From: a virus
IMG/VR virus record: IMGVR_UViG_3300036806_000063
Coordinates: 1 to 30,865 of that record
Length of the DNA: 30,865 nucleotides
Strand: one strand, 5' to 3'
Shown here: one piece after another, positions 1-30,865 of the stretch
Numbering within the stretch: the first letter of the stretch is position 1
Layout of the letters: each line of letters starts with the position of its first letter
The notes under the pieces: generated by a model
What the model was told of the DNA's origin: nothing
Seen by the model: the letters and a program-made list of their open reading frames with translations, nothing else
Databases searched by the model: none
Made by a program: the position numbers and the translations under genes

Positions 1-195
1 CGCGCGGCGCATCGTCGAGGACATGTTCTTGCCCCACGACAGCCCAGCGATCGCCGCCACGACTTGGTTCTGCTGGCGCGCGAGTTCGATCTTCTCCTCG
101 GCCTCGGGCGGGAGTGGTCGCCGATGATTCCCGAGGATCGTGGTGTCCTTCAACTCGCCTTCAAACTCGGCCCCTTCTCGCTTGCTCGATTCCAT
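1..195 (-). CDS. Unknown protein, 3' end outside window
   Basis: The frame opens at ATG 195 and stays open for 65 codons to the left edge, so only the N-terminus is visible. It begins MESSKREGAEFEGELKDTT and is charged, then becomes more hydrophobic near AAIAGLSWGKN (residues 46-56). AGAGGCGAGG lies just upstream of the ATG and gives a plausible ribosome binding site. Codons are GC-rich in the third position like the neighbours. I do not recognise the family. It is the last visible gene of the small operon headed by the HTH regulator at 1347 and is separated from the 61-residue gene by about 130 bases. The gene is inferred from the open frame, the ribosome binding site and the context. Confidence 0.6.
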   Translation of the reverse strand, partial: MESSKREGAEFEGELKDTTILGNHRRPLPPEAEEKIELARQQNQVVAAIAGLSWGKNMSSTMRRA

Positions 196-327
196 GCCTC
201 GCCTCTCGCATTGACTTTGGTACAGGTGGGTCTAACTTTCGGATCATTGGGCGGCCGATGGCTCGTCGGCACCCTCTCGCACCTGCGCCCCATCGGTGAC
301 CTCGGTCGCCGGTGGGGCGTTTGGTTT

Positions 328-513
328 CTACGATGGATCGTGCGCCTGCGCGTACGTCACGACGACCTTCCCGCCCGTGACGCCACGCTCTTTCAAGAAC
401 GCTCGAATCGCGCGGTCGCAGCGCCGGCACTCCTCGGCGAGCGCCTCGGTCGTGACCGCGCTCCGAACGCTGTATTCGATGTCGACCGAGATCGTGTATG
501 TGCGTTCGATCAT
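328..513 (-). CDS. Small hypothetical protein, possible amber readthrough
   Basis: This gene encodes 61 residues starting MIERTYTISVDIEYSV. ATG 513 overlaps the TGA of the upstream HTH gene as ATGA, which fixes the start and implies translational coupling. The N-terminus looks like a beta strand, followed by a charged helix with a CRRC motif at residues 29-32. It ends in TAG at 328-330. The same frame then runs another 27 sense codons to a TGA at 244-246, with coding-like composition (residues PPATEVTDGAQVREGADEPS). This could be a nonsense mutation, readthrough or chance. No family is recognised. Confidence 0.65.
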   Translation of the reverse strand: MIERTYTISVDIEYSVRSAVTTEALAEECRRCDRAIRAFLKERGVTGGKVVVTYAQAHDPS

Positions 514-794
514 CGGGGGATCCCCGGTTGAATCTTGTCAATCCGCGATATGGCGCTCCGTCTGGGCAGGTTCACGAACCGGCCGCCCGATTTCTTTCTC
601 GGATTACAGACGTCGGTCGATCTCAAAGAGGCGCGGCGGCGCATCGGACCTGCGGTGAGGTTCCGCTGACCGTTCGCGAGTTGGTTGATCGTAAAGCGCG
701 TGCTTCCGATCGCCGCCGCGAGTTCGACTTGATTCATTCCGTACTCGATGAGCACGAGACGAATGATGTCGGCGATCGGTTGGCGGTATTTCAT
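510..794 (-). CDS. HTH DNA-binding protein, XRE/HigA-like
   Basis: This 94-residue protein starts at ATG 794, which overlaps the TGA of the preceding gene (ATGA). Residues 1-50 read like a Cro/CI-type helix-turn-helix of the HigA antidote type: QPIADIIRLVL, then NQVELAAAIGSTRFTINQLA with the recognition helix around residues 34-44, then NGQRNLTA. The family normally continues with an amphipathic segment and a motif like EFWLNLQ. Here residues 50-94 are very basic and match that only weakly, so the C-terminal half may be divergent or frame-altered. No HigB-type toxin gene is next to it. It is probably a phage regulator in the same operon as the 1009-1347 gene. Confidence 0.7.
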   Translation of the reverse strand: MKYRQPIADIIRLVLIEYGMNQVELAAAIGSTRFTINQLANGQRNLTAGPMRRRASLRSTDVCNPRKKSGGRFVNLPRRSAISRIDKIQPGIPR

Positions 795-1012
795 CGCGTG
801 ACTTTGGCCTGTCGCTCGCGAAGCCCCTCGCGCGCCGGCTTCGAGAAGTGCCGGCCGGTGAGCATCAGCTCGCACTCGACATACTCCTCGAGTTTCGCAT
901 GGCCCCAGCTATCGCGTCCGATGAAGACGCTGACCATGCCGTCGTCACATTCGATGACGAGGCCCACGCCTCGGCCGTGGGGGAGTCTGACTTGATCGCC
1001 GCGTGCCATCAT
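791..1012 (-). CDS. Small hypothetical protein in regulator operon
   Basis: The gene encodes 73 residues beginning MMARGDQVRLPHGRGVGLV. ATG 1012 overlaps the stop of the HTH regulator (ATGA at 1009-1012), and a second ATG follows directly, so either methionine could initiate. The sequence is rich in short beta strands (VRLPHGRGVGLVIECDDGMVSVFIG), suggesting a small barrel such as an SH3/KOW-like fold, followed by a basic helix. That fold is a guess from the strand pattern. Its TGA overlaps the ATG of the second HTH gene, so it is translated between the two regulators. Confidence 0.65.
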   Translation of the reverse strand: MMARGDQVRLPHGRGVGLVIECDDGMVSVFIGRDSWGHAKLEEYVECELMLTGRHFSKPAREGLRERQAKVTR

Positions 1013-1347
1013 GTTCCGCTCGCCTCCGGTTCCCATTTCCTGCCGACCTCGACGCGCGGCGGGAACAAGACCGCGAGCGGGATCTCTAAAATCTCGGCCA
1101 TCAATCGTTTCACACGTTCCGAGCCACGGCCGAACACGCGCTGCCCTTGGAGCACGTGGCTCACCGTCGCGTCGCTCAGATGTGTGCGCTTCGCGACGTC
1201 ACGCTGTCGCCACCTCCCGCCCGTCTCGGCGTTGTGGCGCTTCGACAGCTCGTACCGAATCCAGAGGTGAAACTCCTCCGGTTCGTCAGGGATGCCGCGC
1301 GCTGCGCGCTCGGCGGCGATCTGTTCGGCGGTGTACGTGTCTGCCAT
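1009..1347 (-). CDS. HTH transcriptional regulator (XRE-like), candidate repressor
   Basis: This 112-residue protein heads the leftmost operon. Residues 1-40 are helical and charged (MADTYTAEQIAAERAARG). A helix-turn-helix of the Cro/C1 type spans about residues 50-85: RQRDVAKRTHLSDATVSHVL, then GQRVFGRGSERVKRLMAEIL. The C-terminus (IPLAVLFPP) resembles the tail of phage repressor HTH domains. No ribosome binding site precedes ATG 1347. A candidate promoter (TTGCGC at 1378-1383, 17-base spacer, TACTGT at 1355-1360) would start the transcript at about 1347-1348, so the mRNA may be leaderless. A near-perfect palindrome at 1353-1374 overlaps the -10 and suggests autoregulation. That it is the repressor rather than an activator is inference. 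Confidence 0.8.
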   Translation of the reverse strand: MADTYTAEQIAAERAARGIPDEPEEFHLWIRYELSKRHNAETGGRWRQRDVAKRTHLSDATVSHVLQGQRVFGRGSERVKRLMAEILEIPLAVLFPPRVEVGRKWEPEASGT

Positions 1348-1352
1348 GCCGT

Positions 1353-1374
1353 CTACAGTAAAACTTTTCTGTAG
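1353..1374. promoter_or_regulatory. Candidate operator palindrome
   Basis: CTACAG and CTGTAG arms flank AAAA and TTTT inner arms around a central C, with one extra T on the left. The two halves form a nearly perfect 22-base dyad. It covers the -10 and part of the spacer of the candidate promoter and lies 6-27 bases before the regulator ATG, the usual place for an autoregulatory operator. Binding by the encoded HTH protein is inferred from position only. Confidence 0.5.
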
Positions 1375-1383
1375 TGCGCGCAA
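1355..1383 (-). promoter_or_regulatory. Candidate promoter of the HTH regulator operon
   Basis: On the minus strand, TTGCGC (1378-1383) is followed after 17 bases by TACTGT (1355-1360). Each hexamer matches the sigma-70 consensus at only three positions. The spacing is ideal, and the same -35 with the same spacing occurs at 29830-29858. The predicted start point falls on or next to the ATG at 1347. Assigned by eye. Confidence 0.45.
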
Positions 1384-1395
1384 GTGATTGAGGAT

Positions 1396-1409
1396 GTGCC
1401 ACGTGGCAC
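1396..1409. promoter_or_regulatory. Perfect 14-bp palindrome GTGCCACGTGGCAC
   Basis: The sequence is its own reverse complement and is followed by a further partial half-site (GTGGCA at 1411-1416). It lies upstream of the candidate regulator promoter and just past the lysis-operon terminator. It may be a second protein-binding site of different sequence from the 1353-1374 dyad. The binding protein is unknown. Confidence 0.35.
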
Positions 1410-1426
1410 CGTGGCATGCGCCCAGG

Positions 1427-1467
1427 AAAAACAAAACGGCCCGCACGAGTACACCACTCGGCGGGCC
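1427..1467 (-). terminator. Intrinsic terminator after the lysis cassette
   Basis: On the minus strand the arms GGCCCGC/CGAGT (from 1467 inward) and ACTCG/GCGGGCC (to 1438) pair over 12 bp with one bulged base and a 6-base loop. A T-rich tract, GTTTTGTTTTT, follows at 1427-1437. It would end transcripts arriving from the lysis genes and insulate the regulator operon downstream. Confidence 0.8.
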
Positions 1468-1716
1468 ATCTTGAAGCGTTGATGTCGGACGAGCTACCTA
1501 GTCACCGGCGAGCATCGTCAAAATCGGTCCGTCGCTTCCCCCGATCAACCGAGGCCAGGAACTGCACCTCGAGTTGGGTCTTGTTTCGTGAGCATGGCCT
1601 CGGCGTTCTCCGGCGTCTGGCAAGCTGGCGCGCGATCGACGATGACTCGCGCCGCTACTTACGCCTGTCCGGCTCCGCTGTCGCTGGCCCTCGGATAATT
1701 GAGATGTCGTTGGCCG
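1468..1716. other. 249-base gap with no confident gene
   Basis: No full gene is seen between the terminator hairpin and the stop of the 59-residue membrane protein. One minus-strand frame, roughly 1542-1652, is open for about 37 codons and reads protein-like in places (ACQTPENAEAMLTKQDPTRG). It has only an internal ATG with no ribosome binding site, so it may be a gene remnant. No tRNA cloverleaf or attachment-site repeat was recognised here. Confidence 0.4.
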
Positions 1717-1896
1717 TCATCGGCCGATGTGCACCGCGAGCAATCCTGGCGCGACTGCATACACCAGCGCCAACAGCATGACGATCACGATAACGACAAG
1801 GAACGGCGTGCGCCACGGTTCCGGCGCGTACTTTTGTGTGAACCAGGCCCCGAAGAGGAGCAACACCACAACGAGAATGAGTTGACCGATCGTCAT
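1717..1896 (-). CDS. Small two-helix membrane protein, holin candidate
   Basis: This 59-residue protein is almost entirely hydrophobic. A first membrane helix lies at residues 4-19 (GQLILVVVLLLFGAWF) and a second at about 31-54 (PFLVVIVIVMLLALVYAVAP), joined by a short polar turn QKYAPEPWRT. GGAGGT lies 7 bases before ATG 1896, which fixes the start. The length and two-helix layout fit a small holin. They also resemble small two-helix membrane proteins of the Thivi_2564 type found in other phages and bacteria. It is the last gene of the cassette containing the endolysin, just before the terminator. A holin function is inferred from size, topology and position. Confidence 0.7.
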   Translation of the reverse strand: MTIGQLILVVVLLLFGAWFTQKYAPEPWRTPFLVVIVIVMLLALVYAVAPGLLAVHIGR

Positions 1897-1910
1897 CGCG
1901 CGCACCTCCG

Positions 1911-2054
1911 CTAAGGGTTGATGCGGCGCTCCCGTTCGTCGGCCGCGCTCGCCTCGCGCCATGCGCTTCGCAGAATCCAGACCACGAGGAACGCCCACAC
2001 GACGCCGAGCGCGATGCCGGCGGCGATCGAGTGCGTGTGCGGTGGCGCTACCAT
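1911..2054 (-). CDS. Small single-span membrane protein
   Basis: The gene encodes 47 residues with ATG 2054 overlapping the end of the preceding gene by 7 bases. One membrane helix covers about residues 10-29 (SIAAGIALGVVWAFLVVWIL) and is followed by a basic, charged tail (RSAWREASAADERERRINP), so the C-terminus is probably cytoplasmic. It is too short for a typical spanin and has no lipobox. It may assist or control lysis, as small accessory membrane proteins do in many phage lysis cassettes, but the sequence shows no specific function. Confidence 0.55.
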   Translation of the reverse strand: MVAPPHTHSIAAGIALGVVWAFLVVWILRSAWREASAADERERRINP

Positions 2055-2665
2055 CGCCAGGCGATCCCGCACGCGACCGCCGGCGCGGCGATGACCTGGC
2101 CGCTCGCCGGCACGCGCGCGACTCCGTAGCCGCCAGCGCAGCCGAGCCCCCACCGCCGGCGCCCACGCTCGGCGATCACGAGTTGCTCGTGCGTGTCGGC
2201 CAACTCGCGCGCGGTCGCCGAGCGTTCTCGCATGACCTGCGCGCGGAAGGCCTGGCAGTCGTTCGCGAGATCCGTGCAGACCTGCGCCTCGGCCGCGCCC
2301 TCTGCTCGCAGCGTGTCGACCACGTGGACGAGTTCTCGAATCTTCGTCGTGTCGTGGACCGGCTCCGCGAGGATCGTGTCGACGCGCGTCTTCGCGCGAG
2401 CGAGCCCGCGCTGAAACGCGGAGTCGATCGACCGCGCGCTCGAGGCAGTCGAGTCGACGCGATGCGCGGCGGTGTCCGTCGCCGCGATCGCGGTGCGCCG
2501 CGTGGTGTCGTCCCGCGCAAGCGTTTTCTTCCCATCGTCGAGCCGTACGTTGTCGCGGGCGTCCCGACAGCCTTTGAACAGCAAGAGCAGGACGACCGCG
2601 ACAAGAACGGTGATGCCGGCGGCGAGCCATCGCTCGCGCGCCGACATCGCCGCCGCCGTGCTCAC
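2048..2665 (-). CDS. Membrane-anchored coiled-coil protein, possible inner-membrane spanin
   Basis: This is a 205-residue protein. The GTG at 2665 overlaps the TGA of the previous gene (GTGA). An N-terminal membrane helix at residues 14-30 (LAAGITVLVAVVLLLLF) is followed by KGCRD and a long charged helical region, about 35-170, rich in Ala, Arg, Asp and Glu with heptad-like spacing. The end is Gly/Ala-rich with three cysteines. Topology and position in the lysis cassette fit an Rz-type inner-membrane spanin, but the C-terminal extension is unusual and I could not find a partner lipoprotein with a lipobox inside or next to the gene. A structural or tail-associated membrane protein is an alternative. 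Confidence 0.6.
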   Translation of the reverse strand: MSTAAAMSARERWLAAGITVLVAVVLLLLFKGCRDARDNVRLDDGKKTLARDDTTRRTAIAATDTAAHRVDSTASSARSIDSAFQRGLARAKTRVDTILAEPVHDTTKIRELVHVVDTLRAEGAAEAQVCTDLANDCQAFRAQVMRERSATARELADTHEQLVIAERGRRRWGLGCAGGYGVARVPASGQVIAAPAVACGIAWRW

Positions 2666-3426
2666 AGCGCGTGCTCGATCGCCGTGATGCCGCGCCGGAT
2701 CGTGTCCGCGATGTGATGCAACGCCGCGCCCACGTCCTGTTTGATCACGTACGTCACGCCGTGTGTCGACGACGGGACGTGCGCCACGAACTGCTGCGTG
2801 CCCGTCGCCGCGTCACCCGTCGAGGTCACGAGCGTGCCGGGCGGCAGATGCTCGGCGATCGCCGGCGGCACGTCGACGACGGTGTGATCCGGCGGAACGG
2901 CCGGGCCGCCGGGGACAACCTGCAACGCATCGCTCACCGAGGCGGGCGCCTTCGCCGCCGGTTCGCCAGTCGCAAGAGCTTCGACCGTCTTCGCCTGCGT
3001 CTCAGCCACTTCGGATGTCGGCGACTGATTGCTCTGCGTGTTCTGCGCCGCGTTTGCGAGATCGTTGAAGTGCGCGGTCGCGGCGTTGTATGCCTCGAGC
3101 GATTCCGCTTCGGCTTCGACGACTTGCGCTTTCACGGCGGCGATGTCGGCCGCGTGCTCCGTGGCGATCTCGTCGAGCACGGCGGTGAGCTTGGCGGCAT
3201 CGAAGCTCGCCGGGTGATCCGGTGTCGCTGGCTTCGCGTCGATCGCGACGGCGATGCGATCGGCGAATGACGTGCCCTCACCGTCGACACCGCGCTCGCC
3301 GAGGCCGAGCGCGTAGAGAAATTTTTGATCGGCGGTCAAACCGGACGTCGGCACGAAAGCGTTGCGCCAAGCGTCCCACTCGGCTTGTGTAGCGGTCGGT
3401 CCTGGCGTGGCGATACTGAGCGTCAT
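2662..3426 (-). CDS. Hypothetical protein, Ala/Thr-rich with helical middle
   Basis: The protein has 254 residues, with AGGAG 9 bases before ATG 3426. It starts MTLSIATPGPTATQAEWDAW. Residues 75-130 are a helical Ala/Glu-rich stretch (HAADIAAVKAQVVEAEAESL), then comes a Pro/Thr/Val-rich linker at 145-210. The end contains VTYVIKQDVGAALHHIADTI. There is no signal peptide or membrane helix. It lies between the endolysin and the coiled-coil membrane protein and is coupled to the latter by a GTGA overlap, so it is expressed with the lysis genes. The family is not recognised. Confidence 0.7.
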   Translation of the reverse strand: MTLSIATPGPTATQAEWDAWRNAFVPTSGLTADQKFLYALGLGERGVDGEGTSFADRIAVAIDAKPATPDHPASFDAAKLTAVLDEIATEHAADIAAVKAQVVEAEAESLEAYNAATAHFNDLANAAQNTQSNQSPTSEVAETQAKTVEALATGEPAAKAPASVSDALQVVPGGPAVPPDHTVVDVPPAIAEHLPPGTLVTSTGDAATGTQQFVAHVPSSTHGVTYVIKQDVGAALHHIADTIRRGITAIEHAL

Positions 3427-3491
3427 GAGCGTTTTCTCCTAGCTGTGCGCGTCGTGAGCGGTGAAGAGGCTCGAGGAGTGTGCCGCGTATC

Positions 3492-4034
3492 CTAACCGGG
3501 AACGGGAGCGGGCGCGAGCGCGGCGAACAAGAGCGACCACCGGCCGAACCGATCCTTTGGCCCGACAGGTTCGGTGCGCGTCCAGTTTACCCAGCCCTCG
3601 CGTGTGTCGCCCGTGGCACCTGGCCGAATCGTATTCCCAGCCTGGACGATGACGTGCGCCGGATCCGGGATCGACCGCACGAGCCCAATATGCCCGAAAC
3701 GAGCGGGCTTCAATTCGGCGTGCCAGCAGATCCAGAAGTCGCCGCGCGCTGGCTCGGTGAAGAGAGCGTGATGCGCCTCGAGAAAGTCGGCCATTGCCTG
3801 ACAGCCAGCCGTCAGTGGCAACGGGCATTTCACGCCGAGCGCGCGACTCAGGATCGCGATCGTGTCGACCGCATCGGCGCAACACCAGGGATAGCCCGCG
3901 CCGAGGCCGCACGGCTTCAAGATACGCTCAACGTATGGCCCGGCGTTCGAGCCCGGCGGCACTTCGGCCGCGCCTTCCGCCTTCGCTGCGATCGCGAGCG
4001 CGAACTCCACGACGTCGAGCGTGACGTTATTCAA
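3492..4034 (-). CDS. Endolysin-like CHAP/amidase-family peptidoglycan hydrolase
   Basis: This 180-residue protein would cut peptidoglycan at the end of infection. It shows the pattern of CHAP-like phage lysins: EVPPGSNAGPYVERIL at residues 24-39, GYPWCCADAV at 47-56 with the candidate nucleophile Cys51 or Cys52, and GHIGLV at 114-119 with candidate His115. VQAGNT follows at 130-134. No cell-wall-binding domain or signal peptide is present, so export needs a holin. The chosen start is TTG 4034, overlapping the previous gene by 8 bases. A GTG at 4010 would remove only eight residues and keep the domain intact, so the start is uncertain. The family call rests on the motifs. Confidence 0.8.
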   Translation of the reverse strand: MNNVTLDVVEFALAIAAKAEGAAEVPPGSNAGPYVERILKPCGLGAGYPWCCADAVDTIAILSRALGVKCPLPLTAGCQAMADFLEAHHALFTEPARGDFWICWHAELKPARFGHIGLVRSIPDPAHVIVQAGNTIRPGATGDTREGWVNWTRTEPVGPKDRFGRWSLLFAALAPAPVPG

Positions 4035-4170
4035 GTTCTTTCAGCAGGCGTTCAAGGTCGGCGAGATCGACGTTCGCCGCGATGAATCGTTGGCCCTTGG
4101 CGTGGTCGGCCACTCGGCGAAGTCGAAGCACCATCGCCTTCCAGTCCGTATCGGTTGGAAGAACTTTCAC
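4027..4170 (-). CDS. Small hypothetical protein upstream of endolysin
   Basis: The gene encodes 47 residues, MKVLPTDTDWKAMVLRLRRV and onward, ending in a helical DLADLERLLKELE. GTG 4170 overlaps the TGA of the membrane protein before it (GTGA), and its own TAA overlaps the endolysin start, so it bridges the two by translational coupling. It has no membrane segment and is soluble and helical. It is too short to assign, but the overlaps on both sides support a real gene. Confidence 0.6.
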   Translation of the reverse strand: MKVLPTDTDWKAMVLRLRRVADHAKGQRFIAANVDLADLERLLKELE

Positions 4171-4553
4171 GGCGTGGGCTCGTGTCCGCGGTCGTAGTCG
4201 CGACGTTCTTCGATCGTGCGGCGCGTCTCGTTGACGACGGAGAGCGAGGTATTCGCCGTGCCAGCGACACCGATCGTGAGCCGCGTCAGAAGCTGACCGA
4301 AGTAGGATTTTCCAAAGGCCATCGCGCCGGCCGTGAGGGCGAGCAGGAACGCGGTCCATGAAATGTCGTGCGTGCGTTCGACGATGTGGCCGACGAGGAT
4401 CGCGAAGTAAATCGCCATCGAGCGCGTGATGCTCATGCACCCGGTTTCGCGATCGACCCACGGACACCGGCGCCAGAGCCGGTCGGCGAGCGGCAGCGCG
4501 TCGAAGTCAGTTGGATGGACGACGAGCGCGCCAGACTTTCGGCGAGTGGTCAT
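4167..4553 (-). CDS. Two-span membrane protein, holin candidate
   Basis: This 128-residue protein is coupled to the upstream gene by an ATGA overlap at 4550-4553. It has a polar N-terminus of about 40 residues. Two membrane helices follow at about 45-57 (MAIYFAILVGHIV) and 66-80 (WTAFLLALTAGAMAF), and the tail is charged (NETRRTIEERRDYDRGHEP). The hairpin topology and position just ahead of the endolysin fit a class II-type holin. The 59-residue protein at 1717-1896 is a competing candidate; phages often carry a holin/antiholin pair. Function is inferred. Confidence 0.65.
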   Translation of the reverse strand: MTTRRKSGALVVHPTDFDALPLADRLWRRCPWVDRETGCMSITRSMAIYFAILVGHIVERTHDISWTAFLLALTAGAMAFGKSYFGQLLTRLTIGVAGTANTSLSVVNETRRTIEERRDYDRGHEPTP

Positions 4554-4855
4554 CGTTCGCGCGTGGCGTGGTTCCGCAACTCGCGATCTCGGGCATCGCG
4601 CTCGAGGTCGCGGCGGTCGAGCGCGACGACGAATTGGGTTGCGAGCTCCTCGGCGCCGGCCATGCGTTGGACCATCGTCGCCATTTCGTGATAGCGACTC
4701 CGCACCCGCTCTAGCTCGAGGCGGTCGGTCGTGGCGTTGGCTTTGAGAACAGCCACGTCGCGCTGCGTCTCGTTTGTCGTGCGGATCACCCACAGCACGG
4801 ACGCGAGAACGAGCGCGGTCAGGATCGTTGGAAGCGCGGTTGCGATCTGGTCCAT
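4550..4855 (-). CDS. Membrane-anchored coiled-coil protein, spanin- or DUF2730-like
   Basis: The protein has 101 residues starting MDQIATALPTILTALVLASV. One membrane helix spans about residues 8-24. The rest is a highly charged continuous helix (DVAVLKANATTDRLELERVR) ending RDRELRNHATRER. Small phage proteins with this layout include inner-membrane spanins and DUF2730-type proteins; sequence alone does not decide. It is the first gene of the membrane-protein cluster before the endolysin. The upstream in-frame region is compositionally unlike the gene, and ATG 4855 begins directly at the hydrophobic segment. Confidence 0.65.
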   Translation of the reverse strand: MDQIATALPTILTALVLASVLWVIRTTNETQRDVAVLKANATTDRLELERVRSRYHEMATMVQRMAGAEELATQFVVALDRRDLERDARDRELRNHATRER

Positions 4856-4916
4856 CGCCGGAGCCCAAAGCGGAACGGTGCCGAATGCTGACGCGCGTCT
4901 TGGCGTGACCAACCTG

Positions 4917-5291
4917 TTATGAAGCGGCCTCGGGCGGCAAGAGTGCCGGCGGGATCTTTTCGTGCAAGGCCGCGACGACCGATGGATGGAGTAAGCGCAG
5001 GTCGCGGGCCGCATTCTCAAGACTTGAGAGCGCCGCCTCGAGCGCGATGACCGATCCCTCGAGCGAGAGGTGCCGCGCGTGCGCCGCGCTCAGACTATTC
5101 AGGCGCCCCATCATCTGCGGGTCGTCCTCGGTCCGGCGCAACGTGGCGACGGCCCGATGACAGAACGCCAACTGTCGCCGGATCTCTTCGGCGTGGTCGC
5201 GCACCGTGTCCGCCTCGGCGATGAGCGCGTCGACGGCGGCGCCAAGGTTCGACGAGTGTTGCTCGAAGGTCGCGACGTGTTCTGGCTTCAT
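4917..5291 (-). CDS. Hypothetical helical protein following the tail tip gene
   Basis: This 124-residue protein starts MKPEHVATFEQHSSNLGAAV at ATG 5291, seven bases after the tail tip gene ends. It is predicted almost wholly helical, with Ala, Glu, Arg and Leu in heptad-like order and a His-rich N-terminal half. It has no membrane helix, signal or recognisable domain. Its place between the tail tip protein and the lysis genes suggests a small tail-associated or assembly protein, but nothing in the sequence proves this. Confidence 0.7.
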   Translation of the reverse strand: MKPEHVATFEQHSSNLGAAVDALIAEADTVRDHAEEIRRQLAFCHRAVATLRRTEDDPQMMGRLNSLSAAHARHLSLEGSVIALEAALSSLENAARDLRLLHPSVVAALHEKIPPALLPPEAAS

Positions 5292-5298
5292 CGTTCGC

Positions 5299-8061
5299 TC
5301 ACGTGGTCTGATTGCTATTGTTCTGAGTATAGCCGATGACGACGTTCCACAACTCGAGCGCCGTGGCCGTGGCGCCGGAATCCGCGAGCAAGACCGACGC
5401 TTGATAGGCGTTATTCTGCGAGTCGATGACGGTGCTCAATCCGCTCGAGGTCACGAGCTGCACCGCGCTCGATGAGCTATCCGTCTCGGGATGCGCGATC
5501 GTCGTGACCGCACCCGTGGTATGGGAAATCTGATCGACGCTCACCGTGAGTCGTTCCGTCGCCGGCGTGACGTAGGTCAACTTCCCGTAGATCGAGACCG
5601 ACGTGACCGTCACGCCGTTCGAGATTTTCAAACTCAGCGTGCCTTGCGCCTTGATCGGGTTCGAGCCGCTGTCCGCCTCGAACGTGCCTTTCGTCGGGTT
5701 CGGCCGCGCGGACGTGATCGTCGCGCTCGTCAGCGTGAACCCGCTGCCGACGTACGTGTCGAACTTCGACGCGACGTTGTTTAGGTACGCGCCCTGAATG
5801 TGCACGACGCGGAGCTGCACGCCGTTCCCGCCCGGCGCCGAGAACCCGACGATCGTGACGAATGCGGTCTGTCCGAACGTGAGCGTCGTGAAGTGCGTTT
5901 GTGTGGCCGTGTGCGCGCCGCCCAGGTTGATGAGCGTGCCGCTCGCGGCGACCGTGGCGTCAGCCGGATAGCCCGACGTCGAGAACGACCACCGAATCGA
6001 CTGCACGTCGCCGGGGAAGTCCGCGGTCCAACTCGTCTGGCCGTTAGCATCCACCGCGACCGTCCCCTGCGGGTTCTGCGTGGCGACCGGGATCGGATCG
6101 CCGCCGATCACATATGCGAATGAGGAAACGGTCGAGATGTCTTGGAGCGCCGCGCCGTAGATGTTGAACGCCGGCAGTTTGAAGAACACGGTCTGCCCGG
6201 CCTTCCCCTGCGGCCACGGCAGGCGCGCGACCGCGCCGTCCGCGAGGAGAAAGTGCTTCCCGCTCGCGTGTGAGTTGATCGTTGAGCCGTACAGTCCGCG
6301 GTAGAGCGTCGTGAGGTTGTAGTGCCCGGCGCTCGTGAGCGCCGCGTTCTTGTACGCAATCCATTCCGGCGATGCTGTCGACGCGCCCTCGACGAAACAC
6401 AGCGATTGCAAGTTGGCGAAGTCTGTCGCCGAGAACGCGGTCAGCGTGCGACCGGAGGCTGTCACGTCAACGGAGAGCGTGCTCGAGCCATCTTGCACCG
6501 GGTACGCGCTACCGAAACTCGCCAGCGTGCCGGTGAGTGTGCCGTATGCCGCCTTGCCGTTCACGATCCCGATTTGCGAGAACGTGATATTGTCCGTCGA
6601 GATCCAGACCTCACAGCCGCCCCAATTCGCGCCGCCCGTCGCGCCGAGCCACAACTCGAGCGGCGCCGACGCGAGCGCAGACGGACCCTCGACGATGATC
6701 GGCGTCGAGGTGTCTCCGGGGGCAACGTTGGCGTTCGGCATCGTGCCGCTGCCGGTCGCCGTGCCGTAGCGCGTGGCGCTCGCGGTGCCAAACGGCCAGT
6801 CCTCGGCGGTGCACTCGATGCCCGCCTCGTCAGCGAGCTCCTCGACGACGGTGAGGCGCACGGGCGTGACCGACAGCCCGGTTTGCGCCTCGGTCAGCGT
6901 CACGAGGTCCATCGGTTCGAGGAGCGAGTATTTCCAGCCGAGCCGAAACTGATAAGTGTTGCGCACGTTCTGCTCGCGCTGTAACCGCACTTGCGCGACC
7001 TGCTGCGCGACCGCGGCGCTCTTGATCGAGTGGAGCGTGAGCGTCGGCATCGCGACGAGGCCGTACGTCGACGCCGCGAATTGATCGGTCGCCGGATACG
7101 TCGTCGTGTTGTAGTCGAGGTCACGGTCTTGATATTCGACCACCACTTGATTAAACGCCGTCGACGGATCCTTGCGCGTGATCGTGATCGGGTCGAGATC
7201 CGCGCCACGTGGGAGAAAATCGACGTCGGTGAGATCGTAGAGCGGCGTCGTGTTCGGCGTGTAGGTGTGGCCGTTGCCCGTGCCTGGCGTGTCGCCGTAC
7301 GGCACGAATTTGAGCACGCCATCCGACCACACCGCGCCGGTGTTCGAGACCTCTAACAACTCGTTCAGGATGTCGGTCGTCGCGACCTGCGTGTCGATCG
7401 CCGGGCTCGCGAAGAGAGAGAACGCCGCGCAGTAGTCGGCGAACGTGCCGAGCGGTCCGATGCGCGCCGAGCTCCACCCGAGCCCGTATTGCGTCGACTC
7501 GAGCAAGTCGGGGATGATGTCGGCCGGGCTTGCGTCGATGACGCCGGAGTTATTCGCGCCCGGCGCGAAGCGTTTGAACCCTTGGATCTCCCACGAGTAG
7601 GACGAGAGCGAATCGTTCGGGAGTGGCGCGTTCGGGTTCGCGACATAGGCGGTGAGTTGGTACGGCACCGCCTGCGCGAGAAAGTTGGTTGTGAGATACG
7701 ACCACGCGGCCGGCGCGATCGTGCCGAGGAACAGCGACCACCCGTTGACGTCGTAGTTGCCGGCGAACGTGAGGTGTCCGTCTTTGTCACGCCACGTAAA
7801 AAAGATGCCGGCGATCGGCCCCTCGCACAGACCGATCGCGATCGGGGCCGTGTATTGTGTGCCGCCACTCGCCCCTTTGCTCTGCTGCTTCGACTGGCCG
7901 CCAGGGATCGGCAGCTTCGGCATGTGAATGAGGTTCCCAGCGATGCGCGCGGTGCCGTAGACGATCGGGATCGGTGAGCCATAGACCGAGGTCTGCACAC
8001 GAAACCCGCCGATGCCCGTTTGCTTCGGCGCGCCGTAGAACAGCCGCATCAAACCAGACAC
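5299..8061 (-). CDS. Large tail tip protein (Phage-tail_3-like, GTA-type tip)
   Basis: This is the host-contact protein of the tail tip, about 920 residues and the largest gene here. The N-terminus (MRLFYGAPKQTGIGGFRVQT) and the ARIAGNLIHMPKL region are typical of tail proteins following the NlpC/P60 tip peptidase. Residues around 280-430 (FNQVVVEYQDRDLDYNT, then QFRLGWKYSLLEPMDLVTLT) match the Phage-tail_3 type. The C-terminal third is Ser/Thr/Gly-rich beta sequence, probably the receptor-binding part. GGAGGT (8066-8071) lies 4 bases from a GTG at 8061, the chosen start. GTG 8073 and ATG 8049 are alternatives. It overlaps the peptidase gene by 13 bases. Confidence 0.88.
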   Translation of the reverse strand: MSGLMRLFYGAPKQTGIGGFRVQTSVYGSPIPIVYGTARIAGNLIHMPKLPIPGGQSKQQSKGASGGTQYTAPIAIGLCEGPIAGIFFTWRDKDGHLTFAGNYDVNGWSLFLGTIAPAAWSYLTTNFLAQAVPYQLTAYVANPNAPLPNDSLSSYSWEIQGFKRFAPGANNSGVIDASPADIIPDLLESTQYGLGWSSARIGPLGTFADYCAAFSLFASPAIDTQVATTDILNELLEVSNTGAVWSDGVLKFVPYGDTPGTGNGHTYTPNTTPLYDLTDVDFLPRGADLDPITITRKDPSTAFNQVVVEYQDRDLDYNTTTYPATDQFAASTYGLVAMPTLTLHSIKSAAVAQQVAQVRLQREQNVRNTYQFRLGWKYSLLEPMDLVTLTEAQTGLSVTPVRLTVVEELADEAGIECTAEDWPFGTASATRYGTATGSGTMPNANVAPGDTSTPIIVEGPSALASAPLELWLGATGGANWGGCEVWISTDNITFSQIGIVNGKAAYGTLTGTLASFGSAYPVQDGSSTLSVDVTASGRTLTAFSATDFANLQSLCFVEGASTASPEWIAYKNAALTSAGHYNLTTLYRGLYGSTINSHASGKHFLLADGAVARLPWPQGKAGQTVFFKLPAFNIYGAALQDISTVSSFAYVIGGDPIPVATQNPQGTVAVDANGQTSWTADFPGDVQSIRWSFSTSGYPADATVAASGTLINLGGAHTATQTHFTTLTFGQTAFVTIVGFSAPGGNGVQLRVVHIQGAYLNNVASKFDTYVGSGFTLTSATITSARPNPTKGTFEADSGSNPIKAQGTLSLKISNGVTVTSVSIYGKLTYVTPATERLTVSVDQISHTTGAVTTIAHPETDSSSSAVQLVTSSGLSTVIDSQNNAYQASVLLADSGATATALELWNVVIGYTQNNSNQTT

Positions 8062-8534
8062 GACAACCTCCACGCGCTATGGAGCCGCGCGAACAGTGGT
8101 GTACCTGGCCGACACTCCTCTTCGATCACGCCAGCGCCCCGGAATGCGTGGATCACGCGCCCTTCCTCGCCCCACTCGAGAACGATCGCGCCATGACTGG
8201 CTGACCGGCCATACCGAAAAAGCACGATGTCGCCAGGCGCGGCCGACTCGCGCGGCGCGTTATAGCAGAACTTGGCGACCCACTCGAGAAGCCGGTCGTC
8301 GTCGGTGTGCATGAACCAATCTGGCGCGTAGAACGCGAGCCGAGGCGAGATGTCGGGGACGAGCCCGCACTCCGAATAGACGGCGATGAGGAATTGCCCG
8401 CAATCGACGCCGGTGCCCTTGAGCCGCGCCCCGTGGTGAAACGGTGTGCCGAGCCAGGATCGGGCCGTAGCGACGACTTGGGAGCGACGGGCAAGCACTG
8501 TGGCCGGGATCGCGCCGAGCGATGGCACGGTCAC
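8049..8534 (-). CDS. NlpC/P60 family tail tip peptidase
   Basis: This 161-residue cysteine peptidase of the NlpC/P60 fold is located in the tail tip, where such proteins open peptidoglycan during DNA entry. The conserved segments are visible: WLGTPFHHGA at residues 27-36, the nucleophile Cys45 in GVDCGQF, His114 in SHGAIVLEWG and His129 in VIHAF. The length matches the gene-transfer-agent gp14 class. GTG 8534 overlaps the TGA of the preceding gene (GTGA), so the start is set there. It sits in the standard order DUF2460, DUF2163, NlpC/P60, tip protein. Confidence 0.92.
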   Translation of the reverse strand: MTVPSLGAIPATVLARRSQVVATARSWLGTPFHHGARLKGTGVDCGQFLIAVYSECGLVPDISPRLAFYAPDWFMHTDDDRLLEWVAKFCYNAPRESAAPGDIVLFRYGRSASHGAIVLEWGEEGRVIHAFRGAGVIEEECRPGTPLFARLHSAWRLSCLV

Positions 8535-9436
8535 CGGGCGTTCTCCGGCGCCGGCACGTAGGGATAGCCGCGGAAGTGGGCCAGGTTCGCGAACTTGGTC
8601 GTGCAGGTCGCTTGCAGTTTGTCGCACCCGGGGAAGATGCTAAATGCGTCACCGTTTACCGGAGCAAACCGGAACGGGGCCGTCGGGATGACCGTGCCCC
8701 CGGCGTTCGTGAACGTTTTGACCGTGCGCGTTGAATCGGGACCGAGGCCGGCGTTCTGCCCCGAGGTGAACGTGATCGCGCCCAGCTCGAAATAGCCGTC
8801 CGCCTGCGCAAGGTTCGTGAGGATGACGCTCGCCGTGGATCCGCCGGCGGCAGCGCCGCCCACGGTGAACGCCGCGCGATTGAGCGTGCACCCCGCGTCG
8901 TACACGTTGTGCAGACAGCCAGGCGACCAGAGGTTGCGCGGAAGTGTGAGCTGGAGATAGGTGAGATCCGAGTTCACCGTGATCTGCACGCCGGTGCGCG
9001 TCGACACGACCTGGCCGACGACGCCCCAAAAGTTAATGAGCGTGCCCTTCGAGACGTCGCCCCACGTCGCCATGTAGAGCCGCTCGAGCACGACGCGCGC
9101 GCCGTCGAAGTAGCCGGTCCGCCCCTGCTGCGGGAGCGGCAGACCGAGGAGCGTTTGCCCGGCCACGGTCGCGAGCGTAATCGTCATCGAGTCAACCTCG
9201 AGACCAACGATGAGCTTCACGGCGGCGCGGGTGAACGTCGGGTACGGCGTGCCCTCGCCGCCGGCGAAGAACGTGTGGCTCGCGTTGTCGACCTGGCTCA
9301 CGGCAGTCACGTCACCGGGCGCGCTCGTGAGGTAGAACGTCGGCCCGTTGACGGGAATAACCGTCAACAGATCCGCGACGTAGAATTCGGTCGAGGAATT
9401 GAGGAACGCGATGAGCGCAGGCGAAGCGTTACGCAC
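8531..9436 (-). CDS. Tail tip hub protein, DUF2163/phage BR0599 family
   Basis: The protein has 301 residues. It carries hallmarks of the DUF2163/BR0599 family (gene transfer agent gp13 class): an N-terminal distal-tail-like domain (YVADLLTVIPVNGPTFYLTS), a central Cys motif CLHNVYDAGCTLNRAAF, and the C-terminal PGCDKLQATCTTKFANLAHF followed by FRGYPYVP. Homologues form the tail hub and some bind an iron-sulfur cluster through conserved cysteines; four to five cysteines are visible here. The start is GTG 9436, three bases after the previous stop. The next gene overlaps it by 4 bases. Confidence 0.9.
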   Translation of the reverse strand: MRNASPALIAFLNSSTEFYVADLLTVIPVNGPTFYLTSAPGDVTAVSQVDNASHTFFAGGEGTPYPTFTRAAVKLIVGLEVDSMTITLATVAGQTLLGLPLPQQGRTGYFDGARVVLERLYMATWGDVSKGTLINFWGVVGQVVSTRTGVQITVNSDLTYLQLTLPRNLWSPGCLHNVYDAGCTLNRAAFTVGGAAAGGSTASVILTNLAQADGYFELGAITFTSGQNAGLGPDSTRTVKTFTNAGGTVIPTAPFRFAPVNGDAFSIFPGCDKLQATCTTKFANLAHFRGYPYVPAPENAR

Positions 9437-9439
9437 GAT

Positions 9440-10045
9440 CTACGAACCGATCACGGATTTGAACGCGAGCCCGCCCTGTGACCAAAACGCGCTATTGAAG
9501 TTCGTGAAGTCCGGCGCGTCCGTGTCGAACCGCGCGCGCCAGTAGTAGCCGCCGGTCCACGTGAGCGCGTGCCCGACCGAGACAGGCGCGGTGAACGTGA
9601 CGAGGCCGTTCACAATGTTGTAATCGACGCCGGCGGTTTTAACGACGCCGTTGTCTTTGATCACCGGCACGCCGTTCAGGTTGTAGACGAATTCGGCGAA
9701 CCCCGCGACGGAGAACGTGCGCAAGAGTTGGAACGCCGTCGTCGCGCCGTCGCCCGTGGCGAACTGCTGGCCCGTGACCGTGTTGTCGGTCGGATCGCTG
9801 TAGAGGAACGAGTCGAACATCCCCTGCCGAGCGAGATAGAAATTCGCGAGGGTCTGGAAGTCGGGCGTGGTCGGGTCGATGCGGAGAAAGTTGTGCACGA
9901 CGTTCCACCGCCATTGCGGATACGGCGCGAACGCCGCGCGCAGCTCGCGGAAGCTGACCGACGCCTGGACCTTGGTCGCGAAGTTCGGCGTCTTGACGAC
10001 CGGCCATCCGAGCCCGGCGAGCGAGGGGAACACCGCGTTCGACAT
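9440..10045 (-). CDS. Distal tail protein, DUF2460/TIGR02217 family
   Basis: This 201-residue protein follows the tape measure gene. It begins MSNAVFPSLAGLGWPVVKTP and contains YPQWRWNVVHNFLR (residues 42-55) and LANFYLARQGMFDSFLYSDP (about 66-85), the core of the DUF2460 family. These proteins form the distal tail ring joining tube and tip, equivalent to gene transfer agent gp12. Full family length, ATG start, three bases from both neighbours. It should act with the DUF2163, NlpC/P60 and tip proteins encoded next. Confidence 0.92.
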   Translation of the reverse strand: MSNAVFPSLAGLGWPVVKTPNFATKVQASVSFRELRAAFAPYPQWRWNVVHNFLRIDPTTPDFQTLANFYLARQGMFDSFLYSDPTDNTVTGQQFATGDGATTAFQLLRTFSVAGFAEFVYNLNGVPVIKDNGVVKTAGVDYNIVNGLVTFTAPVSVGHALTWTGGYYWRARFDTDAPDFTNFNSAFWSQGGLAFKSVIGS

Positions 10046-10048
10046 CGC

Positions 10049-11719
10049 TCACCCTCGGCCGGGCGCGGTCGGGAGCCGGATCCCTTGCCCGACGCCGGCG
10101 ACGACGGCCTTCGCGAACGTCGTCGAGTTTTTCATCGCGAAGTCGTGGAATGAGCCGGCGTCCATCGTTTGAATACTCACATTGTATTGCGGCGCGGCAC
10201 CGCCGGAGGACGACGACGACGCTGCGCCGCCGCTACTGCCGCCACCACCGCTACTACTGCCGCCGCCGCCAAAGGAACCCGCGAGCGCGAGCACAGCGGC
10301 CAACGTGCCGAGTCCGATCGCCGCGGCGGTGATCGGGTCGAACTTGCTGGATGCCCAGGCCCACGCCGCCGCCGCCGCCTTCGCGGCCTGAATCCCGATG
10401 AACTGGACGGCGGCCCACGCCTCTTGCGCGATCTCGTTCGTGACGCCGCCAACTGTCAGCCCCTGCCGCGCGAGCCACATTGCCGCGTGGCTCTCAAGCA
10501 TCTTGGCCTCGGCCGTCGCGGCCTCGACGACGAGGTCTCGCATGAGCGTTCGGAAGAAATCGCGCATCGTTTCGCCGCCGCGCTGAAAGCCTTTGATCGC
10601 ATTGTTCCATGCGTCGGGGATCGCGTTGAACGTGTCCTGCCATCCTTTCGCCACGTCCGCCTGCTGCTTCTCCATCCACTTTTGTTCTTCCTCGGCGCTC
10701 TTTTGCATCGCCGCCGCCAGCTCGGCCGCGAGCTTGCGATCGCGCAGCCAATCCGCATAGCCGCCGTCGTTCGGCGTCTCGACAGTCGGCGCCGGTGTCT
10801 TTGGGTTGAGCAGTGCGTTCAGCGACGGGTCGTTCGCGAGCGCCGCCGTCGGGTCTTCTTGTTTGAGCAAGTGCAGCCAGACGAGCAGTCCCTTCACCTG
10901 CTGCACGAGTACAACGAATTGGTTGGCGACCCAGAGCACGACGTGGCCGAGCGTCTCGAGCAACGGCATGAAGATTTCCGACAGCTCTCGACCGGCGACG
11001 GCCATTTCGGCGTGATAGACTTTCATCGAGTCGACATACTTGTTGATCGCTTCGACGTCGTCCTCGCCCATCGTAATGCCGAGCTGGTCGGACTGCTTCT
11101 CGAGCGCCTCGATGCCGCCGGCGCCCTCGTTGAGCAGCGGGATCAACTCCGCACCGGCGCGGCCAAACAAGTTCATCGCGATCGCGGTCTTGCCGGTGCC
11201 GTCCTCCATCGTCGCGAACCGTTGCGCGACTTCGAGGAGGAGCGTGTTGAGCGGCACGAGGTTGCCGTTCGCGTCGGCGATCGAGATCCCGAGCGCGTGG
11301 AACGCTTCGGCCGCCGGCGTGGTCGCGCTCAGTTTCGCCGCCTCGACGTTGCGCGCGAGTCGCTCCATGCCCGTCTCGAGCTGCTCGAACGAGACGTCGG
11401 ACAGGTCAGCGGCGTAGCGTAGCCGCGAGAGCTCCTCGGCTGTCGTGCCGATTTTCTGCGCGCCGATCTCGAGCTGCTTTCCAAGTTCGGCGGTGCTCGA
11501 GATCATTTCTCCGAACAACTCGCCACCTTCGACGAGCGCCATGATCGCGAGGAGCGGACCGAGCGCGGCCTCGATCGACGCGGACATCGCCTCGAACGAT
11601 CCCGCGATGGCTTCGGTGCCTTCGGCAACGACGCCGGCCGCCTCGGTCATCGACGCGACGAGGCCGGTGATGTTGCCGGCAATGTTGACTAGGACGCCGT
11701 CGACCGTCTCGTCTGCCAT
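10049..11719 (-). CDS. Tail tape measure protein
   Basis: The protein has 556 residues and lies directly after the frameshifted chaperone pair, the canonical tape measure position. It is mostly helical with hydrophobic stretches at about 39-72 and 235-290, and contains the tape-measure-type pattern TAEELSRLRYAADLSDVSFE and AMNLFGRAGAELIPLL. A Trp/Met-rich helical segment (EEEQKWMEKQQADVAKGW) comes before a Gly/Ser-rich linker near residues 493-520. If about 0.15 nm per residue applies, the tail would be roughly 80 nm, a short to medium siphovirus tail. ATG 11719 is 13 bases downstream of the -1 frame ORF stop. Confidence 0.9.
   Translation of the reverse strand: MADETVDGVLVNIAGNITGLVASMTEAAGVVAEGTEAIAGSFEAMSASIEAALGPLLAIMALVEGGELFGEMISSTAELGKQLEIGAQKIGTTAEELSRLRYAADLSDVSFEQLETGMERLARNVEAAKLSATTPAAEAFHALGISIADANGNLVPLNTLLLEVAQRFATMEDGTGKTAIAMNLFGRAGAELIPLLNEGAGGIEALEKQSDQLGITMGEDDVEAINKYVDSMKVYHAEMAVAGRELSEIFMPLLETLGHVVLWVANQFVVLVQQVKGLLVWLHLLKQEDPTAALANDPSLNALLNPKTPAPTVETPNDGGYADWLRDRKLAAELAAAMQKSAEEEQKWMEKQQADVAKGWQDTFNAIPDAWNNAIKGFQRGGETMRDFFRTLMRDLVVEAATAEAKMLESHAAMWLARQGLTVGGVTNEIAQEAWAAVQFIGIQAAKAAAAAWAWASSKFDPITAAAIGLGTLAAVLALAGSFGGGGSSSGGGGSSGGAASSSSSGGAAPQYNVSIQTMDAGSFHDFAMKNSTTFAKAVVAGVGQGIRLPTAPGRG
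10198..10272 (-). repeat. Low-complexity GGC/AGC-type tract coding Gly/Ser linker
   Basis: A short tract of GCC-, GAC- and TAC-type triplets on the plus strand encodes the Gly/Ser linker near the C-terminus of the tape measure protein. It stays in frame and looks like ordinary low-complexity coding sequence, prone to length change by slippage. Confidence 0.6.
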
Positions 11720-11732
11720 GCGCTCGCCTCGC

Positions 11733-12005
11733 TCACCGTTGATTCGCCGCCGCCTTCACGCCGGCGACGAACGATGCGACGTCCTGTTCAGTCGAGCGCG
11801 CCGCGCTCTGGCCGTCTCCGACGCCCGCCACGGCGTCGATGATCGACTTTAACACTACATGCGTCGGCGGTTCCTCGGTCCAGTAGAGCAGCAGCTCGAG
11901 CGCGTCGTCGATCGTGGTCTCGTCGAGCTGCGGGTACGTCCACCCCGTCGCGGTGATTAGCCGGCCACAGATGCGCCGGACATCGAAGTCGACGGGGCCT
12001 CCGCT
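11733..12005 (-). CDS. Tail assembly chaperone C-terminal extension, -1 frame (gpT-like)
   Basis: This hidden ORF has no start codon of its own in its useful length. It lies in the -1 frame relative to the 11957-12358 gene and runs to TGA at 11733-11735. After the slip the product reads SGGPVDFDVRRICGRLITAT, then GWTYPQLDETTIDDALELLL, ending AGVKAAANQR. The WTYPQLDETT/ALELLLYW pattern fits tail chaperone extensions placed between the tail tube and tape measure genes. The frame is open up to a TGA near 12089. GGGGGAA at 12005-12011 is in the X XXY YYZ register and is the likely slip site, giving a fusion of about 208 residues (118 plus 90). Confidence 0.8.
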   Translation of the reverse strand, partial: SGGPVDFDVRRICGRLITATGWTYPQLDETTIDDALELLLYWTEEPPTHVVLKSIIDAVAGVGDGQSAARSTEQDVASFVAGVKAAANQR

Positions 12006-12358
12006 TCCCCCGTGGGAACGCGCGCCCCCGGTGTGCCACTGTAGACGGCGTACTTGCAGCAGTTCGCGAGCGCGAGAAACCCCTCGTCATAGGCCATCTC
12101 GTCGAGCGCGCGGGCGATCACGTCGACCGACGTGTCCGACGCGGCGGCGGCGATCGTGATCATCGTGTCGATCTCGGCCGGGGACGGAAGCTGTCCGGCT
12201 TTCAGTCGTCCCGCCGCCGTGGTCACGAGCGCCGTGACCGCCCCGTGCAACTCCGGATTTTTTCGGAGCTGTCCCATTCGCAGTTTCGTGACGCGGAGCG
12301 TGAGCGTGCCGACGTCGATTACGAACGCCGGCACGGTCGGTGTGGTCGGACTCGTCAT
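11957..12358 (-). CDS. Tail assembly chaperone (gpG-like)
   Basis: The protein has 133 residues, with ATG 12358 fourteen bases after the tail tube gene. The N-terminus is beta-like (VPAFVIDVGTLTLRVTKLR) and the rest helical, including DTMITIAAAASDTSVDVIAR and DEMAYDEGFLALANCCKYAV. Proteins of this size between the tube and tape measure genes coat the tape measure during tail assembly and are made as a short form plus a longer frameshifted form. The short form here ends STSMSGASVAG. The assignment rests on position, size and the -1 frame partner rather than on strong sequence similarity. Confidence 0.8.
   Translation of the reverse strand: MTSPTTPTVPAFVIDVGTLTLRVTKLRMGQLRKNPELHGAVTALVTTAAGRLKAGQLPSPAEIDTMITIAAAASDTSVDVIARALDEMAYDEGFLALANCCKYAVYSGTPGARVPTGEAEAPSTSMSGASVAG
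12005..12011 (-). other. Candidate -1 frameshift slip site GGGGGAA
   Basis: In the chaperone frame the codons read ..G GGG GAA, matching the register needed for slippage back by one base. The P-site GGG can re-pair perfectly; the A-site GAA re-pairs only partly (to GGA), so the heptamer is not the ideal form. It lies 48 bases before the end of the upstream ORF, inside the overlap of the two frames. No downstream pseudoknot was worked out. Confidence 0.6.
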
Positions 12359-12372
12359 GCGCGCAAGACTCC

Positions 12373-13110
12373 TTACTCGCTCGAGTAGAGATCCAGCACT
12401 CGACCGAGGCTGTCGGCGTACGCCTCGAACGGCATCGAGAGCATTGTGAAATCAGTGTTCTTGAATGTGAAGTCGAGGCCGGGGACAACGACGGAGTAGA
12501 GCTTGATGCCGCTCGTCTGGCCGCCGTACTGATTGAACAGCGCGCCGGTGAACGTGTTGGCCGCGCCCATGAGCGAATTCGAGAGCGACACCGTCTGGCC
12601 GGTGGCGGCGGTGTAGCTGTAGTTCATGCTCACGACGTGGCCTTGGTCCGCGCTCGCGAACGTATACACGCCGGCGCTCACCGCATACTGTCCCGTGCCT
12701 GGCGCCGAGGCCACGCGCGTCATCGGCTTGGATGCGCTCAGATCGTACACGCTGAGATCGGCGCCGAAGTTTGCCGAGTTCAACACCGTCACCTGAAACG
12801 GCGTCGTCGGGATCGTGGCCGTCTCGCCGATCGCGCCGATGACTTGGCCCGTGGCAATCGTTGCGCCGGACAGCGCCTGTTTGATGAGCGAGCCGGTGAA
12901 CGACGCGAACTTGGCCGTGCCGGAGATCGCCAACTCGGCCTCGGCCACTGCCGCCGCGACCTTGTTCTGTCCGTACAACTTTTTGAGGCTCGAGCTCGAC
13001 TTGAGCGAGATGTCTTGCAGCGTCGCGCAGATGATGGGCGTCGGGTTCGAGCCCGCCGGCGTGAACGCGAGCAGGCCCGATCCAAAGCCAATTTGGCCGC
13101 CGTTCGGCAT
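12373..13110 (-). CDS. Major tail tube protein
   Basis: This 245-residue protein is rich in Ser, Thr, Ala and Gly with many short beta strands, as expected for a tail tube subunit. It begins MPNGGQIGFGSGLLAFTPAG. The central part contains LKKLYGQNKVAAAVAEAELA and FASFTGSLIKQALSG. The C-terminal part (GIKLYSVVVPGLDFTFKNTD, then FEAYADSLGRVLDLYSSE) fits tube proteins of HK97-like siphoviruses. It lies just ahead of the tail chaperone and tape measure genes, the standard place for the tube gene. The ATG is 2 bases from the previous stop. Confidence 0.85.
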   Translation of the reverse strand: MPNGGQIGFGSGLLAFTPAGSNPTPIICATLQDISLKSSSSLKKLYGQNKVAAAVAEAELAISGTAKFASFTGSLIKQALSGATIATGQVIGAIGETATIPTTPFQVTVLNSANFGADLSVYDLSASKPMTRVASAPGTGQYAVSAGVYTFASADQGHVVSMNYSYTAATGQTVSLSNSLMGAANTFTGALFNQYGGQTSGIKLYSVVVPGLDFTFKNTDFTMLSMPFEAYADSLGRVLDLYSSE

Positions 13111-13112
13111 GC

Positions 13113-13391
13113 TTACCCCTTCGCCGCGGTCGCGGCGCTGAATCCTGCGACGAGAGTGCGAAGCGCGTTGATCGACCGCGTCACGTGCGCGATGCGCGCG
13201 GGATCGGTGCCGGCGAGTCCGGTGACGGCCTTAGCGAATTCGTCCGCGCTCGGCGCCTTCCGGTTTTTCACGATCGCCGCCCACAGCGTCTTCGCCGCGT
13301 CGGCGTCGAGGAGCGGGTCGAGGTTCTGGGCCGTCGCGCTTTCCCACGCGCTCAACTCGCGGTGCTGCCGTTGTTCTGGTGTCTCTGTCAT
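13113..13391 (-). CDS. Small hypothetical protein before the tail tube gene
   Basis: The gene encodes 92 residues starting MTETPEQRQHRELSAWESAT. The start ATG 13391 is preceded by GAGGATTGT, giving an AGGA ribosome binding site 6 bases away, which is preferred over upstream in-frame codons. The protein is helical and soluble (DADAAKTLWAAIVKNRKAPS, then AFSAATAAKG-like Ala-rich end). It lies between the tail completion gene and the tail tube gene and may be a minor tail assembly factor. No family is recognised. Confidence 0.7.
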   Translation of the reverse strand: MTETPEQRQHRELSAWESATAQNLDPLLDADAAKTLWAAIVKNRKAPSADEFAKAVTGLAGTDPARIAHVTRSINALRTLVAGFSAATAAKG

Positions 13392-13429
13392 ACAATCCTC
13401 ACGAGTCGGCGGGGGAACGACGGGCAATC

Positions 13430-13921
13430 CTACGACGTCAGCAGCATCTCGATCGGGACGTGCGCCACGGCCACGCGGCCGATGATGCCCTCGAACCTCT
13501 CAATGTTACCGCTGACGCGGCAGTAGGCACAGAGGCCCCCGAGGGTCGTACAGAACACGCCGGGCGGCCGACCGACGAACCGTGCCCCAGCGGCGGCGTT
13601 CTCGCCTGGCTGAATGAGCAGGGCGTTCACGACGGCCGATATTAGCGTGTTGAGCATGATGCTCGGCGGGGTCGCCTCGTCAGGGGATTGCGCGTACAGC
13701 ACGACGAGTGTTCGCACGCGCCACATCGGCGGTGACACGCCCTGGACCGATGACGGCGCCTCGAAAAGTTCGATCCCCTGCGAGATGAGTTGCAACGACG
13801 GTTGCAGTGTCGGCGGCTGGTCCGCCCAATTCTCTTGGATCCGGGTCGCGTAATTGACGCCTGGGACATTGCCTAGGCGGTCGAACTGCGCGACGGTCGC
13901 GGCCTCGAAGTCGACGGCCAT
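13430..13921 (-). CDS. Tail completion/terminator-like protein
   Basis: This 163-residue protein sits after the gp10-like gene and before the tail tube, the place of tail terminator proteins (lambda gpU-like). Visible features are an N-terminal helix (MAVDFEAATVAQFDRLGNVP), the segment LQPSLQLISQGIELFEAPSS, and RVRTLVVLYAQSPDE followed by IMLNTLISAVVNALLIQPGE. The strand-helix pattern suits the alpha/beta fold of this class. Two cysteine-containing motifs (CTTLGGLCAYC) are present near residues 123-133. The assignment depends mainly on gene order and size. Confidence 0.75.
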   Translation of the reverse strand: MAVDFEAATVAQFDRLGNVPGVNYATRIQENWADQPPTLQPSLQLISQGIELFEAPSSVQGVSPPMWRVRTLVVLYAQSPDEATPPSIMLNTLISAVVNALLIQPGENAAAGARFVGRPPGVFCTTLGGLCAYCRVSGNIERFEGIIGRVAVAHVPIEMLLTS

Positions 13922-13924
13922 CGG

Positions 13925-14398
13925 TCAGAGCCCAGCCATCGCGCGCGTAATCGCGGCGTGGATTTCCGGACGCATCTCCTCGAGTCGAGGCCGAAGCCAC
14001 GGCCGGGGCGCTTGCGCTGGGTGAAAGACTGACGCGACGGGATGTTCGGCACCCGGCCAAAAGAGCGCCTTCTTATTCCGCGGTACGATCGTGAACGCGC
14101 GCGTGCCGGTCAGCTCCCAGATTCGGCCGTAGCTCTTGTTCGAGCCAGTCGAGGCGGTCTCGCTCGACGGCGTGCTGACGAACTTTGTGTTCACGCTGCG
14201 CGCGAGCGCGCCAGTGCGGCGATTCAGCGGGTTGCCCGCGAGGCTGACTGTCTTTACGCGGGCCTCGAGCTGATAGCCAAGCGCCCGAACCGTGGCGCGC
14301 ATCCGTTCGAGCGCATTGGTTGGCGCGAGCACGGAAAGTCGCTCTGTGACCATCTCGGCGCCGACCACGCGGCCGGTGATGATGATTGGCGACGACAC
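13925..14398 (-). CDS. HK97 gp10-like head-tail/tail component
   Basis: This 157-residue protein is of the HK97 gp10 type, small proteins at the head-tail joint or tail completion step. The typical pattern is seen: LERMRATVRALGYQLEARVK, then the RRTGALARSVN motif (residues 60-70) and SKSYGRIWELTGTR-like segment near 87-100. FHPAQAPRPWLRPRLEEMRP follows at about 126-145 and matches the family end with its aromatic/Pro-rich turn. GTG 14398 follows the previous TAG by four bases and is the only good start. Confidence 0.85.
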   Translation of the reverse strand: MSSPIIITGRVVGAEMVTERLSVLAPTNALERMRATVRALGYQLEARVKTVSLAGNPLNRRTGALARSVNTKFVSTPSSETASTGSNKSYGRIWELTGTRAFTIVPRNKKALFWPGAEHPVASVFHPAQAPRPWLRPRLEEMRPEIHAAITRAMAGL

Positions 14399-14402
14399 AG
14401 GG

Positions 14403-14597
14403 CTACGCGATCGGAAGCGCGGACTCGAAACAGCGGCGCTCGAATTCCGCGACGGCGCCGACGAGCTCCTCGAGCGCGAGGGTGCGACGCGAGATCACGT
14501 GATAGCCTTTCGTCTCGCGTTCGACGGCGACCATGCCGTCACCCATGAGCGACGACGTTGATTGCCGAATGCGCGCAGCGCCGAGATCGTTGTTCAC
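14403..14597 (-). CDS. Small hypothetical head-region protein, GTG start
   Basis: The gene encodes 64 residues. GTG 14597 overlaps the TGA of the connector gene (GTGA), which sets the start; the longer in-frame upstream region belongs to the connector's antisense-like frame and is not credible. The product reads MNNDLGAARIRQSTSSLMGD, then VERETKGYHVISRRTLALEE, ending RRCFESALPIA. The latter half is strand then helix. It may be a small head-completion component, since it lies between the gp6-like connector and the gp10-like gene. Function is not shown by sequence. Confidence 0.7.
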   Translation of the reverse strand: MNNDLGAARIRQSTSSLMGDGMVAVERETKGYHVISRRTLALEELVGAVAEFERRCFESALPIA

Positions 14598-15220
14598 GAG
14601 AGTTTCGTCAAACGGGTCAACGTCGGCGTCATGCGCGTGTTGTAGAAGTCGGCGATCCCCTTCACGTCGGGCGGCAGGTTCGAGAGATCGAACAACACGA
14701 CCTCGCCGGCGATCGTCTTCGAGCGTTGGCCGGCGCGCTGCATTTCGTTGTAGCGGATCTGACACCACTTCGTCGCAGCGTGTACGATGTCGCTGGGCAG
14801 CGTGGCGAATCCCGCCTGGTACACGACCTGCACGCTCGCTACGCCTTTCGGAAACCGCCCACAGTACAGCACGACCGAGAATTCAGTAAATGTGAAATCA
14901 CGATCTTTGACGAGCGGCACGTTTGCCGGCGTGGCGCCTGGTGCGTTCGCGGGGCTGAGGAGTGTGACGGACGTGACATCGACGAGCGGCGACTGTGAGA
15001 GCGTCAGGACGTCGGTGCCAGTGCCCGCGCGGATCTCTTGCCACGTCTCGAGGGAGAACGTGCGCGTGCAGTAGTTCTCCAGCGCCGGCGTCACGGCGTC
15101 GACGAGCGCCTGAATCAGTCCGTCGTCAACGTTCGCGGTCGGCGCCGGCGCGATCTGTTGCGCCCGCGTGAGGCCGAGGTAGCCTTTGACCCTCGCGACC
15201 GTCGTGAGCGGCTTTCCCAT
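14594..15220 (-). CDS. Head-tail connector, HK97 gp6-like
   Basis: This 208-residue protein is of the gp6/gp15-like connector family that binds below the portal. It opens MGKPLTTVARVKGYLGLTRA, followed by DDGLIQALVDAVTPALENYC (residues 32-51), the conserved helix hairpin with an aromatic-Cys end. TRTFSLETWQEIRAGTGTDV and SQSPLVDVTSV (the LSQSP-V motif) follow, then VQVVYQAGFATLPSDIVHAA, typical of the family. Position after the capsid gene and before gp10-like agrees. ATG 15220 is 10 bases after the preceding stop. Confidence 0.9.
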   Translation of the reverse strand: MGKPLTTVARVKGYLGLTRAQQIAPAPTANVDDGLIQALVDAVTPALENYCTRTFSLETWQEIRAGTGTDVLTLSQSPLVDVTSVTLLSPANAPGATPANVPLVKDRDFTFTEFSVVLYCGRFPKGVASVQVVYQAGFATLPSDIVHAATKWCQIRYNEMQRAGQRSKTIAGEVVLFDLSNLPPDVKGIADFYNTRMTPTLTRLTKLS

Positions 15221-15229
15221 CGGCCGGAG

Positions 15230-15598
15230 CTACTTGTTCCCAGAGCTACGCGCGGCGGCGGCACCCGTCGGCCGCTGCGGGCCACCGCCAGCGGTGCCGC
15301 TCGCGGCCTTTGACTGCTCGCTGTCCGCCTTTGCCTTCGCGGCCTCGCGCGCCACTCGCTCGGCATCGCTCTCGGTCTGCGGGTGTTCTGGCGGGAGCGT
15401 GTGCACTTGCTCGCTCGGCGCCTGCACGGCCGGCGTGCCCGCGTCCACCTGGGCCGTGGTCGGCGATCGCGACCACCCGCTGCGCAAGAGGCTGTGCGCG
15501 AGGTTCTCCGGCACTTCGATCTCGCCGTTGCGTGACTCGTAGACCGTTTTGCCGGCGTGGACCTGGGTCGCGCCGCGACCGTAAAGCTTGACCAACAT
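15230..15598 (-). CDS. Hypothetical small protein after the capsid gene
   Basis: The gene encodes 122 residues starting MLVKLYGRGATQVHAGKTVY at ATG 15598, with GGAG about 11 bases upstream. The first 50 residues form a compact domain (ESRNGEIEVPENLAHSLLRS) and the rest is a disordered Pro/Ala/Gln/Glu/Gly-rich tail ending AAAARSSGNK. Short proteins with an N-terminal domain of this kind often follow the major capsid gene in HK97-type phages and may be head components. It lies downstream of a strong hairpin, so its level may differ from that of the capsid protein. Confidence 0.75.
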   Translation of the reverse strand: MLVKLYGRGATQVHAGKTVYESRNGEIEVPENLAHSLLRSGWSRSPTTAQVDAGTPAVQAPSEQVHTLPPEHPQTESDAERVAREAAKAKADSEQSKAASGTAGGGPQRPTGAAAARSSGNK

Positions 15599-15625
15599 AG
15601 AGCGATTCTCCGGAGACTGAACGCA

Positions 15626-15663
15626 CAACGGGGCGCGAGCAAGTTGCGGCCCGCGCCCCGTTG
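15626..15663 (-). terminator. Strong 12-bp hairpin after the major capsid gene
   Basis: CAACGGGGCGCG (15626-15637) and CGCGCCCCGTTG (15652-15663) pair perfectly, with a 14-base loop that can itself pair GCAA with TTGC. It begins 19 bases after the capsid stop codon. No T tract follows on the minus strand, so it is more likely a partial terminator or an mRNA 3'-end stabiliser that sets capsid expression above the downstream genes. Confidence 0.55.
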
Positions 15664-15682
15664 CTGTCAACTCGGCCGCCGA

Positions 15683-17203
15683 CTAGTTCGTCGTCGGCGC
15701 AATGTTCGTGATCGCCGCGAACGCCGGCGGGAAGTAGTTGAGTAGCGTCTCGTCGACGTAGACGCCGTATTCACGCTTGCGCGTGCGGATCGGCCACAGC
15801 GTCGAGTAATACTCTTTGCGGCAGAGCATCTCGACGAGGGTTGTGACGCGAGAGCCAGCGTAAGGCGCGTTCTTCGTGGTGAACAGCATCGTGCCGGCCG
15901 TCTGGAACGGATGCACGCGGATCGCGAGCACGTCTTGCGTGACCGGGTTCACGTAGCTGCCGATCCGCGAGCCGGCGACGAGATCGAGAATCGGCGACTC
16001 CGCGTTCGCGTTGAGCTTCAACAGCGGCGCGCCACCGTTCTTCACGATGAGCACTTTCAGGCTGATCATCTCTTGCGAGTTCAGCCAGATCGTGTCGGGT
16101 GAGAGCCGGTAGTTGTCCCACCGATCTTTCAACATCGTGTTGATCTCGGCGATGCCGCCGGCGTTATCCGTCGTGAGTTGCGAGCCGACGCCGTCCGTGC
16201 CTGTCGCCAGCGCGCTGTAGTACGCGCCGAGGCCCGTCTTGAACGGCGCGCCATACAGCAGACCGTCGAAGCCGTACGCGCCGACCGCCGAGTAGTCCGC
16301 GACCGCGAGCGTCGTCGCGTCCTGCGTTGTCGTGACGAGCGTCGTGTTGAAGTTCACCGAGTTGAGCGTCGTGATCTGTTGCAGGTACTGGTGTGACGTC
16401 GAGGTGCCCAGATACCACGCATAGGCCACCGCGCCCTGCACCGCGGTCACGTGGGCCGTCACGCGCTGCACCGCCGTCCCGGCGTTGAGCACGACGCCCG
16501 ACGACTGCGCCGACAGTTGCGCCGTGCCGCCGTTGATCGTGTCGCTCGAACCGTCGGCGTTGATGCGGGTGATCGTCTGTTGCACACCGCCGGCGACCGT
16601 CGCCCGGCTCAACCCGTCAGCGGTCAGCGCAACACACACGACGGTGTATGTCCCGTCGGACAGCGCGCCGTTTGTGGCGCTGCCCGCGCCCGTCGGCGTC
16701 GGCGTTGTGCCGAGCAAGTTCGACGAGTTGCAGTTGAGAATGATCTGTTCTTCCGAGATCATCATCGACTTGAGCAAGTTCTCGGACGCCAGGGCGAGCA
16801 CGTCGTCGAACCCTTCGGCCGCATACTCGGCCTCGAAGGTCACGAAGTCTTCCGAGCCGAACCCGGCGTACGCCGACAGGCGGTCCGACTCGACGGTCTG
16901 TACGACGCCCGACCGATTTCCTTCGGACACGCCGACGGGCATGTTCTTGACGTTGATACCGGTGATCTGCTTCCACCGGTGCGCCGTGTCGCCGCGTCCT
17001 GACGTGCGCCGCGCGATCATGTTGCGGAGCGGGGTGATCGACTGCCCCCACGGGAACAGAAGCTTTGCGCCGGCCTCGAGGTCGTAGTTGACCAGGCCGA
17101 GCGCGACCGTGTACGCCTTTTCGTACCGATCCGCGGCGCTTCCGCCGCCGCCGGCGATCGCCGACTTCATCGCCTCGAGCGTTTGCTGCATGGAATTGTT
17201 CAT
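15683..17203 (-). CDS. Major capsid protein (HK97-fold) with inserted domain
   Basis: This 506-residue protein builds the head shell. It follows the protease/scaffold-type gene. The N-terminal part (EAMKSAIAGGGGSAADRYEK, then WGQSITPLRNMIARRTSGRG) fits the N-arm and E-loop region. The C-terminal part (DETLLNYFPPAFAAITNIAP and FTTKNAPYAGSRVTTLVEML) fits the P-domain/A-domain. About residues 168-295 form a Gly/Thr/Ser-rich beta insert (SDGTYTVVCVALTADGLSRA, TAVQRVTAHVTAVQGAVAYA) resembling an Ig/fibronectin-type domain, which makes the protein longer than usual. ATG 17203 has GAGG about 9 bases upstream. Stop is TAG. Confidence 0.9.
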   Translation of the reverse strand: MNNSMQQTLEAMKSAIAGGGGSAADRYEKAYTVALGLVNYDLEAGAKLLFPWGQSITPLRNMIARRTSGRGDTAHRWKQITGINVKNMPVGVSEGNRSGVVQTVESDRLSAYAGFGSEDFVTFEAEYAAEGFDDVLALASENLLKSMMISEEQIILNCNSSNLLGTTPTPTGAGSATNGALSDGTYTVVCVALTADGLSRATVAGGVQQTITRINADGSSDTINGGTAQLSAQSSGVVLNAGTAVQRVTAHVTAVQGAVAYAWYLGTSTSHQYLQQITTLNSVNFNTTLVTTTQDATTLAVADYSAVGAYGFDGLLYGAPFKTGLGAYYSALATGTDGVGSQLTTDNAGGIAEINTMLKDRWDNYRLSPDTIWLNSQEMISLKVLIVKNGGAPLLKLNANAESPILDLVAGSRIGSYVNPVTQDVLAIRVHPFQTAGTMLFTTKNAPYAGSRVTTLVEMLCRKEYYSTLWPIRTRKREYGVYVDETLLNYFPPAFAAITNIAPTTN

Positions 17204-17282
17204 TGCGCCGTGCCTCGGGGTCGCCGTGGGTCAGGTTGAGAAAACTCGAATGAGAACGCGCGTGACTCGCGGTGCGACTGGC

Positions 17283-18995
17283 TCAGAACTTCGGCTGCAT
17301 CTCGGGCGGCAGGCCCTCGATTTTCGGACTGAGGAACGATTCCTTGAACGCGCCCTTGAACGTGGTCGGCGGTGCCTTGTCGCCGGTGGCGGTCTTGTCC
17401 ACCGTCTCGCCGGTGGCCGTGGTTCCGCCTGCGACGTCGGCGCCCTTGTCGACGACGCGGAGCACGCCGCCCTTGCCCGACAACTGCTGCACGAGTTGCG
17501 CACCGGTTGACGCGAGATCCTCGGCCGTCTTGCGCAACGTGGCGTTCTCGCCCTCGGCCGCCGTCGCGCGATCTTCGGCGGCCTTGAGCCGCTTCTCGAA
17601 TCCGCTCAACGCTTTCGCGAACTCGCCTTCACCAGCGCCAGCGGTTGCCGCTGCGGCCTTCGCGACCTTGTCGGCCTCGCCCTCGTCGTCGCCCGCGCCG
17701 CCCTCGCCTTCGCCGGTCATGCTGGCGTGCAGGCCGGAGAGCTTCTCGACGTGAGCCTTCATGGCCTTGTGCGAGTCGCCGGCGATCTTCATGCACTTCT
17801 CGGCGTGGTCGACGAGATCGCTGACCTTCGCGATATGCTTCTGCGCGAACGCCTTGGCGAACTCGGGATCGCCGACGGCCTTCGCGAACTCCTCGGGGGA
17901 AGAGAGCGCGACCTTGAGCGTTTTGAGATAGATGTCGTCCTTCATCGTGCCCTCGTCGGTGATGGCGACTTTCGTCGCGCTCGTTTCTTTCGTGTCGCCT
18001 GCGGCCTCGCCTTCCTCGTTCGCGTCGAGTCCGAGCAGCGCGCGGAGTTCCTCGACCTCTTCGCCGGTCATCGCGAGCAGGATGTCGGCGCCCTCGGCCG
18101 CCCAATCGGCGAGCCGGTCGGGGATCTCCGAGTCGTCCTCTTCCCGCTCGCGCTCGTACTGCGCCGACCGTTGCGCCCAGGTCGTTGACTCGACGAGGTT
18201 CGCCATTTGGCCGATTTCGTACATGCCTTTCGAGAAGTCGCCGCGGAGCATCGCCTTTTCCGTGACGTCGCCGATGCCGAACTTGCGCGCGGCGGCCCGA
18301 ATGTTCCGGCCAATCGTGGCTTGGTCCTTCGTCGAATACTTGGCGCGGTTCTTCGCCTGGCCCCAATACGAGAGCGCGGCGCGCACGTGCGCCTTCGTCT
18401 CGATCGGATACTTTTTGTTCTTCGCGTCGGCGTAGGTGACGTCGCCGTATTTCGATTCGCCGGTCGCGGCGCTCGTGTCCTCGCGGGCGGCGATCTTGAA
18501 TGACCGCTCCTCGCTCGCGCCGCCGATTTTGATCATCGTGAATGTGGCGGTCGGCACGCACGGGAGATCGGCGAGCGATAGCTCGGTCGGGTTCGCGATG
18601 TAGCGCATCATCGTGCGGTCGACGGGATCCTTCCACCGCTTCATGACTTTCCCAGAAAACGAGAAGCCGGTGTAATTCCCGTCCATGACCTTTTGCCACT
18701 CGACCGGATCGTTCACGTACGCGCACACGTCAATTTTTTTCGCCGTGTCGTCGAACGAGAGATCGCGCAGGATGCCCGCCGAGATGTTGCGGTGCATCGC
18801 GCGGAGATTGCCCTTCGACTTCCCGGCGGTGCCGTCCTCGGCATTCTTCGACCACTGCTCGATGTACGGCTTCGAGCCGTCGTAGTCGAAAATCTCGTTG
18901 TCGCGGTCGCGGATCTCCTGCGTGGCTACGCCATAGACCTCTTGCTTTTCCTCGTCGATTTTTGTGATCGGGATGAACAGCGCGGGGCGCGGCAT
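17283..18995 (-). CDS. XkdF-like prohead protease fused to DUF6582-like and scaffold-like regions
   Basis: The protein has 570 residues. Residues 1-160 resemble XkdF/Peptidase_S78_2 phage serine proteases: EEKQEVYGVATQEIRDRDNE, candidate catalytic His68 in LRAMHRNIS, candidate Ser112 or Ser114 in GFSFSGKV, and the ending ELSLADLPCVPTATF. Residues about 183-241 match a DUF6582-like module (YPIETKAHVRAALSYWGQAK and AAARKFGI). The rest is a long acidic Ala/Glu/Lys helical region, probably acting as internal scaffold, ending PPEMQPKF. The start ATG 18995 has no good ribosome binding site. It lies directly before the capsid gene. Confidence 0.88.
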   Translation of the reverse strand: MPRPALFIPITKIDEEKQEVYGVATQEIRDRDNEIFDYDGSKPYIEQWSKNAEDGTAGKSKGNLRAMHRNISAGILRDLSFDDTAKKIDVCAYVNDPVEWQKVMDGNYTGFSFSGKVMKRWKDPVDRTMMRYIANPTELSLADLPCVPTATFTMIKIGGASEERSFKIAAREDTSAATGESKYGDVTYADAKNKKYPIETKAHVRAALSYWGQAKNRAKYSTKDQATIGRNIRAAARKFGIGDVTEKAMLRGDFSKGMYEIGQMANLVESTTWAQRSAQYEREREEDDSEIPDRLADWAAEGADILLAMTGEEVEELRALLGLDANEEGEAAGDTKETSATKVAITDEGTMKDDIYLKTLKVALSSPEEFAKAVGDPEFAKAFAQKHIAKVSDLVDHAEKCMKIAGDSHKAMKAHVEKLSGLHASMTGEGEGGAGDDEGEADKVAKAAAATAGAGEGEFAKALSGFEKRLKAAEDRATAAEGENATLRKTAEDLASTGAQLVQQLSGKGGVLRVVDKGADVAGGTTATGETVDKTATGDKAPPTTFKGAFKESFLSPKIEGLPPEMQPKF

Positions 18996-19211
18996 GTTCA
19001 CAAGGGGACGGCGACGACCGAGCGAGCTGACGCGCGTGAGGCGGCGGTGCGACTTCTCTAACGCGCGTCGTGGTCGTGCTGTGGGTCGTGCTGGCACTAC
19101 GCTCGAACAGGGAGACCCGCGCCGGCCGCCGATAGCCGCGATAGGAAAGCTGGCAACGACCGACGCGCTCGTTCACCCCTGAACGCCTGCAAGTTTGGGC
19201 GGACTGCGGGG
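18996..19211. other. 216-base gap between small ORF and protease
   Basis: No convincing gene is present. Minus-strand frames here give Arg/Ser/Thr-rich products without ribosome binding sites. The sequence includes short repeated motifs around CACGACC and GCACGAC near 19075-19100. A promoter for the protease/capsid operon might lie here, but no clear -35/-10 pair was found. Confidence 0.4.
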
Positions 19212-19460
19212 CTACGTCAAGGGATCGCGGCCCTCTTCGCTGTCGTCGGCGTCCAGCGGACGAACCCAATACCAATAGCCGGTCGGCATGGTGGCGATGA
19301 GCCCCACGCGCGTCACGCCGATCTCGTCGACCCGTTCGACCTCGATCAGTTCCGCCCAGCCCTTCGACGCGCGCACGACGACGGTGAGCACGGTGTGCTC
19401 GGCGTGTACGGACAGATCCAACGTGTCGCCGGGTTGCGGGCGGATACGGCGGCGCGGCAT
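19212..19460 (-). CDS. Small hypothetical protein in the head operon
   Basis: The gene encodes 82 residues, MPRRRIRPQPGDTLDLSVHA and onward. It is strand-rich with aromatic residues (TVLTVVVRASKGWAELIEVE, then GLIATMPTGYWYWVRPLD), suggesting a small all-beta domain. ATG 19460 is 9 bases after the head morphogenesis gene and the composition fits a real gene. It could be a minor head or DNA-binding accessory protein; nothing more specific can be said. Confidence 0.65.
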   Translation of the reverse strand: MPRRRIRPQPGDTLDLSVHAEHTVLTVVVRASKGWAELIEVERVDEIGVTRVGLIATMPTGYWYWVRPLDADDSEEGRDPLT

Positions 19461-19469
19461 CGGCGGAAC

Positions 19470-20285
19470 TTACTCGCTGTCGCTGTCCTCGGGCACGACC
19501 GCCACAGGGTAAATCACGCACCGGCAATTCGGGTGCGCCGGCGGCCCGTCGTCGCCGTTCGAGAACGCATCCTCGAGCGGCACCTCTTCGCCGTCCATCG
19601 GCTCGCACTCGTCGCACGCCTCGTCGTCCGCGCTCCACCCCTTGCCCTCGACGACGCCAGAAGCGGCGTAGCCTTGGAGCGTGCCGGCCGTCTCCGCGGT
19701 CGCCATCTCCGTACGGGCGATGACGGTCGCGCGGTCCGTGCTGAACTCCCACGCGCCGGAGAGCTGCTCGGCGAACTCCTCGGTCGTGATGCCGTCGCGG
19801 ATCGCTGCCGCCGTCATTTCGTTGACGGCATCGCGCGTGACGTCGCTGACGTCGGTGATGAGATTTCCCGCGCGCTCTTGGGCCCACGCGATCGCGCGCT
19901 CGTTGGCTTGCGAGAGGAGTTGCTCGATTTCGTCGGCGGACGCGCCGCGCGTGAGGCGGCGGATCTCGCCGTCGCCGCGCTCGAGCGCGACCTCGGTCAG
20001 CAGGTCTCGGAGCTCGTCGCGCTCGGCCTCGGTCCAGGCAAAGTCGTCGTCCTTGAGCGAGCTGAGAAAGTCGCGGAGCCGATCGGCTGCGTCCTTCTCA
20101 TGTCGCGAGGCGCGCGCGACGATCGTTGCGCGGATCCGGCGAAAGACTCGCCGCGCGAGCCGGTCGATCGACCGCTCATACTTCGCGGCGTGCGTATCGT
20201 TGCGCGCGAGCGGCGGCAGCGCCTTCGCCTTGGGTTTCCGCTTCGCGCGTTTCTCGACGACGGCCAATCCCGTTACGAATTCCAC
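19470..20285 (-). CDS. Head morphogenesis protein, SPP1 gp7/Mu gpF family
   Basis: This 271-residue minor head protein of the gp7/gpF family associates with the portal and takes part in prohead assembly or DNA ejection. Middle part: EIEQLLSQANERAIAWAQER and VTRDAVNEMTAAAIRDGITT (residues 119-168). The family signature follows: RATVIARTEMATAETAGTLQ, a Cys pair at 224 and 227 (ACDEC), and HPNCRCVIYP with His251, Cys254 and Cys256. The N-terminus is basic. GTG 20285 overlaps the portal end by 13 bases; no clear ribosome binding site is seen, and a TTG at 20267 is an alternative start. Confidence 0.92.
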   Translation of the reverse strand: MEFVTGLAVVEKRAKRKPKAKALPPLARNDTHAAKYERSIDRLARRVFRRIRATIVARASRHEKDAADRLRDFLSSLKDDDFAWTEAERDELRDLLTEVALERGDGEIRRLTRGASADEIEQLLSQANERAIAWAQERAGNLITDVSDVTRDAVNEMTAAAIRDGITTEEFAEQLSGAWEFSTDRATVIARTEMATAETAGTLQGYAASGVVEGKGWSADDEACDECEPMDGEEVPLEDAFSNGDDGPPAHPNCRCVIYPVAVVPEDSDSE

Positions 20286-21895
20286 GGCGCACGATACCCG
20301 AACGGTCGCAAGCGCATGGCGCGCGCGCCGCCGACTTTCGTCGTCGTGCCTTCATCGCCGGTGCCGGGCTTCTTGCCGTTGCCGTTCGCGCCGTTGCTGC
20401 TCGGCGCTTTGTCGCCAGGCTTGCCCGGCGGTGTGCCGCCCGGCCTTGGAGGAGTGGCGCCGCCTGCCGCGATGGGTTCCGGCGCCGGCGGTTGCAACTC
20501 CTTTAATTGGTCCGGCGTGGCCGGTGGCAGACTCGCGAACTCGCGCACCTCGGCGAGCGTCATGATCGCCTTTGCCGTGCCGGTCGTGCCGCCGTAATAG
20601 CTCTGCGCGACTCGCGCCTTCGCTTCGGGATCGACGATCTCCTCGTCGGCCCACTGCCAGCGGAGATTCGGAAATCCCGCGCGCCGCAACAGGTCGTCCA
20701 TGAGATCCGAGAACCATAGTTTCATGGGCTCGAGTCCCTCCTCCTGCGCGGCCTCTTTACTCGTCTCCGACGTCGCGCGGTTCATTTCTTTCACGAACGC
20801 TTGCGGCGGCAGTGAGAAGCAGTAGCAGATAATCCGAATGAGCCATTCGTCGAAGGTGTCTTTGAGGATCTGGTCCTTCGTCGCGACATACTTCGCGTCG
20901 GCCGGCACGAACCGCATTTTGCGGCGCTCGCCGAGCTGCCCCGACATCTCCGAATTGAACCACTCGGTGAATTGCTTGATCGCCGCTTGGCTCCACTCTT
21001 TCGGCACCTCCATGAAGCCGTCGGGAATGGTACCGGCGGTGAAATACGCGAGCTGCGACATCTGCCGGTTCAACGAGATCGCGATCGTCGCGAGCACTTG
21101 CTCGACGTGGCTCATGCCGTACAGTCGGTTCGTGCGGACGTTGTACGGGTAGTATCCGATCTCGTCCAACGTATAGTCTTGGGTCGGCATCCCCTTGAGC
21201 ACTTGCTGATATGCGGGGAGCGGCGGCATCGGCGTTCGGCCGTCCTCGGCGAGAATCAGCAGCTTCAACGTCGCGCCGTCCATCGGCTCGAACAGCGGAC
21301 GGACTTCGCCGTCGATCTGCGCCGTGCGCAAGTAGACGGCGGGCGCGTCGATCACGAGATGATCCTCGACGATCGACCGCATCCACTGCCTGAACGTGTG
21401 CACGCCGTCGGGCTTCGAGAGCCAGGCCTCGACGTCGCGCGCGGCCTGCCCGCCGTTGTCGTTCTTCTCGACGCCGCGAATTTTCCATCGCTGCGCCGCC
21501 ATCTGGTCTTTCCGCGTCTCGATCGCGAGGCGCAAGAGATCAAGTCCGCCCTCGGCCGGCTCGGCCATCCGGCGAAGCGTCTCGAATCCGATCGGCACGC
21601 CCTGCTCGCCACGGGGCGTGTAATTGAAATTGATGAACGACGGGTAGTCCCACCGGCGCCCCGTCGTCGTCCCTGGCGGTGCAACAGGCGAGAGCGGCCG
21701 ACCGGACGGAAACCAACCGTCGGGCGGATCAAAGGCCTCAACGGCTTGCGGCGACGTCGGCGCCACGGGCGGCAGGAGACGCGCGGGCGCGCCCGCGCGC
21801 ACGGGCGGCGCCGAGCGTTGAAAGGCGCCGGTCAGTCGATCGACCGCGCTGCCGAGGCCCGTGATGCGTGCCGCGCCTTCTGTCGGTGTCGCCAT
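20273..21895 (-). CDS. Portal protein
   Basis: This 540-residue protein forms the dodecameric DNA channel at one vertex of the head. Diagnostic stretches are LDLLRLAIETRKDQMAAQRW, VEDHLVIDAPAVYLRTAQID, IGYYPYNVRTNRLYGMSHVE and LNRQMSQLAYFTAGTIPDGF, followed by CYCFSLPPQAFVKEMNRATS with the conserved Asn-Arg-Ala region. The N-terminus and the C-terminal tail are Pro/Gly-rich and probably disordered (PPRPGGTPPGKPGDKAPSSN). ATG 21895 directly precedes ATPTEGAARITG; upstream in-frame codons are Arg/Ser-rich and were excluded. It lies just before the gpF-like gene as in other HK97-type phages. Confidence 0.95.
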   Translation of the reverse strand: MATPTEGAARITGLGSAVDRLTGAFQRSAPPVRAGAPARLLPPVAPTSPQAVEAFDPPDGWFPSGRPLSPVAPPGTTTGRRWDYPSFINFNYTPRGEQGVPIGFETLRRMAEPAEGGLDLLRLAIETRKDQMAAQRWKIRGVEKNDNGGQAARDVEAWLSKPDGVHTFRQWMRSIVEDHLVIDAPAVYLRTAQIDGEVRPLFEPMDGATLKLLILAEDGRTPMPPLPAYQQVLKGMPTQDYTLDEIGYYPYNVRTNRLYGMSHVEQVLATIAISLNRQMSQLAYFTAGTIPDGFMEVPKEWSQAAIKQFTEWFNSEMSGQLGERRKMRFVPADAKYVATKDQILKDTFDEWLIRIICYCFSLPPQAFVKEMNRATSETSKEAAQEEGLEPMKLWFSDLMDDLLRRAGFPNLRWQWADEEIVDPEAKARVAQSYYGGTTGTAKAIMTLAEVREFASLPPATPDQLKELQPPAPEPIAAGGATPPRPGGTPPGKPGDKAPSSNGANGNGKKPGTGDEGTTTKVGGARAMRLRPFGYRAPWNS

Positions 21896-21908
21896 GTTTA
21901 GTGATCTC

Positions 21909-22634
21909 TCACGGCCCGATCGACGGCCCCATGATAAAGCCGAACTGTTGGTTCGGCCGCGCCGGCCCCGGCGGCACGAGCGACGCGCCAAGCGTCCGCC
22001 GCTGTTGCGGTTGTGCCGGATCGTAATACTGCGCAATGATACTCGCCGCGCGCGCCGCGAGGTTGACCGGCGGCGGCGCGGTCGTTGTGCCAGCGGTGAC
22101 CTTTGGCGCTCGAGGCTGTGGGTCGACCGTCGGATAATACCACGTCCGAATGAGATCGAGCGCCACCGCGGCCGGGCTCCGGGGCGGCGGCGTTACTACG
22201 GCCCCCGTCGTCACTTTCCGTGGCGGCACGGGCGGATCGACCGGCGCGTAATACCACACGCGAATGAGGTCGAGCGCCGCTTGGGCCGGCGAGTGCGGGA
22301 GGCCTGGTGTTGGTTGGGTTGACACCTGCGCGGCGATCTGGGGGGGCCGTTGTGGCGGAATGAACGGCGGTTCCCAGGTCGCGCGAATCAGCTCGGCGGT
22401 CGACGGATCCGGCGCACGCGGAATCGACGTCGCGACCTGCGTCGTCGGCGTGGCGGTTTGGTACAGCGGGATAATGACGGGCACGAGGCACGCGGCCACG
22501 GCGGCCTGCGTTTGTCGGTCCGCCAGCGCCGGCGGGAGTGTCGGCGTCCCGGCGTTGGCCGGAACGGTGGCGCTGGTCGCCGGAGGGATGACGGTGACGG
22601 GCGAGTAGAACACGCCCGGCGAGTAGAAGTTCAC
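21909..22634 (-). CDS. Proline-rich repeat protein with four 38-41-residue units
   Basis: The protein has 241 residues and about four imperfect repeats: LIRATWEPPFIPPQRPPQIA, LDLIRVWYYAPVDPPVPPRK, LDLIRTWYYPTVDPQPRAPK, and the shorter AASIIAQYYDPAQPQQR. Each unit is a short helix with Trp-Tyr-Tyr, then a Pro-rich segment with Val/Thr-Thr turns. Spacing is 41, 38 and 38 codons. The start is a GTG at 22634, with GGAGGG 6 bases upstream; an ATG at 22640 would place that sequence in contact with the codon and is less likely. It sits just before the portal gene. Function unknown, perhaps a structural or connector-associated protein. Confidence 0.7.
   Translation of the reverse strand: MNFYSPGVFYSPVTVIPPATSATVPANAGTPTLPPALADRQTQAAVAACLVPVIIPLYQTATPTTQVATSIPRAPDPSTAELIRATWEPPFIPPQRPPQIAAQVSTQPTPGLPHSPAQAALDLIRVWYYAPVDPPVPPRKVTTGAVVTPPPRSPAAVALDLIRTWYYPTVDPQPRAPKVTAGTTTAPPPVNLAARAASIIAQYYDPAQPQQRRTLGASLVPPGPARPNQQFGFIMGPSIGP
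22000..22410 (-). repeat. Tandem imperfect repeats inside the proline-rich gene
   Basis: The motif cgaatgag or close variants (encoding the Leu-Ile-Arg or Ile-Ile-Ala helix) recurs at 22384, 22261, 22147 and 22033, that is every 123, 114 and 114 bases. The repeats are diverged at DNA level but the encoded Trp-Tyr-Tyr and Pro-rich core is kept. Confidence 0.7.
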
Positions 22635-22674
22635 GACCATCCCTCCGACGGTGTGGCCCCGCGATGCTACAGAA

Positions 22675-22977
22675 TTACGATACCGTGCCCGTGATCGACA
22701 CGGTAATCGAGAGCGATACCTGCGGCTGCGGCGCGCTGTCGACGTCCTTCTGCGCATCGCCGACCGGCGTGCCCTTGTCCTTGTGGTCGCGCGCGATCCG
22801 GTCGCGGGTGTCCTTCAACTTCGCCTCGGCCGGGTCGAGGATGAACTTCGCCGCGTGGTGGGCCACGTTCCGAACGACGGTTTGATCGTCGCTCGAGAGC
22901 GCCGGGTCGTGCACCTTGGCGTTGAGCTGCTCGCGCACGTCGTTGAGACTGCCCGACGCGCTGAATGAGAATTCCAT
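22675..22977 (-). CDS. Small hypothetical protein
   Basis: The gene encodes 100 residues starting MEFSFSASGSLNDVREQLNA at ATG 22977 with GGAG about 10 bases upstream. A helical, charged central part (DQTVVRNVAHHAAKFILDPA, then AEAKLKDTRDRIARDHKDKG) is followed by a beta end, QVSLSITVSITGTV. The strand-helix-strand pattern suggests a compact alpha/beta domain. It lies in the accessory block upstream of the portal. Family not recognised. Confidence 0.7.
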   Translation of the reverse strand: MEFSFSASGSLNDVREQLNAKVHDPALSSDDQTVVRNVAHHAAKFILDPAEAKLKDTRDRIARDHKDKGTPVGDAQKDVDSAPQPQVSLSITVSITGTVS

Positions 22978-23058
22978 GATGACAAATCTCCGAAGAGGAA
23001 AAGCCAGAGAGACGGGGGTGAACGGCGCGTGCAAACGCGGGTACAACGGGACGACGAC

Positions 23059-23544
23059 TTACAACTCGGCGTACGTGACGCCGGTGTTCCAGCCGGAGAG
23101 CGTGCCAGCCGCGGCCGGCAGATGCAGGCCGAGGCCCGACGCGGAGCTCGCCGACATCATGAGTTGCTCGTCGGGCGTTGGCGTCCAGAGATAGCCGTTC
23201 AAGACGCTGAACGTATCCGGGATGATGACTGTCTTGGCGCCGGCGCCTTCCGCCGATGCGTTCACCCCGGCGGTGCCGGCGGCGCCAGCCGCGCCGCCCG
23301 TGATCTGTGCCGCGCCGTCGAGGAGCACGCTCTTCGCGGGTGTGGCAGATGTGACCGTGGGGAACGCGGATACTTGGGTGTTCCACTGGATCCGCTGTTG
23401 CACGCTCGACGTGACGCCGGCCTGGGTCGCCCAGCCGCGCAAGACGCGGAACGACGCCGTCGTTCCAGGGTTGATGAAGACGAGCGTCACCGCCTGGTTT
23501 GCCAGCGTGAGGTTGACGCCGTTGACCGTGTATACGCCGCGCAT
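23059..23544 (-). CDS. Hypothetical structural-type protein
   Basis: The protein has 161 residues starting MRGVYTVNGVNLTLANQAVT, with TAGGAG 9 bases before ATG 23544. It is beta-rich and Ala/Thr/Gly-rich with no charged clusters, as in phage fibre or capsid surface proteins: TASFRVLRGWATQAGVTSSV and AGAAGTAGVNASAEGAGAKT, ending AAGTLSGWNTGVTYAEL. No signal peptide or membrane helix. Composition and context (next to adhesin-like and lectin-like genes) suggest a virion surface component. This is inference; no family is recognised. Confidence 0.7.
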   Translation of the reverse strand: MRGVYTVNGVNLTLANQAVTLVFINPGTTASFRVLRGWATQAGVTSSVQQRIQWNTQVSAFPTVTSATPAKSVLLDGAAQITGGAAGAAGTAGVNASAEGAGAKTVIIPDTFSVLNGYLWTPTPDEQLMMSASSASGLGLHLPAAAGTLSGWNTGVTYAEL

Positions 23545-23632
23545 GAGTGTCGTCTCCTACGATCAAGCTGATACCGATGGCTGATTCGCGTAGGGCGCGT
23601 CATGCGGGTGCTGAGGGGACGAGCGCGGCGAC

Positions 23633-23905
23633 TTATCGAGGCATCCCGTCCGTGAAACTCGTGGGCGGCAGGATCGTCGCCCACTGATTGCCACAGTCAA
23701 GACAATAACGATCTTGGACGCGCGGCACTAGCGCCCCGTGCTCGAGGTGCCCATCGAGCTTGAACCGATGGGGGAGTTGCGTGGTCTGCACGCCAACGTT
23801 CCCGCCCAGGCAGTGCGGGCAAATAAGCGCCGTGTCGAGCGGTCGGGCCTGCGCTGCTGCCTCTTTCGGGTCGAGGCGTTTTCCGTTGACGATGATGGCG
23901 AGCAT
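23633..23905 (-). CDS. Zinc-ribbon protein
   Basis: This 90-residue protein has two Cys knuckles: CPHC at residues 29-32 and YCLDCGNQW with Cys68 and Cys71. Together they form a four-cysteine zinc-binding site. Between them lie His-rich strands (PHRFKLDGHLEHGALV). Such small ribbons occur in transcription or RNA-processing factors and as structural zinc modules in phage proteins; the sequence does not discriminate. ATG 23905 has no strong ribosome binding site. Coding direction and codon use match the neighbours. Confidence 0.7.
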   Translation of the reverse strand: MLAIIVNGKRLDPKEAAAQARPLDTALICPHCLGGNVGVQTTQLPHRFKLDGHLEHGALVPRVQDRYCLDCGNQWATILPPTSFTDGMPR

Positions 23906-23923
23906 TTGGAGGGGGACGATCTC

Positions 23924-24622
23924 CTATTGGGCGACGAGCGCCTGATACTGCGGTGAGTGTTGGAGGTCGTAGACTTGCCCTGCGCCGGCCGCCGCCGCCG
24001 CTTTCAATGAGATCGCGGCGGCGGCCCACCCAGAGAGCGAAGCCGGCGCAGTCATGAACGATGTGACGGACGTCGCAGTCGTCTGCAACGAATCGAGAAC
24101 GGCCGTCTGATTCGCCGAGCCGTCGACGCGCACGGTAAACCCGGTATCGGCCGTCGGCGACGAAAAGATCCCGGTCACACCTACGATCACGGCCTCGTTG
24201 TCCTGCGATGGGACAATCGGCGTGCCGAAGGCCGGAACGGTCGTTGTGCCTTGCGCGCTTTGGAATTGATCGAAGGCGGCGGCAGCGCAGCCGCTGAGCT
24301 CCACAATGTCGAGCGTGATTGTTGACGGATTGCTCGCGAGGGTGCTCGTCACGGTGTTCGCGCCGCCGGACGCGATGTTCTCGGCCACGTAGATGATCGT
24401 GACCTTGTCTTGATTCGTGTTTTTCCGAATCGCGCGTTGCGTCCACGTGTTGAGGAGCGTGTCAGTCGGCGGCGACGGCGTTGCCAGGCTCCCGTTCCCG
24501 AACCAATGGAGGATCGCAACCAAGGTGCTGCCAGCACTCACGGGCGCGGCGTACGCGTTGGCGATGGTCGGGAGCGTGGGCTCCGTCGCCGATTTCCATG
24601 CTTGCAGATGCGCGATGGACAT
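23924..24622 (-). CDS. Ala/Thr-rich structural or adhesin-like protein
   Basis: This 232-residue protein starts MSIAHLQAWKSATEPTLPTI. It is a Gly/Ala/Thr-rich beta protein (APVSAGSTLVAILHWFGNGS, then KVTIIYVAENIASGGANTVT) with a hydrophobic helix near residues 197-213 (SGWAAAAISLKAAAAAGAGQ). Proteins of this form are common in phage virion decoration and host-recognition modules. ATG 24622 follows the lectin-like gene by 3 bases, suggesting co-translation. No catalytic motif is visible. Confidence 0.7.
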   Translation of the reverse strand: MSIAHLQAWKSATEPTLPTIANAYAAPVSAGSTLVAILHWFGNGSLATPSPPTDTLLNTWTQRAIRKNTNQDKVTIIYVAENIASGGANTVTSTLASNPSTITLDIVELSGCAAAAFDQFQSAQGTTTVPAFGTPIVPSQDNEAVIVGVTGIFSSPTADTGFTVRVDGSANQTAVLDSLQTTATSVTSFMTAPASLSGWAAAAISLKAAAAAGAGQVYDLQHSPQYQALVAQ

Positions 24623-24625
24623 GCG

Positions 24626-25849
24626 CTAGACCGCGTAGCCGTTGAGGAGAGACGGGCGCGTGCGTCCGATCGAAATCTCGGCGGTGTCGATCGTTTGATC
24701 GACGGTCGGCCCGTTGTTGATGTTCAACCGGAATTGGGGTTGCACGGTCACGTTCCATGTCCCGTTGGGAAAGAACGGCCCCGTCGTCGACGTGCCGTGC
24801 TGCACGCCGTCGACGTAGGCGTTGACCGTAATGGCCGACGTGTTGATGTTCAAGAACTCCAATACGAGAACGTGCCACGCCCCGTCAAAGTTTGGCCCGA
24901 GCGACGGAAGCTGATGATCGGTTGTGCCGCTGAACCCATCGTTGATGACGATGCGGAGCGGATAGCTGCCCGAGATCGGCTGACCTGAACTGCCGTTCTC
25001 GAACATGATTTCGATCGTGCCCTGCCCGCCGTGTGACGTGCTCTGTACGGCGATGAACGTGAACTTGTATTCGCAGGATGATCCGATGTTCGAGCTGAGG
25101 CCGCCCCCAGGCTTCCATCCGCTCGACAGTTTGAACATCTGCCGCACGTAGAACTTGTCGGTGTAGGCCGCGTGTGGCGGGTTGAGAATCGCCGCCATGC
25201 CGACTTGCAGATTGTCCGAGACGCCGGACGACGGGCGGCCCGGCTGCGTGATGCGCCAGACCTGCTCGCCGGTCGGACCGGCGAGGGGCAGCGACTGATA
25301 GTTGACGGCTGGCGGATTGCCGGGGCCCGAGGACGCGCTCCCGAACACAGTATTGCCGCCGCCGTTCCAGCCGTAAAACATGGCCGTGCTCGGGATCGGC
25401 ACGACGGAGTTACTGGGATCGCCGGTCGTACCGTTCCACTCGCAAAAGCCGAGAAAGTGCGGGACCGTATCGAAGGACTGGAAGTTCGAATGTCCGTCGT
25501 CGGCGAGCGCGGTGACCGCGACCGGCGTCGTCTGCCCTGCGGTAATGTTGAACGATGCGAAGTCCGTTACGGCTGAGCCGATGCCGAACCCGAGCGGCGG
25601 TTGATACCGCCACGTATACGGGCCAGCCGCGAGGGGCGCGGTGAGCGTGCCGCTGCCACTGAGCGCCGACGAGGCGAGGAGGTTCGTTGCTGTCGCGTCC
25701 CACAGCTCGAAGACACCGCCGCCGACAGTGGCGCCGCCGACTTCGTTCGTGACCGCGACCGAAAAGAAACCGGTCGCTGGGCCGGCGACCGTGTTCGTGT
25801 ACGCGACGGAACGCGCCATGCGTGGAACGAGGATGTAGGGCGCGCCCAC
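24626..25849 (-). CDS. Lectin-like structural protein with LamG/concanavalin-type C-terminus
   Basis: The protein has 407 residues. Residues about 20-120 form a beta-rich N-terminal domain of the carbohydrate-binding or Ig type (VFELWDATATNLLASSALSG). The second part, about 180-400, has the alternating strand pattern of concanavalin-A-like/LamG jelly rolls: SGVSDNLQVGMAAILNPPHA, FYVRQMFKLSSGWKPGGGLS, WHVLVLEFLNINTSAITVNA, YVDGVQHGTS. GTG 25849 has GAGGAG 7 bases upstream. It may bind host surface glycans, or be a head decoration protein, but no binding residue can be named. Confidence 0.72.
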   Translation of the reverse strand: MGAPYILVPRMARSVAYTNTVAGPATGFFSVAVTNEVGGATVGGGVFELWDATATNLLASSALSGSGTLTAPLAAGPYTWRYQPPLGFGIGSAVTDFASFNITAGQTTPVAVTALADDGHSNFQSFDTVPHFLGFCEWNGTTGDPSNSVVPIPSTAMFYGWNGGGNTVFGSASSGPGNPPAVNYQSLPLAGPTGEQVWRITQPGRPSSGVSDNLQVGMAAILNPPHAAYTDKFYVRQMFKLSSGWKPGGGLSSNIGSSCEYKFTFIAVQSTSHGGQGTIEIMFENGSSGQPISGSYPLRIVINDGFSGTTDHQLPSLGPNFDGAWHVLVLEFLNINTSAITVNAYVDGVQHGTSTTGPFFPNGTWNVTVQPQFRLNINNGPTVDQTIDTAEISIGRTRPSLLNGYAV

Positions 25850-25864
25850 GGTTCGCTCCTCGGC

Positions 25865-26191
25865 TTACAGAATGGCTTTGATCGTGCTCGCGGCCGCGGT
25901 CGTCGACGACGATCGCACGCGCCGAATCCGAACGTCGATGCGGTAGTACGCGGGAACTCCCGGCAGTGTTTGAATGGACCCGTCCATACACACGAACGAG
26001 ATGTCCGCTTGGACGGTCAGAAAAAAGGCTTTCGCGATGACGGCCACGCCGGCGGCGTTGTAGATGTTGTCATCGGTGTCGCTCGCGAGGATGTCTTTCG
26101 CATTCATGCCTTCGCCGGGCGAGTAGACGCGAATGCCGCGACCCGTGTTGACCGTGGCGTATGGGTCGAGCGCGACAACAGGATCGGCCAT
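25865..26191 (-). CDS. Hypothetical protein in structural block
   Basis: The gene encodes 108 residues starting MADPVVALDPYATVNTGRGI. It is beta-rich, with AGVAVIAKAFFLTVQADISF and YYRIDVRIRRVRSSSTTAAA near the end. GAGG lies about 11 bases before the ATG. The 15-base spacing to the lectin-like gene suggests a shared transcript. The size and strand content suit a small virion protein such as a cementing or adaptor subunit, but this is inference. Confidence 0.68.
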   Translation of the reverse strand: MADPVVALDPYATVNTGRGIRVYSPGEGMNAKDILASDTDDNIYNAAGVAVIAKAFFLTVQADISFVCMDGSIQTLPGVPAYYRIDVRIRRVRSSSTTAAASTIKAIL

Positions 26192-26306
26192 TGGCGAACG
26201 AGCCTCGAGCGGGCGGCGACGGGCTGACGCGCGTCCTGCATCCTACCTCGGTGAAACTACGGGCGCACCGTCGCGCCCGCAAATCGCACCGAGACGTCCG
26301 CGCCGT

Positions 26307-26966
26307 TTACGGCGCTCCGCGGTCCTCGGTGTCGCTCGCCGCGCCGGCGGGTTCGGCCGCCGGTTCCGAGACGCCATCGGGTGCGATCGTGGTGTCGGCG
26401 TCTTCTTCGAGATCCATGCACGCATCGAAGGCGCCGCCGTTCACCGTCTTGAAGCGGTCGAGCTCCGGTTGCCAGTTCGCGCCGGCATCGCCGGGATCGT
26501 GCACGAGGAACGCCGGACACTCGACCACGGAAATTTCGTCGTAGAGGTCGTTCAGGTCTTTGTTATAGGCCTTCGGGTCGACGAGGTTGAATTGATTGGG
26601 ATCGATCTCGCGCTCGTCGGTGTCCTTTCCCTCTTTGTCCTGCTTGAACAGCGCCGAGCCGTCGGGCTTCTTGGCGTACACCGGCGTCGGCTGGCCGGCC
26701 TGCGGGTGTCCCTCGGGATACCGCTCTTTGTGCGTCTCGAGCAAATCGCCTTGCTGGCGCTGGACTTCCTCCATCGCCGCCGTGATCGCGCGGCGCTGCT
26801 GGCCGAGCTTCCGCGCGAACTTGCCGGTGATGTCGTCGCGCGCCTGCATTTTCTGGATGCCCATGAGGATGACGGGCATACGCTTGTTCGCGAGGTAGAA
26901 CCGGATCGTGTTGTTCGCGACGGTCGCGGGATGCTTCGCCGAACGGATCGGTGAGACTTTGGTCAT
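26307..26966 (-). CDS. Hypothetical protein, acidic tail, coupled to Cys-cluster gene
   Basis: This 219-residue protein starts at ATG 26966, overlapping the TGA of the YkgJ-like gene (ATGA). It has a basic N-terminus (TKVSPIRSAKHPATVANNTI), a helical region (ARKLGQQRRAITAAMEEVQR), a charged Pro/Gln/Tyr-rich middle with EGHPQAGQPTPVYAKKPDG, and NDLYDEISVVECPAFLVHDP with the aromatic/Cys motif. It ends in an acidic, disordered tail (EEDADTTIAPDGVSEPAAEP). A small hairpin (GCGCCG with CGGCGC, 26300-26315) spans its stop. The family is unknown; it is made in step with the Cys-cluster protein. Confidence 0.7.
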   Translation of the reverse strand: MTKVSPIRSAKHPATVANNTIRFYLANKRMPVILMGIQKMQARDDITGKFARKLGQQRRAITAAMEEVQRQQGDLLETHKERYPEGHPQAGQPTPVYAKKPDGSALFKQDKEGKDTDEREIDPNQFNLVDPKAYNKDLNDLYDEISVVECPAFLVHDPGDAGANWQPELDRFKTVNGGAFDACMDLEEDADTTIAPDGVSEPAAEPAGAASDTEDRGAP

Positions 26967-27334
26967 GCGCGTTTTCTCTCGAAAAGGGGAAGTTGACGAG
27001 ACGGGGGAATTGGTTGAACGAACGAGCAGTGCGAGCACGCGCCTCCGCGACCGTAGCCGGGATAGTCGCTGCACATTTTGGGGCGATTGTTATAGATCGA
27101 ACACAGTCCATTGCGCAAATGTTTGCACGTGTAGCGCGGGCTGGTCTCGTCGTCCTCGTCGATCCGAATGACCATCTCGGCAATCGTGATGATGTCGAGG
27201 TCGTTCCGACTCCGATCGGCCTCGGGGCGCTGGAGCGCGACAGCGTAAAGTTCGGCGATTGTTCCCGGCGCATGATTGAGCGGGAAATCCTCGCAGCATC
27301 GGCCGCCGCACTGCACCGAACAGGGGTCGTCCAC
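26963..27334 (-). CDS. YkgJ-like Cys-cluster (metal-chelating) protein
   Basis: This 123-residue protein has nine cysteines. The pattern CSVQCGGRCC (Cys5, 9, 13, 14) is followed by C70-K-H, GLCSIYNNRPKMCSDYPGYG (Cys78, Cys88) and ACSHC (Cys100, Cys103), which is the signature of the YkgJ/UPF0153 family thought to bind zinc or iron-sulfur. The start is taken as GTG 27334, one base after the GT gene stop. The gene is coupled to the next one by an ATGA overlap. In bacteria such proteins have no settled function. The neighbouring glycosyltransferase and methyltransferase suggest a linked modification step, which is inference. Confidence 0.82.
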   Translation of the reverse strand: MDDPCSVQCGGRCCEDFPLNHAPGTIAELYAVALQRPEADRSRNDLDIITIAEMVIRIDEDDETSPRYTCKHLRNGLCSIYNNRPKMCSDYPGYGRGGACSHCSFVQPIPPSRQLPLFERKRA

Positions 27335-27335
27335 C

Positions 27336-28010
27336 TTACACGCCCCACGCGGTAAGCGTGTTCTGAACCTGCTTCAATTTGTCGGCGCTCGTCGTCCGGT
27401 AGATGTGCCAGAAGTAGACGGGCGGGATCTCGAGCCGCTTACAGAGGTCGAGCCAGGCGACGACCTTGAGCCCGTAGCGCGCCTCGTTGCACGCGATCAC
27501 ATAGTCGTCGATGAGATGCGCGCGTGACACGCCGCCGGCGATCTCGACGACCTGGGGATGGATGGCGTCGAGAATGCTGTCGATAGTGAGAATGCGCGGC
27601 CACTCCCACACATCGCGGCACCAGTCCGAGGACACGTTCATCCAATTGCCGGGGGAGATGAATCGGCCGTCGCGCCGGAACCACGGGTTCGCGGCAAAGC
27701 GAATCGTTGAGCGGTCGAGGCCGTGATGGAGGACCGTGTCTTTCGATAGGTGCGCCGTGACGTCGGGGGCGTCGGGATGAATGAGCGCGTCGGCGTCGAA
27801 GAACAACGACCAATCGTCGTCTCGGTCGAGGCTGAGTTGCCCCACCTGAAATTTCTCCATCGTCACCGGCCAGCACGGCCAGCGGCGCTCGGTAATAACG
27901 ACGAACTCGGCGCCGATCTTCCGCGCGTAGTTCTTGAGCAGTGGGAAAGTGAGCGCGGTGATCTCTGGCTCGTAGTCGTCGACCGAGAGCGTGTAGAGCG
28001 TCTTGTTCAT
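27336..28010 (-). CDS. Glycosyltransferase-like protein (GT-A type)
   Basis: This 224-residue protein resembles GT-A glycosyltransferases of the GMA12/GT34-like or related type. The start MNKTLYTLSVDDYEPEITAL leads to a Rossmann-like strand-helix run, with the metal- and sugar-nucleotide-binding D-x-D as DAD at residues 72-74 (SLFFDADALIHPD), then APDVTAHLSKDTVLHHGLDR. Tyr/Trp-rich segments and PPVYFWHIYRTTSADKLKQV close the domain. No membrane helix. ATG 28010 overlaps the methyltransferase TGA (ATGA). It may glycosylate a virion protein, phage DNA base or host glycan; substrate unknown. Confidence 0.8.
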   Translation of the reverse strand: MNKTLYTLSVDDYEPEITALTFPLLKNYARKIGAEFVVITERRWPCWPVTMEKFQVGQLSLDRDDDWSLFFDADALIHPDAPDVTAHLSKDTVLHHGLDRSTIRFAANPWFRRDGRFISPGNWMNVSSDWCRDVWEWPRILTIDSILDAIHPQVVEIAGGVSRAHLIDDYVIACNEARYGLKVVAWLDLCKRLEIPPVYFWHIYRTTSADKLKQVQNTLTAWGV

Positions 28011-28594
28011 GGGTGCGACACGTAGGGGCGGAGGACGACGATCGAATCAACGAGGGTCGAGAGATCGAAGGGCGTGCCGTTACAGAACCGCGTGACTGCT
28101 TCGGCGACGTCGGGATAATCAAAGTCGTGCAGCGCAATCGTGCCGGTCTGTTTCACGAGACGATCGGCGTGTCGAAGGTCGCGCTCCACAGAGCCGACGT
28201 CGTGCGATCCGTCGATGAACACGAGGTCGAAACTCTCTTCGCGTAAGAGTGGGCAGGCGACGTCGGCCGCGCCGATGATGGCGCACACGCGGTCGCGCAC
28301 GCCGTGCTCGGTGAGTTGGTCGATGAAATGGCCGGCCGTGTCGATGCGCGTCGGGTCGATGCGATCGACGAGCGGCGCGAGGAATGACGGCGCGCCCGGT
28401 TGATGTTCGGCGGATCCGCGGTGATGGTCGACCGAGACGACGAGTTTCGCCGAACGCGCGAGCGCGACCGTCGAGCGGCCAAGAAAGGATCCGATCTCGA
28501 GCACGACGAGATCGCGGGCGAGCGCGGTGAGGTAATCCGCTTCATTCGCCCTGAGCCAGCCCGGCGGAAGGTCGTCCGGCACGATGTCGCTCAT
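28007..28594 (-). CDS. Class I SAM-dependent methyltransferase (Methyltransf_24-like)
   Basis: This 195-residue enzyme has a Rossmann fold. Motif I is VLEIGSFLGRSTVALARS (residues 31-48), the acidic end of strand 2 is VVSVDHH (52-58), and FDLVFIDGSHDVGSVERDLR (122-141) holds the motif typical of the Methyltransf_24 family. IALHDFDYPDVAEA follows at about 153-166. ATG 28594 overlaps the TGA of the previous gene (ATGA), so the N-terminus starts MSDIVPDDLPPGW; the longer upstream reading is Arg-rich and spurious. Such enzymes in phages often methylate sugars or small molecules, so it may act with the adjacent glycosyltransferase. Confidence 0.88.
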   Translation of the reverse strand: MSDIVPDDLPPGWLRANEADYLTALARDLVVLEIGSFLGRSTVALARSAKLVVSVDHHRGSAEHQPGAPSFLAPLVDRIDPTRIDTAGHFIDQLTEHGVRDRVCAIIGAADVACPLLREESFDLVFIDGSHDVGSVERDLRHADRLVKQTGTIALHDFDYPDVAEAVTRFCNGTPFDLSTLVDSIVVLRPYVSHP

Positions 28595-28842
28595 TCTTTC
28601 CTCGCGAGCTGCTCGTGGAGATCCGCGATCGTCTGCTCGCGCTCGTACGCCAAGTTCTGCCAATACCGAGCGCCGGTGCGGTAGATCGCGAGCGCCTCGG
28701 CGACCGGGACGATGATCGAGCCGTGTCCGGTCGTGTCGACAACGGCGGTAATGTTGATGTTCACGCCGCCGTCGACGAGCGGCACCTTTGCGCCGTCCGC
28801 CATCTGCACGAACATGTTGCCGTGCTCGTCGCGCTGAATCAT
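28591..28842 (-). CDS. Small hypothetical protein before methyltransferase
   Basis: The gene encodes 83 residues from ATG 28842 (MIQRDEHGNMFVQMADGAKV). An upstream GTG at 28884 would add 14 residues; neither start has a good ribosome binding site, so the start is uncertain. It is beta-rich at first (VNINITAVVDTTGHGSIIVP), ending in a charged helix (YEREQTIADLHEQLARKE). It is coupled to the methyltransferase by ATGA. No family is recognised; it may be a small structural or accessory protein of the same module. Confidence 0.65.
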   Translation of the reverse strand: MIQRDEHGNMFVQMADGAKVPLVDGGVNINITAVVDTTGHGSIIVPVAEALAIYRTGARYWQNLAYEREQTIADLHEQLARKE

Positions 28843-28894
28843 ACGCGGGCTGTGAGAGAATGGTGAAAAGACTGGTGAAGACACGCACCGCCCC

Positions 28895-28912
28895 CGATCG
28901 ACGAATCGACCG
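28895..28912 (-). other. Hairpin with UUCG-type loop
   Basis: On the minus strand CGGTCGA and TCGATCG pair over 7 bp (one G-T wobble) around a TTCG loop, a very stable RNA hairpin form. No T tract follows. It lies between the two-repeat gene at 28970-29770 and the 83-residue gene and could stabilise the upstream mRNA or slow transcription. Confidence 0.45.
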
Positions 28913-28939
28913 AGAGCGGTGAGAGGGAGCGCAGACCTT

Positions 28940-28976
28940 CGCGTAACGCGCGTGGCACGGTGGCGATCGTTACGCG
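28940..28976 (-). other. 9-bp inverted repeat at a gene end
   Basis: CGCGTAACG (28940-28948) and CGTTACGCG (28968-28976) are perfect complements with a 19-base loop, and the stem spans the TAA at 28970-28972. It may form an mRNA 3' structure for the 266-residue gene. No T tract follows on the minus strand. Confidence 0.45.
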
Positions 28977-29770
28977 GTGAGAATCGCGTCCCAAATGCCG
29001 GCGGTCGTGCAGGAGAAGCGCGCGGTCTTGTTCGCCGCGAGGTTGAGCGCGGCGTTCGCCGCCTGGCCGGTGATCGTTTCGTTCACGGCCGGGTAGACGT
29101 TCGCCGCGTTCGCGGTGTTCGCGTTCGTGATCGTGCGCTCGTCGCCTGGCAGCGCGCCCGGCAGCGTCACGGCGCCATTCGCCACGCTGACCGTTGTGAG
29201 GCGGGTGAGGCGCGCGGTGATCGGTGCGCCGTTGCCTTGCGTGTTGCCGTTCGACGCGAACGCGCCAGCAACCGGGCCCTGCGCGAACAGGCCCTGCGAA
29301 CCGTACGAGGCCGGGTCGACCTTCCACTGCCCAGCGACCGCGCACGAGAACGTGTAGTTCGCGCGCAGCGGGAGCACGATGCCCGTCGAGCCGGTCACGC
29401 CGTTGATTGTGTCGGCGCCGAGCCCAAAGAGCTGTGCGACGTTCGCGCCGTCGTTGATGACGGTGACGAATTCGCCCGGCACGGCGGCCGGCATGACGAC
29501 GCCGTCGGCGGCGCTCGCGACGGTCGCGATCTGATTGAAGCCGTACGAGAGTTGCGTCGCGTTGGCCTGCACGCCGCTCGCCTTCGCGGTGATGTTCGCC
29601 GCGACCGCACCGAACGTGTTGGGGATCGAGAACCCGGCGTTCTGCGCGTCCTGAATGTTCTGTGATCCGATCGGCAGCGTGAGTAGTCCGCCGACGACGG
29701 AATACTGCGTGCCGTCTCGCGCCTGGTAGGTCGTGACGCCCGGCGGTGCCTTGAGCACGATGTTCGACAT
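28970..29770 (-). CDS. Two-repeat structural protein (decoration or fibre-like)
   Basis: The protein has 266 residues with two copies of a roughly 75-residue unit. The first, about residues 95-170, reads VVMPAAVPGEFVTVINDGAN to YTFSCAVAGQW. The second, about 187-262, reads AVTLPGALPGDERTITNANT to KTARFSCTTAGIW. The shared core is P-A/G-x-P-G, T/V-I-N/D-x-A-N, T-I-T/N-G and FSC-T-AG-W, typical of beta-rich virion proteins. It has its own candidate promoter and follows a terminator, with hairpins after it, which suggests separate and perhaps strong expression. Head decoration or fibre component is inferred. Confidence 0.78.
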   Translation of the reverse strand: MSNIVLKAPPGVTTYQARDGTQYSVVGGLLTLPIGSQNIQDAQNAGFSIPNTFGAVAANITAKASGVQANATQLSYGFNQIATVASAADGVVMPAAVPGEFVTVINDGANVAQLFGLGADTINGVTGSTGIVLPLRANYTFSCAVAGQWKVDPASYGSQGLFAQGPVAGAFASNGNTQGNGAPITARLTRLTTVSVANGAVTLPGALPGDERTITNANTANAANVYPAVNETITGQAANAALNLAANKTARFSCTTAGIWDAILTA

Positions 29771-29829
29771 GATGGTCGCTCGCTTGCGGAACGTGGACTA
29801 GGGCTCTGACGCGGCCCCAGGACGACGGA

Positions 29830-29858
29830 AGCTTACCGCGCTCGAACGGAGGGCGCAA
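29830..29858 (-). promoter_or_regulatory. Candidate promoter of the two-repeat protein gene
   Basis: TTGCGC (29853-29858) is followed after 17 bases by TAAGCT (29830-29835) on the minus strand, placing the start near 29823 and a leader of about 50 bases before ATG 29770. It has the same -35 and spacing as the promoter candidate at 1355-1383. It follows the terminator at 29871-29902 directly, which supports it. Confidence 0.5.
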
Positions 29859-29870
29859 ACGAGGGAAAGC

Positions 29871-29902
29871 AAAAACGCTCCGAGCCGTGAAGCTCGGAGC
29901 GT
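29871..29902 (-). terminator. Intrinsic terminator
   Basis: ACGCTCCGAGC and GCTCGGAGCGT (11 bp, perfect) flank a 6-base loop at 29886-29891, followed on the minus strand by a run of five T (29871-29875). It lies downstream of the 114-residue gene and ends its transcript. Confidence 0.9.
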
Positions 29903-29937
29903 CTCTGGCAGTGTCCACCCATCCCTCGCCAACCAAT

Positions 29938-30282
29938 CTACGGCGCGCGCGTGGGAATGGAAGCCTTGGCCTTGGTCGCCGCTTTGGCCGCGTCGTCGAG
30001 TTCTTTCTCGGCGGCAGCGAATGCCTCGCCCTCGACAGTCGCGCGCGCCGGGTTCGGGATCGTTGCGGCGTTGTCCTCGTCGGCCGGCTTCGTCGCGTCG
30101 TGTGCAGGGTTCGGGATCTCGCGCGGCGTGCTCGCGAGTTTCGCGAAGAGATCGGGATGCGACCGGAGTAAGTGGTTTTGCAGCGTGTCGCCGCTACCGC
30201 TCTTGCCCGTGCGGAACGTGACGAGCACCTCGTTATCGTCGGGCGTGGCGTGTTCGTTGACTGCGATTCGGTCGCGGGCCAT
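29938..30282 (-). CDS. Small hypothetical protein, disordered C-terminus
   Basis: The gene encodes 114 residues starting MARDRIAVNEHATPDDNEVL at ATG 30282, with GGAG 7 bases upstream. Its N-terminal half has the motif VTFRTGKSGSGDTLQNHLLR and looks like a small folded domain; the second half is Ala/Glu/Lys-rich and probably disordered or helical (EKELDDAAKAATKAKASIPT). It precedes a strong terminator, so it is the last gene of the transcript from the right. No family is recognised. Confidence 0.65.
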   Translation of the reverse strand: MARDRIAVNEHATPDDNEVLVTFRTGKSGSGDTLQNHLLRSHPDLFAKLASTPREIPNPAHDATKPADEDNAATIPNPARATVEGEAFAAAEKELDDAAKAATKAKASIPTRAP

Positions 30283-30317
30283 CGTCGAGCTCCTCGTGAA
30301 AAAGGGACGTGAGTGTT

Positions 30318-30865
30318 CTAGAACGTAAGCCAGTTTGCGCCGTTCGAGTAGACGTTGATCGAGCCGTAGTTACTCGAGATAACTTTGGTCGACGCGCCGT
30401 CGATCGTCTGCGCCGACGTCGTGGCGATTGTAATGTTCTGCGCCGCCGCTGCCCCCACGCCGTCTTTGATCGTGAACTTCTGTCCAGCGCGGCCGACAGC
30501 GGTCAACAACGTGACGGTCCGCGGCGCGGTGAGCGCGATGTATTCAATGATCTCGTCGGACGCGACCGTGGTGTAGATCGTGTCGTTCACGGTCGTGCGC
30601 GCGACGATGCGGCCAGCGGTCGTCGTGACGCCGCTGAACGTTGATGCGGCGGCGGTGAGCGCGGCGTCGGCTGAGTCGTCCGCGAGTCGTACGGCCAGCG
30701 TGGCCGCCGAGCGTTTGAGGCTCGGGAAACTCGCCGTCGTTCCGCCGAACTGCAGACGCCCGAAGTTCGTGCCGGCGTTATTGAGCAGTTCGAGCACGCC
30801 GTCGCTCGGAGCGTTCCAGTTCGTCGAGCCAGTGAACCCCATCCCGCTCGCGACGCCTGCGAAGA
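30318..30865 (-). CDS. Fibre-like structural protein, 5' end outside window
   Basis: The frame is open from the right edge to TAG at 30318; it continues upstream of ATG 30842 (…FAGVASG), so the true start is outside. The visible part of about 180 residues shows phage fibre features: the LQFGGTTASFPSLKRSAATL motif, RLADDSADAALTAAASTFSG, then TTTAGRIVARTTVNDTIYTT and the C-terminal type SAQTIDGASTKVISSNYGS with NVYSNGANWLTF. These are common in tail fibre or capsid fibre proteins with repeated beta units. A role in host attachment is inferred from the family. Confidence 0.7.
   Translation of the reverse strand, partial: FAGVASGMGFTGSTNWNAPSDGVLELLNNAGTNFGRLQFGGTTASFPSLKRSAATLAVRLADDSADAALTAAASTFSGVTTTAGRIVARTTVNDTIYTTVASDEIIEYIALTAPRTVTLLTAVGRAGQKFTIKDGVGAAAAQNITIATTSAQTIDGASTKVISSNYGSINVYSNGANWLTF

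Follow-up and report, generated by a model that had tools for sequence, protein, structure and literature searches.

Canonical slip heptamers follow the pattern XXXYYYZ, of which the GGGAAAG of phage lambda is an example. In lambda, the tape measure protein is the partner of the unshifted product (G), and the shifted product (GT) recruits the major tail protein through its T part, with approximately 30 G made per GT (PMC5009743). Among the SEA-PHAGES chaperone frameshifts, GGGGGAA was found in all of approximately a thousand motifs of its class, for which the PRFect authors raise G:U re-pairing (PMC10885494). The same heptamer, with an internal Shine-Dalgarno (SD) sequence and a pseudoknot, has been proposed for the tail assembly genes of corynephage phi16 (PMC5506516). 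The arrangement described below is itself already known, and so is the use of GGGGGAA in phage chaperones.

We analyzed a complete IMG/VR virus record of 30,865 bases (referred to here as the window). Its putative chaperone locus resembles lambda gpG/gpGT in gene order, in having a short 0-frame open reading frame (ORF) overlapped by a -1-frame ORF that has no independent start, and in the in-register heptamer; a few relatives of the window family also carry heptamers of the GGGAAAN type, including the GGGAAAG of lambda. It differs from lambda in that the window proteins have no detectable similarity to curated chaperone families and in that the window heptamer, GGGGGAA, is noncanonical and depends on G:U pairing in the A site. 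With the SEA-PHAGES GGGGGAA class ("fivetwo") and phi16, the locus shares the heptamer and its gene position; for phi16, as predicted here, an internal SD sequence and downstream structure have also been proposed. Those phages have actinobacterial hosts, whereas the named relatives of the window infect Acinetobacter, Pseudomonas, and Brevundimonas. Furthermore, the SEA-PHAGES paper gives GGGGGAA alone for its motif class (PMC10885494), whereas the window family also uses GGGGGAG; a literature search for GGGGGAG and frameshifting returned nothing relevant.

Organization of the locus

A first-pass annotation, made from the letters of the window, had described at positions 11733 to 12358 a lambda gpG/gpGT arrangement, with a -1-frame ORF that has no start of its own and ends in AGVKAAANQR. 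The coordinates and the ORF were correct, and the strand, which had been left unstated, is minus (Table 1). As in loci of the lambda G/GT type, the pair of ORFs is preceded on this strand by the major tail protein gene and followed by the tape measure gene. GGGGGAA at 12005-12011 reads G_GGG_GAA in the frame of the first ORF (G), i.e., in the register that had been claimed, and a slip there joins 118 and 90 residues, which reproduces the expected 208-residue fusion. The -1-frame ORF reaches its stop at 11733 and contains no ATG, GTG, or TTG until a GTG at 11855, from which only approximately 39 codons would be left.

TABLE 1 Features of the G/T locus and its neighbors in the window
Feature	Coordinates	Strand	Evidence
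Major tail protein gene, 245 aa (upstream neighbor)	12373..13110	-	phrog_8234, E 2.8e-41; weak phrog_88 "major tail protein"
G-like tail chaperone ORF (putative), 0-frame, 133 aa	11957..12358	-	Translation; matched by family G profile
Shine-Dalgarno-like GGGGG, starts 18 nt upstream of heptamer	12025..12029	-	Predicted anti-SD duplex
-1-frame ORF, 117 codons open; T part, 90 codons past slip	11733..12086	-	Translation, coding statistics, T profile
Slip heptamer G_GGG_GAA (candidate)	12005..12011	-	Sequence; conserved in relatives
Predicted stem-loop downstream of heptamer	11942..11998	-	Outer stem of 9 bp formed by 11998-11990 and 11950-11942
Tape measure protein gene, 556 aa (downstream neighbor)	10049..11719	-	phrog_8462, phrog_2276, and further families named "tail length tape measure protein" (lowest E, 2e-33)

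Routine gene calling had been expected to miss the second half and to leave a gap of approximately 220 bases. In the window, 224 bases separate the G stop from the -1 stop, but a gap is not the only outcome of such calling: Acinetobacter phage 5W (MT349887) received a truncated ORF. In that genome (L014:5056-5343), the annotated T is a 77-aa hypothetical protein in its own right that begins at an internal GTG, a start that removes a conserved DW motif, and an in-register GGGGGAA shortly precedes the G stop.

Elsewhere on the minus strand of the window, a tail tip module (5299-10045) encodes DUF2460, a phiJL001 Gp84-like hub, BR0599, and Rcc01698-like proteins, all of them families well known in gene transfer agents and related siphophages, and a methyltransferase gene is present at 28007-28888 (Methyltransf_24, E 3e-17).

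Relatives and protein families

Neither G nor T, used as a single-protein query, found relatives among viral contigs, and tblastn of both against phage records gave no matches. Given that G and T diverge too fast for direct search, relatives were sought through the major tail protein. Searches with this protein yielded 7 phage records, 12 viral contigs, and one Zoogloea metagenome-assembled genome (MAG), and a 13-member alignment of it yielded 80 viral loci, some of which overlapped the earlier finds. The loci are mutually related, and counts over them are therefore not counts of independent observations.

Of 91 related loci, 87 carried a T domain adjoining the major tail protein, as detected with a T profile; homologs of the -1-frame sequence, whose absence had been named as evidence against the first-pass reading, thus exist. 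T of the window scored 64 bits against a T profile built without the window (E 6e-17 for 100,000 sequences), and 86 of the 87 loci had T in the -1 frame with respect to G.

The profile comparison that had been suggested for linking the fusion to tail chaperones did not succeed for the window itself: G and T had no Pfam match and no profile match above the cutoff to the Pfam/NCBIfam tail assembly chaperone families. Single relatives matched Phage_TAC_12, Phage_TAC_19, and tail_chap_PVL weakly (one each). AlphaFold models were of fair to good quality, with pLDDT values of 79.5 for G (a beta hairpin plus helices) and 84.3 for T; sequence and fold searches of the PDB with G and T gave no significant match to a solved chaperone structure, such as one with the HK97 gp13-like fold, and the BFVD fold matches included several proteins named tail assembly chaperone, all with E above 0.001. 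The putative chaperone identity is therefore drawn mainly from where the gene lies, its layout as two ORFs, and the slip site, together with the weak similarities of relatives.

Two PHROG families, both listed without function, recurred among the relatives. The G parts of 39 of 82 loci matched phrog_7947 (the window G was not among them), and the T parts of 37 of 82 matched phrog_8018 (best E in the family, 1.5e-43; the window T weakly, E 7.2e-4). Judged from these matches, PHROG 7947 corresponds to the G part and PHROG 8018 to the T part of a predicted frameshifted chaperone, which is a modest new element of this work. phrog_8018 spans just 78 positions, and the ORFs that went into it had probably been called from internal starts and so truncated.

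Coding and selection in the T frame

In a codon model built from other genes of the window, the G frame scored +0.50 per codon before the slip. Past the slip, the G frame dropped to -0.60 per codon, and the -1 frame there scored +0.46, a value that none of 666 off-frame windows of equal length matched. The G+C content of the T frame by codon position (GC1, 0.68; GC2, 0.49; GC3, 0.85) also resembles that of other genes. The coding frame switches at the slip point. Among the 24 locus pairs close enough to compare, dN was lower than dS in the T frame in all 24, usually several-fold; many of these pairs share members and are not independent tests.

Conservation of the slip heptamer

In-register GGGGGAA or GGGGGAG was present in 69 of 82 nonredundant loci, and other heptamers (AAAAAAA, GGGAAAG/A/C, or CCCTTTG) were present in 10. 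In total, 79 of the 82 loci carried an in-register slip heptamer of a recognized type, which, with the layout, supports the lambda gpG/gpGT arrangement; none was recognized in the remaining three. All 72 copies of GGGGGAR near the junction were in the slip register, with none in the other two. Synonymous codon resampling, in which the G protein sequence is kept fixed, gave an expectation of 7.4 loci with in-register GGGGGAR, compared with 68 observed, of 82. For the window alone, an in-register GGGGGAR would arise in this zone by chance in 8% of resamplings, and the evidence is therefore its conservation in relatives rather than its single occurrence.

Exceptions to this pattern were few. Two loci (L028:3490-3530 and L079:3280-3320) lack a slip heptamer although their T is in the -1 frame, and their G ORF ends AAC CCC TGA; the P-site tRNA could slip by -1 at C_CCC_UGA there while the stop codon occupies the A site. 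L048 has no obvious slip site.

Among the alternatives to frameshifting, the one that survives best, at a very low probability, is that T is a separate small protein made from its own start by coupling or reinitiation near the end of G, with the heptamer being incidental. T is annotated as a separate coding sequence in GenBank records, and 20 of the 79 heptamer-bearing loci have some T-frame ATG, GTG, or TTG between the slip and approximately 15 codons into the T core (ATG in three). In addition, the sole locus with T outside the -1 frame (L081:3500-3600) has a GTG together with an SD-like run immediately ahead of the conserved DW motif, which suggests either a separate T start or a one-base sequencing error in the contig. 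However, the other 59 of the 79 loci have no such start, nor does the window; the start annotated in phage 5W removes part of the conserved domain; and an incidental heptamer is hard to reconcile with the single register of GGGGGAR. Replacement of the slip site by a separate start, which would have counted against the first-pass reading, is not the pattern among the 82 loci, 79 of which keep an in-register heptamer.

Flanking RNA signals

An SD-like element upstream of the heptamer and a structure downstream of it, both predicted, are conserved family-wide and seen in the window. In the window, GGGGG at 12029-12025 would form an anti-SD duplex of -8.6 kcal/mol at offset -19. Across 67 diverse loci, predicted anti-SD pairing peaked approximately 12 to 20 nt before the heptamer, where the mean reached -3.7 kcal/mol compared with approximately -0.4 kcal/mol further upstream. 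The predicted stem-loop of the window has a minimum free energy of -29.7 kcal/mol over 60 nt (z, approximately -2.1 to -2.5), and its outer stem begins 6 nt past the heptamer. For the same 67 loci, the 60-nt stretch beginning 12 nt from the first base of the heptamer had a mean z of -1.29 relative to shuffles, compared with approximately -0.2 at most other positions.

These signals also bear on a second alternative, less probable again than an own start for T, namely that the fusion arises through transcriptional slippage, with the polymerase rather than the ribosome stuttering on the G run. There is a homopolymer run at the junction, and AAAAAAA substitutes for it in a few relatives. Nevertheless, the run consists of just five G residues, its register is strict and a GAR codon comes next, the SD-like element and downstream structure indicate the ribosome, and substitutes such as CCCTTTG and GGGAAAN conform to the heptamer pattern of ribosomal slippage but offer little for a polymerase to stutter on. 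A sequencing error or a decayed gene (i.e., one G-T gene split by an indel), which the frame offset itself and nothing more would favor, is the least credible explanation and is ruled out by the comparative data, since 86 of 87 loci, many of them highly diverged, share this offset, and the T frame is under purifying selection.

Proposed mechanism

We conclude that the locus is, with high probability, a tail assembly chaperone gene of the lambda G/GT type that is expressed by -1 programmed ribosomal frameshifting, as judged from comparative sequence evidence. What the locus and its relatives show are the ORFs and their register, a T frame that is coding and under selection, and the conservation of the slip site and flanking elements; frameshifting in the cell, its efficiency, the tRNAs that slip, and the binding partners of the products are what we infer.

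Under the proposed mechanism, the majority of ribosomes would read 12358-11957 and produce G (133 aa). A minority would pause at G_GGG_GAA, aided by the upstream SD-like GGGGG and the downstream stem-loop. The P-site tRNA would then re-pair from GGG to GGG, and the A-site tRNA for GAA/GAG would re-pair to GGA via a middle G:U pair. The slipped ribosomes would stay in the -1 frame to 11733, yielding the 208-residue G-T fusion. The expected tryptic peptide of the fusion is VPTGESGGPVDFDVR if both tRNAs slip and VPTGGSGGPVDFDVR if the P-site tRNA alone slips, and VPTGEAEAPSTSMSGASVAG would mark unshifted G. By analogy with lambda, G would coat the tape measure protein and T would recruit the major tail protein, and the ratio of the two products would set correct tail assembly.

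Implications

These results correct the annotation of such loci, in which routine calling yields either an empty stretch or a spurious, truncated second gene, and allow two PHROG families of unlisted function (8018 and 7947) to be named. Moreover, the aligned slip sites (GGGGGAA, GGGGGAG, AAAAAAA, GGGAAAN, and CCCTTTG), all at one gene position, provide a comparative resource for the rules of bacterial heptamers.

More tentatively, and with well under even credence, we suggest that a large unannotated chaperone family may have settled on G_GGG_GAR (including the little-described GGGGGAG) in combination with an SD-like element and a stem-loop, and that some lineages may have swapped to other heptamers or to stop-codon-assisted -1 slippage at C_CCC_UGA. 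If this is true, the G_GGG_GAR family would be a natural test set for relating A-site G:U re-pairing to frameshift efficiency.

Follow-up and report, generated by a model that had tools for sequence, protein, structure and literature searches.

Coupled glycosyltransferase, methyltransferase and Cys-cluster genes among virion genes suggest a toolkit for phages that decorate their own particles

What a glycosyltransferase (GT), a methyltransferase (MT) and a cysteine-rich protein might do together amid the genes for a viral particle is the question raised by a five-gene block in the window, i.e. the whole stretch of DNA analysed (30,865 bp), which is one complete viral record with nearly all of its likely genes on the minus strand. 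A sequence-only reading had described the five genes as a chain joined by three ATGA overlaps and one single-base gap. This arrangement was recovered in full on the minus strand, with the overlaps at 28594-28591, 28010-28007 and 26966-26963 and a TAA-G-GTG junction (1-bp gap) between the GT and Cys genes (Table 1). Since the nearest gaps outside the block measure 127 bp (upstream) and 115 bp (downstream), the five genes stand out as one coupled unit, and the block looks like a translationally coupled one, although tight spacing per se is common in phages. The GC content at third codon positions (0.69-0.87 across all five genes) backs coding. The same reading had placed the chain inside a virion-protein region with lectin-like neighbours; the first part held, as portal, head-morphogenesis, protease, tape-measure, tail and baseplate-like genes surround the block, whereas the lectin-like assignment remained weak (Laminin_G_3, 17.3 bits against a cut-off of 27.6). 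For the two outermost genes little was recovered: the small protein had no Pfam or NCBIfam match and a PHROG match at E 0.059 only, and searches of Pfam, PHROGs, phage records and viral contigs gave nothing related to the acidic protein.

Table 1. Genes of the coupled block and of its surroundings in the window, from high to low coordinates
Feature	Position	Strand	Remark
Baseplate-like protein	30318-30842		Two genes without assigned function lie between this gene and the block
Small protein, 83 aa	28591-28842	-	First block gene; ATGA overlap with the MT gene
Methyltransferase (MT), class I SAM-dependent, 195 aa	28007-28594	-	Methyltransf_24; probable sugar O-methyltransferase
Glycosyltransferase (GT), predicted GT-A fold, 224 aa, FFDADAL	27336-28010	-	Model, Foldseek; DxD at residues 72-74
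Nine-Cys protein, CxxCxxCC (YkgJ-type), 123 aa, GTG start	26963-27334	-	PF03692; putative Fe-S or Zn binder
Acidic protein, 219 aa	26307-26966	-	Last block gene; ATGA overlap with the Cys gene
Gene without assigned function	25865-26191		Just below the block
Weakly lectin-like protein	24626-25849		Followed at lower coordinates by small genes without assigned function, then the portal gene
Portal	20273-22036
Head-morphogenesis domain protein	19470-20285
Head protease-like protein	17283-19097
Putative capsid protein, 506 aa	15683-17203
Tape measure	10049-11719
Glycoside hydrolase	9440-10045		Tail assembly and tail proteins come next

First, the GT had no Pfam or PHROG match at E 0.1, no NCBIfam match and no match among PDB sequences, even when searched as a profile. 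A structure model built by AlphaFold solely from the window and locus sequences reached a pLDDT of 89.3 and a pTM of 0.89 and consists of a compact single domain. In a Foldseek search of the PDB with this model, the best matches were the four chains of domain 1 of A064R from PBCV-1 (E 4e-6), a domain that acts on the major capsid protein, followed by GT34 and GT6 enzymes, all of the listed matches being glycosyltransferases; among viral predicted structures, the matches came from tailed phages and giant viruses and were GT34-like. The TM score of about 0.5 and the 12% identity to A064R point to a common fold, not to family membership. On the model, the protein is a predicted GT-A-fold glycosyltransferase with a nucleotide-sugar fold. 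A two-sequence GT profile retrieved 22 viral loci and led to an alignment of 19 sequences with 13 invariant residues, including D72, D74 and H202. Both aspartates of the DxD motif are invariant around a variable middle residue, and H202, the C-terminal histidine, is conserved in 19/19 sequences; the proposal of a GT with a DAD motif was thus borne out by both fold and alignment. The nearest isolate-collection relative is MH319737, a single-cell marine virus (31% identity), which was the only one found by tblastn among 50,697 phage records, and a single-pattern scan of genome contigs gave just one relative, from a MAG contig of 5.9 kb, which fits a viral role. As judged by these searches, the family appears phage-restricted and has no Pfam or PHROG profile. 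Its relatives in viral contigs surfaced by alignment-based scans only, as single-protein scans of the same contigs (GT, MT, Cys, portal and acidic proteins as queries) found no relatives. The A3 scan, in which matches were confirmed with the window Cys protein, also found none.

Second, the MT belongs, as had been read from the sequence, to Methyltransf_24 (PF13578; E 1.7e-17, 64.6 bits against a cut-off of 26.3). Its closest PDB relative is 6g7d (E 2e-15), which we take to be the mycobacterial sugar 1-O-methyltransferase MeT1, and the window motif VDHHRGSAEHQPG aligns against VDHHHGSEEHQPG with the common pattern VDHHxGSxEHQPG. MeT1 and a mannosyltransferase are encoded in one mycobacterial cluster (PMC9883506). 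This methylmannose polysaccharide cluster (MeT1, ManT) resembles the block in placing a sugar O-methyltransferase beside a glycosyltransferase, and differs in making a bacterial polysaccharide and in having no Cys protein. Because of the relation to MeT1 and because the methyltransferase of the related viral record L021 also matches rhamnosyl O-methyltransferase, a sugar O-methyl cap is the likeliest reaction, and the window MT is probably a sugar O-methyltransferase. The PHROG matches of the MT include one annotated as DNA methyltransferase, and DNA-glycosylating phage GTs are known (PMC12619734), so that the GT or MT might hypermodify phage DNA bases instead of protein glycans; we regard this as highly improbable, given that the MT has no Pfam DNA-methyltransferase family and matches 6g7d best, that no base-modification or nucleotide-metabolism gene occurs among the window proteins tested, and that the block has a structural location. 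Mycobacteriophage Papyrus and phage ctz7E20, which encode related MTs, were rejected as carriers, with no such cassette in their annotated stretch.

Third, the protein described beforehand as a YkgJ-like nine-Cys protein matches the Pfam family CxxCxxCC (PF03692) above the cut-off (E 1.4e-6, 29.3 bits against 23) as well as phrog_14785 (E 5.4e-9); it has no NCBIfam match. The cysteines at positions 5, 9, 13, 14, 70, 78, 88, 100 and 103 form an N-terminal CX3CX3CC and a later C-x7-C-x9-C pattern, and a putative Fe-S or Zn centre is suggested by this arrangement. The structure model is poor (pLDDT 50.6) and too weak to interpret. To our knowledge, a function of YkgJ-type proteins is known for the FliB branch only, and a literature search on phage YkgJ or cysteine-cluster proteins found nothing related. 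FliB, a flagellin lysine methylase, is about 400 aa long. Its N-terminal CX4CX3CC binds [4Fe-4S] and was likened by the authors to PF03692, and the enzyme performs SAM-dependent lysine methylation (PMC8598068). The two motifs are similar and differ in spacing; an identity of the window protein with FliB was ruled out by its CX3CX3CC, its length of only 123 aa and the NCBIfam result. The marine Cys family is also present in many Synechococcus phage records (e.g. GU071096, 134554-135030), and its match in S-ShM2 overlaps a feature annotated as ferrochelatase.

Whether these families belong together was addressed by a co-occurrence test set in advance. Of the 19 viral records found via the GT alone, seven have a CxxCxxCC-type gene, which in each case shares the strand of the GT and follows it within 1.6 kb. 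With six records found via the Cys family, whole records being searched, 13 records contain both genes; every one of the 13 has a Cys copy 20-1,572 bp downstream of the GT and encoded on the same strand, and the two genes of L043 overlap directly. By comparison, of 50,697 phage records no more than 37 or 38 were seen to contain a relative of the window Cys protein or of the marine one; this background is rough, as it comes from a different collection and related viruses do not count as independent. A Methyltransf_24 gene lies 0.1-0.9 kb from the GT in 5/19 records, directly upstream (5') of it in L008 and L021, and all three families are present in three other records (L021, L037 and L038), surrounded by RCC1-repeat and tail-fibre assembly proteins. 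The expectation of co-occurrence was therefore supported for the families and failed for their exact composition: the full five-gene set was seen in the window alone, and the closest GT relatives (L005, L006, L007 and L008; 43-50% identity) have no Cys gene, L008 being the only one of the four with an MT. Window and marine proteins are distant in phmmer comparisons (E 1e-6 to 1e-4 for the MT, 5e-4 to 0.01 for the Cys protein), so that neither the window MT nor the window Cys protein belongs to the subfamily of its marine counterparts. The linkage is thus at the level of families, not of one inherited operon, and the cassettes look put together from interchangeable parts around the GT.

These data bear directly on the part played by the Cys protein, for which coincidence is the main rival. 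The GT and MT might cooperate while the Cys protein serves an unrelated role, such as host takeover or metal scavenging, and has been placed there by the drift of small accessory genes. CxxCxxCC genes do occur in many phages, with mixed neighbours away from the GT (HSP20, deaminase, nucleases), so the family is not glycan-specific; the window copy differs in subfamily from the marine ones, and its gene has the lowest GC of the block (0.594 against 0.651 for the window). The recurrent position downstream of the GT, set against the rarity of such relatives in phage records, and the 1-bp coupling to the GT in the window argue in the other direction, and we consider coincidence a serious prospect that falls short of an even chance. 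A further, rather unlikely reading concerns chemistry. In L007 and L008, radical-SAM proteins (CxxxCxxC; L007:8672-9655 and L008:9558-10523; Pfam Radical_SAM, 1.7e-5 and 2.7e-7) are encoded downstream of the GT, where the window has its Cys gene. If they are substitutes, phages would recurrently pair a GT with Fe-S chemistry, and the CxxCxxCC protein might be an Fe-S enzyme or cofactor (FliB-like, SAM- or Fe-dependent) of virion-protein modification, acting with the GT and MT.

Herein, we propose that the block is a late-expressed virion-glycan cassette, a proposal to which we give somewhat better than an even chance. Its basis is the fold, the motifs, the gene coupling, the virion-gene context and the recurrent GT-Cys-MT linkage. 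In the order of steps that we infer, the DxD-containing GT-A enzyme, which looks soluble and cytosolic and has no lipid-carrier partner in the cassette, would transfer a sugar from a nucleotide-sugar to a phage structural protein, such as a tail fibre or another particle protein; alternatively, the acceptor might be a first sugar already present on a particle protein. Next, the MT would cap the added sugar by O-methylation. With its putative Fe-S or Zn centre, the CxxCxxCC protein may contribute to a step of this modification that requires a metal, and this is the weakest step of the explanation. Against the proposal, none of the window proteins tested was recognised as the product of a sugar-nucleotide gene.

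For the pathway as a whole, the main rival is modification of the host surface. Serotype-converting phages alter the host surface during infection or lysogeny, and the cassette might likewise change an O-antigen or capsule so as to block superinfection or aid release. The neighbourhoods of the relatives are informative here. Their cassettes hold GT25, GT9, GT17, sulfotransferase, rhamnosyl O-methyltransferase-like and 2OG-oxygenase genes, and the GT25, GT9 and HldE-like kinase and nucleotidyltransferase genes of the marine relatives are typical of LPS sugar synthesis. However, RCC1-repeat proteins and tail-fibre assembly or fibre genes border the same cassettes, which lie between tail-fibre genes or, in the case of L008, follow the major head gene at a distance of a few genes; the window block sits among virion genes with a coupling of 1-4 bp, and it has no membrane GT and no GtrA or GtrB partner. 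A modification of the host surface is accordingly judged improbable. The block was also compared with the GtrABC serotype-conversion set, which was rejected, as the five block proteins gave no match to the GtrA or GtrB family and the GT is a compact single domain. The cassettes of seven marine records (L002, L009, L010, L012, L014, L020 and L021) include, near fibre genes, further GTs, a sulfotransferase, 2OG-Fe(II) oxygenases and DUF6445 and, on inspection of the sequences, HldE-like heptose kinase/nucleotidyltransferase and epimerase genes.

Two groups of viruses offer precedents for the virion-glycan reading. We know of no Cys-cluster partner of the first, A064R of the chlorovirus PBCV-1. 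A064R comprises two rhamnosyltransferase domains and a sugar O-methyltransferase domain and experimentally builds the O-methylated capsid glycan, so that a virus-encoded GT and MT pair for such a glycan is already known (PMC9614988). Like the window, A064R (with A061L) couples a virus-encoded GT-A glycosyltransferase to a SAM methyltransferase; unlike the window, it is a single fused protein of 638 aa with two GT domains, from an algal virus. The second group is formed by the mycobacteriophages Che8, Corndog and Myrna, in which phage GTs glycosylate capsid and tail-tube proteins (Freeman et al. 2023, as cited in PMC12363180). The window shares with them a phage-encoded GT, and its GT gene lies inside the virion gene region, as expected for Che8-type phage virion glycosylation. 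The tblastn search, which found MH319737 only, shows no detectable sequence relation to the GTs of these phages, and the account consulted (PMC12363180) describes no linked MT and Cys gene for them.

Thus, the interpretation offered from the sequence is partly supported, and the gene cluster suggests a recurring, undescribed toolkit for phages that decorate their own particles. Glycosylation of virions by phage enzymes has been documented in few phages, and here a GT family without a profile recurs beside tail-fibre or head genes, with MT and putative metal-binding partners. If confirmed, the set would provide a marker for phages that decorate their virions and might tell what some YkgJ-type proteins do.

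Several minor observations concern the surroundings of the block and of its relatives. Matches to sigma-70 promoters and terminators around the block are slightly more frequent than in shuffled sequences and carry no weight as evidence. The nearest relative of the 506-aa putative capsid protein is found in Brevundimonas phage Polewnik (44% identity), whose structural region has no annotated cassette gene; at 21909-23544 of the window, a large terminase was not recognised upstream of the portal gene, in contrast to Polewnik. In L008, a protein encoded between the GT and radical-SAM genes (8765-9565) has KAYRxAHRE repeats and, by eye, an endonuclease VII-like HNH domain at its end, and it looks like a homing endonuclease insertion.
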